A stretch of DNA of 64,000 nucleotides from Oegoconia quadripuncta. Lineage: Eukaryota; Arthropoda; Insecta; Lepidoptera; Autostichidae. The DNA lies in assembly GCA_949316235.1 (NCBI GenBank), contig OX438748.1:31862836-31926835 (forward strand). Direction: 5' to 3'. The notes beneath the pieces were generated by a model. It worked only from the letters and a program-made list of their open reading frames with translations. It had not been told where the DNA came from and did not search any database. This document shows positions 1-64,000 of this stretch, piece after piece (the first letter of the stretch is position 1; every line of letters begins with the position of its first letter). The position numbers and the translations under genes were made by a program.

Positions 1-551
1 GTGCTGGGCTCCTGGTACTGTAAATCTCCGTTACATCGTAGACTCGACTGTGCGCACCGCGGGTACTGATTTATAGTGACGTGTCGTTCGTAAAATCGCA
101 GTCCTCTTCTCACACTATCTGGGGACTAGATTGTTGAATCACTCGAAACTATTCACAATCACAAAAGAATGTTTTTTAAAAACATATTTTTATTTAAAAC
201 TTTTTGGTTAGCACGCGATGAACTAGCGGTAGTATGCGACCCTATTAATTGTTCTAGAAAAAACATCAAGCGGGTTAGGCTACAGGATGGGTCGAAGGAC
301 GGCCATACATCCAAAAAACATTATCCCTCTTCTTATGCAGTTAACAAGTAGAGGGATAACAATAAATTGAAAATTAACTAAACCCCAAAAAACAGTGACA
401 TCACCTAATCACTGTGTTTATAAGCCAAATATCTTCAAAATGGCTTAACCGATATTCATCAAAATCTGTCCCCTCATTTGGTATTTAATATAATAAGTAA
501 ATAAATTATTTATTTATTTTCTCCCACGGTTTGTTACAATTTTTCTTCATA
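1..551. other. gene-free stretch, nothing recognised
   Basis: No coding region, splice-flanked exon or familiar repeat is seen here. The first 150 bases are less AT-rich than what follows, and the rest is AT-rich intergenic or intronic sequence. A 60-codon ORF at 169-351 has no recognisable motif and is treated as chance. Confidence 0.4.
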
Positions 552-1702
552 TTATACCGGATGAGTTTTTTTATCATAAGGAAAAAATAGGGCATATACA
601 GGGCGTCCCAAAGTTATGGGACATGAAGGGGAAGTACCTTAAATATCGTAGATAGTGAATTTTGCTCAAAGAAGACTTTATGTTATTTTTAAAAGTTAGT
701 AATTCTGCATTCATAGATTTTCTAAAAATTATTTGCTTCGGCTGGGAATCGAACCGACTCAAATGTGAAAAAAAAAACACCCTACTTTTATGATGCCAAT
801 CGAAAGAATAGCTAAAAAATAATAACTCTGCCTAAGTAACATAGTATTTTAAAAGAAAGGAACAACGTGAAATTAATCATTTTAATCAAATAAAAAACAT
901 ACATGAAACTGCCGTAGTCAATTAAGTAGGTATTTTTTTGTAAATTAATTAATTAAATGCTCAAAATGTGATCCCTCTTGTTATCATTTCATCTACACGT
1001 GCACTTATAATAAGGAAAACTATGTTAGTACCTATTTTATGAAGTGGGTACTTATTTACGAATAATCAATGCTATCTTTGGAATGATAATATCGCTACTT
1101 TTCGAACGTCGTCGGCAATAAATAACTTTCTTGAAATTTGACTCAATCATTTTATGTTGTTCCTTTCTTTTAAAATACTATGTTACTTAGGCAGAGTTAT
1201 TATTTTTTAGCTATTCTTTCGATTGGCATCATAAAAGTAGGGTGTTTTTTTTTTCACATTTAAGTCGGTTCGATTCCCAGCCGAAGCAAGTAATTTTTAG
1301 AAAATCTATGAATGCAGAATTACTAACTTTTAAAAATAACATAAAGTCTTCTTTGAGCAAAATTCACTATCTACAATATTTAAGGTACTTCCCCTTCATG
1401 TCCCATAACTTTGGGACGCCCTGTATAAGGCAAGTGAAATAGAAGGTATTGTCATAGATAGTTATTTATTTTTTTCAAAGCTAAGCTTTAATTGTGTCAT
1501 TTGACGGTCCCGTTTGTAGCCTATTTCATATAATTACATACTTAAATTAAACAAATAAAGAAAACTTGGAGGAAATATGAGTTACAAATAATTCTCGCAT
1601 GGTCTGAAAAAAAAACTACCTAAGTATGTCAATAACTTCTATTTCACTTATCTAATATGCCCTATTTTTTTCCTTACGGTAAAAAAACTCATCCGGTATA
1701 TA
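552..1702. mobile_element. TIR element (family O), interrupted by a foldback MITE
   Basis: The two ends are inverted copies of one sequence: TACCGGATGAG followed by a T-run at about 554-575, and its complement at about 1679-1700. Inside the ends both arms continue with a motif containing ATAGGGCATAT and AAGTGAAATAGAAG. A second, oppositely oriented copy lies at about 2865-3362, and its junction ATAGGGCATATTAGGTAAG shows the uninterrupted state of this copy. No protein is encoded, so it is a non-autonomous DNA element whose superfamily I cannot assign. Confidence 0.65.
599..1423. mobile_element. 825-bp foldback MITE with ~270-bp inverted arms
   Basis: The element begins CAGGGCGTCCCAAAGTTATG and ends with the exact complement. 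Arms at about 599-865 and 1155-1423 are near-identical inverted copies, so the two similar ORFs that appear on opposite strands are only the two arms. TATA flanks both ends (595-598, 1424-1427), consistent with a TA or TATA target duplication. The CAGGG ends and TA target suggest a Tc1/mariner-related non-autonomous element. It sits inside another TIR element. Confidence 0.8.
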
Positions 1703-2130
1703 TGGGAGACCGGAGACCAGGACTAAGTAAACCCTGTGTTTTGGGACACAACACCCCATCTTTGTTGAGATGGTATGCATCATCAAATGCAACGAAATAT
1801 GAAAAAAACTGCATTCAAATCCAACCACGCATTGCTGAGACACATCTGGACAAATACTGGACATACACTCACACAACGCCGTCAAACGCATAACATCCGT
1901 CGTTTTGCATCGGGGGTTATAAAAATATATGTATGGGTGGAGTAGTACTATTACAATTTTTCCTCGTCCTATAGAGTTAAAGAGCACTATCTTGGAGGTC
2001 TCACGTCAAGTCAATTAATCCGTTATTTATAATATTTAAATTTTACTTTTCATCTTGCTGTACAGGTTATAAGTTTGTTATAGGAATTTTTGTATGATGT
2101 GTATAGTTTATGTATATATTATGTATAATA

Positions 2131-2136
<6 letters not shown>

Positions 2137-2196
<60 letters not shown>

Positions 2197-2224
2197 ATGT
2201 TGTATGTATGTATGTATGTGTGTA
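2137..2224. repeat. (TA)n and (TGTA)n microsatellite
   Basis: About 50 bases of alternating TA are followed by TGTATGTATG repeats. The overlapping 106-codon ORF is an artefact of this simple sequence. Confidence 0.9.
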
Positions 2225-2334
2225 TTTATGTTGGGTAATTTTTCGTTTAATGTATTATTTTGGTTTTATTCTTTTATATGATATTTTTAACATTTTTTGT
2301 TTCTTCTGTTTCGTGTACACTTTATGTCTACCTT

Positions 2335-2485
2335 TTATATCAAATTTCGTTCTCACGGGTTTGCTGGAAGAGATCTCTTATAGAGATAAGTTCGCCCTTT
2401 GTCCATTTTTCTAAAATATTTGTTAATGACCATTTCTTTGTATGTGTGTACAATAAAGTGTTAAAATAAAATAAAATAAATTAAA
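2335..2485 (+). mobile_element. LINE 3' end fragment
   Basis: The segment has a GCTGGAAGAGATC..TAGAGATAAG motif, then GTACAATAAAGTG and a short A-rich repeated tail (AAATAAAAT). The same order recurs at 38160-38285 (GGAAGAGATCGC..GTGATAAGGC, then GTACAATAAAGTG). This is the pattern of a 5'-truncated non-LTR retrotransposon copy retaining only its 3' untranslated end. Confidence 0.6.
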
Positions 2486-2864
2486 TTGATTATTGTTTTG
2501 TTCTGTGCCTAAACCACGCTACCGTCTCAACCATCACTAATTTCAGACGTAGCCGGAGTTCGAAAATATTTTAAAAATATATAGTTTATGATCATGAATC
2601 GTTTCGAACGTTTCAAAAATTTTACTCCGTTAACACTCGTATATCTGGAAGCTGAGTTGGATACTCCGAGGATTGTTTCGTTTGTGGTTTATTTTGTGTT
2701 GTCAAAATGGCGCAGACTGCGGGAAGTGTACAAAGTGAAATGAAAAGACCAAAAGAGGTAACACTTCTCCAATTTCATTCAAATTTGTGTACGGAAATTT
2801 AGTGAGCTAGCTCACTATTTATTAGATTTACATACTTAATAAATAACTTTCCTGTAAAGGTAAA

Positions 2865-3362
2865 CTTTTTTTACCACAAGGAAAAAGATAGGGCATATTA
2901 GGTAAGTGAAATAGAAGTTATTGGCATAGGTAGTTTTTTTTTTTTTTTTTTAAAACCTCTGGCAGGTGCGTGGGTCGGTTTCTGGAGCGGTGAGTCCCAC
3001 ATATCCTCGCCGCTGACCCCCGTCAGCGGCGGGTCGAACGCGTAAATGTGTTTTCCCCCCGTCAAAAAAAAAAAAAAAAAGGTGCGTGGGTCGTCATTGA
3101 TATGCGACTGGCGGGATTCCTATCACGCGAAATTTATTAGGAACACATATTTTCGACAATTTTTTTTTTAAATTATTTAATTTAATGATGTAATTATGTG
3201 GAATAGGCTACAAACGCGACCGTCAAATGACACAACGTTTTGTTATATTATATGGTTTTGAAGAAAAAAAAATTTAACTAGGTACCTATACCAATACCTT
3301 CTATTTCACTTACCTAATATGCCCTATTTTTTTCTTTCAGTAAAATAACACATCCGGTATGT
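2865..3362 (-). mobile_element. second copy of TIR element family O
   Basis: The left side (about 2867-2935) and right side (about 3285-3360) repeat, as inverted copies, the motif AATAGGGCATAT..AAGTGAAATAGAAG seen at 552-1702. The internal GGCTACAAACGCGACCGTCAA at 3209-3229 is the complement of the internal part of the first copy, so the copies are in opposite orientation. A poly(A) retroinsertion lies within it. Confidence 0.6.
2965..3093 (+). mobile_element. poly(A)-tailed retroinsertion with perfect 13-bp target duplication
   Basis: GGTGCGTGGGTCG occurs at 2965-2977 and again at 3081-3093. The roughly 100-bp insert between them ends in 17 A residues. A perfect long target duplication plus a poly(A) tail marks insertion by target-primed reverse transcription. 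The insert is GC-rich and contains a small palindrome (CGCCGCTGACCCCCGTCAGCGGCG). It is probably the 3' end of a 5'-truncated LINE, or a short SINE. Confidence 0.75.
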
Positions 3363-3405
3363 ACCAGATTGAAGGTTGTAGAAGGTTGTAGTAGAGTAGT
3401 TGTAG

Positions 3406-3485
3406 ATATGCCCCTAGCGGGATTCGAACCCGCGATCTTTTGGTGTAGCAGTCAGAGTTTCTAATCACTACACCAAACAAGTCGT
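3406..3485 (-). mobile_element. tRNA-derived SINE family S2, 5' fragment
   Basis: Read on the - strand it has TTTGGTGTAGTGATTAG (A-box region) and GGGTTCGAATCCCGC (B box), then GCTAGGGGCATAT. Many fuller copies occur in the window, for example at 49040-49318. Only the tRNA-related head is present here. Confidence 0.75.
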
Positions 3486-3577
3486 TTATTTATTTATCTT
3501 TATTATATTGATATATCAATTATTTATTTAATCTATACACTCTCTACCCAGCATCGCCTGAGACCGCATTTACTCAC

Positions 3578-3714
3578 GCGATCACCGCAGCGGCTGCATC
3601 CCTGTATATAGCGCGAGCCTGCCGCGACGGCCGCCTCTCCAGCTGTGGGTGCAGCCGTTCCCACCGCCCGAAGAACCTCCACTCGGACTGGGTATGGGCT
3701 GGGTGCGGCGTCGA
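3578..3714 (-). CDS. candidate orphan coding exon, GC-rich, unidentified
   Basis: On the - strand, a 137-base stretch is open in one frame (45 codons plus 2 bases). It is preceded by an acceptor ending TATTCCAAG (complement of 3715 onward) and followed by the strong donor GTGAGTAA (complement of 3570-3577). It is far more GC-rich than its AT-rich surroundings. The translation begins STPHPAHTQSEWRFFGRWER and is rich in Arg and Ala. I do not recognise the family. It could be an exon of a host gene on the opposite strand from Wnt5, or part of a decayed retroelement. No partner exon was found. Confidence 0.35.
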
Positions 3715-4250
3715 CTTGGAATATGGATACAGGTGAGGTTGATTATTATTAACACTAATATGCGAGTACTTTATGCACTATAGTCCAGTAAGGATACACG
3801 TTTAACTTCCTATAATCTTAAAGGCCGTGATTTTTGAACACGCGTAGAGTGCCTGCCAGTGATAGAATTACAAAAAATTCGAACAAATCGGTAGCTTGCT
3901 TTAGATATAATATATAGATTAGTATACTAATAAAACATAGATTAGGTGATTAAAATTACCCTGGGAATTTCATCGCGTCGGAGAATATGCTTAGAGAACC
4001 CTTGTAACTATTTTCAAAAAAAAATCCGATCAATAACTTCTTTACATTTATGCAAAATTTCACCGAGGGCAAATATCACGACTCAATAAACTATTTCTAG
4101 AAAATGTAAAGTGGCCATTGATTATTTTTTTTTAGAAAAATTGTTTTAGGAGTTGTTAGCATCTTCTACAAAACGCAATGAAGTTCACAGTGGTAACTTT
4201 AATTCAATATTGTAGGTTTCATAACTAATTACCTATACTATACCTAAAGT

Positions 4251-5352
4251 CGACCGATTGGTGTAGTGGATAGTGACCCTATCAGCGAAACCAACGGTTG
4301 CGGGTTCGAATCCCGCGAGGGGTAACTATTTGTGTGATGAATACGAACATTTATTCCCGAATCTTGGATGTTTATATAAATATTTATGTATGTTTATCCG
4401 TTATCTAGTATACATAGCACAAGCTTTGCTTAGTTTGGGACTAGATGATTGGTGTAAGTGTCCGAAATAATAGGTCTTTACCTATGAAATTGCCGTTCTG
4501 CAGTACTGGCCATTTCAAATCAAAATAATTTTTGTTTGGCTAAGAATTCTAATTTCAAATTAATTTTATTTTAAAAACATGGAATTCTTTTTCCAAAAGT
4601 AGTCATTTGTTTATTGATGAGTGTTACATTTTCATCGCATTTCAATCTTTTTCGTCATCATGGATACGTTAAAAATTCGAGTAATTATGGAATATGAGTA
4701 CCGTCGTGGCAGCAACGCGGCACAAGCTGCACGAAACATCAACGACGTTTACGGAGCTAACACTACAAACCAACGCACCACCTGTTATTGGTTTGCTCGC
4801 TTCCGTCCTGGGAATTTCGACCTGAAAAATGAACCTCGCGGTCATCCGAAGACTTTTCGTCGACAATGACGAATTAAAGGCGATTGTGGAAGCTGATGAT
4901 ACACAATCTACGGCTGAATTAGCAGCAGCTTTCGACGTTAGCGTCAAAACAATATTGGTCCGTTTGCGTCAAATTGGCAAGGTAAAAAAGCTTGACAAAT
5001 GGGTGCCCCACGGACTCAATGATCGCCAGCGCGAAGTACGCGTCGAGACGTGCCTTGCACTGCTCAACAGACACACAAATGAAGGACTTTTGAACCGCAT
5101 GAAAAAAATTCAATACCCGAGAGACAGTACAAAATGCCTTTGAAGAATTTGTTGCGTCCCGTTCAGCTGATTTCTTTAAGAAGGGCATTAATAAACTGCC
5201 ACTCCGTTGGCAAAGATGCATTGATTGAATGGGTGATTACTTCGATTAATACAAATAAAAAATACATGAAAAAAATTCGTTTAAATTTTTTCATACAAAA
5301 CGGCAATTTCATAGGTAAAGACCTAATATTTCTTCTTTCTTATTTTTTTTTC
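4251..5352 (+). mobile_element. tRNA-derived SINE family S1, split by a mariner copy
   Basis: The head GACCGATTGGTGTAGTGGAT and the B box GGGTTCGAATCCCGC are intact, followed by the body ending TTGGTGTAAGTGTCCGAAA at 4450-4468. The mariner derivative inserted just after this point, and the short T-rich tail lies beyond it at about 5326-5352. CTAAAG on both outer sides is a likely SINE target duplication. Other copies of this family are at 9263, 35311 and 42366. Confidence 0.75.
4473..5323 (+). pseudogene. dead mariner element, internally deleted transposase
   Basis: The 851-bp element has TIRs beginning GGTCTTTACCTATGAAATTG at both ends and is flanked by TA (4471-4472, 5324-5325). The N-terminal helix-turn-helix part of a mariner transposase is read from about 4660, shifts frame near 4865, and continues past a WVPHGLN motif (the WVPHEL-type linker) to about 5090. 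The frame then jumps to the C-terminal end with FFKKGINKLPLRWQ at about 5180-5215. The catalytic DDD region is missing, so it cannot make active transposase, although its ends could be mobilised in trans. Confidence 0.85.
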
Positions 5353-5400
5353 TAAAGCAAGCTACAGAGTTGTTAGAAAACATTTTTATTTGATTACGCC

Positions 5401-6205
5401 TACCGCTACGACCTACGACCTACGCTATACTTATACAAAGAACAAGAACTTTAAAATATTATTTTATGGTTTTTTTTACGCATTGTGTCCTTTTGTATAT
5501 AACAAGCAGTTCTAAAAGAGCAACCCTTCAAGTTTCTTGCTTTTTTCTTCTCAGAGGCAAATTGCCTTTACAATCATTAGCTTAAAAATGTAAAAACTGT
5601 CTATATTCAGTGTGCCATGTGTAAGTAAAGATTTTTTGATTTTGAGTCTGGCCCACTAATTCCTGTCGCTTTTTAAGACGCCACTCACAAGAGCTGAAAA
5701 CGGAGATCGGATAAACTAATAGGATATCGAGGCAAACTGCCTCTTCCTTGCACCAGGTGTCGCACGAACGCTTTATCATATGCTGTGCACTTCGGATTTG
5801 TTTTTTTCCAAATTAAATATTGAAAATGACTAAATATGCTGATTTTAGATGTAAAACCAAAGTTATCTTTCAATTTCCTAGGCACAGCACACTCGTGACC
5901 AACTTTTTCTAACATATTTCGACAAAAAATATAAAATTCGCGGCGAGCGGCATTACTTCAGCGGCATAAATACGTATTATCGTTCGTAGCGCCATCTACA
6001 CAGCTTTGCGTGTAGCACCTTATAGCACAGATTACTCTATATGCTAGTGATACAACTTATTATTGATGTCATCCTAGTAACTTCGCTGGGAACATCACGT
6101 TGTTGGACAGGCGTCGAAATTATCCTCGGGCGTCGGGAAATTATCCACGATCCAGGGACCGCATTAGGAATACCCGGCAGCGGCGGCGCCCCCTTGCCAC
6201 ATTAA
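5401..6205. other. gene-free stretch
   Basis: No gene was recognised. The part 5940-6200 is more GC- and CpG-rich (for example CAGCGGCGGCGCCC at 6178-6191) but has no ORF or clear core promoter. It abuts a MITE fragment. Confidence 0.4.
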
Positions 6206-6345
6206 GGCCCGTAATAAACCGTTTTCTCAAGATTGAGAACAGTCTTCTGAATTAACGTGTTGATTAATAAACCTAACATGAGACCCGAAAAGCACATTAC
6301 TCACTCGAGAGGTGTAACGTATTAAAACTAAACTCAACCTACTCA
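6206..6345. mobile_element. PIF/Harbinger-like MITE fragment
   Basis: It begins GGCCCGTAATAAAC directly after TAA, matching the GGCCCGTATTAATAAA ends of the complete element at 45529-45822. The inner part also matches, including TTCTCAAGATTGAGAA and GTTGATTAATAAACCTAAC. The far end is not recognisable, so the copy is truncated. Confidence 0.6.
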
Positions 6346-6543
6346 TGTTGATTTGTATAATTGCAGCCTACTTTCTGCAAAGCTTTGTGTATCAGATGTT
6401 TCTCTCAACAACAAATTGTGTGTATTATTTAAGTAGTGGATAACTATTTTGGCTGTATGAGAAGTAACTATTTGTTGTAAATTAATGTGATTTTAGCTGT
6501 TGTTATCCCAAATAAAATAATAATAAAAAAACCACAGATTACT

Positions 6544-6635
6544 TAACACGTTTCGGGACACATCACGCCTCTAGGCGTACGAGTAATAAGAATAAAACTT
6601 CTATAGAGTCTGGTGATGTATCCCGGAACGTGTTA
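6544..6635. repeat. 92-bp imperfect hairpin
   Basis: TAACACGTTTCGGGACACATCAC at the left is the imperfect complement of GTGATGTATCCCGGAACGTGTTA at the right. It is likely a miniature inverted-repeat element, with no coding content. Confidence 0.6.
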
Positions 6636-6639
6636 ATAG

Positions 6640-9055
6640 TTACTACTCAATGCCCAAGATATATTTAAATCATAATTGAGAAATCGTAGAAAAATAAATT
6701 TGGAGAAAATATTCCGTGACTTATGAAACTATTACGACTATAAAAGCTATTGTTACGATTTTTTATGGACGAGACACTATCGATAAACTAAAGGTAACCA
6801 AAAACCCAATTTCTATAGATATTGGGTATGATCAAAATTCTCTGTAGCTAGCTATCTTTTTTTAGTAGATTAAAAAAATCAAAAACCAGACTGTATAAAA
6901 AAACAGAAAAGAAAAAACAACTCCAGAACTCTTGACTTCTGTTATACAATATTATTTTGAAGTCTGGCAACAGTAAGTACACTATGTGAAAGAAATAGTT
7001 TCTAGATCATTATCCACATGATAAATAAATTGTAATGCGGACCATAGCGACCATGGCAGTTGGGACCTATTAAAAATATAGACCTGCTCAATTCTTCCCA
7101 ACAATTGAAAGAATTCTGAAATGTGTCTTGTAATTTTTCTTCGAAAAGACCGAAATAGATTTTTTAACTTAACATTTTGTCGTTTTTCGGCTCTTTAGCC
7201 ACAGATTAGATAATATTTACTACCTAACGGCACCTTGAGCGGTAATATCCATGTCTTACCCTAAGCCGGCACTGTACCTTTCGTTGCGATCTAGACTTCA
7301 TACGTTTATATTCTCCTAGTACCAACACGTGGCAGTACACGTGGTTACTGAATAGGGGTGGGGAACTGGGGACGACACGTTCTTTAAATTTATTCAAAGT
7401 TTCGCAATCAGTTTTATGCTCCAATAAAATTCATAGTAACTAATATTAAAAAAAATATGAACATATGAGATACGTATAATGAATGTGCAAATATTTCATT
7501 TTTTATTCTATTTGTCGAAGGATTAAAAAAATATGCAGCAATATCGATTCTATTTTATCAGATACGCTAGATTTTTTCAAAACGAACTGGAAATACACAG
7601 ATACCGGTAAATTGTTAAAATGCATTTATCCGGATGATGATTCATAACATCTTAATATCTTTATTGTACACAAAATTATTACAGAAATATGCATTATATA
7701 TAAAATGTACAAAGGCGAGCTTAACTCCGATAGAGTTTTCTACCAGCAAACCTTAGAGATACATAGTGTTTATTAGATTGGGCAGAAAATTGTGTACACA
7801 ACAATTGAAAAATACTTTATAAAAAACATAAGATAAAAAAATATTATATATATAAATAAATATAACACATAACCTATCCATAGTACGAAGTATAACCAAG
7901 TATATACATTTGCAATACTCATATTATGATAAATAATTAAATAATTACTATAATACTGAGGAGAAATCATAAAGACAAAGTACTCTTACTCTTTTCTTGA
8001 AAATTTCTAACGATGGACGCGGTAGTGCCTGTACCTTTAGCACAAAAAAACTTTAGCCTAATTTTTAATTTTGTAAAGAAGAAAAAAGGTGAATTTTAAG
8101 CATATATGTCCGAAATATCTTATTTCATTTATTATTTTAACGTTCAAACTAATGAGTTTGAACAAAATAAAGATGAACGAAAATGTTCATTCATCTTTCT
8201 TTTACAAATACTTAACCCTAAGCTTCTATGGAGGAAGTGAGAATTGCAAACATTACACTTTCATAAGATGATGTTAGATGGCGCTGATATTTCCGAAACC
8301 ACAGAATACATACTATACATAATAGTACAGGTACCGAAATACACGCACTGGGACATGTTCCGTGCTGGAACACTGGGATAAGTTACCGTAATCAGTGCAA
8401 GAGCGGGGCAGACCAACCATATTTTGTCCTCTTTCCTCTAATGTACATAATATATAGAAAGAAGAGCACAGTCAGACTTGCATGAAACAAAAATTTATAT
8501 GCCCCCTTCCTCTGAATGTAACTGTTGCCCCTAGCAACGTCCATGACGCCTTCAAATTTATGTTTTCCTAGTATCTTTGGAAAGAAAGTGTGACTCACGT
8601 TTCGATTGTCCATGAAACGCAGTCGCAGATGTGGCCACGTTTTGTTATAGCTGTGTGCCCTTTCCTTCTCCTTCTCTTATAGGTACGCAATGGTGTCCTC
8701 ACCATCACGATAAGCATAACTTTTTGAGATATACCTTACCTTTTTTTTATGTCAAATTGGCTACCCCTATTTTCAGAATATTAAGTCAATATACCTACCT
8801 ATTCCGCTAGGTTAATTAATCTAAATGATAAACAATTTAAAAATCATGAACAAAAAAGGGTTATTACAAAAAAACGCTTGGTTATTCGTGTGGTATTTGT
8901 AAAAATTATTTAATTTTGTTCGCTCAATTGTTCTAAATTTGAAATTAAGAAACAACAATGGAAAACTCGTTTAAATTATGGCGGATTCAAAGAAAAGTTA
9001 GCATTGTGAAAATTAGATTTTGTAAATATTACTTCATTGGAAGTGCTGTGTGGTT
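6640..9055. other. gene-free AT-rich stretch
   Basis: There is no supported coding exon. The only structured item is one copy of the dispersed motif described at 8546-8580. Longer ORFs (for example 7773-7970 and 8392-8613 on the - strand) are low-complexity or motif-free. Confidence 0.4.
8546..8580 (+). repeat. dispersed motif D, copy 1
   Basis: The sequence reads CGCCTTCAAATTTATG..TTTCCTAGTATCTTTGGAAA. It is one of ten same-strand copies between 8.5 and 16.1 kb, preceded like several others by a CTAGCAACG/CATGACG segment. Confidence 0.65.
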
Positions 9056-9064
9056 TCGGTACTC

Positions 9065-9240
9065 AAATAGAATAGAACCAACCAGGCTCTTCCCGTGGGT
9101 GTAGTAAAAGGCGACTATGGGACTTTCCACCAAAGACTTCTTAAGGATTTGCACATCTCAATGTGTGTGCATTTCTGTATATTTCATTTGGTGAACGGTG
9201 GATGTTGTTTCAATCATTAACCTCATTTCATTAAATGTTT
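9065..9240 (+). repeat. dispersed repeat R5
   Basis: It contains AATAGAACCAACC, GTAAAAGGCGACTATGGGAC and TTTCCACCA, then GGTGAACGGTGGATGTTGTT and ATCATTAA. The same blocks occur in reverse complement at 48295-48510. This is probably a SINE or LINE 3' end. A SINE S1 copy follows directly. Confidence 0.55.
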
Positions 9241-9262
9241 GGAACACCCAAACACTATTACC

Positions 9263-9508
9263 GACGACCGATTGGTGTAGTGAATAGTGACCATGTCAGC
9301 GAAACCAACGGTTGCGGATTCGAATCTCGCGACGGGTAAATGTTTGTGTGATGAATATGAACATTTATTCCTTTTATTTATTGTGTATATAAATATTTAT
9401 GTATCTTTATCCATTATCTAGTATCCATAATACAAGCTTTGCTTAGTTTGGGACTAGATGATTGGTGTAAGTGTCCGAAATATTTATTTATTTATTATTT
9501 ATTGTTTA
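9263..9508 (+). mobile_element. tRNA-derived SINE family S1
   Basis: It has the GACCGATTGGTGTAGTGAAT head, B box GGATTCGAATCTCGC, body with CAAGCTTTGCTTAGTTTGGG, and a TATTTATTTA tail. The copy is nearly full length. Confidence 0.8.
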
Positions 9509-9839
9509 CTGTTAGAACAAAGGCAGATTATCAACATCGCATTATGTGATTAATAATTAAGTAACTTTCTTCGTTGTGCAACAATCTACTATTATTTGCC
9601 CTCTAGCGCAAAATTTTCTTACCTTCATGTATCAAAGTTTGCTGCACGGTTGCCAGACTTACTCATAAAAATTTATGTCTTTGGTAATTTTTTGCAAATC
9701 TACGAATTGTTATATATTTTCCGAAAGTCGAAAGATCAATACAGCAAAATATCTCGACTTTCCATCGACGTCTCCTCGGATAACCCAAGACTGATAGACA
9801 CTTACCTGGCTCAGAATGAGGATAGATATCCAGCGAGGT

Positions 9840-10062
9840 AATGCAGCGAGCAGTTTGGGCATGATTCCACACGGGCCGAAGCTGTAACAACCTGACTGAA
9901 AAACAGGTATTCCCGAACGAGTACGACATTGGAACCTTCAAGAAACGAGCCTACACCTTCCTCAAAGGCCGGCAACGCATCTGTGACCCTTTTGGTGTTG
10001 CGGGTGTCCATGGGCGGCGGTGATTGCTTTCCATTTGCCGCCCTCTCATATAAAAAAAAAAG
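9840..10062 (+). mobile_element. LINE 3' end with reverse-transcriptase C-terminus
   Basis: A + frame around 9908-10020 reads FPNEYDIGTFKKRAYTFLKG and continues RQRICDPFG, the typical C-terminal tail of a CR1/Jockey-type LINE ORF2. It is followed by GGGCGGCGGTGATTGC and a CCCTCTCATATAAAAAA tail. The same tail recurs at 19258-19335 and 34590-34722. The copy is strongly 5'-truncated. Confidence 0.75.
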
Positions 10063-10323
10063 CTATTTTGCTGAGGCTCCAACCTTAGCTTATACACCAA
10101 CGTTAGAAAATTTAACTATAATTAATTAATGATCATGTAGTATAATTTTTTTAAGTGGATGAATAAATATATTTTTATTTATTTATTTTAATCTTCTAAA
10201 CTAAATTATGAGTAACACAAGGTCTTTCCATAGTTTTAAATTGACAATATGAAAGTGACAGCATGACATTTAAGGAGCTCTTTAACCTTTTGTGTAATAA
10301 AGTTTAAAGCAAATGATATGGAT

Positions 10324-10490
10324 CATGAGTTATGGATGTTTTCATTTATAATAAGTATTTATTTACAAATAAAAATGTATTTATGTAGTATATCAACCAT
10401 CTGGTATCCACAACACAAGCTTATAGTTGCTTATTGTGGAACTAGATGGCGCTGTGTGTATGTGTAAGGATATTTTTATTTATTATTATA
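10324..10490 (+). mobile_element. SINE family S2, 5'-truncated
   Basis: The body GAGTTATGGATGTTTTCATT through GGAACTAGATGGCGCTGTGT and the TATTTTTATTTATTATT tail match the full copy at 49040-49318. The tRNA-like head is absent. Confidence 0.75.
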
Positions 10491-10694
10491 TTAATATGTA
10501 GATGATTAGTTTACAGAACTGCAGCTAATCCTCTAAAAACGTATCTGACGCTGACTACGCCCATGCCATATAACAAATGAATCCATAACTAATTTATACT
10601 TTTTACAAAAATACAAGTGCGTTGTGTACAATGTTACTTATAAAATGTAATGACCAGTGAAATTTTTTATCTATTATGGAATCTTTGTTATCCA

Positions 10695-10832
10695 CGACAC
10701 AGATCCCAAATGTGTTGGGGTTTCCGGGTCAGTACGCTTCCACCCTTCGACCTCATCTTCACTTAACATCAGGTGTGATTGAGGTCAAGTACCAACCCGT
10801 TGTGCATAAAAAAAAAAAAAAAAAAAAAAAAA
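10695..10832 (+). mobile_element. SINE family S3, 3' part
   Basis: It reads GTTGGGGTTTCCGGGTCAGT, then CTCATCTTCACTTAACATCA and AACCCGTTGTGCATAAAAAA. This matches the 3' half of the full copy at 11085-11406. It ends in a 24-base A-run. Confidence 0.75.
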
Positions 10833-11084
10833 GACCGAGCCTAGTGTGGATGTTACAGCAAATGTATAATCACTTTTTGGTAAATTTCTTATCTATCTAT
10901 CTATGTATACCGAAGGGTTTCTACTGATATATTACATACGTTATGGCGAGAATACGAAAATTAAGGTTTCATACGTCATTTACCTGTCTATTACCAGTAG
11001 ATATGATATCGCATGGAGCGAAAATTGTCCCCGAATATATTGGTTTTCCTTGAAAACGTTATACGTCTTCAAGTGATGCTTTAA

Positions 11085-11406
11085 CCTCCTCCGCTTCACA
11101 ATGTAAACAATATAGGGTTCAGATTCGGAGATCGCGGGTTCGATCCTCAGCGGGGTACATGTTAAGTACTCGGTTTGGTTGGTGGTAGTGGTTTCAATGT
11201 CTTCCTGGCTAGCTACCACCATCTTATCTAAATCTGCCGCCAAACTGTTAATAGCATTGTTGTATTCCGGTTGTCAGAGATAAGATAGCCAGTTCCCCAA
11301 ATAAGATGGGGTTTCCGGGACCGTACGCTTCCACCTTCGGCCTTATCTTCACTTAACATCAGGTGTGTTTGAGGTCAAGTGCTAACCCGTTGTGCATAAA
11401 AAAAAT
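11085..11406 (+). mobile_element. SINE family S3, near full length
   Basis: The head has tRNA-like CTCCTCCGCTTCACAATGTA and B box GGGTTCGATCCTCAGC. The body includes TCGGTTTGGTTGGTGGTAG and CTAGCTACCACCATCTTATC, and the 3' end is AACCCGTTGTGCATAAAAAA. Other copies lie at 10695, 24705, 37090, 40270, 57080, 58236 and 61382. Confidence 0.8.
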
Positions 11407-11575
11407 GTTTTCCAAGTGTATTTGTAAAGATGTTTCGTGGATAAAGGTGTCAAAGACAAAAAGTCAATGACACGCGCAAACAATAAGTAATTCATACTAT
11501 CAGGGTATTATTGGAATGACGTTTCGTCTACCTGTGGCATGGCGATACCAAGCAGTCGTATTCCCCTCCTCCCAA

Positions 11576-11993
11576 CGCCTTCAATTCATTCTATCCTTGA
11601 AAGACTTCGTCAACCCGTGGAGTGACCGAGACCGCCGCCATCGTCGTCGTCGCATAACAGATGCAACCGTAAAACGCCCTCGGTTTATGCTTTCCTAGTA
11701 TCACGGGAAAGGCGTTTCGTTCGTCAGCTTGTGGAGCGACGACGATGCACGCCGACGCAGAACATACAATCCCCCCGATACTTTAGATTTATGTTATCCA
11801 AGTAGCACAGTCTCTCTGTGTACCGGTGACGCATAAACGCCTTCCATTTATGCTATCCTAGTATTACTTACGGGAAAGACGTACGGATTACCCGCGGAGT
11901 AAAAATTCTGTGCCCGCGGGATGGCGGTATCCCTCCCGCCAACGCAAAATGCTTTTCTCCAATACTCCTTCGATTTATGCTATCCTAGTATCA
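11576..11993 (+). repeat. cluster of dispersed motif D, copies 2-6
   Basis: Five copies share a core close to TTTATGCTATCCTAGTATC: at about 11576-11606, 11674-11712, 11777-11808, 11835-11880 and 11964-11993. Four of them are followed by a (G)GAAAGRCGT-type motif or a remnant of it. All are on the + strand, and the spacing is irregular (about 60-130 bp). No coding function is evident. Confidence 0.6.
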
Positions 11994-12889
11994 TTATAAA
12001 TTTCATCTACCTCTGAGATGACGTAGGATGATGACGTCGATCCAAACCGACGAATCAGAACAATTTGCCTACATCACAAAATTAATCATATCCAGTAAGC
12101 GATACAACCCTCCTCCGTTCCGTTCCCAGCGCTCTCGCGTAGATCGACTTTTGAATAGGCGACATTTCTTCCCGCTTGTATCGTCTTATACTACCATTTT
12201 GCGAAAGTGAGGGAGGATCAACTTATTGCCGAAAGGCATGACATATGAGTTTCTGATGGAACACGTGAATTTCGATCCCAAACTAATCCTTCTATGGCGT
12301 TGGCAGATTCACCAAATTGACGGCGAACAGTCTAATTTCTGTGAAGTGTAGAGGTTAAAGGGAGGAATGCGAACTCATGCTTGACATCCAAAATTCAGTA
12401 GTCCGTTTGATATTCTATATAGCGACCTTGCTCGACTTCGGCTCCAAGCTCTCAATCGTTTTTCCTACACATATTACTAGCACTTTTAACCTCAGTGCAT
12501 CTAGGCTAAGTCCATGATTTATACAAAAGCAGGGTTCATAGGGTTGGCCTTACCGTTTTTGCATTTCATTGGCTACACTCCCTGTGTGGGAAACTTCTTT
12601 TTCGTACTTGCATACACTATATCCATTTTTAAGTAGTCTGGTTTCCAGGTATTAATACCGTTTATCTGCACTAGGCGCTCTATTTTGTTTGTGGAAGCTC
12701 ATTATTTATCTATGTGACTAGTTCATTATAGTCAGTAAATAACAATATTTAATTTTTGACTCCGAATAAAAATTTTACTTTTTACAATATGTTTTTTTTT
12801 TATTGAAATTAAAATAATATATTATAGTAAGTACCGGATTAATACTTAGACTATGGAATAATATGTAGTTTATAAAATTAAAAAAAAAC

Positions 12890-13065
12890 ACGCTACATTT
12901 CGACCATTCATCTCCGCCAGGTGGATGGCTCCATCCATCATCAGATCAGCTCCAAGATATCAAATTATAGTATTGTCATCAGAATTACATATAATACAAA
13001 GTTTCATTTCGATACGACAATTAGAAATAAGTTTCAATTAACTTTCAAGATTTGTTTACATTGTT
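12890..13065. repeat. left arm of a large inverted pair
   Basis: This arm contains CATCATCAGATCAGCTCC, ATCAGAATTACATATAATAC and TTCATTTCGATACGACAATT. The same blocks appear as the reverse complement at about 13970-14100 (CTAATTGTCGTATCGAAATG, TATGTAATTCTGATGACAAA). The arms enclose about 0.9 kb and may be ends of one element or two opposed copies of a dispersed repeat. Confidence 0.6.
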
Positions 13066-13093
13066 CTGTTGTGTAAAATGTATGTTCTCATTT

Positions 13094-13182
13094 TGTACAA
13101 TAAAGTATATTTGTATTGTATTGTATTGTATTGCATTGCATTGCATTGCATTGCATTGCATTGCATTATATTGTATTGTATT
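13094..13182. repeat. LINE-type tail leading into a (TATTG/CATTG)n minisatellite
   Basis: TTTTGTACAATAAAGTATAT is followed by about 14 pentamers of TATTG and CATTG. The same lead-in with a shorter pentamer tail is at 38235-38285. This indicates that the pentamer array expanded from the tail of a retrotransposon. Confidence 0.75.
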
Positions 13183-13964
13183 GTTAGTTACAAGTGAAGC
13201 TAATAAAATCGTTTTAAAAAAACACGCTTTACTAAAATCATCAGAGACAATCAGAATATCAATGCAAGATTAATGTATAGCCTTTTTGTACAATAAAGCG
13301 TTTACAAACAAACAAACAAACGACACACAAACTAACATGATGCAACTTATATATAAATTAACATTTCAAAAATAATGTTTTTAATTTTGAGGTAAATGAA
13401 AAACATACAAAGGAAAATAGGTACCAGACTTCGATTCCTTAGACATGTGTTAATAGGTGGGAATAATAAACAATAGTGATTAATAATTTATAAATATATA
13501 TTTATAACCTACATAAGTAATATATAATTCTATGAACCTACCCACATTACTGCCGATTTTCGAGTGATGGAACGTAGGCCAGAGCCATCTAGGTTTTCTA
13601 TATATTATATTAAACACATCGCGAATAAGTTAAGTGTTTCGATTACTTTTTTGGATGTCTAACAAGTATAACTTAAGCCGTAAGCCTTCATTAGATACAT
13701 TCTGAATGATTATAATTTCGAACTGCTACGTTATTTCCAAAGAGTTGTAGTTTTTGCACAGGCACAATTATTATTAGTTTATGCAAATAAATCACGCTTC
13801 TACATCCCTTGCAACGTGTCGTCAACTGTTACTACGTAAATTGCAATTTATCACTACACACATATTCACTTAAATTCAGATATGATTGAAGTAAACGGTA
13901 CACCAAAGATATGGAATTTTGTATTTTTAACACGCTTTTATTAGCTTCACTAATTGTAACTAAC

Positions 13965-14100
13965 AATGTAATCAAATCTTCAAAGTTAATTTAAACTTAC
14001 TTCTAATTGTCGTATCGAAATGAAACTTTGTATATGTAATTCTGATGACAAAAATATAATTTGGTATCTCGGAGCGGATCTGATAATGAAGGTGGATGGT
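13965..14100. repeat. right arm of the inverted pair
   Basis: This is the complement of 12890-13065, with blocks TTCTAATTGTCGTATCGAAA, GAAACTTTGTATATGTAATT and GATCTGATAATGAAGGTGGA. Confidence 0.6.
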
Positions 14101-14265
14101 GAAACTCTTCAGTAAACCCCTCGAGTTTGGCCTCATTGATTGGTTTTGACGAGTCCAATATATTACACTTGGTGTCGACGATCTGATGATGGAGCTAGGA
14201 GATGGATGATGGATTTTTTTTAGTTTTTATACATGCAATGTTTCCCACCTGACGCCACGTTAGTA

Positions 14266-14620
14266 ACGCTTTCAATTTATGCTCTCCCAGTATCTTTGGA
14301 AAGAGGTTTCATCAACCCTTGGGGTGGTAACCGCGCCGACGCAGAACGGACGAACAGCCATGGCTGCCGTTAGGGAGGAGCTCGGAAGCTAACGTTGCCA
14401 TGGCAAACGCCTTCGATTCATGCTATCCTAATACCTTTAGAAAGATGTTTCATCAACCCTTGGGGTGGTAACCGCACCGAGGCAGGACGGACGAACAGCC
14501 ATGCCTGCCGTTAGGGAGGAGCTCTGAAGCTAACGTTGCCATGACAATAGATAAACGCCTTCGGTTGATGCTATCCTAATACCTTTGGAAAGATGTTTCA
14601 GCAATCCATGGGGTAGTGTG
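14266..14620 (+). repeat. tandem repeat of ~145 bp containing motif D, copies 7-9
   Basis: Three units start at about 14266, 14408 and 14554. Each carries CGCYTTCRATTYATGC, TATCYTARTAYCTTTRGAAA, CATCAACCCTTGGGGTGGTA and, in the first two, GGACGAACAGCCATG with GTTAGGGAGGAGCTC and GAAGCTAACGTTGCCATG. Unit similarity is high. The third unit decays after CAATCCATGGGG. The scattered copies at 8.5, 11.6-12.0 and 16.05 kb look like older relatives. Confidence 0.75.
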
Positions 14621-14829
14621 GCAACTTATCGAGCTAAGTAAAAATTCTAAAATAAACATTATTGTTTTACAACAATTAACAGCTACATTTTTTCCCTTGT
14701 AACCCATGCACATATCAATGGCGCGCCCGGGGCCTATGGGCTTGCTACGTTTGCTATGTTGACTTGGAATAATACCTTAATTTTGGCACATGTATTGATG
14801 ATTACCTGTCGGTGATATATTAAAAATGT

Positions 14830-15605
14830 TTTCTAACAAATCGATAGCTTGTTTTAGATATAGTATAGGTAACAACAACAAATATTCTTTTTTACACAAC
14901 AATAAGAAAGATAATACAAAGATAAATAAAAGTAGGGGATAGTACAATTTTAAATTAATATAAAACCTACAATATTAAAGTTACCACTGTGAACTTCATT
15001 GCGTTGTAAAAGATGCTACGATCTCCCAAAACAATTTTCTAATAAAATAATCAATGGTTACTCTATATTTTATAAAAATAATTTATTGATTATTGAATAT
15101 TTGCACTCGGTGAAATTTTTCATAAATATAATTATAAAATAAATTTTTAAAAAATCCTGGGACATGCACACGATGCCATCTAGTTCCACTTTAAGCAACT
15201 TTAGGCTTGTGTTGTGGATACCAGATGGTGGATATACTACATAAATACATTTCTTTTTGTAAATAAATAAATACTTATTATAAAAGAAAACATCCATAAC
15301 TCGGATACACATGTCCGTATTCATCATACAAACATATGCACCCGCGTCCTTTTACCTGGAAGAAGTTACGGTTTTTTTAAATAGTTACAGGTGTTTAAAG
15401 TATATTCTCCGACACAATAAAATTCACAGTGGTAATTTTAACATAGTCTATGTTTTATTATTAAATACCTATACTATATCTAAAGCAAGCTACCGATTTG
15501 TTAGAAAATATTTTTATTCTATCACTAACAGGTACTCTATCCATGTGCAACAAATCACGGTCTTTAGAATTACAGGAAGTTAAAAGCATATCCTTACTGG
15601 ACTAT
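14830..15605 (-). mobile_element. TIR element family A, copy 2
   Basis: It shares TTACCACTGTGAACTTCATTG and CAAAACAATTTTCTAAT (14980-15045) with copies 1 and 3. It ends AGGAAGTTAAAAGCATATCC..TTACTGGACTAT, the complement of the left end of copy 1. A SINE S2 copy in - orientation interrupts it at about 15158. The left end is degraded. Confidence 0.6.
15158..15345 (-). mobile_element. SINE family S2, 5'-truncated
   Basis: The complement of the S2 body is present: GCCATCTAGTTCCACTTTAA, then GATACCAGATGGTGGATATA and AACATCCATAACTCGGATAC. It stops before the B box. Confidence 0.75.
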
Positions 15606-16050
15606 TTCGCGGCAGTCGCCGAATTGGATTAGCTATCGCTTATCTAAGTCACGTCCAAATGTTCGTGACTCAAATGCAACTACATTAAACAATTTTGGTG
15701 AAACAATCTATGAAAACGCTCAAATGAATGTTTTTATTATTTCTATTACACTATAAGGGCTTTACCTGAAATAAAAATAATAGTACGTTACCACAGGGAA
15801 GTACAGACCCGAAATAATAATGAGAAAATATGAAAAAAAAACCGGGATTTCTTTATGCTCAATTGAGTAGCCCTTGACTTAAATCATATCTACATCAGGA
15901 AAGATGAAGCCTAATAAATCCCGTTCATCTAGAAACTTAGAATTATAACGGTTTATGGACGGAGACACTACAACTACGACAAGCGCCCGCCCTATACCAA
16001 ACAAAATCAACCCTTATTGCAGCCCCTCCCCTTGAACGCAAACGTCGGCT

Positions 16051-16096
16051 TCATAGCGCCTTGAATTTATGTTATCCTAGTATCTTTGAAAAGATT
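16051..16096 (+). repeat. dispersed motif D, copy 10
   Basis: The sequence reads AGCGCCTTGAATTTATGTT..ATCCTAGTATCTTTGAAAAG. This is the most downstream of the ten copies. Confidence 0.65.
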
Positions 16097-16829
16097 TTTA
16101 AGTCACGTTGTTGGTCACGTTTCGTGGACACGTTGGGTAGTGAAAAGGTTGAATGTTCCTGTTGTCTTGTTTCTTCCAAACTGCCGATTTGATAGAAAGC
16201 ATATCTATTGTATGTATACATATATACACAACAGCAACACTAATGTGCACTTATGTCATAATGACGGTTTTGAAAATAAAATAAAAATGATACGAAGGCT
16301 TTTTCCGTTTAATATTTTATTAGTGTTTATTTATTTATCTTTATGTCCGTAACGGCATCTCACAACGGCAACATACAAACTTCATGTTTATGTAGATGAA
16401 GAAGATATAGCCTATAAGATTAGTGTAGAAAACAGCATACTAGCAGGCTATGTTTGCCTTGTAACCACTTCTTCGTTCAACTACAACTACTTTGCTTATC
16501 TATGTTTACGTGATCTACAATTTCTATATAACATACCCACCGCTCTTCTGCGTTCCTGTGCAGAGATTATTATTTTATTTAAATACGTCCCCAAAGCTCA
16601 CAAAACGGTAGAGTTTTTCTCGACCTCTGCGAGCCTATGTATGCCTGGTACTTTTCCCCCACTTTATCGAAATTTTTCCCCGCGGTTAGTGGCTGGCCTC
16701 ATTTTGTTTGCAATAAATTTTCCAAGCGAAATTCCGTGGTGGATTGTTTCTACATAGATTTTTCATTCATACAAATTCGTACACACACGTCAGTTTGTAA
16801 TTACTACCGATTACCGGCGCTTTTTCTGA

Positions 16830-17313
16830 CACCTGAAAAGCCTGAAATTTCAGGTAAAATTCACCTCGTTGCTGACTACTAGGAATGCAACATTCCCGTG
16901 AAGGTAAAGTAAAATTTACCTGCCCGCCCAGGTTCACACTGTTTCAATTTTGTCTCCGCTACGTACGGATATAAATTCCGTAAACTCAATGTGTGTGTGT
17001 TGAATTTACTCACCACCACCTTACCAAACGTGCGGGGGTGGAGTCTGAAATTTTCCTGCTTCGACAGAAAGAGACAGACACAGACTGCCATTTTCTCATT
17101 GGACAAGTCTATGTGTGTGTCATTTGGAACAGATGCCCTGAACAGGTCTGTGTGCGTTTTACCTGAAAACAGTTTTCACGTGGAAAGGTGTATTTTCCTC
17201 TTGTAATTTCCTTATACCCTGGTACGCAGGTGAGATGTAAGACAGGTGAAAAATTTACCTGCACTGTAAGCACCTTTGCTACACTGAAAGCTGACTTTTT
17301 ATACTCGCACCTG
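16830..17313. promoter_or_regulatory. cluster of CAGGTAA and CACCTG sites, possible enhancer
   Basis: CAGGTAA or its complement TTACCTG is at 16851, 16916, 17159 and 17255. CACCTG/CAGGTG is at 16830, 17227, 17243 and 17308. CAGGTAA-type heptamers are known targets of the insect pioneer factor Zelda, and CAGGTG is a Snail/Zeb-type E-box. The region lies upstream of the visible Wnt5 exons and is not a recognised repeat. Regulatory function is inference; a decayed repeat could also produce the pattern. Confidence 0.3.
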
Positions 17314-17319
17314 AAGTGT

Positions 17320-18340
17320 TGCTTTATTAATATTTTTTTAATTGACACTGTAGGTAGTGACAAAAGATTAACGGATATAGAGAAGAAATTGTTATGTACG
17401 AGCTTATTAATTTATTTTTTTCACCTAAATTTTATTAATTGGTAAATTCTAAGTCTATAATTACAAAATTGAAATACGTCATACACTACTAAGTTCTTTA
17501 AATGTATGTTTATCTTTCTTTCACGTTCGTTCGAATAACTTCACTTCTTGTACATACAAGGACAGACGGGTAATCACGGGTCTCCGACGTGGGCTACCTT
17601 TTCCTTGAGAAAATAAAAATGTAACAAACAAAAGCATTCAGTTATTCTAGCCTATATTTTCCCATCGATACCTCATTATGTGCATTAAATATACTTTTGC
17701 CAAACAATATACCATCTTCCTAATTTAATTAAAGTTTTCCTGTAACAACGCCAAACGCCTCTCATAAACTACACGCCAAAAGTTTTGTAGATCAATCTCA
17801 TTAATCAGCTGTCAGGCGAGCTTCACGGGTGTCAAACCATGGCTGAAGACAGGTTGGGTACCAGGCAAACAGAGGTTAAGCGGAGCATGTTAAACCACAA
17901 CCCCTAGGTAGCACGGTTCACAAATGCAACAATTTTAATAGAAGTTAAGTAAAATAAAATGTATTATTTTTTTGTTAGTAAATGTGTGATTTATTTATAA
18001 CTTTTCTCTAATATTACATTACAAGCCGTGGGAATTTATTTAAAAATTAAAAACCCAGCCCCAAGTCCCTGGTTGGTAATATTGTAATGTTGTATTGTTT
18101 CTCCAATTGTATATATTTTTGTAGTTATATTGAATTCGAATGGACAATATTACTATGTAAAATTATTCCCTTGTTGACAAGCACCTTCCTTTTTGACATA
18201 TGCGCGCGATAAAACGTGTGATAAACTATATCGCGTATGTGGTCATGTTACACAACATATGCAGAGTCCCGGTAGCGTGGCACCGACCGCTCACATTGGT
18301 AGTGTTTTATATACAAAACACTAGAATTCTGACCGCGGCT
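17320..18340. other. gene-free stretch
   Basis: AT-rich sequence without a supported exon, RNA gene or clear repeat. Confidence 0.4.
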
Positions 18341-18344
18341 TCAT

Positions 18345-18520
18345 CTGCGTGGAATAATTTTATCGCGGATATGCTTAATTTGTTTACCCTGCGGGAACTA
18401 CTCACTTTATCGGGATAAAAATTATACTATGCCTTAATCCAGAGTATTTTCTACCTAAATTTCATCCAAATTGGTTCAATCCAAAGTGAATTGAGCAACA
18501 AACAAATAAATAAAGAATAA
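18345..18520 (+). repeat. dispersed repeat R6
   Basis: It carries GCGGCTTCATCTGCGTGGAA, GGGAACTACTCACTTTATCG, ATTTCATCCAAATTGGTTCA and a CAAACAAATAAATAAAG tail. A close relative is at 41458-41665 and a diverged one at 48548-48640. This is probably the 3' part of a retroelement widespread in arthropods. Confidence 0.6.
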
Positions 18521-18714
18521 TATTAGTTAAATTAGATATCTAAATTTATATTTCATTTCATGGGCATGCTTAAACGTAATTAAATGAAATAAATACACTA
18601 AGCAACCAGCCCTGCATTATGGATCCCTAATGGTTAAAGTACTACACAAATACATGAATGATAAACAAATGAATATATATTTTGGTAGCCCAATTTCTGT
18701 ACCGCGTTACATCT

Positions 18715-18850
18715 ACTTGCTGTCCCGCCGCGCCGCAACCCCGCCCACGTTGCGCGCCGCCGCTGCGCGCCCCCAGCGCCCCGTAGCCTCACACCCGGTA
18801 CCGTAGCACTACCGTAGCCGTTGCTTGTAGACCACTTCCTCGGCACCCAT
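18715..18850. other. very GC-rich island
   Basis: About 110 bases here are strongly GC-rich (CCGCCGCGCCGCAACCCCGC, GCGCGCCGCCGCTGCGCGCC), while flanks are AT-rich. Both strands have short open frames. A - strand ATG at 18848-18850 opens only 13 codons. It could be a small exon, a promoter island or a repeat; I cannot decide. Confidence 0.3.
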
Positions 18851-19257
18851 GACACCCTGGTTAGTTTTCACGTACTGAAAGGGTTAGACGACGCGCCTGA
18901 AAGCTGGAAATTTCTGATGAGTTTTTGAAGGTTCGGCCGTATACGGTGGATTCAGTTCTGTCAATTCTATCGCTAGAAATCCCCTTGTACTTTTTTGATT
19001 ATAACGTGTAAAGCTTTTATTTAGCTTGCAATATTCGTATTTTTGAATCTTTTGTATTAAATTTTAAATGTGCAAAATCAAGGTATTCATTTATTGACAG
19101 ATTTAGTAACAAAAATGGGTGATGATGCTGAGTCCTGAGATACAGGTTTCTACCTAGTTTCGGAAGCAGAGACCATGTTATGTGTGTTAATTTAAAGTGC
19201 TGTTATCTCTTTCTTATCGCAATAGTAAAAACGGAATAACCATCTTAAAATTACTTT

Positions 19258-19335
19258 TAGTGTTGCGGGTGTCCATGGATTGCTTTCCATCAGGTGACCC
19301 GCAAGCTCGTTTGCCGCCCTCTCATATAAAAAAAA
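19258..19335 (+). mobile_element. LINE 3' tail fragment
   Basis: GTGTTGCGGGTGTCCATGG, TGCTTTCCATCAGGTGACCC and GCCGCCCTCTCATATAAAAA match the 3' tail of the LINE at 9840-10062. Confidence 0.75.
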
Positions 19336-19379
19336 ACGTGGCTTTAGTTTAGAGAAGTGTCATTAAATCGACATTCATC

Positions 19380-19690
19380 ATTATCATCAGCCCGTAAACA
19401 TCCCACTGCAGGGATATAGGGAGTATATGAGGGAGTATGGGCCATAGTCCACTACGCTGGCCCAATGCAGGTTGGGGACTTCATAATATACCTTTGAATT
19501 TTTATTTCTCAGGCTTTCAGGTTTCTCGCAATATTTTCCTTCACCGTTTAAGAGCAGTCGCATAAATGCAAATAAGTAATTAAATTTTAATTAAAATCTC
19601 ATTGGTACCTTAGCCTGCCTGCGAATCGAACCCGGATCTCCTAAATTGGGACACCACGTCTTAACCGCTGAACCACCGACGCTCCATCCA
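19380..19690 (-). mobile_element. tRNA-derived SINE family S4
   Basis: In + orientation it shows the complement of a tRNA-like head at the right: CGAATCGAACCCGGATCTCC (B box) and AACCGCTGAACCACCGACGC. The body has GTATGGGCCATAGTCCACTA, CCAATGCAGGTTGGGGACTT and TTTTCCTTCACCGTTTAAG. Shorter relatives lie at 28030 and 28843 inside the Polinton. Confidence 0.75.
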
Positions 19691-19694
19691 CCAA

Positions 19695-22600
19695 ATCGAC
19701 AAACTTATATTTCACTAAGTACCTTCATTTTTAATTTTGTTATTATTAATATTGTTACTATTGTTGCTGTTATAGTGTACGTTAGTACTATAGTACTAAC
19801 GTACTTTAACGTAAATTAATATATTAATTCTGTGGTGTGGGGTCAAATAAATTTATATGGCTGTATGTCTACGGGATGTTTACGGGCTGTGATGAAGCTA
19901 TGTCTATGGATATACATACATATATAGAAGTGTTTCATATATGCCTCTCGATAAAGTTACAAGTGCAGAGATTTTGCTTAAACAGTCTAATAATTATTAC
20001 TCTCATATTGCTATAGGGGCTAAATTAATGAATAAATTACGTGTGTTTGGTATAGTTGAAAGAGGTACATGTTTTTAAACTGAAACGTTTATTATTTCCC
20101 GTATAAAAGTATTTTTGCTGCGAAAAATCTCAAGAGAAAAGCACTGAGAAAATGTCATACGAATATTAATTAATTTCTCTGTGTCGTTAGAGTTATTTGG
20201 CAATAAGAACAAGTCGACGGACGCCTCGTATAGCAAAATCGGGTTAATAAGCATTTGGCATTTGTTCGAGCATTTATGTATTTTATTGTTAACCTTCCCA
20301 TTATTAAATACATAATAATCCGTATTCAATAAAACGATTTGTTAGATGAATTTCCTAAACTGTCGAACTTGTTGGACAAATTCCCTAACCGTATTTTTTT
20401 ACCGTCTCCCTAAATATTACCAGGTTACCATAAACGATTAGATGTTTACAAATGAACCGAGCGCGAAATTTATTCTCGAACATTGCAAAGTTTTCCCGTC
20501 ACAAAACAAATTGTTTTCATTACTTTCTTTTTAGGGCACTTTTTCACAAAACATGGAATTTTCTGCATATTTCGAGTCGGATCTACCAGGATAACAAAGC
20601 TTGGAGGGATATCAAAGCAGTGAAGCTTCGGGTCGGTTGTCGTTGGAACACGTTTTTTTTTTTTTCAATATTGAAACGTCACACTTTGAGGCTCGGATGA
20701 CTAGGATATCAGACTTTACTAAGTACCTCGAAAAATGAGAAATACTGAGCGCTCGTCTAACTCGGCATCATCGCCAAAGGAGGCGGCAAAGAAAGTAAAA
20801 TAAGGATAAGGATGGGCTTTGCAAAAATCCATGCCTTAGTAACTAGGACGTTATAGCCACTGCACAAGTCATAAAAACCCAAATCAAACGAAGTAAAAAA
20901 CCTAATGGGGAAGTGGGAGGAGCTTAAACGCAGCACACATCCAAAGAGGGTTTATAGGTGGAGCTTTTTAAGTTTTTTATATGGAATACTTTAAAAAAGC
21001 TTTTCCGATTTGTCTGTTTGAATTTTCTTTACTAGGAAAGCATGATTTCCAGCAGTTGGCGAATGTTCGGTAAGTAGTAAAAGAGAGCGTTGTTACTCCT
21101 TTTAACTACATAAAGGAGATTTTCCCGCATTCGAGCATTTTTTCTACTAGGGTAACATAGGAGGATGGAGGTTCTCAAGAATTTGAGAAATGCTCGGAAT
21201 GCCGCTTCTTGTGTCGGCCGCGTGGGGTGGGTGAATTTTGTAGGATTTTCGTGAATTAGTAACGTATCTTTGTCGTGCGTATGTCATGTCTCTATGTAGT
21301 TACTTAGTAACTATTAGCTAATCTGTGGCTACAGTTGGAACGTGCATGTGATACAATCGAAGGTCTAGATTGTACAAGATCGACCTAAAATCTATTCAAT
21401 TCTAAGGTGTACTTGACATTCGATATCGAGCAGAATTCCTTCAGAAACTTTCCCATATCGAATCCCTTTCAATCTATCAAATGATACACCCAGATTCTAT
21501 AATGTAGATTTTAGCCATGGTTTGTTTTCTGTATACATCAGATTATCAACAAATAATTCGGTGAACTTTCTTCTGAAAACTTTTTCGAACTTTAACCATG
21601 CCGGATAGAACACAAAGTAACCCCTGTCAAGCACGATATCCCGGACCCGGATAACCCGGGTTTAACACGTTAAGAATGCTTAAATCCGTTACCATGTACT
21701 AGGATCGCATAAATCGTAGAGGGACGTTAATCCACATTTCCACCCGGTTTTTCCGAAGCCACTATTGTAGCAACGGCTTATAGATGTGCACTGTCCTTAA
21801 AATAAACGTGTCTAGAACTTGTCAAAGTCTTAGGTAAATATATATATACGTGTCTATTTATATTATAAATTAACAATTATACACAAGTAAAATAAAGCTA
21901 AATTCAAAACTATTTATCAGACCCAAAAAGTCGCCCAAATGAATGTTATCATATTATGCTATAGTTCCAAGAACGCTTGCCATTACTTTCACTGAATTGA
22001 AATTACACGGGTTTCCACAGTTACCGAGAGTGAGGAAATTTATAAATCCGCTCTTTGCAATCAACGCTTTACTAAATACTAAATATTACAATGTGAAACA
22101 TTTAACTTAAAAACGTCATTTACTTTCTTGTTACCCCCCCCCCCTAAATATCTGAAAAATATAAACAAAAAAATTACGAAATTACATGAAAATTCTTTCA
22201 GACGTTTTATAAAGTTTAGTGTCAAAATAATTAAATATCTCCGAAAATGTCAAAGTAAACACGACTAAGTTTAATTAAAATCCTATCTCTGTACGAATTC
22301 GTTATTCTGATATCTATGGTAAAGGTGAACCCTCCAAATTCACTTGCAAACTCGACCGCAAGAGATTGCAAACCGTAAGTAGACAGTCATAAAGTTCTAT
22401 TCAGCTTCTAGTCATGAGCTACGAATCGATTTTCGTAGACCCTCGTAGCGGTGGGCGTAGGCCGGCGTAACTTACATTTATTAGCTGTCTCTGTCTACCG
22501 TGTACCTTTCTCATCGGAGGGGAAGGTTATCAAGTACCAGGAATACAGATTCTGTGAAGCAATAATGTCCAAGAGAGAAAATACACAGAATTTTTTACCC

Positions 22601-23595
22601 GAGACCCACGATACAAATCCTTCATTTGACACTTCCCGCCACTTTTCAAAGATTTTTCAAACGTGAAATTAAACGTACTATACAATACAAATATCCTTTA
22701 CAATAATTGTACACCTACAGTAGTAACAGTATAAATATGGAATGTAATCGTAGTACTATCAATTATTCCGTAATATTACAGAAAAACTAATTTATCTCTG
22801 CAGATAGCCAAATTCAGAAATTTTATCCTTCACTTTTTGTACCTTATGGCAATTCCTTACTCACTTATAATTTTAAATAAAATACTATACATAAACACAC
22901 ACAAATACAGAAATACACACACGCACACATACACAAACGCATATCTGACTAAGTAACCTCTCATATTATATTTACAACTCACATAAACACTAACCAAACT
23001 AATCCAGGTTTTTCAATTTCAATTACGCATAAAGTAAAAATCTTATCTAAAAGTACAAGAATGGAGAGCAGAGTATCCTAACATTTTTAGAAGCTTAGCA
23101 GGATACTCTCACAATTGTGTACAAGATTGTTATGCTTGAATGAAAATAAATATTTTGAATTTGAATCTCGATAGATTTGGTGTTGAAGACAAAAACAAAT
23201 AATTATGTCCCCTAGTCTTCATTTCAATCTAACATAAATTTTTGATCCCTCTAATTTTTCTAGTCGTATTCCAGTTGTTAGTCGTTTGGTTAAAATAGCT
23301 GAAGTATCAAGGTTGATTCTTCGTAGATTTATTTTGTACAGTTTTTAGGATTTGGTTAAACGAATCAGGCGTAGATGTCTTTAAAAAAGGAAGAAGTGAT
23401 GTACAAGGATGAACTACACGGTTGCCTGCAAATAGTTTGCAATTTAAGGGTACTGTTATACCAATCAATGATAACATGTCAAGTAACTTTATAAATTAGT
23501 AGACAGTGATTGAAGTAATGAGATTTTTTTCGGTATCTACAACATGCTGTGGAACACTAAACCGGCGACTCTCATACTCCTAACATTTATACATC
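19695..23595. other. long gene-free stretch
   Basis: AT-rich sequence with no supported gene. It contains a CA-rich microsatellite-like patch (about 22890-22935) and a C-run at about 22134-22143. Short ORFs such as 20075-20329 (-) and 22451-22666 (+) have no recognisable motif or splice context. Confidence 0.4.
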
Positions 23596-23597
23596 AG

Positions 23598-23743
23598 GGG
23601 TTCTATTACATAATTTCATCGTTATCGTCATCGGTTACGTTCTGACATGTGATTGGTTGGCTCATCGCTCGCTCGGCAATTTGTCGGTTTCCCATTGGTC
23701 AACGTAATCGATAACGATTCCGATGAAGTTACGTAATCGAATG
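23598..23743. mobile_element. ~145-bp hairpin MITE
   Basis: TTACATAATTTCATCGTTAT at the left is complementary to CGATAACGATTCCGATGAAG followed by TTACGTAA at the right. No ORF is present, and the superfamily is uncertain. Confidence 0.6.
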
Positions 23744-24704
23744 GCAGATTTTTCCATCAGATAGTATTTTATTTTATTTTTATTTTATTTTATTTATTCT
23801 TACAGAATCAACAGCATAAATTATGCAATATTTAAATAGGATTTAGTTACAAATGTTAAGCCAATTATAGATTCTTACTTCTTATACAACATTAATAGGT
23901 TTATTGCAAGTGGGATAGTTGTCATGGTTACATAAAAATCGATAAATAACTGTCACATAAAATATTTAGACAAACTTTTGTAATAAGTTATTAATAAATT
24001 GAAATTGAATTTACTAATTATAAATAAATCAATATGGAACGGATTTAAATCTTAAAATAAACTTTTGTTAAATTATAATTGTAAGAATGCGTCAAATCAA
24101 TGTCAGTAAATTATAATAATGATTAAATAAATGAAATAAATCTTCAATGCTAACTAATACAATGTTTTGAAAGCTCCATTAATAAATATTCGGTGATGTC
24201 AATAAAATAAAACCAATGTCATGTAATAATAATAATGTCAACAATAAGCGTCTAATAATAAATTCAAGTCAAACTAATGACAAAGGTCCAGGTACATTTT
24301 AAAAAGCAAGCAAATACATATTACAAATAAGATATAATGTTGCACATAACCTTTACAGATTCGTCGCGTTATATAATTTGTATGCACAATTTAAAAGTTT
24401 TGTGAGAATGTATGTGTGTGTGCATGTTTGTGTGTAGGTAGTGCACGCTTGCATAATAGATGTGTTAGTTCTTTGTGTTTGTGTAGGATCCGATAGTCTG
24501 ATTGAGCCTGATATGACTATTGGACGGCGTTGGAGCCATTATTTTGTTGGAACATTTTTTCTTTCTGCTACGCATGCAAGCACTCGGGATAATAACTCGA
24601 GAACGATTGACTTCAGAAAAAGTCTGACGTAACAATCGGACGTGTATCGAGTGTATACGATCAGATAGCCTGATCAGACAATCGGAAACAAAACCTGACG
24701 TATA

Positions 24705-24948
24705 TTTTTTTTATGTTATACGGGTTAGCACTTGATCTCAATCACACCTGATGTTAAGTGAAGATGAGGCCGAAGGTGGTAGTGTACTGACCCGGAAACA
24801 ACGTCTTATTTGGGGGACTGGCTTTCTTATCTCTGATAACCGGAACACAACATTGCTATTAACATTGCTGTTTGGCGGCAGATTTAGATAAGATGTATAG
24901 CTAGCCAGGCGGACATTTAATATGCCCTACCACCAATCAAACCGAGTA
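24705..24948 (-). mobile_element. SINE family S3
   Basis: The complement of the S3 body is seen: GGGTTAGCACTTGATCTCAA, CTGATGTTAAGTGAAGATGA and ACCACCAATCAAACCGAGTA. It ends about 30 bp before the Polinton target duplication. Confidence 0.8.
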
Positions 24949-24975
24949 CTAGCCCTAAGTCTAGCTTTCACATCA

Positions 24976-24981
24976 TCTGTC
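24976..24981. repeat. left 6-bp target site duplication (TCTGTC)
   Basis: TCTGTC directly precedes the left terminal repeat and is repeated exactly at 32781-32786 directly after the right one. Six-base duplications are the rule for Mavericks/Polintons. Confidence 0.9.
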
Positions 24982-25400
24982 AGTAGTAATATTATTGGGA
25001 AGTCTGGATCAAAACCGATGTGGCTTGACCTCGCTCTGCTCGTTCCGTTCACTCGTTTCACTCGCTCACGTCAGCCACATCAGTTTTGATCCTGACTTTC
25101 CAATAATATTGGGTTTCCTAAACCGTCCAGTCCAGAAGTATTCTTAGATATTAGCACTCACCATTAAGTTGCAGCAACAGAAATGATCCATTCACTAATT
25201 TTGAACACTAAACTTTTTACTAACACTAAACTAAAATCATAGCAATGTGTATAACAAAGCATGCACTGTATCAAGACGTAATCAAATCCAAAGGTACTGA
25301 CAATGTATCTCGTCGAGACGAGCACATAACATTTACCATTTCGTATCCCAGTAAACTAGGCAATGTTATACCTTAGTACAAAACCATCTCATATACTTGA
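24982..25400 (+). repeat. left terminal inverted repeat of the Polinton
   Basis: It begins AGTAGTAATATTATTGGGAA. Within its first 130 bp it is itself an inverted repeat (arms about 24988-25030 and 25071-25110), enclosing a run rich in CTCGTTCCGTTCACTCG-like units. It has about 26 extra bases (near 25228-25253) compared with the right repeat. Confidence 0.9.
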
Positions 25401-25881
25401 AATAGCTTGCATCCCATCGAAACAGGCATTTAAGATAAACTACGAAATCCCCAGCTAGCTAGGGTAAGATAAATGTTCTACAAAGGAACCTTGAGTCTGA
25501 AACACTTCATGACTACAGCACAGACCTTTAAATACATCACTGGTTCTCCTCCGAAAATAACTAAATAAACACACCAAATTTCCGCGTTCCAGCCAGCTGG
25601 ACATCACGGACAGACCTTGGTCTGAATATCTGAATAAGTATGTACAATGTAGATATTTCCAGAGACCCTAACAACCACTTTGCTTCATTGTTACCTTAGG
25701 ACTAAAGACATATACTGCCTAGTATAGGATCCGATGCTAAAGGAATGTTTACACGATACAAATGTTATCGGTGTAGTTACCAGCACTTAAAGTGAATTAG
25801 ATAGATAGATAGATAAAGGATTTATTTGTTTCTCCAGTAACACATATACATTTAACTTTTAGGCACAATAACAATTGTAGA

Positions 25882-26134
25882 TAATAAATAAATAAATAAA
25901 TATCTTTATACACTTATAGCACATACTCACAGCGCCATATAGTCCACACTAAGCAACACAAATATATTTTTTTTTTTTTTGTGTAAATAAATACATATAT
26001 AAATGAAAAACATCCATATCTCGGGAACACATGTCTGTATTCATCATACAAACATATGCCTCTAGCGGGATTGGAACCCGCGACCCTTTGGTATAGCAGT
26101 CAGAGTTTCTAACCACTACACCAAACAGGTCGTC
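25882..26134 (-). mobile_element. SINE family S2 inside the Polinton
   Basis: The complement of S2 is full length: a TATTTATTTA-type tail at the left and the B-box complement GGATTGGAACCCGCGACCC and ACCACTACACCAAACAGGTC at the right. It shows that the Polinton has been resident long enough to collect SINEs. Confidence 0.85.
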
Positions 26135-26315
26135 AGATCGATACAATTACAGGATTATTAATAATGTGTGTGTTTGTGTTATTTTTGCTTTTCCATCCTA
26201 AGTATATTCTTAGAAGAAAATCGGTTTCAAGCCGATCGTAACGTATTTCGCATTGAAACATATTAAACAATTTGTGGTCCTAAAAAGGACCTTTTTAGTA
26301 TTTACAAATTTTAGA

Positions 26316-26522
26316 TTATTTACGAGGATTGCTACCTATATTCATATCGTCTAAGTCCATCAAACATGCTAGATATGGTTTAATATTGAATAAACAATAA
26401 AAACATGTCTTCAATCCATAAAATCTAGCATAACCACGTCTTCTTAAAGCTTCATTCATGAAGCACATTTCACACATTTTTTCATTATCTGGAATTTGAG
26501 ACATCTGTGTAACGTCCGTCAT
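26316..26522 (-). CDS. small ORF with paired cysteines, unidentified
   Basis: This 68-residue ORF on the - strand begins MTDVTQMSQIPDNEKMCEMC and has two CxxC pairs about 22 residues apart (CEMC and CFYC), as in small zinc-binding folds. It lies inside the Polinton, between two SINE copies. A CACAG acceptor-like sequence precedes the ATG. I do not recognise the family. It may be a scrap of an element gene or chance. Confidence 0.25.
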   Translation of the reverse strand: MTDVTQMSQIPDNEKMCEMCFMNEALRRRGYARFYGLKTCFYCLFNIKPYLACLMDLDDMNIGSNPRK

Positions 26523-26598
26523 GCTTGGAAGTCCTGTGTTAAGTAACTCATCTACGTGGCATTGGTCGTTTATAATACGATATCACATTATTAAAGAA

Positions 26599-26776
26599 AT
26601 AAATAAATTTATTAAATATCTTTGAACATACACACAAATACAATATTATTATTTATTTTTTTTGTAAATATATATGTGTCCATATTCATCATAAAATATA
26701 TGACCCTAGCGGGATTCGAACCTGCGACCTTTCAGTATAGAAATCAGACCTTCTACCCACTACACCAAACATGTTA
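26599..26776 (-). mobile_element. SINE family S2, internally deleted, inside the Polinton
   Basis: The complement of the S2 head (GGGATTCGAACCTGCGACCT, ACCCACTACACCAAACATG) is joined to a shortened body and an A/T tail. Confidence 0.75.
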
Positions 26777-27679
26777 GAGTGATAAGTATATCATATATAT
26801 TGATGACCTTTATCCCTAATGAGATGGCTAGATACATTCCAAACATTAACACGTTACGTTCTAAGTATACAGAAATGCACACGTGTCAGAGGGTAAGTCC
26901 ATCGCTCTTAAAACAAAAGTCAATAATCTTTTTGTAGATACACAGGGTACTCTTAAAATAGTCAGATTTTATATATTGTTATTTTTTTAAAGCTACATGT
27001 AATTACAAGTGTAAATAGGACCATATCGTTGCTGACGTATATTGCATTAGTGCAATAACGCATATTTACGAGTCAGCATTGATGGCAAGGCGGCGGCGCG
27101 GCGGTCGGCGGTATGTTAACGATACCACAACGGAAACTGATACTCGATACTTTCAATAGTTATGTATTGCATGTGGGTTTGCTTGCCTTTTAAACTATTT
27201 TTAGAATACATAATATAATGAATGGTGATATACTAAAAAAAGTAATTACGTTTTTGTGCTATTAATGCCATTTACGGAAAAATCCTACGGTAATATTTTA
27301 ATTTCGAAAATACCTTATTCGAGATTATTACTAAAGAGCTTATGGTATTAACCCGCAACCATTGATTGCGGATGCAGGACCATAACCCACTACAAATTGG
27401 CTCACCCATCCTGTTTTCAACTATACGGTTTATTGCTTTACTTTGACACTTGTGTTCATTATCGAATACAATTATTATACCACGAGCGTTGCACAATTAC
27501 TTAATATTTATAACAAACGTTACCTTTCTTTTCTCAGTTGGGTTAAAAAAATAATAATGATTACATTGCACTGAAATTGGAGACAATTGTTTGTTACTAC
27601 AATTTGCTGATTCAAATACCTTTAATATATGTGTTTGTGCTCTTCTATGTATGTGTTATGTACATACACGAAGGAAATA

Positions 27680-27917
27680 ATATATAAAAACTGATTTTCG
27701 CTTCGGAAAATTTAACAAGTTTTTCAACGTCACTGTCGCCGGAGCTCCGTCAAGCAGAACCCTCAACGTCACTGTCATCGGTGTTCGGTCAAGAAAAACC
27801 CTCAATCCTCCAGAACCTCAGCTCAAGTCGTACCAAGTGCGTCAGAATCCCTGATCTTCGAGAACCCTATTTGAAGTATACATTATACGGATCAAGTGCG
27901 TTGCTATAATGTTCGTA
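27680..27917 (+). promoter_or_regulatory. possible promoter and first exon of a Polinton-borne gene
   Basis: A TATA-like ATATATAAAAAC at about 27680-27691 precedes about 200 bp of non-AT-rich sequence containing repeated CAACGTCACTGTC and GTCAAG motifs. This leads to ATGTTC immediately followed by a consensus donor GTAAGTTTTT at about 27909-27918. This fits a short first exon (two codons) spliced to the exons at 28143 and 28671. The phase fits only if exon 2 begins at 28150 or if an exon is missed, so the link is inference. Confidence 0.35.
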
Positions 27918-28029
27918 AGTTTTTATAATATATTTCTTTTTTCGCAAAACAGATAAATTTTCGATACTCTTGTACAAGTCCCAGCCGTGTTCGATATACT
28001 TCAATCTTGATATCTATAACTTATTCTTT

Positions 28030-28115
28030 TAATGAAAACTCATTGGTATATGGCCTGCTTGGGAATCAAACCCAGACCTACCAAATTGGGAAACTGTGTC
28101 ACAATTGCCGATTAG
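28030..28115 (-). mobile_element. SINE family S4 head fragment
   Basis: AAACTCATTGGTATATGGCC and GGGAATCAAACCCAGACCTA are the complement of the S4 head. The fragment lies in an intron of the Polinton-borne gene. Confidence 0.6.
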
Positions 28116-28142
28116 TTAAACTTAATTATATTTATTTTTCAG

Positions 28143-28265
28143 GTCTGAGTCTGATTACTACAAGGAGCAGGTGGAGAAAAAACCAAAAAAGCACACAACA
28201 AAGCGAACAGCAGCGGCTGCATTAGAGTCTGATAGTTCCGACTACGAGCAGCCCCGTGACACCAG
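28143..28265 (+). CDS. internal exon of an unidentified spliced gene inside the Polinton
   Basis: The 123-base exon is bounded by the acceptor TTATTTTTCAG and the donor GTATCTT. It reads in one frame with one base at the start and two at the end, so it is phase-symmetric. The peptide begins SESDYYKEQVEKKPKKHTTK and is first basic (KKPKK, TTKR), then acidic near its end (ESDSSDYEQ). Such Lys/Ser/Asp-rich sequence suits a nuclear, disordered protein. The next exon has the same phase and layout. I do not recognise the protein. It may be a host gene piece captured by the transposon. Confidence 0.5.
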
Positions 28266-28670
28266 GTATCTTTTTTTTTCTTTTTTATTATTTCAGTTAA
28301 AATGTGAAAGGTACGGTCGCTTTTTTAAGTACAGTCATATTCGGGGGTTCAACTATTTAGAATTTGTTTCAAACCCGTTAATCAAGCGTTGAGTACATAC
28401 TATTCAAGCGGTACCTATTCAAAGTAGGTGTAGGTACTAATACACAAGAATCCAATCCATTTTTTCTTTATAAATTCTAAGGCGTTCTAAAATATTCGCC
28501 CACTCAGTAAAGTTATTCAAAAATACTTAGTTATCTTTTAACTGACTTTAAAAAAAGGAGGAGGTTCTCAATTCTGCCGTTTGTATTTTTTTTAAACGAG
28601 TATAATAGTATACATCGCAATTGTTTCTTTCTTTTTCTTTTTATATTTATTTCTTTTTCTTCTGTTTTAG

Positions 28671-28799
28671 CCCACCGCCGAAAAGGACTAAAGCCTCGGT
28701 CAAAAAGTTACCACCTACAAACAAGGAAACTAAGCGGGCACCGAAGGTGTCTGCAGAGGAGATTGAACACTCTGATGACGAGGGCCCCCAAGCTACTAG
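28671..28799 (+). CDS. second phase-symmetric exon of the unidentified gene
   Basis: The 129-base exon follows a long pyrimidine tract ending TTCTGTTTTAG and ends at the donor GTAATTT. It has the same 1+3n+2 structure as the exon at 28143-28265, so the two join in frame and either could be skipped without a shift. The peptide begins PPPKRTKASVKKLPPTNKET and ends with an acidic EHSDDEGPQAT stretch. It thus repeats the basic-then-acidic design and the final Thr-Ser/Arg split codon of the previous exon. The design suggests exon duplication. No further exon was found before the SINE at 28843. Confidence 0.5.
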
Positions 28800-28842
28800 G
28801 TAATTTACTTATTAATTTTCAGTTATATTTTGCAGCGTTTAA

Positions 28843-28925
28843 AAGCGCCAGTGGCTCAGTGGTTGAGATCTGGGTTCGAATCCCAGGCAGACCATGTACG
28901 AATGAGTTTTTAAATTTAATCTAAT
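28843..28925 (+). mobile_element. tRNA-derived SINE head, family S4, at the polymerase truncation point
   Basis: GCGCCAGTGGCTCAGTGGTT (A-box side) and GGGTTCGAATCCCAGGCAGA (B box) form a tRNA-like head, with the S4-type tail ATTACTTATTTGCATTTGTC after it. It ends about 45 bp before the first recognisable polymerase codon. Confidence 0.7.
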
Positions 28926-28968
28926 TACTTATTTGCATTTGTCCGACTGATCTTAAATGGTGAAGTAA

Positions 28969-29763
28969 TACTGCATTTTTGGAAAAACTTTGGAAGATAC
29001 AGAGCGTAGAGTTGATGTAAAGCTAGTAAACAGGTGGAACGATGATCGCAATAAAACAAAAAAGTATTATTGCGCTGAACAACTAATAGCACGTCCAAAT
29101 TTTCACAGTTCAACAATATTTGACGAGAATTTAGTTGCAATACAACTTAACCGAGAAAAAGTCGTTTTGGATAAACCAATCTATATAGGTTTTACAGTTT
29201 TAGAGTTATCTAAAAATCATATGTATGACTTTCACTATTCAGTAATGAAACGTTTTTATAATGAGAAGTTACATCTATGTTACACTGACACCGACAGTTT
29301 GTTGTATTTGATACAAACTGAAGATTTCTACAAAGATTTGAAATCCTCCTTTTTGGATTATTTTGATACTAGTAATTATTCAACAAATAATGTATTTAAA
29401 ATACTTCAAGCAAATAAGAAAATTCCTGGGCTATTTAAAGATGAATTAGGAGGAAACATTCTTTTAGAGTTTGTAGGGTTGAGATCAAAATTATATAGTA
29501 TTAAAACTAGTGATTATGAAATAAAGAAAGCCAAGGGAGTTAAAAAGTCGGTTGTGAAAAAATTGAAATTTTCTCAATATGTAGACGTCTTATCCAGTGG
29601 TAGGGAATTAAAAAGAAAAAATCTTTTTTTCAAATCAATAAAACATGAGATTTTTACTCAAGAGCAAAATAAGGTAGCGTTATCACGAAAAGATGATAAG
29701 CGATTCATTCTAAAAAATAATGTGGAAACTAAGTCTTGGGGGCACTACTCAGTAACAGTTTAG
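28969..29763 (+). pseudogene. protein-primed DNA polymerase B, C-terminal fragment (Polinton)
   Basis: The frame opens after a TAA at 28966-28968. Its first residues (..IFGKT..) match the conserved motif after the polymerase KxxxNSxYG helix. The palm catalytic motif YTDTDS is present at about residue 105 of this frame. The open frame runs about 264 codons to TAG. A complete family-B enzyme of this class is over 1000 residues, so the exonuclease, protein-priming insertions and the first catalytic motif are missing upstream, where a SINE lies. No ATG suits a start. In an intact Polinton this enzyme copies the element from a protein primer. Here it can only be a remnant, though the surviving frame is unbroken to its stop. 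Confidence 0.85.
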
Positions 29764-29769
29764 AGGTTA

Positions 29770-30431
29770 ATATAATATGAAACGGTAAATATTATGTTTG
29801 TGTAAAAACATTACATTGAATTCCTTGAGTAACTATTTTCGTTTGTAATAAAAACAAGATATATGATTTTTAATTGTTGAAATATTAGATAACAATAAAT
29901 ATGATATTTTTCTGTAAGAAGAATAATAAATGATTTTGAAAATTTTACAATTTCTCGAATTGTAACTATGTTTTGTTATTAATAAGACAAATTGATGCAA
30001 TTAAAGTAAAACGAAATATATGATTTTTAATTATTGAAATACTTGGCAAAAGATCATACTTGGATAATAATAATAATAAATATGATTTTGTAAAATGTTA
30101 CATTTTCCTCGAATTGTATGTCATATTATTTATAAGAAAAATTTTATGAACAATAAAAACATTGGTTTACAATTAGAATCCTAGTGTTTTATTTTTTTTT
30201 CAATATGAACCCATACCTATTATAGCGCTATTATATTATAGTGTTATTTTATAAAGTTTTAGCAGTATACATACGTGTGGTAGTGTTGTCCCTTTCGGGT
30301 ACACCTATAATAGTTGTAGCGTTGTTCCTTTTTCACTTGTTATGTACCAAGTGCTGAAGGTTGCACTTTGTAAAAATAGTAATAAGGTGCAATATTACAT
30401 GCTACAACTTTACACATACTTAAATAACAAT

Positions 30432-30473
<42 letters not shown>

Positions 30474-30570
30474 CTGAAGATCCGCAATCCAATAATTTAA
30501 CATGTTCAAACATGTGTGTAATACGAGTTGCATCGCATCAAATAAAATAGCTGTAACACTTCATTACCTC
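29770..30570. other. AT-rich non-coding part of the Polinton
   Basis: No ORF is seen. Near-duplicate blocks (for example ATATATGATTTTTAATTGTTG, about 29860, and ATATATGATTTTTAATTATTG, about 30017) point to a local tandem duplication of about 155 bp. An (AC)n microsatellite occupies about 30433-30468. Confidence 0.5.
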
Positions 30571-30640
30571 ATTGAAGGGCAAGCGAATCAGCCGCCACTC
30601 TTTTACAAAAATAAATAAATATAGTTTTAACCATTTCATC

Positions 30641-31048
30641 ATGTATAATGGAACGTCAATCGATTCTGACATTATTTGTTTGGGACATGGTCAAGATCTA
30701 CTAGCGAACTTCAGCCAAGACTACCCAGAACTGGCAAATAAGCCTCTTCCAGATATTAACGAGAGGAAGAAGACCGAAATTATAAAGGTGAAAAAATTGA
30801 AAAGTCTTCAGAAAAAGAAAAACAAATTTGTAGCGTCGTACGTTAAGACAAATAATGACAATATTGGACGCAGGATGATCAAGATAAAGGTATTTGAATC
30901 TGCTGAAATAACCGACTGTGAAAATGATGGTGATGGTGCTGTGATAAGTGCTCAATATACAGTGGTAGATCAATACGATGAAATTATGGACCTGACTCAG
31001 ACTTTGATAAGTAAAATTTCGAAAAAAATATGTGATAATAGTTTATAA
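30641..31048 (+). CDS. unidentified Polinton ORF, 135 aa
   Basis: The first ATG of the frame is at 30641, beginning MYNGTSIDSDIICLGHGQDL. The frame is open further upstream without an ATG. A Lys-rich basic stretch lies mid-protein (KKTEIIKVKKLKSLQKKKNK) and the C-terminal third is acidic. No signal peptide or membrane segment is visible. AATAAA motifs follow within about 70 bp. It is convergent with the - strand block at 31213-32136. I do not recognise it; Polintons carry several poorly conserved small genes, so this may be one, or the C-terminal part of a larger lost gene. Confidence 0.5.
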   Translation: MYNGTSIDSDIICLGHGQDLLANFSQDYPELANKPLPDINERKKTEIIKVKKLKSLQKKKNKFVASYVKTNNDNIGRRMIKIKVFESAEITDCENDGDGAVISAQYTVVDQYDEIMDLTQTLISKISKKICDNSL

Positions 31049-31212
31049 GTAAATGTAATATTTAAGTTGCTTAGATAATAATGTAATGTAAATGTAATAA
31101 TTTATAATATTGAAATAAAACTAACTATTAAAATAAATAAAACTTCTTTATTTTATCCTTATTATAATTGAACTCTTACAAATATACCTTACAAATATTC
31201 AAAAGAATTTAT

Positions 31213-31692
31213 TTAATTGTTGTCGTTAAACCATTTTTTAATACAAATAACATTTTTTTGTGCACAACACTTATTATGATGAAAACAATTCAAATTCAAG
31301 TCATTTTTACAATAATTTGCATACAAATTTAAAAATTTTGGACATCCTTTCTCACCTAAATCTACAATGTTGAAATTATTACACAAATCGAAAAGCCATT
31401 TCCTTTTTTCGTTACCTTTAATAAAAATATTTTTACCAGATAGTACTGGTACGATCAACCTCTTAAATTCTCTGTAATCAATAAAACCCTCAGACCAAAA
31501 GATTCCTCTATTTCGTTCTATCCACCTCACTTGATTTTTTTCTTTGTATGATAATTGCGAATACGTAAATGGTGGTTTAATTAAAAATACTTGAGTGAAT
31601 TCTGAGGTAGCCAGAGCAAACTCTTTGAGTATAAAATTATTTTTATCATCTTTGAATCCTTGAACATCCACAAATAAATCATTTGTCTTCAT
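31213..31692 (-). CDS. conserved Polinton-associated ORF, 159 aa, function unknown
   Basis: The - strand ORF starts MKTNDLFVDVQGFKDDKNNF and has a Cys/His-rich C-terminus (CKNDLNLNCFHHNKCC) suggesting metal binding. The opening LFVDVQGF resembles the first acidic strand of RNase H/DnaQ-like folds, which is only a suggestion. Its ATG overlaps the stop of the upstream ORF by four bases (ATGA at 31689-31692), a compact arrangement typical of viral or Polinton gene blocks. Proteins starting this way recur beside polymerase B genes in insect mobile elements, as far as I recall. The frame is intact, with an AATAAA complement just downstream near 31144. Confidence 0.55.
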   Translation of the reverse strand: MKTNDLFVDVQGFKDDKNNFILKEFALATSEFTQVFLIKPPFTYSQLSYKEKNQVRWIERNRGIFWSEGFIDYREFKRLIVPVLSGKNIFIKGNEKRKWLFDLCNNFNIVDLGEKGCPKFLNLYANYCKNDLNLNCFHHNKCCAQKNVICIKKWFNDNN

Positions 31693-31877
31693 GATATTTT
31701 TCGTACAATGTTGCTTAGAGGTTTATATTCAAAAATACAGTCGTTTAAAATTAAACAGTAAGCTGATGTTTGATCTGGGATAACTACATCCGTTTCTAGT
31801 TCAATCCTAACATCAACAGAGCCTTTTGTTTTTAAATTGTCTACTTGATGTACCTTTGTGTACCTGTCGATACACAT
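31689..31877 (-). pseudogene. C-terminal fragment of a Polinton structural-type protein
   Basis: This short frame (62 codons) continues from within the ATPase-like fragment in another frame. It reads KTKGSVDVRIELETDV and TSAYCLILNDCIFEYKPLS before its stop. A beta-strand-rich stretch ending this way, just before the LFVDVQGF ORF, fits the tail of a capsid-like protein, but I cannot prove the identity. It looks like the remaining end of a larger gene after an internal deletion. Confidence 0.4.
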
Positions 31878-32136
31878 TTTCTAAAAATAAGTACTTTGGT
31901 TGATAAAGTGTCTTGGAATAGAGGTATACATTTCGATATCTTAAACCGTTTTCATGCAATAGCAAGCCTACCATTAAATTAGTTTTTCCGCAGTTAGAAG
32001 GCCCAGAAATAATGCAACGAATGGTACTAGGTAAAAGTGTCCCATGACGATGTGAAGTCTTTTGAAGCGAATCTGGACAAATTCTTTCTAATTGCAATGA
32101 ACATGGTTGTTTAATAAATTTCATATCGTAACACAA
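31813..32136 (-). pseudogene. packaging-ATPase-like fragment with Walker A motif
   Basis: The - strand frame starts MCYDMKFIKQPCSLQLERIC and has a clear P-loop GPSNCGKTNLM at about residues 45-55, followed by VYLYSKTLYQPKYLF. This fits the N-terminal part of the A32/FtsK-like genome-packaging ATPase found in Polintons. The frame ends after 107 codons with no Walker B region, where it runs into the structural-type fragment in another frame. This is best explained by an internal deletion that joined the two genes. It is not functional as it stands. Confidence 0.6.
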
Positions 32137-32388
32137 AACAGAAATAATTTTATAAAAACTATTCGTGTCAACGTTTCAGTGATAATTAAAATTTTCCTAC
32201 AAATGTTTGTCTTTTATATAATTATCATGTAGAGCAGAAGCCGACGGACATTTTGCAGTAAGTACTTTGTAGGGAAAACTTACATATTGTTAAATAGAAA
32301 CCAACCGAACGATCTGTCAAATAATTTATTAGGTTACAAGAACTTTAAATAACAATGAATAGTATGGGGATCAAAAACCAGATAACCT

Positions 32389-32780
32389 TCAAGTAAGTAT
32401 ATGAGATGGTTTTGTATTAAGGTATAACCCTGGGATACGAAATGGTAAATGTTATGTGCTCGTCTCGACGAGATACATTGTCAGTACCTTTGGATTTGAT
32501 TACGTCTTGATACAGTGCATGCTTTAAGTTTAGTGTTAGTAAAAAACTTTAGTGTTCAAAATTAGTGAAAATAGATCATTTCTGTTGCAGCAGCTTAATG
32601 GTGAGTGCTAATATCTAAGAATACTTCTGGACTGGACGGCTTAGGTAACCCAATATTATTGGAAAGTCAGGATCAAAACTGATGTGGCTGACGTGAGCGA
32701 GTGAAACGAGTGAACGGAACGAGCAGAGCGAGGTCAAGCCACATCGGTTTTGATCCAGACTTCCCAATAATATTACTACT
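32389..32780 (-). repeat. right terminal inverted repeat of the Polinton
   Basis: This is the reverse complement of 24982-25400 at high identity, ending ..AATAATATTACTACT. Its last bases abut TCTGTC and then the Wnt5 splice acceptor CACTCAG, so it now forms intronic sequence next to an exon. Confidence 0.9.
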
Positions 32781-32792
32781 TCTGTCACTCAG
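32781..32792 (+). promoter_or_regulatory. Wnt5 3' splice site, Polinton target duplication plus CACTCAG
   Basis: TCTGTC (second target duplication) followed by ACTCAG ends the intron at 32792. The original intron end is preserved before the left repeat as CTAGCTTTCACATCA+TCTGTC. Only these 12 bases of native acceptor remain in place; everything upstream now belongs to the transposon. Confidence 0.8.
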
Positions 32793-32904
32793 ATTCACGG
32801 AAGGCTTCGTGGACATCCGGGAGCGCGAGAGGAAGGTGAAGAGGGGCAGCCGCGAGCAAGGACGCCAACTCATGAATCGACATAACAACGAAGCTGGCAG
32901 GAGG
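32793..32904 (+). CDS. Wnt5: Wnt5, internal coding exon (visible exon 1 of 4)
   Basis: This is an exon of a secreted cysteine-rich Wnt ligand that signals through Frizzled or Ryk/Derailed receptors. The 112-base exon (one base, then 37 codons) encodes [20 protein letters not shown] and then a segment ending [18 protein letters not shown] with a basic insert, and the [11 protein letters not shown] block, are typical of Wnt5 rather than Wnt7 or Wnt4. It ends in phase 0 at the donor GTAAGA. The preceding exon, which must supply two bases of the split codon, is not found in the window. The acceptor lies 12 bp from a Polinton. Confidence 0.9.
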
Positions 32905-32958
32905 GTAAGATCAATCATTTATTTACAATCACCTTTTATTAACCTCCCCATTATAATA

Positions 32959-33360
32959 GGTCCTTACCTATGAAATTGGCGTTTTGTATGAAGAATTTCA
33001 TTAAGACTGTTTTCCCCATACAAACTTTTTGGTTTTCTTTTGGGAACGGCAAATCCAAATTTAGCTAAACTTTGTATGTATTATCGGATAATATTATGTT
33101 AAGTATAGGCAGCGTTAATTTTTAAAAGTAACCGCTTTATAAAAGTTTCAGTGAATCTAGGAAATGATTATGGGGCACATGAAAAGAGCTCTGTTCAAAT
33201 TTTTTATTATGTGATTTAGCCCAGAAATATTTCATGTGAAACCTTGAAATAATATTCAATTTTCCAAATAAAAAACAAATTTGGATATAGCTTCGAAAAT
33301 CGCAGGAATTGGTACATATGATTAACGAAGAAAAATCTCCAATTTCATAGGTAAAGACTC
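32959..33360. mobile_element. ~400-bp MITE sharing TIRs with the dead mariner
   Basis: It starts GGTCCTTACCTATGAAATTG after TA and ends with the complement CCAATTTCATAGGTAAAGAC. These ends match the 851-bp mariner derivative at 4473-5323. It has no transposase sequence, so it is a non-autonomous relative. It lies in the Wnt5 intron directly after the first visible exon. Confidence 0.7.
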
Positions 33361-33364
33361 AATA

Positions 33365-34285
33365 TAAGGTCAGCCTCAAATGATAAAAATTGAAAATTTT
33401 GAAAACCACCATTTTGTTTTCTCACAAATGATTACATATAAAATGTAAATCGAAACAACAACAGCTCGTTTAGCTCGTAAAAACAAATCCGTTCCATTAT
33501 TTTATCTTTAAATACAAAAAAAAATCACAGATCTCATGTCTGCCACGACCATCGGATACGTTGAAAATGAATCTGCTTAATGAACTGAATTAATTTTTAT
33601 AACATATTTTAATTATATTTATTTATAAAAATAATTACAAGGTACAAGTTTTCATAAAGTATTATTTTTTCATATAGTTTTCTTAATAATATTGTTTTTC
33701 TAAAGAAATTTTACATTTTTAAAATAATGCTATCTATTACTATATTTATTCATAAAGAATTAATTCGTCCAAAACATAATCATGATCCAAAACATTTATT
33801 CCTTAGGTACAAGGGTATAACTTCTGAATAACTCATCAGTGATTCGCACATTCAAAATTTTTAAAATGTAGCCCATAGTTATATTTCTACGGGATTTTTA
33901 TGTCATTTCGTTTTCGAGATATGATTTTTTTTCTGATGGAAACCGGGCGAAAGGCGGCCGCATTTTTCACATTTTTTTCGATTTTCAAAAAAGGGTTCTC
34001 CCCTTCTCCCCAAATGCGCGCCAAACTACTTACCTTGGCATTTTATGAAATGAAGGTCAAATTACTACGTTCGGCTAACCTACCATCTCGATATTTATTA
34101 GTCTAGTTCTCTGTAAGTACATCCACATGCGTTCAACAAGGTGAGGTTACTAGGATCTCATGAAACGTTTGGATATTAATTTTCCAATAGCCGCTGAACT
34201 TTAGTCGTAAAGGCGTTGCAATACGGGATAAGAGACTGGGTAACAACCAAGTCATAGGAATCGTGCTCTCAAATTATTCGCATCA
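33365..34285. other. Wnt5 intron, no feature recognised
   Basis: AT-rich intronic sequence with no supported element or exon. Confidence 0.4.
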
Positions 34286-34289
34286 CTTG

Positions 34290-34722
34290 GAATACTTGTA
34301 GTGGTAGTGGAATGTGGTGGTAGAGCCACGCTGTAAGCTATTAGCTTGCAGCATGAATGGGCCGGCTCGACCGGGGAAGTACCACCCTCTCACAGAAGAC
34401 CGACGTCTGAGTAGTGGCATTTTGCCACTGCGCTTCGTCCGGTGAGCGAGGGCGCCGGAGGTCCACCTTCCAGTCTCTCTCCAGAATGGTAGCGGTATTT
34501 AAAGAGTTAGTACCCCAGGAGGGTACCAGCACTATTAGTGCTGGAGAATCCCTCATCGCTCAGGCTGCCCTACTTATTCTGGGGTGGACACCTTCCTCAA
34601 AGGCCGGCAACGCATCTGTGACCCTTTTGGTGTTGCGGGTATCCATGGGCGGCGGTGATTGCTTTCCATCAGGTGACCCGCATGCTCGTTTGCCGCCCTC
34701 TCATATAAAAAAAAAAAAAAAC
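34290..34722 (+). mobile_element. composite retroelement with a LINE-type 3' tail
   Basis: The 5' part has GTGGTAGAGCCACGC, ATGAATGGGCCGGCTCGACC and CTCACAGAAGACCGACGTC. The 3' part, from CTTCCTCAAAGGCCGGCAAC to CCCTCTCATATAAAAAA, is the same as the LINE 3' end at 9840-10062. No long ORF is present. It looks like a non-autonomous element that shares its tail with an active LINE, or an internally deleted LINE. Confidence 0.6.
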
Positions 34723-35152
34723 TTGACAGTATACAAAAAAAATCCAAATTTAATAAACTTGACCTTGGATGTAGATTCCCCAAATCTGAAATGATATAAT
34801 TGGTATGTCGACCATATTAATGGACAGCTGCTGTGCGTGAAGGTGCGACGCTGCAAAGACTCTGCGATCACAAACATGACTGCCCAGCTTTCGCATAAGG
34901 CAAATCCTCCCAAAGAAAAGATTATCAGAAACGTTTTTTGTTGTTGTTATTGTTTATTTAATTGGATAGTTAACTGATTTTAATGATTCTTTTCTTTACC
35001 AAAAGATTATACCTCCATCCATCCATATATTATTTTTTTTTTATGAGTACTTACCTACTATACAACACTAGTATATGTATATAATATAATTATAGCCCTA
35101 AACACTACATATCGTAATTTTTATAAATCATGATAAAAGATTTTTGTTTCAG

Positions 35153-35255
35153 GCTGTAATAAAGAAATCTAGGGTCACCTGCAAGTGTCACGGTGTCTCA
35201 GGGTCCTGCAGCCTCATCACCTGCTGGCAGCAACTAGCCTCGTTGAGAGAGATTG
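35153..35255 (+). CDS. Wnt5: Wnt5, exon with the lipid-acylated serine motif (exon 2 of 4)
   Basis: The 103-base exon (34 codons plus one base) begins [20 protein letters not shown] and ends [22 protein letters not shown] is the invariant Wnt thumb loop whose serine receives palmitoleate from Porcupine, which is needed for secretion and Frizzled binding. SLITCWQQL agrees with the Wnt5-type SLKTCWLQL. Acceptor TTTGTTTCAG and donor GTGAGT are good. It starts in phase 0, which matches the upstream exon, and ends after one base of a Gly codon completed at 42036. Confidence 0.95.
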
Positions 35256-35310
35256 GTGAGTAATTTACAGTCCAACACTATTAAAAATGAAAATATTCTA
35301 TTATTATTTG

Positions 35311-35550
35311 AGGACCGATTGGTGTAGTGGATAGTGACCCTGTCAGCGAAACTAACGGTTGCGGGTTCGAATCCCGCGACGGGTAAATGTTTGTGTGATG
35401 AATATGAATATTGATTACTGTGTCATGGATGTTTATATAAATATTTATGTATGTTTATCCGTTATCTAGTATCCATAGTACAAGCTATGCTTAGGTTGGG
35501 ACTAGATGATTGGTGTAAGTGTGGTAATTATTTGTTTATTATTTATTACT
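35311..35550 (+). mobile_element. SINE family S1 in a Wnt5 intron
   Basis: Full-length head (GGACCGATTGGTGTAGTGGA, GGGTTCGAATCCCGC) and body with TGGGACTAGATGATTGGTG, ending in a TTTATTATTTATTA tail. It starts about 55 bp after the exon donor. Confidence 0.85.
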
Positions 35551-35829
35551 ATTTTTTTTTACTATATTAAACTATACTGAGTGGTAATGCAAATATCTTC
35601 CAAAAGCCACCCACGAACGGCGCTAGAGGTGGAATAAATCAATATTTTGTGATGCAATTTACGGTGAATTCTGTGGTTAAAAGACTTAAGATTTTATTCA
35701 TGTCTTTTTGGAAATATTATTGTTCAATATTATTTAATACGATCAGCAGTCTCTACTATTATAGTTCGTTGTTTACTATAAAGATTAGATCAAATCCATT
35801 CGAAAAATTTATGAACAAAAATTTATGAA

Positions 35830-36075
35830 CAAAAATTTTTTTAGACATACACACAGCGCCATCTCGTTCCACACTAAGCAACTATAGGCTTGTTTTGTGG
35901 ATACCAGATGATTGAAATACTACATAAATACATTTTTTTTTGTAAATAAATACTTATTATAAATGAAAACATCCATAACTCTGGTACACATGTCCGTATT
36001 GCCCCCCCCGGGATTCGAACCCGCAACCTTTTGGTATAGTGGCCAGAGTTGCTAACCACTACACCAAACACTACA
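35830..36075 (-). mobile_element. SINE family S2 in a Wnt5 intron
   Basis: The complement of S2 is present from GCGCCATCTCGTTCCACACT to the B box GGGATTCGAACCCGCAACCT and ACCACTACACCAAACACT. Confidence 0.85.
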
Positions 36076-36424
36076 CCAACTGTAATCAAATTGTACCGGA
36101 TGCGTTTATAGTTACAAATAATTATCTGACATGAAAGTTTTATCTCTTTTACGGTGTCATTATTTTGTAATCTGTAGGTATAACTCCGAAATTATACCTA
36201 CTATTATCCAGTCGACAAAGGGACAAGAAATGGACCTCCACAGAAGTAATGTAGATGCATTACCCATTATGAGGTCTATTAAAGGATCATTATTGTTTCA
36301 GATCATTATACCCGTTCTCTTGTTACAAATGTTTGGATTTGTGGATATAAACTAGCACTGGTCGACTACTCCGTAATTTAACGAAGATCGTATTTTGGTT
36401 CATGTGGAATATTTTTTTTGTATG

Positions 36425-36790
36425 ATTGACTCGATTCATTCATTTGACCACAATCTCACCTGATGGAAAGTGACGATGTAGTCGAAGATGAAGCACGTGA
36501 TCCCAGTGAATGCCTATTCACTCTGCTCTTGAAAATCCCAAGGTTGTAGGATTCAGGAAAGACTGACGCCGGAAGGGAGTTCCATGCCTTGGCTGTTCGG
36601 ATGATGAATGAAGAATCGAACTTCTTAGTGCGAATGTTCGGTATATTAACTATATAAGGGTGGAATCGCTCCCCACGCCTAGTGGTCCGAAGATGGAAGG
36701 GTGACGGTGGAATAAAATTATGTAATTCCAACGCACACTCCCCGAAATGCGTCCCATAAAAAACTGACAACTTCAAGCATTTGTTTCAAC
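36425..36790 (-). mobile_element. LINE 3' end, reverse-transcriptase C-terminus (second family)
   Basis: A - strand frame reads IIRTAKAWNSLPASVFPESY and then NLGIFKSRVNRHSLG. Aromatic-rich RTAxxWNSLP with a following FKxRV helix is the classic end of CR1/Jockey-type LINE ORF2. The 3' untranslated end with AATCTCACCTGATGGAAAGTG follows. A second copy of this 3' end is at 62130-62262. The tail sequence differs from the LINE at 9840. Confidence 0.75.
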
Positions 36791-36799
36791 GTAAGATAC

Positions 36800-37132
36800 A
36801 TGATATCATTTGTTGAATGTCAATTTAAATCTATTGGAAATAAAAATAGGGCGCATTTTTCGGTCAGTCAGTATGTCCAAGTTACCACCGCTTCGGAAAG
36901 GGAAATCATCTGTGGGATATAATTTTTTGGAGCTGGGCGAAGTATACCAAGCGTTTTTGTCATTCAGGTAGTCACTAGTTTCGTAATAATCTTTTTTTGT
37001 TAATGTTGTTTTGACTTCATTTAGATTAATGATATTCTCAGGTATCAGGTTATAAAAGCATATGCAGTGTCCCATAAATGATGTATTAACTTTAAGACCT
37101 GCGATGTTAAGTGAAGATATAGCTGAGCTCAC
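36800..37132 (-). pseudogene. transposon-derived ORF remnant, family uncertain
   Basis: The - strand frame of 108 codons includes FYNLIPENIINLNEVKTTLT and YYETSDYLNDKNAW. This resembles the C-terminal tails of LINE or other transposon polyproteins, where an FYNxIPxxI motif precedes a KxxYYxxxDYLND segment. It lies immediately upstream of the LINE end in the same orientation but may come from another element. Function and boundaries are uncertain. Confidence 0.35.
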
Positions 37133-37262
37133 CCTTATTTTGGAGGAGTGGCTATCTTATCTCAAACAACCGACACACAACAATACTATTAACATGCTTG
37201 ACGGCTAGATAAGGATGGCGGTAGCTGGCATACCACCAGCTAAACAAAGTGCCAAACTTGTA
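37090..37262 (-). mobile_element. SINE family S3, degraded
   Basis: GCGATGTTAAGTGAAGATAT, GTGGCTATCTTATCTCAAAC and ACTATTAACATGCTTGACGG correspond to the S3 body in reverse. It is more diverged than other copies. Confidence 0.55.
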
Positions 37263-37931
37263 CCCCCTCTGTTTGTAAACCTTGTTTAGATAGAGCCACG
37301 GCGTTTAAAACTTTAATAATCATTATTATGGGTATTTATTTTCTAAAGAAGCCAGCATTTAGCCCTTTCGCCTTAACAAGAGATTAAAGTGATCTACACA
37401 AAAACGTCGACCCGTAACGGACAATCCCAGCGGTGTCCCGTCCCAAACGATTACCCAGATCGTTGCTAAATGATGTCGCATTGTTCCAATGTTCCAATCG
37501 ATTTGGATAGAAACGGAGCTAAGTATGGGATATTAGTCGCCTGTCAGTCCCAACTGTCTGACGTCTGACGCTCGGTATGGGAAAGATGTACGAGTAAGAA
37601 CCTATTAAGCATTGTATGGTAAAGGCAATGTAATAGCTTACTTGGACATACATAATAAACTGTTTCATATAACTGAGAAATAATTAAAGAAGAAGTTTCA
37701 TAGAAACATGTCCTTTTGGTGAAGTGTGTGTATGAGTGTTTGTGTGTGACTTTGTGATTTTGCATATTCATGATTAGTTTACAATGTATGAACACTCGAG
37801 GTATGAAAATGTTGAAGGCTGATCATCACAAAGATCATTGTCCGTTGCGCTTGTCAAAATAATCAGAATTACTTGTCCTTCGGTATTAAATTAAATAAAA
37901 CTTTATTTCAGTCTTATTCATAAAAATTTAC

Positions 37932-38050
37932 AAACACTTTATAAGCCTGTTTTAGTCAAAGTATGTTTTGTCTCTGCCGTTCATAGGGAAATGTCCTAAT
38001 GAAAGAAAGTGATAAAACATACTTTAACTAAAACAGGCTTTTAAAGCGTT
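37932..38050. mobile_element. ~120-bp hairpin MITE
   Basis: AGCCTGTTTTAGTCAAAGTA and TGTTTTGTC at the left are complementary to TGATAAAACATACTTTAACT and AAAACAGGCTTT at the right. No ORF is present. Confidence 0.65.
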
Positions 38051-38154
38051 TTTTTTTGTTTATTAAATAAGTAATTGATTATGTAGGTATTTCATATCTG
38101 CATCCGTATTTTGCACAACCTGCCTGTTCTATAAAATTATACTCTTACACCCAA

Positions 38155-38285
38155 CGGTCGCCTGGAAGAGATCGCTTTTAGTGATAAGGCCGCCTAATTG
38201 TACTCATATCAGTGTTGTGTTTGTAAAATGTATGTTCTCCTTTTGTACAATAAAGTGTATTTGTATTGTATTGAATTGTAAAGTT
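38155..38285 (+). mobile_element. LINE 3' end with pentamer tail
   Basis: CGCCTGGAAGAGATCGCTTT, TAGTGATAAGGCCGCC and TTGTACAATAAAGTGTATTT lead to a short TATTG-type tail. It is the same family as 2335-2485 and 13094-13182. Confidence 0.65.
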
Positions 38286-38464
38286 TTATAAAATAAAAAA
38301 ATAAAAATAAAAATTGTTTATTTTCAGACTATTTGGTCCATAAATGTTAGTGGCAATACAATTTTATTATGATTAAAAATAATAAATAAATAAATAAATT
38401 TATGAATAAGAGGGTTAGACCACAGTATTGTTAGTGTTAGTAACAAATAGTGCTTAGTCTTTTT

Positions 38465-38580
38465 ATTAAAACGGGACATATCGGCGTCCCGACTATTCTA
38501 TTGGGGACAACGGGACCGATTACATAAAAACGGGACTGTACCGTTCAAAACGGGACTGTCCCGTTCAAAACGGGACGTAT
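38465..38580. repeat. short palindromic ACGGGAC repeat block
   Basis: Units of AAAACGGGACTGTCCCGTTC occur about 2.5 times in tandem (38525-38577). Looser ACGGGAC and GTCCCG copies lie just upstream. Each unit is self-complementary around GGGAC/GTCCC. Confidence 0.7.
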
Positions 38581-39399
38581 GGTCACGTCAAGTATACCTA
38601 CCTATGTACTTCTTTTCAAGAAAGTTCAATCCTTTTGGAGAATTCAAAATGCCTGTAGAACGCATTCGAATTTCAAAAATGGGTATCCAGAATATAACGA
38701 GTATTTTTTTGTAGAACAGTAAAAGGTTTATAAACGAATACTGCCGAGAAAAAAATGTTATAAAGAAAAGCAATTACAATAACTAATTGCGATAAATCAA
38801 CTTCTAATTACGGTTTAAAGGCCACCCGAAACTATACTGCCTACTTTCAAAATAACTCCCGGAGCCATAAAAATTAAAACTATAATAAAATGTCAGATTT
38901 CGAACGCTTACCTCTATAAACACCTTTGACTGTTATTTAGAAGGTCGTAAAAGTTAGCTTTAGACCTAATATACAGTTAAAGAGGCAATAAATAGGAGTT
39001 TATTTATTTCTTCTAAGAGCGACTTAATCAAGTCGACTTTATGGTTAAATCGTGCTAAGCTACTTAATGTAAATCTTAATATTAGGGAAATTATATAATT
39101 TCTGAAAAGTGTTTCTAATAAAATACCTGGTACTGTGAAAAATGTTTGAATTTTTGAGCAATCGTACGCGATTCTTCACATTTGTAATTCAATTTGGATG
39201 AAATAATGTGAAAAACAAAAACTAAATTAGTACAGTCGGCTCAATTCTTAGTTATACTGGGCTATTTTTGAAATGGTTTATTGTGGTATGCTGTTTGGTT
39301 AAGTTAAATATCACTCGCTTTTCTCTAAATGATACATAAGGGTGATTTTATTAAGTTTGTGTGTGTGTATGTATGTCTGTATGTATGTATGTATGTTTG

Positions 39400-39560
39400 T
39401 TACCTCTTCACGCCTATACCGCTGTACGGATTTGGATGAAATGTGGTTGGTAGACAGATTCGAACCTGGATTAGCATATAGGCTATTTTTTTTGCTGAAA
39501 CGATTTTGATGAAATCTTCTACGCGGACGAATCGCGGGCGGTAAGCTAGTATTTTCATAA
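39400..39560. repeat. dispersed repeat related to R6
   Basis: It contains GCCTATACCGCTGTACGGAT, TTGGATGAAATGTGGTTGG and CTACGCGGACGAATCGCGGG, like the ends of widespread arthropod repeats that carry the (C)CGCGG.CGAAT motif. A (TGTA)n stretch precedes it. Confidence 0.45.
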
Positions 39561-39744
39561 ATAAACTATTCCGAAGAGAGTCATGTCGACGCCGATTATA
39601 GCTCGTCATTTTTTTTCCCTCTGTACCACTTCCTGTCATTGGGATACCTTGGGACATTTGGTACGGCTGTGTCTGATGATTGTGACATGGAAGGCATGCA
39701 TGCTACTATGATCGTATGATTTCCTTATCTACATATTTGGTGTA

Positions 39745-39965
39745 CTGCTTAAAACAAAGTCAAAGTCAAAGTCAAAAAATATTTATTTCGTTGGATAAAG
39801 ATTATCACTTGAAAACGTCACATTTTTTATCTTAATATTAAAATTATTGACATTTTTGCTCATTCGCAAAGCAGATTCCCCAGAGAAGAACGAGAAAGAA
39901 ACTCAAGGGTTGCTCTTTTAAATAAGTTTGGGTTACAATTATATTATATTATATAATTAGGCTGA
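39745..39965 (-). mobile_element. LINE 3' end with (CAAAGT)n tail
   Basis: CAAAGTCAAAGTCAAAGTCA at the left is the complemented hexamer tail. The body includes TTGCTCATTCGCAAAGCAGA, TTCCCCAGAGAAGAACGAGA and AGAAACTCAAGGGTTGCTC. The arrangement fits a truncated LINE in - orientation. Confidence 0.6.
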
Positions 39966-40034
39966 ATATCGCCGAGCGGTCTATGTCCATGCTTGCTTAT
40001 CATCCAGATAGTCAGAAATTTTATAATAGCCTTT

Positions 40035-40125
40035 GGTATTTGGTATCCGTAATAGGTACAAGCCTATTTGCTTAATGTGGAACTAGATGGTGCTGTGTGT
40101 ATGTGCAAAGGTATTTATTTATTTA
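40035..40125 (+). mobile_element. SINE family S2, 3' fragment
   Basis: TTGGTATCCGTAATAGGTAC, GGAACTAGATGGTGCTGTG and the TATTTATTTA tail match the S2 end. Confidence 0.7.
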
Positions 40126-40269
40126 GAGGTACTGGAGATATTTTCGCTTCAGTTGACAACTTGCTATTAGGTGGTTAGGACTACGGGCAATTTGATTTGC
40201 CCGTGGTCCAATCGCCCAGTAGAACTCGGCGATCGGACCAAGGGCAATAAACGGTATATTAAGTGTGTT

Positions 40270-40502
40270 TTTTTTTATGCATGATGGGTTCGTACTTGAC
40301 CTTAATCACACCTGATGTTAAGTGAAGATGAGGTCGAAGGTGAAAGCGTACTGACCCGGAAACCCCAACACATTTGGGGGACTGGCTATCTTATCTCTAA
40401 CAACCGGAACACAATAATGCTATTAACATTGCTGCTTGGCGGCAGATTTAGATAAGATGGTGGTAGCTAGCCAGGCGGACATTTAAAATGCCCTACCGAG
40501 TT
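40270..40502 (-). mobile_element. SINE family S3 in a Wnt5 intron
   Basis: The complement of S3 is present: CTTGACCTTAATCACACCTG, CGGAAACCCCAACACATTTG and TAGCTAGCCAGGCGGACAT. The tRNA-like head is missing. Confidence 0.8.
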
Positions 40503-41457
40503 CATGTTTAACATGCAAAAGTTTCATGTTTAACTTTTGTAAAATAAAAATATTTTCTGTATCAACGGGTCGTCCCCAAAGCATACCATAGGACACAGTG
40601 AAAATAACTAAATTAAATCAATCTCGCCGTTTTTTAGCTGTCTGATCTTCCAAATATACGCTGCGGAAATCAACCTACTCGCTAAAGATTCTAGATGTAG
40701 TCCTCAGTTATGAATGGAGTCATAATTATTAAAAAAACTATCGTATCTACATAAATTTGTATAATAGAAAACACGTGACACAATATCACTAATTAACTAA
40801 AATAAAACTACACGTTACCACGCGGTCTCTGCGCCATCTAACGGGTGGTCGCGTAAATCAAAACGCCTACTCATGAGGCAAAGGCACACGTCCATAACCA
40901 CAGAGACGGATTATTTATCGTCGAAACATGCTAATAAAGGTTTAGAGCCGTAATTAAATGGAATTTATTTGAATTAAATACTTTTATTTAATGCTAGAAT
41001 CTATTATAGTTTATAGGTTTTGGGTGTTGACCTCCGGCAGTTTAGCCGCTGCGTACTTTACTTTTTTCTTGTGTTATATAATCTGTATCGATAAATATTA
41101 TTTCGTTAATATCTAGATGAAATTTGAATGTAGGCACATAAATAAAATTGCTACGGCATTTACAAGTCAAAACACACTCTCCAGGATTTCACATTTTGCA
41201 TAAATTGCGAAACTACTACTTAATGTTTTTGGGAAAAACTGAATATTTATATTGTATTACCACTCAAACGGAGCTGACCGGAGAATCAGCCAATAAAAAT
41301 GTCTACATTCTCCATTCTGCTTTAGATATACGAAATACAAGAAAGATGTTATTGGCTCATTTCCCCCCGCTGCGGTTGAGAAGAAGCTAGTGTTTGCGAA
41401 ATCGTCTTAGCCATATTTGTGCCATTTAGAAGATGTGTAACATTTTATAAACATACT

Positions 41458-41665
41458 AGCTTTCCGCCCGCGGCTTCGCCTGCGTGGAATGACTTTATCA
41501 CGGATATGTTTAATTCCGCGGGAACTACTCACTTTATCGGGATAAAAAATATCCTATGTCTTACTCCAGGGTATGTTCTACCTATATACCAAATTTCGTC
41601 CAAATCCGTTCATCCGTTTCGCCGTGATTGACAAAGAAACAAATAAACAAGCAAACAAACATATT
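41458..41665 (+). repeat. dispersed repeat R6, well-preserved copy
   Basis: It carries AGCTTTCCGCCCGCGGCTTC, GCGTGGAATGACTTTATCAC, CGGGAACTACTCACTTTATC and CCAAATCCGTTCATCCGTTT, with a tail of CAAACAAGCAAACAAAC type. It matches 18345-18520. Confidence 0.65.
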
Positions 41666-42035
41666 AGTTCGATTTTATTTGTTTAGAATACTATGTAGAT
41701 AGATAGATAAATCGTTTATTTGTTAGTATAGTTCCAAAGCAATTGGATAAATGCTTTGGAACTTATGGTATGGTTATTTATTTAAGAAAAAAAACATATT
41801 TTATAACAATCCTTAAAAGTATCATCGGGATACACTAGAGTATGTGTGTGCTCCAGCCGTACAAATGGGTCATAGCTCAGTGTGTATAATTGCTCAGAGA
41901 GCAAAACATTGCATTGACTATCCTTGAAAATTGGAGGAGAATTTCAAAATTTTTAATGCCTTTAGTAGAAAACAATAAAGCGTAAAAAAAAAAAAAAAAA
42001 AAAACTTCGTAAATTCAGTTTTTTTTTATTTACAG

Positions 42036-42193
42036 GTGATTACCTGAGAGACAAGTATGAAGGAGCGACAGAGGTGAAGGTATCGCGGCGAGGCAAGCTG
42101 CGCTTGAGTGACACCCACTACAGCATTCCCACTGCACAGGATCTAGTGTACCTGGAGGAATCGCCAAATTACTGCGTGAGGAATGACACTATA
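42036..42193 (+). CDS. Wnt5: Wnt5, exon 3 of 4 (C-terminal half)
   Basis: The 158-base exon completes the split Gly codon and encodes DYLRDKYEGATEVKVSRRGK and then TAQDLVYLEESPNYCVRNDT. The order KEKYD..-RGKL-..-TTQDLVYIDPSPDYCVRN is that of vertebrate and insect Wnt5. The acceptor is TTTTTATTTACAG, after a poly(A)/T-rich tract, and the donor is GTACGT. It ends in phase 0, matching the start of the terminal exon. Two Cys-poor segments between the thumb and the C-terminal domain are of normal length. Confidence 0.95.
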
Positions 42194-42365
42194 GTACGTA
42201 CCTACCGTAATGTCTGCTATGAGCGCGTCAGCATCTTTGCATGTATTCCACAGTCATATTATCCGAATGTTAGCGTGAACAGGGGCCATAAAAAAGGATG
42301 CAGTAATTTTATCAGAATTAGCAATAGCACGAAGCACACGTCAGTCCTTGGATGGGTGACCAATA

Positions 42366-42575
42366 ATATAATAATAAATAAATATTTCGGACATTTACAC
42401 CAAATCATCTAGTCCCAAACTAAGCAAAGCTTGTACTATGGATATTTATAAAAACATCCATGACTCAGGAATAAATGTTCATAAGCATCACACAAACATT
42501 TACCAGTCGCGGGATTCGAACCCGCAACCGTCGGTTTCGCTGACAGAGTCACTATCCACTACACCAATCAGTCAT
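42366..42575 (-). mobile_element. SINE family S1 in the last Wnt5 intron
   Basis: The complement of S1 is present: ACACCAAATCATCTAGTCCC, GGGATTCGAACCCGCAACCG and TCACTATCCACTACACCAAT. It is full length. Confidence 0.85.
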
Positions 42576-42649
42576 CAAAATAATGGCAGTATAATACGAG
42601 TGTTGTCGTGCTTCATAAAAGGTGCCCACCTTAAATTGTCGGTCCCGGT

Positions 42650-42840
42650 TGTGTTTAACTGGAGGCAGTGGTTAAGCCAAGTCGGAGGCCTACAGGAGCG
42701 GTTTAAAACCCGACTGTCAGGTTGTCACAAATCCACCAATCCGCAATGGGCCCGCGTGGTGGATTATGGCCCGTACCCTATCCCAGTGAGAGGAGGCTGT
42801 GTCCCACCCAGTAGTGTAGACGCGTAAGGCTGTTAATGAT
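42650..42840 (+). mobile_element. SINE body related to family S4
   Basis: GCAGTGGTTAAGCCAAGTCG, GTCACAAATCCACCAATCCG, CAATGGGCCCGCGTGGTGGA and ATTATGGCCCGTACCC share the GGCCCA/CGTGGTGGACTATGGCCC core of the S4 body at 19430-19475, read on the opposite strand. The copy is separate from the flanking S1 and S2 copies. Confidence 0.55.
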
Positions 42841-42884
42841 GGTAGCAATAGCATAGCACTAACAAAATTTAATTCTCGTAAAAT

Positions 42885-43158
42885 ATAATAAATAATAAAT
42901 AAATAAATATCCTTGGACATAAACACAGCGCCATCTAGTTCCACAGTAAGCAACTATAGGGTTGTGTTGTAGATACGAGATGGTTGATATACTATATAAA
43001 TAAATAATAAATAAATGCTTATTATAAATGAAAACATCCGTAACTCGGGTACACATGTCCGTATTCATCACACAAACATATGCCCCTAGCAGGATTCGAA
43101 CCCCCGACCATTTGGTATAGTAGTCAGAGTATCTAACCACAAAACAGGTCGTCATAAT
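42885..43158 (-). mobile_element. SINE family S2 in the last Wnt5 intron
   Basis: It has an A/T tail at the left, then GCGCCATCTAGTTCCACAGT. The B box GGATTCGAACCCCCGACCAT is at the right. The head is slightly damaged (AACCACAAAACAGGTCGTC). Confidence 0.85.
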
Positions 43159-43290
43159 GTAGTTAATCATTGCGATAGTAGCATCTAGAACGCCACGGTA
43201 GGCTACCAATTGAGTTGTCAGTCAGCTGGACGAGTGAGGCCGAGTACATGATGATGAGGAAAGAAATATCTTCGTTTTATTTATTTTCAG

Positions 43291-43488
43291 GGCTCTAAGG
43301 GTACGTCGGGACGCGAATGCAACAGAACTTCATCAGGCATGGATGGGTGTTCGCTAATGTGCTGCGGGCGCGGCTACAACACCAAGCGGCGAGTGGTGAG
43401 AGAGCGCTGCCGGTGCAAGTTCCACTGGTGCTGCCGCGTCGAATGCGATACTTGCATGCGAACTGAAGAGATCTACACCTGCAAATAG
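43291..43488 (+). CDS. Wnt5: Wnt5, terminal exon with stop codon (exon 4 of 4)
   Basis: The exon follows TTATTTATTTTCAG and encodes 65 residues then TAG. It begins [20 protein letters not shown], then [33 protein letters not shown] and TEEIYTCK. This is the Wnt C-terminal cysteine-rich domain. [13 protein letters not shown] and CKFHWCC are invariant Wnt signatures that form the disulfide-stabilised finger touching Frizzled, and the protein ends in the canonical CK. All expected cysteines of this segment appear present. The 3' untranslated region follows and contains a tandem repeat, a decayed exon copy and a mariner. Confidence 0.95.
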
Positions 43489-43499
43489 ATTACAGAAAT

Positions 43500-43562
43500 T
43501 TTGAGGCTAACCTCAGAATATTTGAGGCCAACCTCACAATGTTTGAGGCAAACCTCAACATC
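43500..43562. repeat. three 21-bp tandem units just after the Wnt5 stop
   Basis: TTTGAGGCNAACCTCA occurs at 43500, 43521 and 43542 with a 21-base period. Each unit contains the inverted pair TGAGG..CCTCA. A single related unit (GAGACTAGCCTCAG) follows the decayed exon copy at about 43771-43784. Confidence 0.85.
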
Positions 43563-43599
43563 ATCAATATCTTCATGTGGGTGTAACAGGGTGTCATGA

Positions 43600-43774
43600 T
43601 ATCAGTACGAGTGCCTGCTTGTTGCGGTGTTGGTCAGGGTATACTTACATCGCCAGGCGGGACCAGGAAGCGCCGTGGCTGCACTACAGGTTCCATTGTA
43701 ACAGATGCTGTCGCGCATACAACTTGACACTTGCATGCACACCTGTACCTCGCACAGCTATCTATAAAATATGA
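43600..43774 (+). pseudogene. decayed duplicate of the Wnt terminal exon
   Basis: About 110 bp after the real stop, a + frame reads CLLRCWSGYTYIARRDQ and then HYRFHCNRCCRAYNLTLACT. It aligns with [15 protein letters not shown] and [17 protein letters not shown] of the terminal exon in the same order. At the DNA level, TGCTGTCGCGC..ACACTTGCATGCACAC matches TGCTGCCGCGTC..ATACTTGCATGCGAAC, and the following TGAGACTAGCCTCAG matches TGAGGCTAACCTCAG. The order, spacing and shared 3' flank support a tandem duplication. Several key Cys positions and the end CK are lost, small indels are present, and the first third of the exon is not recognisable, so it is not a usable Wnt domain. Confidence 0.65.
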
Positions 43775-43974
43775 GACTAGCCTCAGAGTGATTAACGTTG
43801 CTATCGATATTGTTGATGTCAAACTATAATAATTTTGAAGACTACCACCAAAGACATTCAATTACCGCAGTTCAAAAGGGTAGGTTCGATCTAAATTGGA
43901 TTCTTTTTCGACCGAAAACCGATTTCTGCAGTTCTAGATTATACATTCAGTGTACTAAGTATCGGGAATTTGTC

Positions 43975-43980
43975 AATAAA
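43975..43980 (+). terminator. first AATAAA after the Wnt5 stop, inside the mariner TIR
   Basis: Reading 43489-43974 I find no AATAAA or ATTAAA on the + strand. The first canonical polyadenylation hexamer is in the left mariner TIR. Use by the Wnt5 transcript is inference; variant hexamers upstream cannot be excluded. Confidence 0.45.
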
Positions 43981-43994
43981 ACAAAAAATACAAA

Positions 43995-45068
43995 TTATTC
44001 ATCTAAATTTATTTTATCGCCTTCAAAGTAGGCCCCATCGCTTGCAATACAACATCTCCACCGCTTCACCCAGTCTTCCATACATTTTTCATAGGCTATT
44101 TGCGGTATGGCCTTTAGCTCATTCAGCGAATTTTCTTTTATGGCTTCTATCGACTCAAAACGTTTTCCTCGAAGTGGTAATTTTAACTTGGGAAATAAAA
44201 AAAAGTCAGACGGAGCCATATCAGGTGAATACGGTGCTTGGTCGAGAACTTTTGTTGAATTTTTCGCTAAAAACTCTTTCACTATAATGGCTGTGTGTGA
44301 TGGTGCATTATCATGGTGCAGCATCCATGAGTTGTCTTGCCACAAATCTGGACGTTTTCGGCGGATACTCTCACGCAAACGCTTCATGACGCCTAAATAA
44401 TATTCTTTATTCACTGTTTCTCCCTCTGGAAGGAATTCGGAGTGAACCACACCACGGTAGTCAAAAAAAACTGTCAGCATCACCTTGATTTTGGAGCGAC
44501 TTTGCCGCGGTTTTTTGGGTTTCGGCTGGTTTTCGAGACGCCATTCTGAAGACTGTTGGCTTGTTTGCATGTCGTACTCATAAACCCATGTCTCGTCGCC
44601 AGTTATTATACGTTTCATAAAGGTCGGATCCGTAGAAGCTCGGGAAACCATGTCTTCAGCGACATGCTTTCGCTGCGCTTTTTGAACAAAATTGAGCTCT
44701 TTTGGAACTAGTCGAGCGGCGATGCGTTTCATGCCTAAAATGTCAATGAGAATGTTGTGGACGGACTTAAAAGATATATTCACCTCACTAGCCAACTCTC
44801 TCAGACTCATACGTCGATTTTCGAGCACTAGCTTCTTGATTCTGTCGATGTTTTCTTTGGTCGTAGCGGTTGAAGGTCTACCAGAACGAGGCAAGTCTAC
44901 TACTACTTCTCGGCCTTCTTTAAAAGCCTTATACCATTCATAAGCCCTTGTTTTCGATATACACGATTCGCCGTAGGTATTTCGCAACATTTTTAGTGAT
45001 TCACCACATAAAATATCATTTGAAACACAAAATTTAAGGCACACTCTTTGTTCAACAATATTTTCCAT
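43995..45068 (-). CDS. mariner transposase, intact, DD34D
   Basis: The 357-residue protein starts MENIVEQRVCLKFCVSNDIL and has the expected length for a mariner transposase (about 345-360). Residues 1-115 carry two helix-turn-helix units for TIR binding, joined by a GRPS linker at 63-66. The catalytic triad is D158 (TGDETW), D253 (HHDNAPSHT) and D288 (YSPDMAPSDFF), with exactly 34 residues between the last two, which defines mariners. The usual WVPHEL linker is LVPKEL at 120-125. There is no stop, frameshift or missing catalytic residue, so it may encode active enzyme that cuts and pastes the element at TA sites. I did not assign the subfamily. Confidence 0.95.
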   Translation of the reverse strand: MENIVEQRVCLKFCVSNDILCGESLKMLRNTYGESCISKTRAYEWYKAFKEGREVVVDLPRSGRPSTATTKENIDRIKKLVLENRRMSLRELASEVNISFKSVHNILIDILGMKRIAARLVPKELNFVQKAQRKHVAEDMVSRASTDPTFMKRIITGDETWVYEYDMQTSQQSSEWRLENQPKPKKPRQSRSKIKVMLTVFFDYRGVVHSEFLPEGETVNKEYYLGVMKRLRESIRRKRPDLWQDNSWMLHHDNAPSHTAIIVKEFLAKNSTKVLDQAPYSPDMAPSDFFLFPKLKLPLRGKRFESIEAIKENSLNELKAIPQIAYEKCMEDWVKRWRCCIASDGAYFEGDKINLDE

Positions 45069-45528
45069 TGTAAAAATCGCCGAGGACTCAAAACTATGAC
45101 CAACAAAAAGTGTAGTTTAAAACAAATTAAATGACAGATCCCGCTCAAATTTTGCGCGCTAAATCAGTACAGTGCTACCAACATGCAGTAAAAAAATTAG
45201 AACGACCTCTTTTACGCGGGTCTTTTTATTGACATATTCCCGATACTTTTTACACAGAGTAGTAAATCGCCACAGAGCTTTCCAAAAGTCTCCATGAATG
45301 TAGCTAGAGAGTCAATGGAGATTATTGGAAGTTCAGTGATATTTTACTTACTTCCTGGACAACTATGAACATCCAAAGTTGTTACAAATCATAAATTAGA
45401 TTATAATCCCCTATATTTTCAACATATGTATCGAATCTGAAAAGAAGTCGTCAGGAAAATTGTTATTTTAATGTACCTAAATAACATTTTAATAAAAAAA
45501 TTTCTCCACAACAACACAAATAGTTTTA

Positions 45529-45822
45529 GGCCCGTATTAATAAATCAATCTCAATAGAAGCCTCAAGCTGTATCAACCGAGATGCGTCTTAAGCAGTTGA
45601 CCTCAAGCTCCGTGCTAATTTATAAACCAATCAAAATCGCCTCAGCGGCGAATGAATGATGGTCTTGAGTTTCGTTTATTAATACGCGCACCTCTCAAGT
45701 GAGTACTGCTTGAGTATGCACGTGCTTTTCAGGTCTCAAGTTAGGTTTATTAATCAACACGTTTAATTGAGACCGGTCACAAGACTATTCTCAATCTTGA
45801 GAATTGTTTATTAATACGGGCC
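45529..45822. mobile_element. PIF/Harbinger-like MITE, 294 bp
   Basis: It begins GGCCCGTATTAATAAA and ends TTTATTAATACGGGCC, flanked by TTA on both sides (45526-45528, 45823-45825). Inside, CTCAAG and TTGAGA motifs recur as inverted pairs. Three-base TWA duplications are typical of PIF/Harbinger; assignment beyond that is inference. Relatives are at 6206 and about 50340. Confidence 0.8.
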
Positions 45823-45825
45823 TTA

Positions 45826-48265
45826 GTGATTTCAATTATCTAGCTTATAATTACTTAGTCATTTATTTATCGTAAATGAATGCACGGTTTGTCGTACAAT
45901 AAAGTACAACCACAAACAAAGTTCAAATAAGCCGGTACATAGGTTTTACCTTACGATACAAAAAAACTAAGTCATATGTACTCCTTACTACAGAAAAACT
46001 AAGTAACTGTTTGCTACTTATTGTTGGCAATTACCACAGTGTAATCACAAAGTACGTAAAGCGTTTTGATGTTGTCTGAATTAATCTTCTGCGACAAGCA
46101 CTTGTAAGGGTTTTATCTACCTATTTAAATCTAGAATTTTATAAATCTAAACTTGCCACTAAACTTTTGGAAAGGATTTTCTATTCAATTATGACAAAAA
46201 ATAATATGACCTAGTTACGAAACGCCTGTGATGGGAAATGCTATTATAATTATTAACATCTTGTAACCTAGTTAATCTGTGTTGTAACCAATAAGTACCT
46301 ATTCTATGTGGTCTGTGAAGTGCTACGGTTGTAATACCCCACCATTTCAATAAAATATAAGTAAGTAGAATTTTAACCAATTGTCAAAAAATGGTAGAAA
46401 AAGAAATGTTATTTTACATTGAAGCTTCTGTATGGCCAGTTAAGGTACAAATACTGTACTTCATTTCATGTAATTGATTCTTTTTACACATACAAATCAA
46501 GAAATCAAGCTGTACTTTGGCAGGTAGCAACATTGCGTCTTGACGTAATTGGCAATGTTGCCGCGCGTTCCAAGTAGGTACTTTGTGATTGGCCCGATTG
46601 GCCCGTCGACATGACGTGTTAATGTTATCTATAATGACAACGATGAAGCGAGTAGATCGAACTTCGAACTGTAAACGATGAAGATGACTGACGTGCGTTC
46701 AAATGTAAATATTTTTCCTCACTCAAACTTTGTGATTCTACTATTTCCACTTCGTAGTTTTTAATAAGCAGAGATTTAAAATTAATTAGGTACATATAGT
46801 CGTGGAAAACAAGTGTTGTTAGTTTTTTAATAAACTTAATTTTGCTGGTCTATGACGAAGAATACGAGAAGAATGAAACTACGAGTAAATGACCACCTGT
46901 TATCGCATTATAAATGGTTCGACAATCGATATTCGATAGAATGTTTCAAATTTCGAATGCGTCTCTGTGAACAAAAGCGCATCCGAAATTTGAAACTTTA
47001 TAACCAAATTCGAACACAAAGAAATAAATGATTGATTGATTGATTGATTGATTGATCGAATATCAAACCATTTAGAATACGGTAGCGTTAGCAACAAACA
47101 AACAAACAAAGAGTAGGTAAAATAAATATAACTATATCGAGTTGCACTAGGTACTCGTGCGTCCTCGTCGATCGCTGGCATAAAATTAAAATTATTGTCC
47201 ATTTGTTATATACGTTAAATCTTTGATTTGTATATTGTGATAATAGTCCGGAACAAGCACATTTAAGAAATGCCTTCAAAACGTTTGATGTTGTTTAGTA
47301 CCTATTAATGAAAATGTTTTGTAAATATAATGTATTTAATGAGAATTAGAGGCTATTTATTATTAATTATAATAATATGTAGGTTACTTCTAACGGCATC
47401 TTATTACCTACCTAAGTTATTTATAAATGCCGATTAAAATACGACAGTTATTTATAGAAATTAAATATAGTAACGTAAACTATGTACCTATTAAATAACT
47501 AATTATCAATCAATATAGCAGGATACGGGTCCGGAGCTCACAATTTATTGATACTCAAACGTGAGTCGCAAAAGCTATGGGCAAATATGGGAGCGCTCAC
47601 ACTCAGTCTAGTGGTCATAAGAAAGTGCTATGTGGGTATATTGCTCACACGGCTCCCACACAACTCTCGTTTTGGGGGCCTTTGATTTTAATCGACAACT
47701 GTTTAGTCAACAGTATACGTGAACACTGTCCTATTTATGAAATCCATAACAGTTTTGGCGTAATTCGCATCATTTAAAATGTATAAAAATGTATAGTATA
47801 TTGTCTTGCATAGTGATGAAAATTCATAACTTGAAAATCCATGATATGAAATTCATAGTTTAAAAATCCACTTAATATTGAGACAAGGGGATACGGGCAG
47901 TATATCCATTAGTTAATATTTTCCACTATGTAAAAGTAATTTTCGGAAATAAATGTTTTCTGATGTACATTTGTAGATTTTACCTGACCTTTCATTATTA
48001 GTTTCGCTTATTTTGTGCTTTTGGACAACTATTTAAAAGCTTTTGTATTTCCATAGATGTGTACAGTTTGCAACATAATTAAGGTAGCAGGCCTAACTTT
48101 TAAGATATGTTTGGAGGGTCTGGGTTGGACTTTGTTATACATTCCTTTACATCTTGATCGGTGTATATCATTTCATGGATAAACAGTTTAATTTAATATA
48201 TATAACGTCATAAATCAAATATATTAAAGAGATTACTAAACATACATACATAACGTCTCGACATC
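45826..48265. other. gene-free stretch
   Basis: AT-rich, with no supported gene. A hairpin at about 46920-47000 has arms TGTTTCAAATTTCGAATGCG and CGCATCCGAAATTTGAAAC and ends in a (TGAT)n run at about 47028-47056. Confidence 0.4.
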
Positions 48266-48294
48266 TATTCCAAATGGGGGGGGGGGGGGGGTCA

Positions 48295-48510
48295 GAGACA
48301 TTCCAAACAATAGTGGGGGTTCCCAACATTAAAAGTTTAATGATTGAAACAACATCCACGGTTCACCTTATGAAATATACTGAAATACATACGTGACAGG
48401 GGGTGCAGCTAAACGTGCAAAACTGTGGATGTTTTTTGGTGGAAAGTCCCTTAGTCGCCTTTAACGACTCCCACTGAAAGAGACGGGTTGGTTCTATTCT
48501 AATTTAATTT
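48295..48510 (-). repeat. dispersed repeat R5, reverse copy
   Basis: AACAACATCCACGGTTCACC, TTGGTGGAAAGTCCCTTAGT and GGGTTGGTTCTATTCTAATT are the complement of blocks at 9065-9240. A 16-base G-run precedes it (about 48276-48291). Confidence 0.55.
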
Positions 48511-48547
48511 CCCTTTAGACGTTCTCCTCCGTACATTTATAAATTAG

Positions 48548-48640
48548 CTTTCCGCCCGCGACTTCGTTCCCATGGAAGATTTCATCAAAATCGGTTCACC
48601 AAAAAAATGTGCCTATATTTTAATCCAGGTCCTAATCTGT
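48548..48640 (+). repeat. dispersed repeat R6-like fragment
   Basis: AGCTTTCCGCCCGCGACTTC, GTTCCCATGGAAG and TTAATCCAGGTCCTAATC relate to the R6 copy at 41458. Confidence 0.45.
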
Positions 48641-49039
48641 CTTCCCACCAAATGACATGGCTAAACAACTGCCCTTAGCATGTATAGAAATTTCTCACTA
48701 GCTGGTAATAATTAAATACCTATCGATTAATTCATTATGACGTATTTATTATTTCCATAGAACTTTCGTGAACTAATCAAAAAGTTAAAAGTTTTCAATT
48801 ATCTTTTCCGGTTTTTAGCATGCAGCTTAGTCTTTGACAAGTGGAATATACGATTAGATGTTCGGTTTTATGAAAAATGTGGACTAGAAACCTTTTAAGG
48901 ATGCGTAATGTCAAATAAACCTTATTAATAAAATCATACAAAAATATACGTCACGCGCTTGTTTCCCAGAGGTGTAAGCAGTTACATTATGTTTCTCCGT
49001 TTATAAATAATGCATATGCCCACATAATAAATAAATGTA

Positions 49040-49318
49040 ACGACCTGTTTGGTGTAATGGTTAGCAACTCTGACCACTATACCAAAAGGTTGTGGGTTCG
49101 AATCCCGCTAGGGGCATATGTTTGTGTGATGAATACGGACATGTGTACCCGAGTTATGGATGTTTTCATTTATAATAAGTATTTATTTACAAAAAAAATG
49201 TATTTATGTATTATATCAACCATCTGGTATCCACAACACAAGCATATAGTTGCTTACTGTGGAACTAGATGGCGCTGTGTGTATGTCTAAGGATATTTAT
49301 TTATTATTATTTATTATT
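49040..49318 (+). mobile_element. SINE family S2, full-length reference copy
   Basis: It has the ACCTGTTTGGTGTAATGGTT head, TGGGTTCGAATCCCGCTAGG B box, GGACATGTGTACCCGAGTTA body, GGAACTAGATGGCGCTGTGT and a TATTTATTTATTATTATTTA tail. It is the best copy for defining the family. Confidence 0.9.
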
Positions 49319-49319
49319 T

Positions 49320-50285
49320 ATAGTTGCAGTTGTTTTATTGAAGACGACCTAATCCTTGTTTAATCAGTGCCTCTAGGGTGATTTTCCTAGCAAAATCATT
49401 TTTTACCGAGTTCTTGAAATGTGTATGCTAACGCCTAGCTAAAAGTTCATATCAAAATAGTCTAATTGAAGTTTTATATACCAATTGACATAGGAGTTTC
49501 TACGATTACATTTTCAGGATTGTAACGATAGGAAAATTTCCTGAATAACGCGAAATATTAATATAGAGCTATTCAGCAGCTAGAGCAGTCGCCCATTTTT
49601 CTATTTAGCAATGTCATTTCATCCAAATCGTGGCGTTAAGGCGTGAAAAGGTAACAAACATACATACATTATGCACACACAAACTTTCGCATATAAAATA
49701 CTAGTAGGTATTAAGTCCTGCTACCTTAATTGTGTTTCCGACTGTACTACATTTCATGAATTAACCATTTCGATTTTTTGTTAAAGCCTTGTTGCTGCTT
49801 TCCTACTAATTTTTTATTTAATATTTATTTTTTATTTAATTACTATTAAAGTTTTATAGGGCGTAGTGTTAATGGTGAATTATTAGACTGCGTCCACTTG
49901 TATCTATTTTTTTTATATTACGAAGTGTTAATATGAGTATTATATGCAACCAATTTATGAATTTTAATGTTTATAAATATTTAAATTTAATTCGTGTAAT
50001 TCCTGACTACGAAGAACTTCCATTGGGAACTTTCAACTATGAACAAAATCGTAAATTTTTTGATCGAGACTATGGTTCCTTTGGGAAAGTTGTGCGTAAG
50101 CAAGAGTGTCGTCACCAGTTAATGGGAATTACACGAATTCTAATTCACCCATTTATAAAAGTTATGCTTTTTAAATTTAAATAATTTTATATTATGGATT
50201 TTAATAATTATATTGCGTTTTAATGGTTATACGTTTTCAGATCTTTTCAATTATGGTTTCTAAGATAGACCTCGTTAGACTAGCC
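49320..50285. other. gene-free stretch
   Basis: AT-rich. An 83-codon ORF at 49933-50184 lacks a recognisable motif or splice context and is not called as a gene. Confidence 0.35.
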
Positions 50286-50339
50286 CAGCGATTAAAATGT
50301 TGAGTCGACAACGTTTCGATTGTGTGCGATTAAAAAGCT

Positions 50340-50622
50340 AGGGGAATAATTTAACGGATAGTCTAGCGTCGTATTAATACTCGTAAATCGATCTTGAGAT
50401 TGAGATCGTGTCTCAGGCCCGTGTAAAGATTGAGATACCTTAAGTTGACTCTTGAGAATCTGTTGCATATTAAAACAGTATCCAATAAAATTGAGACTGA
50501 GACGCGATCTCAATCTCAAGATCGATTTACTCTCGATCCTCAGTCAGCAATGCAACAGATTCTCAAGCGTGACCTTAAAGGCATCTCAATCTTCAGAACG
50601 GTTTAGTAATACGGGCCTAAGT
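50340..50622. mobile_element. PIF/Harbinger-like MITE, diverged
   Basis: The right end AGTAATACGGGCC is followed by TAA. The interior has repeated GATCTTGAGATTGAGATCG / CGATCTCAATCTCAAGATCG arms in inverted orientation. The left end is diverged (GTCGTATTAATACTCGTAAA). Confidence 0.55.
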
Positions 50623-50624
50623 AT

Positions 50625-52830
50625 AATTTTGTGTAAGGATGATGGAATTTCATCCCAACGTTCAGTTACGATATAAGCTACCTCTTGCCCCCGTAGCATG
50701 ACATCGTTTGTCGCGCGCGATAGGTGTGAGAGTGGGATAGTTGTATATTTGGTCCAAGTAAGAGAATGAGCAGGACAAATGTTATCCGCGCGACATAAAG
50801 GTTTATCGCGCATGTCATGCTACTAGTGGTCGAGAAGTGCTCTCTTTGTTTTAGAATTAGACGCTAGATATTTTCAATAAACAATTTCTCTTAAAGCACA
50901 GCTGGTTATATTATTTTTGGGTCAAATACAAGTAAAAGTGTTGGAGAAAGATGATTGGAAAATAAAAAGCCTGTGACTGACTTGTCTGTTATACTTCGTG
51001 GGCGCTGGTTCTTAGCGGTGGCATTAGGGTGTTGAGATAAGTGCAGGAACGCTGCGCGATCGCTGGACCTACTGCAGTCGATCGATCCAGAATAGGTACT
51101 TCATTACCATGAATATACTCGTCTCTCTCAATAACAAAAATTTTTATTAATTATCTCTATAAATGTCTATATTTATATGACATTCCAGCGTCATGCATTA
51201 GAATAAAAAAGGAAAAGAAAAATGAATAGACAAAGACTAGGCTGTATCGACACAGATCCCTTTGCCTTCCAACATTGTTGTACAATGAAATAAGATCAAT
51301 CAAATCTGAAATCATCCGTCGCTCATTCACGACGCCATCTTGGTAATAATTTGAGAAGTGGAAAAACTTTATAAAAAAACGAGCGAAAGAAATTTCAGTT
51401 ATATATAAAAAGTACCTTATCATTTCTAGAATTCGTGTTTATAGTAAAATTGTGGTGTGTTTGTGGAAAAATGGGCAAACCTACGCAATGGCGATTATCC
51501 GTTAGTTAAAAATTTCTTCCATCGTCATTTCAAAAGCAAGTAATTAGAAAGTACGTAGAGATTATAATACAATCTTCGCATGAGAAGCTTTGGTGGTGAA
51601 TAAATAAAGTGCTGCATTCATATTTTACTAATTATCTGTGGCTTTTTTTTTTTGCTAAACATCTGTTTCGTGAAATATTGTGTTTACAATTTCGATGGCC
51701 TTTGTCAATATGATTTCGTCTTCATCCCTTTTTATTTTTTGTATTCCCATTTATTACATACACCTACCCGCCCATTCCCTAATTGGTAACAGATGTCGAT
51801 CTGAATTTGGTGTCTAGTTCTTGCATTTTGTGCGTGATTTGATATTATTACAAAGGAGTCCCTAATATAACACAGTCAATCAAGGTGCCATGCCACTATT
51901 ACGGTTAAATAGTCTATCAACAAGTCAAGCGCTAACTACACAAAATAAGATTTGGTAATAGACAAGCTCAAGGATGGTATGAGTGTGATATATTTTATGG
52001 GTAAAGTAGCTAAAGAAGTTTATGTCGAACCAAAAAGAGGAGGATGGGTACCATCTTGATGCTTGCTGATGGTCCTACTAAACTGAGTCCAAAGGATCTA
52101 TTACGCTAAATCATCGCAAATACGATGAGTTGCCTGCTTGTGATATGCTACTGGGTGAAGTCAAAAATACATTTAATAATGCATGGCTTGTGTAATTATT
52201 ATTTAGTGCACAAATCCAAAAAAATCAGAATCCTGGAATCAGTTAATATATATAATATATATATCAGTTAATATAATATACACCAAAAAATAATATTTTG
52301 TATAAAAGTCATTAGCTGGTGCGCAATGTGACTAGTTATATACCTAAGTGTCTAATGTGCATAGTTGTACAATGGATATATCATTTTTTGGTTTGATCTG
52401 AATAAGGAGGCAACTTTTCAGATGTTAACAATACAATCCTTCTTTATTTGTGAATCTAGGTAGGTTACATGTCAGATGTTACAATAAGATGCTTTTTATA
52501 TTCTACCCTATAGTTGCATATTCAAATAATAATAATAGTTTTTGTCAGTAACCTTTTATTTGTTACAATTCAGAACCACTTCTATCCTCATCTATTCTGT
52601 ATTCATCTCGGCTGCTACCCATTCCTTTATACTTATTATAGGTATGAACGCGAAAAGATAATGTAGTCATTTTGATATCAAAACATAAATGCAGACTTGT
52701 TTTCAACCATACAACAATAAACTTCGCAAACTAATCAGAACTAATAAAAGTTACATAGTGTGCATGAGTAGAGCTTATCATGTCTTAATAATATGTAACA
52801 TTGTTGTTAACTCGTTATCTATTATATTTC
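50625..52830. other. region upstream of the NYN-domain gene, no confirmed exon
   Basis: No promoter or first exon could be identified with confidence. Scraps such as TATGTCGAACCAAAAAGAGG near 52020 may be remnants of coding sequence, but stops interrupt them. The first exon of the gene at 52833 should lie here or further upstream. Confidence 0.35.
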
Positions 52831-52832
52831 AG

Positions 52833-53687
52833 AGACATTCCAACCATTCCCTAACCAAGTACCCGAGTAAGGACAAGATGAATGTCCCTATGAGCACTCA
52901 TAAAACCTTAAACAAAAAACGTAAACGTCACCATAAAACTCAAAATAACATTAAGAAACTATTCAATGATTTACGCAATGACAGTATCACATCATTCGAC
53001 AGTATTGACAACATTATAGACCTTGATAGTCCCACCCCGAAGAAGGGTAAGAAACGGCCGTTGTCTGAACCTGAAAATCCAAAAAGCAAACGAAGAATCA
53101 GAAGCAACAACAGCCTCATTATAATCAATGAGGACAAGGATTTAATAACCAGCAATGTCCCCTGTAGCTCCACTCCGAGAAAAACAATCACAGTGCAATG
53201 TTCTACACCGATAAACAAAAAAGACAACAAAACCATAGAAGATTTAATTGTCTCTAGTTTCTGTAATCCTAACAATAACAACTCTGTAGCAGTCCAGAAT
53301 CTAACAAATGAAATAAACAACTTAACTAAGGAAATAAACAGGGAGTCTTATGTGACGATAGACTTAACTTCTGAAACTTTAAATTGTACCAATGTTAGTA
53401 AAAATCAGAACACTGTGATAGATTTAGCTAATTCTTTGGATAATACGGACTGTACAGTTGTCTCTGTCAGTAATGCCAATTTATCGCTCAGTGGAGAATC
53501 TGATGTAACTGTTTTGAATGTGTCACCAAGTAGGACATCAGCAAATAGACAAATGCGGAGAGTTTTCAGTGGTATATCAAAATTAGATTCTACGGATAAG
53601 AATAAAATGCTAGAATATGTCGTTAAGACAATTCTTAATGGGTGTAATGTTCCAGATAGGGTTAAAAACACTTTACAGGATTTTGCG
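52833..53687 (+). CDS. NYN-domain RNase gene (N4BP1/Regnase-like), large 5' coding exon
   Basis: The exon follows the acceptor TCTATTATATTTCAG and ends at the donor GTGAGT in phase 0. The best start is ATG at 52878 (MNVPMSTHKTLNKKRKRHHK), giving 270 residues in the exon. The frame is also open to the acceptor, so translation could begin earlier. The protein is disordered, Asn/Ser-rich and has nuclear-localisation-like clusters (KKRKRHH 13-19, KKGKKRP 55-61, KSKRR 69-73). Several SUMO-interaction-like motifs stand out: IIDLD 46-50, VTIDLT 159-164, TVIDLA 179-184. The end (DKNKMLEYVVKTILNGCNV) looks helical. It precedes the NYN exons in the same orientation; membership in one gene is inferred. 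Confidence 0.7.
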
Positions 53688-54327
53688 GTGAGTTGGATTG
53701 GATGTTTACACTGGGCGATGATTATTTTATGTCTGTCATTATTTGTTCATGCCAAAGCGAAATATAATTCAGTTGGGTTACCCTCTCTAAATCATTATAA
53801 TGGACAACTTAGTTCAGCCTATGTTTAGTAGTGGACATCCTATGGTGGATATGATGATGACGATGAATGGACAACAACTGTGTATTGGCTAACAGGCTCA
53901 GTAGAAATATCATCAGTCTCTTATCAATTTGTTGGGTTGTCTAATGCAAAAATATTGTGTGTTCAAAATCACCCAGAGTGTTCAAAATCTTCAATAAAAA
54001 AATAGGATGTTAATAATGATTAATTGTGTTAGGTACAGAACCCTCGTGGCACAAGTCCTTCTCACACTTGGCTGTCTTTATTTTTAAAGTTACCTATACC
54101 ACTGCTGGACTAATGTTTTCCATTGATTGTGTAATAGATTTCTATTCATAGTCTGTTCTTTAATGCACTTATAGCTAAATCGTTTTGTTAATTATGTACT
54201 TAAACGTCATGAGTGTCTGACCTGATGGATTATTTTGTTGTCATTTGCCCTAATTTATTTTTTTTGACCTAGTTGTTCCCCATCAATGCTCTTGTTGAAA
54301 GTAAGACACACATCCAAACAATTCCAG

Positions 54328-54503
54328 GAGACCGCCAACCGCCCATCCGACACTGTAGAGAACACGTACATCAAGGAGGTGATAATCGGGCAATCGCAGT
54401 CTAGAAACAGCATCGGCAGCAATGTTTATAACCCAGGCAGAGACGCGAATAACCGTAGGGGTTTGCGGATGGTCGTCATTGACGGTAGCAATGTCGCCAT
54501 GGA
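54328..54503 (+). CDS. NYN-domain RNase gene, exon that starts the nuclease domain
   Basis: The exon ends with RGLRMVVIDGSNVAME, cut after two bases of the Glu codon at the donor GTAAGTAAC. The motif VVIDGSNVAM is the first catalytic strand of NYN/PIN-like RNases (Regnase-1/ZC3H12, N4BP1, KHNYN), and its Asp binds the metal ion. The frame is open upstream to about 54273. I chose the acceptor AATTCCAG at 54327 because it gives phase 0, matching the donor at 53687. The stronger-looking TTTTTTTGACCTAG at 54272 would need a two-base remainder. The region before the motif (YIKEVIIGQSQSRNSIGSN) is a linker. Proteins of this family degrade mRNA in the cytoplasm or nucleus. Confidence 0.75.
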
Positions 54504-56420
54504 GTAAGTAACTACGTATTTTTGGGCAAACTTGCCCATCACATTCCACTGGACATCACAGTGGATTAGGTTACAAAAGCTGACCTGTCACAGGACTAGG
54601 TACCTGCAGAGGACTTGAATGGAATGAAGGGAGGACTTCCATGGATATCCACAACAGGTTTTTATTAACTTTGTAATGAATGCAAAGGAAAGTTGCTTCG
54701 TAGCTACATTATGTGCTGTTTTCTAAGCCCAACAGGATGTTGTTTGATAAATAGATAAAAAGTATATTATTATACCTATGTCATGGGAACTTGGATGAGA
54801 TGTGATCCAACCCGTACAAAATTGCCCCTTTCCATCCAGGATAAGAAAAAATCACGTCAAGTATGCTACGATTTTTCTTCTAACATGTATTCATTCGTGT
54901 TGCCTTATTGGCGGCAAAATGGCCAGATCGGGAATTGGTACTGTTACCAAGGTTCCAGACTCTAGTGGAACTAGTCATAAAAAGAGTTATGCAGCAGGTA
55001 CAAAGGTAGACTTATAGTTAAGATAAGCTTTTGTATTTCGTGGGTACTAGGAGATGATGAGTTGAGAAGACATTCATCAACTTGATGATGACTTTTCACT
55101 TGAATTAGATATTACGATGTAGAGATTTTCTGTATCAAGAAATGAAGAGAAAAGAATCTACATAAGGTAAGAGAATTCACAATTAATTTCATTAATACCA
55201 TGTTGTTTTAATGAAAACACGGAATTGTCCACTCTCCGGTAAGTTTAAAATTGTTGTGACGTATCTTAGCATGTGGGTATTGTTCAAGTATCTGTTGGGA
55301 CTTTCTTCTATTGGTTCTAATGTGGGTAGTTGTATAACTGTTGCACATCTTCAAATGGCTACACTTTGCGTCGCATCGTTTGTATCAGCCTGGTGCATTT
55401 GGCCAGATAAAAGGTAAGTCCAATTCTTCGGATCGGCCAATCGCGGAATTTGGTAAAAATATGGTAGACCTACGCTTAGCAGTGGATTTAACATAATTAT
55501 GTAGTAATATCTCTTAACGAATAATTCAGTGTCTATTAGTGTTAAATGTGCCGGCGCACATCTCACAAACGATTATCAAAATTAATTGAAACATGCTTGA
55601 GGGCTAAATTATTTTAAGGGTGCATGCGAGCTGATTACGTCGCATTTTATTAATAAGCATAAAATTACACAATGTAGACAATAGTAAAGACTCTAACCGG
55701 ATATTGCAGAGCGAAGAAGCACATGAGCTTGCTTGAGCAGCACTGCAATCTTTAGATTCTATGGTGAGGAGCAGGAAACTCCTATACACATCTTATATGC
55801 TCTCATCCACATTAGAAGTCCACATTAGAAGTCGATCAGTATCTTTTAGAGCTGCTGTGCATTTTTATGGATTATTTAATAATCTTATTAAAATAAAACG
55901 TCTCCCCCACCCACACGCGCGAGCCAGAGCGGGTCTCGTCGTCAATTACTACTACTGATGTTAGTGTTTGTCAACTATTAAGTACAGAGTTTGAGTACAA
56001 CGGCGGACTTCTGCATAGAGGGATTTCTTCCAGTCTTCCATAGGGTTTGTTAGAGAACAGTAGATTAGGCGTATACTAATTACGGCAAAATTTAAACTAA
56101 ACCAAATATCTACATGGCAAACACATCAAATTCTTGAGGAGCAGAATGTGGCGACGCGTACAGCATTGTCTATTGCATCGCAGAGGTCCTTTAGCGTACA
56201 AGCGTCGGGACACACAGGGCAGCATGGAAGATGCCCCATAGTTTGTAGTATGTCACCGCACAAGAATCGGTTGTAGTCCATGTAGCCCCACTACGCAGCG
56301 CAGTGATCGTGAAGCTTCTCTGCAGGCGTAATAAAGGTCGTAATACCCACATTACATACTAATGCTGTACAGACATGGACAAAATAATTGCCATTCGATT
56401 TTTTTTCTTATCAGGTAGTG
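54504..56420. other. NYN-gene intron, first part
   Basis: No exon is supported. ORFs at 54783-55017 and 55211-55417 are hydrophobic or motif-free. The second happens to end at an AAAGGTAAGT donor-like site (about 55410-55419), but no acceptor or homology supports it. A region near 56130-56330 could be a degraded retroelement frame on the - strand. Confidence 0.35.
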
Positions 56421-56424
56421 AGTG

Positions 56425-56655
56425 ACGACCTATTTGGTGTAGTGGTTAGAAACTCTGCTATACCAAAAGGTCGGAGGTCGAATCCCGCTAGAGGCATAAT
56501 GTTTGTATGATGAATACAGACATGTGTTCCCGAGTTATGGATGTTTGTATTTGCAAAAAAAAAATGTATTCCATCTGGTATCCATAATACAAGCCTATAT
56601 GCTTAGTGTGGAACTAGATGGCGCTGTGTGTATGTGCAAAGTTATTATTATTGTA
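56425..56655 (+). mobile_element. SINE family S2 in the NYN-gene intron
   Basis: It has the GACCTATTTGGTGTAGTGGT head, B box GGTCGAATCCCGCTAGAGGC (damaged), and body with GGAACTAGATGGCGCTGTGT. The middle is slightly deleted. Confidence 0.8.
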
Positions 56656-57079
56656 GTGTGGGTCCTTTGGGTGCAGAATGTCTGCTTTATTTATACATTA
56701 CGCCTTTATTTATCTTATCATTACACATTGTTTAGTAAGCAGATATGCTTATTATGTAATTTTATGCATATTAATGAAATAATCGATATCGATAGAGCTT
56801 GCACTGTAAGGCACCCTTAACGGCCACATACCAATAAATTATTCGTCCTGACTTCTAATACAATGCTCCGTCAGGTTTGCGCCGACTGTTACTCTTAATT
56901 ATAAGATATAATATTAGCGTGGGTTCGATTCCCATTAGAACGGGTTCTGGTATGAAAATAGGCCTCTTGGCCGTAGGTTCCTGGGTTCGACTCCCAGTGT
57001 AACTGCTTTTGTTCTAGATTTTATATGGTGTCACAATGTTTGTATCTTTATCCTTTCTCTCCATGAAGCACTTCTTGGT

Positions 57080-57265
57080 GATTAACAGCGGGTGAGCGCT
57101 GGACCTCAATTATACCTGATGTTAAGTGATGATGAGGCCGAAGGTGGAGTGCGCTAACCCGGACACCAACTTATTTCGGGGACTGACTATCTTTTTTCAA
57201 ATAGACAGAACACAACTTTTTTGCTTGGCGGTAAATATATACCCTGCTGGGAATCGAATCCGCGA
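57080..57265 (-). mobile_element. SINE family S3, diverged
   Basis: CCTGATGTTAAGTGATGATG, GAGGCCGAAGGTGGAGTGCG and TTGCTTGGCGGTAAATATAT match S3 in reverse. It ends with a B-box complement GGGAATCGAATCCGCGACCG. Confidence 0.7.
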
Positions 57266-57630
57266 CCGTTTTGAAAAAATTTTTCTTTACATTACGCTAT
57301 GGAGGTCACTGCTGCATTTAAGCCTCTGACATGATACAGTCTGAGAACATCTAGACATGCGGTTAGCGACCGCAATTGTTCTGCTCGCTTATCATAGTCC
57401 AGTAAAAATACATTATTTTGTGGTATAACTTCCTATAATCTTAAAGTTACTGATTTTTTGTAGAAGGATAGAGTACCCTTCGAATAAAGATGTTTTCTAA
57501 TCATTTTGTAGCTATATAGTATAGGTATTTAGTTATAAAACTTACGATAATAAATTAGTTACCACTGTGATCTTCATTGCGTTGTAGAAGATCTAAGATC
57601 TCGTAAAACAATTTCTAAAAAAATAATCAA

Positions 57631-57767
57631 TGGTGTCGATTCGGATGTACACTAACTAAAACCAGTTTTGTAGTGGTGCTGTCTCATCATACTGTTCCAG
57701 GGAGAAAGAGACAGTAACTACTCTAAAACTGGTTTTAGTTTTCTTGGTGTACATCCAAATCGACACC
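57631..57767. mobile_element. 137-bp palindromic MITE
   Basis: GGTGTCGATTCGGATGTACA at the left and TGTACATCCAAATCGACACC at the right are complementary, and the arms extend about 50 bp (AAACCAGTTTTGTAGTGGT / AACTACTCTAAAACTGGTTTT). The empty site in copy 2 indicates a 3-5 bp duplication (AAT or CAATG). Confidence 0.8.
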
Positions 57768-58235
57768 AATGGCTACTTTATACTTTCTAAAAATAGTTTA
57801 TTGAGACATGACATTTGTCCATGGTGAATTTTTTTATAAATATGCAGAAGTTATTGATATTTTTTTTTTTAATATTTACAGGAGTATACTAATATATTCT
57901 CCGACGCTATGAAATTCAAAGTGGTAATTTTAATCTAATAGTCTTATGGTTTATTACTAAATACCTATATCTAAAGCATCTACCGATTTGTTAGAAAACA
58001 GGTACTCTATCCCTGTGTAAACAATCACGGCCTTTGAAAAGATGTGTTGTTGCGGAGTTTCATGTCGCTTCTCCCTAACCATAACACCTTGTGAAACAAT
58101 GTAGTTTTAAAAAAAATAACATGTTGACTTTCAATAAGTGATATTTTTGTATCCTACGTAGAAAAAGAAATGTTTGATTTTGATTTTATTACGTGATGGT
58201 TTTGAAAAAATATTGAAACTAATTTTTAAATTTTA

Positions 58236-58368
58236 AATGTCCGCCTGGCTAGCTACCACCATCTTATCTAAATATGCCGCCAAACAGCAAGGTTAATAGC
58301 ATTGTTGTGTTCCGGTTGTCAGAGATAAGATAGCCAGTCCCTCAAATATGTTGGGATTATAGGAAGTT
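58236..58368 (+). mobile_element. SINE family S3, 3' part
   Basis: CCGCCTGGCTAGCTACCACC, AATATGCCGCCAAACAGCAA, CGGTTGTCAGAGATAAGATA and AATATGTTGGG match the S3 body. It lies inside TIR element A, copy 3. Confidence 0.75.
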
Positions 58369-58424
58369 AAAAGTGTATCCTTACTGGACTATCAATACGC
58401 TGCTGCCCATTATTGTTCTATAGT

Positions 58425-59905
58425 GAGCTCACCGTCTCTTAGTCGCCTTGTACACCCACGGGAAAAGACGGGATGCTCCTATTCTTCCCTGCTGGAAACC
58501 ATAGCCGAATGTTGAAATTTTATCCCTATTACCACGATTTAATTGACTTTAGTTTTACACTATAACTTGCAGTGAAAAAGTCCTCGTTCAGGGACAAACG
58601 CGCATTAACAGACTCCTTGTCCTAGGAGAGGGTATTCGCCGTAATCCACCATGCAGGCCCAGTGTGGGTTGTTAGATTTGTGTTCGACTAGTGGCCCTCT
58701 GAGTATTTTTAAGCTGCTGTACATTTAACATTTGTTCCGAACCACGGAAACACTCGTGCGATAATGCTACCGCGCCAGACATTACTTAACTTTGCTAAAC
58801 GAAAACTAATAGCGAAAGCGAATACACCACAAATGCTTAAAGCCCAACAAATACAAATGATTTATATTGCTCTTAAATAGCGTACATTAATTAAGGTGTT
58901 TCAGTACTGGTTCTATCGCCTATTTAGCCACTTTTAGCAGCATGCAAATATTGCAAATATCTATAAATCTTAAAAAAATCATTTACATAATTCAAATCGA
59001 TAACATTCATTACTGTTAAATTCACATTTTCAAATAGGTACATTACATAACGCGCGAGGATATAATTTCATGCATTTATTTCTATGCCAGATTTAATATC
59101 ACAATATATTAGAAATTGTCTGTCAGCGTATATCCAATCTACTACCGCTTCTTCGCTTAATCTATGGGAAAAGAAGCATAACACGAAATTTACAGGTGTT
59201 TTGTCTTTTCTGTTCTTTTTCTACAAGCGTTTAATTAGCTTGACCTGTCCCGTTACTACTACCGTTAATCTTACAAGTTAAATTTGTCCCGCATCCCGGT
59301 GTTTTTTTTTTAACTGAAATTTTATGCAAGTCGACTGATAATGCAACATTATGGTATCATTGAGCTTGTCTGATGGTGGAGCCGGATGGTGGCCAGAGGA
59401 AGTCCTTAATAAAACCATGCAATCCCATATGTTTTAGCTCGCTTGATTTCTTTTAATATGTAGGCTGATCGTAAATCCAGAGTCTGATAATGGAGCCGGT
59501 AGGTGGACAAAAACTCAATAATAGAAATGTAATTTGAATTTAATAGGCATGTTTGATAAGTTTTGACAAAAATCATGTGTCCAAGATTTCTTAGAAAGTA
59601 TAAATTTACTTTAAATCCATTTTATTAAAGCAATATTATACAATTTATAATATAGTCGCAAATTTTGAAAATAACCTTTATTTTCTCGGTTAATGATATT
59701 CTATACTCTTCGCTTCCTATTATATGTATTCTCGAAGTTTTAAGCCTGCCCGAGTTAGACGTATCATAATAAACAGCTTCAAGTCTAAGGTCGTACCAGC
59801 AATCAACTGGTCCCGTCTGATTAAACTGAGCTTATTGTCCAAGTTCATTCCCAGACTGAAGCATTAGGAGGCATTATTGTGACTGTCTATTACTCGTTTA
59901 ACTTC
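58425..59905. other. NYN-gene intron, middle part
   Basis: A short R5-like scrap is seen at about 58430-58485 (GTCTCTTAGTCGCCTTGTAC) and an S4-like scrap at about 58640-58675 (GTAATCCACCATGCAGGCCC). There is a repeated TCTGATGGTGGAGCCGGA / TCTGATAATGGAGCCGGT pair at about 59370 and 59482. No exon is supported. Confidence 0.4.
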
Positions 59906-59949
59906 TGAAATTATTCCGTCTTATAACATGTATTGTATGTTATATAAGA

Positions 59950-60310
59950 CGGATTGTTATTGTATCTCCATTTGTATTGATGCACCATCCTTTCCAATCC
60001 AGCATATTGTAAACTTCCTCCTGTGGTGTGGGTCTTCTTGTCTACCTTATGGTACTTCAACACATGCTGGTGTCGTTTCAGGGTTTTTGAGATTAGCCCA
60101 GGTTGCGATGGTATCAAGTGCATTTTCGTAGTCCATAAATGCAAAACAAAGGCTGGATACACTCTTCGGTCTTTGTGTGATCTTCCTCGCCTGGAGGAGG
60201 AGGAGGAGGAATGTGTATATAAAACCACACTCTTGTCCCGCAGCTCTGGCGTTCTTATTTGTTGTAGTGATTCTGTCCTTACCAGAGGCTTTCCGATTAC
60301 GTGACGAAGT
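59950..60310 (-). mobile_element. LINE reverse-transcriptase fragment, RTE-like
   Basis: On the - strand at about 60050-60163 the frame reads LCFAFMDYENALDTIATWAN. This matches reverse-transcriptase motif A of RTE-type LINEs (AFIDYEKAFDSI), with the catalytic Asp kept and AFD changed to ALD. A GQECGF segment upstream fits the EQAGFR motif. The frame is shifted or broken on both sides, so it is a decayed remnant. Confidence 0.65.
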
Positions 60311-60429
60311 TGGAGGTTGGTCTTTTACCGTGTAAATTCGCAACTACTATCCTAAATTTTATTGAGAGAGAACCTGCGATGTGATACTATGTGGCAAACG
60401 TAGTATTGAAAGAAGTCAGCTAGCGCCCT

Positions 60430-61085
60430 TTCAACTTATAATGCCAATTACGTAAAATGCCAACCGCTCGCAACCATCTCAACTTCACATAATGCCAACT
60501 AACCAAATAACAATTTCTCGTAATACTAAATTCCCGAAATGGCAACTTTTCCTAATGATAAATGCTCATAAAATTAACTTTTCGATATAACAATTTATCA
60601 TAATGACAAATTCTCAAAATACTAACATCTCAAAATAAACCCTCCTTTTTGAAATGACAACTTCTCATAATGACAAATTTTCATAATAGTGTTATTCCTC
60701 TATGATAATACTGACTTCTAGAAATAAACTCTTATTAACTTTTTGTTATTAACAAATAACTTTTTGATAAGACAAATGCTCATAATACTAACTTCTGGAA
60801 ATAACAACCTATCATAATGACAAATTCTCAAAATGCTAACACCTCAAAATAAACCCTTATATTAATACTAACTTTTTGAAATGACAATTTCTCATAATGA
60901 CAAATTTTCATGATACCTACTGACTTCTAGAAATAAACTCTTATCTAAACTTTTTGATATGATAAATTCTCATAACACTAACTTCTCGAAGTAACAACTT
61001 CTTATAATGATAAATTCTTATAATTACAATTTCTTGAAATGACAACTTTTTGCAATTATGAAAAGTTGGCACTTGACAACTTCTT
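60430..61085. repeat. ~650-bp degenerate array with 16-bp period
   Basis: Units close to ATTCTCATAATGACAA and CTTCTCGAAATAACAA alternate for about 40 repeats. The TTCTCATAAT core recurs every 16 bases with occasional shifts and T-rich interruptions. It is too diverged and lacks the constant-repeat, unique-spacer pattern of CRISPR. It appears to be an old minisatellite in the NYN-gene intron. Confidence 0.75.
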
Positions 61086-61381
61086 TAAATTACCTCAGCA
61101 TAACAAAATAAATACGAGTTGGAAGCCAGCTATCTCGCTTAGGCGTTATAAGAGTAATCAAACTCAAGGCTTCTATCTCACATCATTGACATGTTAGCTC
61201 ATCATATCATCATCATATCAACCACAGGACGTCCACTGCTGAACATGTTAGCTCCGCAGTTACCACTTATCTTACCTAACTTTAGACCAAATTAAATTTG
61301 GTGTAAGTGTGCGTTTGTACAGTCGACAACACAATTAAGGCAGCAGGTCTTTATTTATAAAATATTTGTAGGTGAAAGTTT

Positions 61382-61640
61382 AACCGCCTCCGTGGCTCAA
61401 TGTAAACAACATTGGGTTTACGAATCAGAGGTCGCTGGCCCGATCCTCAGCGGGGTACATGTTTAAGTGCTCGGTTTGGTTGGTGGCAGGGCACATTTGA
61501 AATGTCCGTCTGGCTAGCTACCACCATCTTATCTAAATCTGCCACCAAAGAGCAATGTTAATAGCATTGTTGTGTTTCGGTTGTCATTGAAAAGAATAGC
61601 CAGTCCCCCACATATGTATATAACCCGTTGTGCATAAAAA
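61382..61640 (+). mobile_element. SINE family S3, near full length
   Basis: The head ACCGCCTCCGTGGCTCAATG and CGATCCTCAGCGGGGTACAT, and the body CTAGCTACCACCATCTTATC, are followed by AACCCGTTGTGCATAAAAAA. A short internal part is missing before the 3' end. Confidence 0.8.
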
Positions 61641-62129
61641 AGGGAAATTGTTATTCAAGTTTCATTGAAATTTATCTCTCACATGAGGTCTAAAGGAATG
61701 TATCAAGATCCTCCACACAATATCTAAAAATGAAGCCTTAAACGCGTTGCCGGCTGTACCTACATACATTAGTAGACCAAGTATTTGTTAAGTAGCACAC
61801 CAAATAAGTTATGTGATCGTCGTACTTCACAAATGATTAATGATACAAAGATGCAAGCATTTTGTACACCATATAGGTCAATCTAAAATAATTTTGGAAT
61901 AAGTACTTAGTTATTTAACACGAACGGACAGCCCCGGGTTCGATTGCCGGTTGTACAAATTGAACATACATCCTTTGAAAGCACTGTCTTGTTTCTATAC
62001 TTACTGTATTTTTTAAATAAGTTCCGTAAATAAGCACTTTTTCTTTATTTCAAATCTTGAACTCATTTTTGTTTCCTATATCCCTTTTTTGCGTTAAATG
62101 ACGTCATCCGTTGTATGTTTTTTTTATGA

Positions 62130-62262
62130 TTATTGACTGGATACGCGTTTGACCACAATCTCACCTGATGAAAAGTGACTGTCGTCGAAGATGAAGCACG
62201 CGATCCCAGTAAATGCCTATTCATTCTGCTCTTGGAGATCCCAAGGTTGCGACAATATGGAA
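62130..62262 (-). mobile_element. LINE 3' end (family of 36425-36790)
   Basis: CCACAATCTCACCTGATGAA, AGATGAAGCACGCGATCCCA and TGCTCTTGGAGATCCCAAGG match 36450-36545. The - strand frame retains ISKSRMNRHLLGSRASSST. It lies about 65 bp before the NYN exon acceptor. Confidence 0.75.
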
Positions 62263-62328
62263 TACTCGTTTTTGACTGCGACTCGCTCCCGTTGGAGCGG
62301 CTTTTATTTTTTTTTGTTTGTGTTCCAG

Positions 62329-62430
62329 GCACGGCAAAGGCAAGGAGTTTTCGGTCAAGGGTCTGAAAATTTGCATAGATTATTTCTTAAAGCGCGGTCA
62401 CATTGTGAAGGCATTTGTTCCGAGGTTCAG
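62329..62430 (+). CDS. NYN-domain RNase gene, second nuclease-domain exon
   Basis: The 102-base exon follows TTTGTTTGTGTTCCAG and encodes HGKGKEFSVKGLKICIDYFL then KRGHIVKAFVPRF. The first base completes the Glu codon left at 54503, and the two bases at its end pass to the next exon after the donor GTAATT. The pattern HG-K--FS-KGI-I-VDYFLKRGH-VK-FVP is the second and third secondary-structure block of the NYN/Zc3h12-like RNase domain. Phase match and continuity with DGSNVAM make the assignment strong. The remaining catalytic acidic residues should lie in later exons beyond the window. Confidence 0.85.
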
Positions 62431-64000
62431 GTAATTAAAACAAATATTAGGTTTCATGATGTAGTATAGGAAAGTCTTGTAGCTAAGTAAATTAATTAGT
62501 TTCTCTTAATGTAAAGGGTTTTTATTTGTATTGCTAATTATGACAGCCCTGGCTTGTGATTATATCCGCTAAACCCGTGGACTAAGCTGTTGATGGGCGT
62601 AGCAATGGCGTTATATACAGAAAAAGAGATGTCACTAACGCACCCAAAATGAAGATGTGATAATGCTCCAATTGTAGCATATCGTCACTCTCTTTCACAC
62701 CGATACATAGCTATATCTTTCATCGTTATACTCTCTGTAAAGTACAACCCACGCCTATTCCTAGAATCACTACTGAGTAATACAAACAAAACGCGCCAAT
62801 CGGCCGCCGTTTTGTATTTTTTAAGGTACCCTTGTCAACAAGGAACTCTTATAATTTCGCTATGTCCGTCTGTTTTTCCGCGGCATAGCTCAGAGGCTCT
62901 AAGTACTAGAAAGCTGTAATTTGCTAAGGATATATAATATAAAGTGGGTATGATTTTTTATTGTATCTTGTGGGGTGTCCTTGGATAGGTCATTCAAAAA
63001 TATTAGAGGTTATCCCAAACAGTTTTTCGATTCAGGGATCGTTGAAATATTGACCCGACACGCATTTGGTCGGTTTTTTTATATAGTACACAGAGGCCGA
63101 TTCTTATTTTTAATTTTGTGGAAATCTGATTCACTCCAGAAATAGAGACGGTTCAGTTTCAAATGGCATTGATAGCACCTTTATTTACATTTCACTATCA
63201 GGCGTGCCAGTAGAATCAAAGTTACAATTAATATATACAATGTGTAATCTCGAACCTTGATCAAACGAAATGGGCGGATATTAGAGACAAATTTATCGAT
63301 GAAAATCAGAGATATATTTTTTTAAAGTTACCTACCCCAAAATCCCAGCGGTTTAATTTTTTTTTTTCATGAAAACTTAATTTATTAACTTTTTCTTCAT
63401 TATTTCTTAAGTAAACATTGCATTTTCTTCAAAATAGTCTCATTTGAAAGCTGGATAATGTGCCTATCTAAAAAAATAAAAAACGATATTAATATCAAAC
63501 AAAAACTTAAAAAAAAAAAAATATGAAAAGAAAATTTTGAAAAAAAAATCAAGTTTATTCTTATTTTTTGTCTGTAACTTTAAAACTAGGTCGTTATGCT
63601 GTACTTTTTTGCACAGTTTATTAAACTTCATGATTTGATCTACAAATTCACCAAATTGCAAAGCTCTATCTCTTTTCATTATCATAATATCCACCGTCAA
63701 AGTAGATCAATGCAAAAAATGCTTTGATTTTACTGAAGTCGAACAATGGCAGGTAAAGGTCGGAAGAGAATAGATACATGCCACCAGTACGAGTGAGTGA
63801 GAGAGTGTAGTATACCTATCAGTTATTGATGACTCAGACTTTTTGTATTTACATTTAATTATGAAATAAAACAAAGTTGTATAAAATCAATTAATTTATT
63901 AGATTTTCAAAATGACCCCCATTTTCCTGAGCACAGACTGTAGCCCTTAAAATTACACTGCGGGTTGTTTTTTTTAAAACGTCTCTAAGATTATTTCTAA
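62431..64000. other. gene-free end of the window
   Basis: A dispersed-repeat-like stretch lies at about 62875-63085 (GTCCGTCTGTTTTTCCGCGG, CATAGCTCAGAGGCTCTAAG, ACTAGAAAGCTGTAATTTG). The rest is AT-rich, without a supported exon. Confidence 0.4.

Follow-up and report, generated by a model that had tools for sequence, protein, structure and literature searches.

Our analysis identifies a young Polinton 12 nt 5' of a Wnt5 exon in a 64,000-nt stretch of lepidopteran DNA (the window), and the sequence of this locus leads us to favour, with moderate confidence, a scenario in which splicing would carry on at the same AG and leave the Wnt5 protein unchanged. The element (24982-32780) begins with AGTAGTAA at 24982, finishes with TTACTACT at 32780 (ends AGTAGT...ACTACT) and lies at the 3' terminus of a phase 2 intron 29,060 nt long, the insertion point falling between positions -13 and -12 of the acceptor of exon 32793-32904. 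Sequence and repeat alignment place a 6-bp target site duplication, TCTGTC, at 24976-24981 and 32781-32786. The right copy is followed on the forward strand by ACTCAG (32787-32792), which sequence, exon phases and site scoring identify as the intron end including the acceptor AG, and then directly by the exon from 32793. Both the duplication and this junction had been reported in a first-pass annotation of the window, as had the removal of the old upstream tract: CTAGCTTTCACATCA (24961-24975, forward strand), the former upstream part of the acceptor in the modelled empty site, now lies 7.8 kb off the exon. The same annotation spoke of a working acceptor that had been split. This is correct for the sequence upstream of -12, which was displaced, whereas the notion of a broken site is not supported by our data: the 12 bases TCTGTCACTCAG still adjoin the exon, six of them thanks to the duplication, and against a simple acceptor consensus not trained on this genome the occupied site scores 3.87 versus 2.09 for the modelled empty site.

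Wnt5 exons were annotated on the forward strand at 3552-3732 (donor TACAG/GTGAGG, phase 2), 32793-32904 (112 nt), 35153-35255, 42036-42193 and 43291-43488 (final exon with stop). They are ordered, and phases match across the intron. The best matches of the 189 aa translated from four exons are Wnt-5 proteins (PDB Wnt-5a 243.9 bits versus Wnt-3a 195.1), and exon 32793-32904 is located at one place in the genome only. Matches, order and phases thus assign the exon at 32793 to Wnt5, a point on which the first-pass reading had been made to depend, and the insertion lies inside the Wnt5 3' splice region as proposed there. Unusual residues occur in the upstream exon (R3P, D54V). Decay of the Wnt5 protein was considered and rejected, since its odd residues (3/85 in the whole window protein) stay inside the range of 0 to 9 seen in the 18 comparators listed, with no excess. 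Nor does the intact frame prove anything, as decay has had too little time since the insertion.

The repeat alignment delimits a left terminal inverted repeat of 417 nt (24982-25398, forward strand, starting AGTAGT; 1 difference in 211 nt across seven sibling copies) with a palindrome at 24988-25110, and a right one of 386 nt (32395-32780, reverse strand, finishing ACTACT), in line with the repeats of about 0.4 kb with AG start and CT end described at first pass. The two are identical at 374 of 383 aligned bases with 4 gaps, and the outermost 133 bases are identical throughout. The palindrome of the right repeat (32652-32774, forward strand) folds into a strong RNA hairpin that ends 18 nt 5' of the exon (-67.1 kcal/mol, z -6.40, 0/200 shuffles). 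A phage collection gave no match to the repeat. The same genome harbors at least seven sibling elements of 17.8-18.2 kb with the same repeat ends; in 6/6 siblings with both ends readable, a perfect 6-bp duplication borders the element, its sequence differing from case to case (the seventh is without its outer right end). The insertion is therefore not a chance arrangement, since the same repeat ends recur at seven further genome places with duplications around every readable pair. A related Polinton family shows a 6-bp duplication in 4/4 copies (three by script and one, CGCAGG, by eye). Duplication, inverted repeats, end motifs and siblings together uphold the Polinton identity suggested earlier.

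At 7.8 kb the window copy is below the 15-20 kb given for Polintons in the cited part of PMC4028283, a range that includes the siblings. It is small because of two internal deletions, both defined by comparison with one sibling (C4): the first (junction 28973-28974, 1-bp microhomology) removed about 4,041 bp and the second (junction 31849-31859, 11-nt filler) about 6,046 bp relative to C4. Against this reference, the deletions truncate the polymerase, ATPase and capsid genes. What is left of the polymerase is a C-terminal piece of a family B enzyme (28973-29763, forward strand; YTDTDSLLY, KKAKGVKK), its N-terminal part being lost to the first deletion. Relatives and motifs support the assignment: 3,792 of 4,240 candidates are relatives, some named DNA polymerase, and PF03175 was found on 3 of the 120 listed; the piece itself matched nothing in Pfam, PHROG or the PDB. 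Viral contigs scanned with it, plus two alignments, confirmed no relative, and the sole match for the 700-aa frame of a sibling was to endonuclease VII, below threshold. A dispersed repeat at 28865-28968, in the left segment common to C4, was discarded as interrupter of the polymerase, since the first deletion explains the break. The packaging ATPase survives as an N-terminal stump (31860-32175, reverse strand; GPSNCGKT), identified by motif and comparison with C4 and truncated by the second deletion; the PF04665 (Pox_A32) score of this stump alone is under the cut-off, and the 247-aa frame of C4 reaches 26.8 bits (4.5e-6; cut-off 22.8). The frame at 31689-31880 (reverse strand) contains a C-terminal stump of a double jelly-roll capsid protein (PF21738, E 3.4e-7; 4.1e-73 for the C4 capsid frame), with shared sequence stopping at 31848. 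An open frame of 163 aa (30557-31048, forward strand) has an equally long open counterpart at the corresponding position of C4. Scans of 27 frame pieces from the window copy and 5 from a sibling, of which about 7 kb lay outside the scan, gave no match to a retroviral-type (RVE) integrase or a cysteine protease.

The Polinton also encodes a Maelstrom-like protein with a putative zinc site. Its intact gene (31213-31692, reverse strand) specifies about 159 aa with a probable DEDD-nuclease fold and, by comparison of members, a conserved E/C/H/C set. As in the MAEL domain described in the cited part of PMC4408791, the fold would be of DEDD-nuclease type with the first D kept and the second acidic residue replaced, strand 2 carries an E at spacing 15, and a C-x2-H is joined by a further C. 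Unlike that domain, the C-to-C spacing is 7 instead of 12, an HMG box is missing, and Pfam Maelstrom matched none of the 15 members of the group. Whether the family interferes with RNA silencing is a question prompted by this gene.

Over 1,320 gap-free columns compared with its seven siblings, the window copy has 2 substitutions that no sibling shares; a 2-nt gap is likewise private, and there is a 1-nt insertion. With so few private changes the insertion is recent. Left ends are identical among siblings on different chromosomes, and the siblings show that the family was recently mobile in this lepidopteran genome. Three further inferences were abandoned. The divergence between left and right repeats (0.024) provides no clock, as siblings share the same left-right difference. 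A tRNA-like dispersed repeat, probably a SINE (25975-26135), and its diverged second copy (26677-26774) lie in a left stretch common to the siblings, and hence neither dating from these nested repeats nor the idea that a broken copy was mobilised together with them could be kept.

Under the favoured scenario the empty ancestral site would read ..CACATCATCTGTCACTCAG, with the same flanks. The target duplication would rebuild TCTGTC before ACTCAG, and the element terminus ..AATATTACTACT would provide a replacement upstream tract scoring no worse than the old one. In particular the terminal ATTACTACT may stand in for the lost tract; it is a consequence of the (ACT)2 end motif and, the repeat being inverted, would be the same whichever way the element had inserted. 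The hairpin of the palindrome would enclose a competing AG at -34, with the true AG remaining accessible. Splicing could then carry on at the same AG, making the 3' intron end partly transposon with an unchanged Wnt5 protein. The gain of 1.8 units over the empty acceptor is small. By the same consensus, the other four Wnt5 acceptors score 2.23 to 8.30 and the AG at -34 scores 1.24, and among 1,379 intronic AGs the occupied score is reached by 23 and the empty score by 65.

A weakened or dead acceptor, with little full-length Wnt5 from a rare or heterozygous young carrier allele, is unlikely yet the most serious competitor. The insertion is recent and selection may not have acted yet; the upstream tract and the former branch-point candidate (TTCAC at -18, a better match than ATTAC at -18 in the occupied site) are gone; the competing AG and the strong hairpin stand close by, and the hairpin may impede acceptor use as well as favour it. 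Failure would have severe effects, since skipping of the 112-nt exon and use of the AG at -34, the alternatives modelled, each shift the frame into early stops, and among the three outcomes modelled only the AG directly before 32793 keeps it. Branch-point motifs are uninformative here, as random 52-nt intron stretches average 3.3 and 69% contain a perfect one. Against such weakening, the score of the remaining site is no lower than that of the empty site and exceeds those of two among the four other Wnt5 acceptors in the window. Pairing of the inverted repeats in the pre-mRNA, which would loop out the 7.8 kb and let the earlier branch point and tract (24961-24981) serve the AG across the stem base, seems improbable. 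The predicted duplex speaks for it (375 inter-strand pairs, -672.3 kcal/mol versus -91.3 and -116.9 for each repeat alone, paired to the very ends), but local hairpins form first during RNA synthesis, an RNA duplex of nearly 400 bp would invite editing or cleavage, and the linear scenario requires no folding-away step. RTCB-dependent 'SOS splicing', an animal pathway described in the cited part of the review PMC13247085, might cut the transposon RNA out before or instead of ordinary splicing and has the long inverted repeats in its favour, but the pathway is described for transposons remaining in mRNAs, and we give it almost no credence. An assembly artefact joining unrelated stretches, for which nothing was found, is hardly credible given exact element ends, an exact duplication, seven structurally matching siblings elsewhere and Wnt5 phases that agree across the intron.

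Nothing in the sequences suggests that the family targets acceptors. By the same score, no acceptor-like AG adjoins any of the seven siblings: on either side, the best AG within 40 nt of their outer flanks scores at most 1.15 (7 left flanks and 6 right ones, one of which has no AG in reach). If 15,000 genes and 6 introns are assumed, about 0.014 such insertions are expected by chance for 8 copies and 0.07 for 40, so that a single insertion at an acceptor is not astonishing. A title-level literature search, which shows little, brought no Polinton in a splice acceptor to our notice. We regard it as rather doubtful, and offer it as speculation, that Polinton ends act as portable 3' splice site halves, in which near an AG the end would replace tract and branch region, the duplication rebuild the last bases and the palindrome hide competing AGs, so that acceptors at which insertion of another transposon is lethal would tolerate a Polinton. 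Both reported end motifs, (ACT)2 or (CT)3, are pyrimidine-rich towards the flank in either orientation. If true, introns with transposon-derived 3' ends would arise over time. Wnt5 is a developmental signal, and it may have survived an insertion of a kind that normally breaks a gene; the locus provides an example, dated and complete in sequence, of a large DNA transposon inside an acceptor that still looks usable. Given the youth of the insertion, one population may contain both the empty and the occupied allele, which would allow a direct measurement of how a transposon end influences the choice of 3' splice site.

Transposons are known to supply splice signals, e.g. in antisense L1 and Alu exonization. 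There, as here, transposon sequence joins a 3' splice region; in contrast, the AG and last 12 nt at Wnt5 are host sequence or its duplicate, the element end replaces the upstream part only, and no new exon arises. SOS splicing, as presented in the cited part of PMC13247085, likewise concerns inverted-repeat transposon RNA within a gene, whereas the Wnt5 insertion is intronic and special excision is not required. From typical Polintons/Mavericks the window copy differs in being 7.8 kb and doubly deleted, in that neither integrase nor protease was found among the pieces scanned, and in a palindrome of its own in each repeat. It shares with them the 6-bp target site duplication, which belongs to their definition, and long inverted repeats with (AGT)2//(ACT)2 ends, one of the two motif pairs of vertebrate Mavericks beside (AG)3//(CT)3 (both points from the cited part of PMC8097293). 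It further shares a family B polymerase piece and, via its sibling, a packaging ATPase and a gene for the double jelly-roll capsid protein that many Polintons encode (cited part of PMC6431247).

The Polinton at 24982-32780 (7,799 bp, ends AGTAGT...ACTACT) is flanked on both sides by TCTGTC and makes up the final 7.8 kb of a 29,060-nt Wnt5 intron (3733-32792). With the exon placed after the slash, the modelled pre-insertion (empty) site reads ..CTAAGTCTAGCTTTCACATCATCTGTCACTCAG/ATTCAC and the present (occupied) site ..CCAATAATATTACTACTTCTGTCACTCAG/ATTCAC. Under a simple generic consensus, not trained on the O. quadripuncta genome, the occupied site scores 3.87 versus 2.09 for the empty site, and the remaining four Wnt5 acceptors score 3.35, 2.23, 8.30 and 6.53; branch-point motifs fail to separate the empty from the occupied site. 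The acceptor would have been partly rebuilt from two parts, the target duplication and the element end. The simplest reading is such a partly rebuilt acceptor, at which splicing is predicted only, rather than a loop-out in which the terminal repeats pair in the RNA and fold the element away; the latter is physically possible, with a repeat-repeat duplex computed at -672.3 kcal/mol, but splicing at the occupied site would need no repeat pairing. The first-pass annotation had the Polinton splitting a working acceptor and moving its tract 7.8 kb upstream, which holds as anatomy but is doubtful as function. The closest upstream AG, at -34 within a hairpin (32652-32774; -67.1 kcal/mol, z -6.40), scores 1.24, and both its use and loss of the 112-nt exon, when modelled, give a frameshift and early stops. 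Since the exon part of our query matched a single place in the assembly (1,171 candidates, of which 40 were scored; the remaining 39 matches start in a downstream repeat), no second allele is seen there.

Wnt5 exons lie on the plus strand at 3552-3732, 32793-32904, 35153-35255, 42036-42193 and 43291-43488, all with consensus acceptors and in matching phase; ten query proteins detected none 5' of 3552 within the window. The last four encode 189 aa, whose closest relatives among the matches listed (best 120 of 794 relatives; 833 candidates) are Wnt-5 proteins or unnamed Wnts, Tuta absoluta ranking top (87%) and Leptidea sinapis Wnt-5b-like reaching 78%, in a search restricted to 0.55-1.75 times the query length, which full-length Wnt5 would escape. 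The closest named matches point to Lepidoptera. Comparison with the PDB placed Wnt-5a first (243.9 bits versus 195.1 for Wnt-3a). Exon 3552-3732 carries WAGC where WGGC is usual (A at that column in five comparators) and PETAF in place of RETAF, without an excess of odd residues relative to comparators. Between the final exon and the window end, a 373-aa open frame (43995-45116, minus strand) presumably resembles a mariner-type transposase.

Genome search (45 contigs, 622.6 Mb; copy counts are lower bounds) recovered at least seven siblings sharing the terminal repeat, each 17.8-18.2 kb. Perfect 6-bp duplications, every one different, flank all six having both ends; in the remaining sibling the outermost part of the right end is missing. 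A related family (at least four copies, ends 75% similar) also makes 6-bp duplications. The polymerase piece has at least 40 genomic matches (40 scored of 247 candidates), with identities of 97-99% in siblings falling to 67%. Nothing in the present data suggests that Polintons seek out acceptors.

In the left 1,711 nt of the eight copies (1,320 gap-free columns) the window copy has two private substitutions (0.15%, 95% 0.02-0.55%), besides a private 2-nt gap and 1-nt insertion. An assumed rate of 2.9e-9 substitutions per site and generation puts the insertion at about 0.5 million generations ago (0.06-1.9 million); this is an upper bound, because some changes may be older than the insertion. 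With so young an insertion, the intact Wnt5 frame carries no evidential weight. Pairwise, the window copy differs from siblings at 4-18 positions in this stretch, and from one sibling, C4, at 14 of 4,263 over three further pieces. Two sibling pairs on different chromosomes show 0/1,711 and 0/1,709 differences (the latter with one gap); the family has therefore moved recently.

Piecewise comparison with C4 alone defined two deletions, of a kind found in no other of the eight copies. One (~4,041 bp before 28974, 1-bp microhomology) removed the polymerase N-terminal part, the other (~6,046 bp between 31848 and 31860, 11-nt filler) the bulk of both the ATPase gene and the capsid gene, leaving a stump of each. 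The filler (31849-31859) contains GTACCT, which recurs in the retained sequence next to it, a pattern like that of templated insertion during end-joining. Two short plus-strand frames inside the element (28126-28392, 28609-28803) have similar acidic ends (SSDYEQPRDTR, HSDDEGPQATR) and look exon-like, bordered by AG and GT.

The left (24982-25398) and right (32395-32780) terminal repeats each contain a palindrome (24988-25110; 32652-32774) with 38-nt arms, 92% complementary. Palindromes in both repeats are unusual and raise the question of replication priming or end marking. The repeats differ by ~2% plus indels, all inward of the outermost 133 bases; siblings show these differences as well, at least those lying in the outer 211 bases, so movement of the element does not fully homogenise the two repeats.

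The element also encodes an intact Maelstrom-like protein (31213-31692, minus strand; 87 relatives among 96 candidates). Its structure model (pLDDT 85) has a DEDD-nuclease fold, nearest to DinG, DnaQ, the arenavirus nucleoprotein exonuclease and Maelstrom. When the window protein is aligned with 14 of the 87 relatives, all 15 retain the first D, have Q in place of its acidic partner and share an invariant E/C/H/C set. The product has the look of an RNA-binding module, stabilised by zinc and catalytically dead, apparently without catalytic residues; a putative role against RNA silencing is speculation. Compared with Bombyx Maelstrom (D122, N124, E137, C290, H293), the D-to-E spacing of 15 and the C-x2-H are alike, whereas the C-to-C spacing differs.
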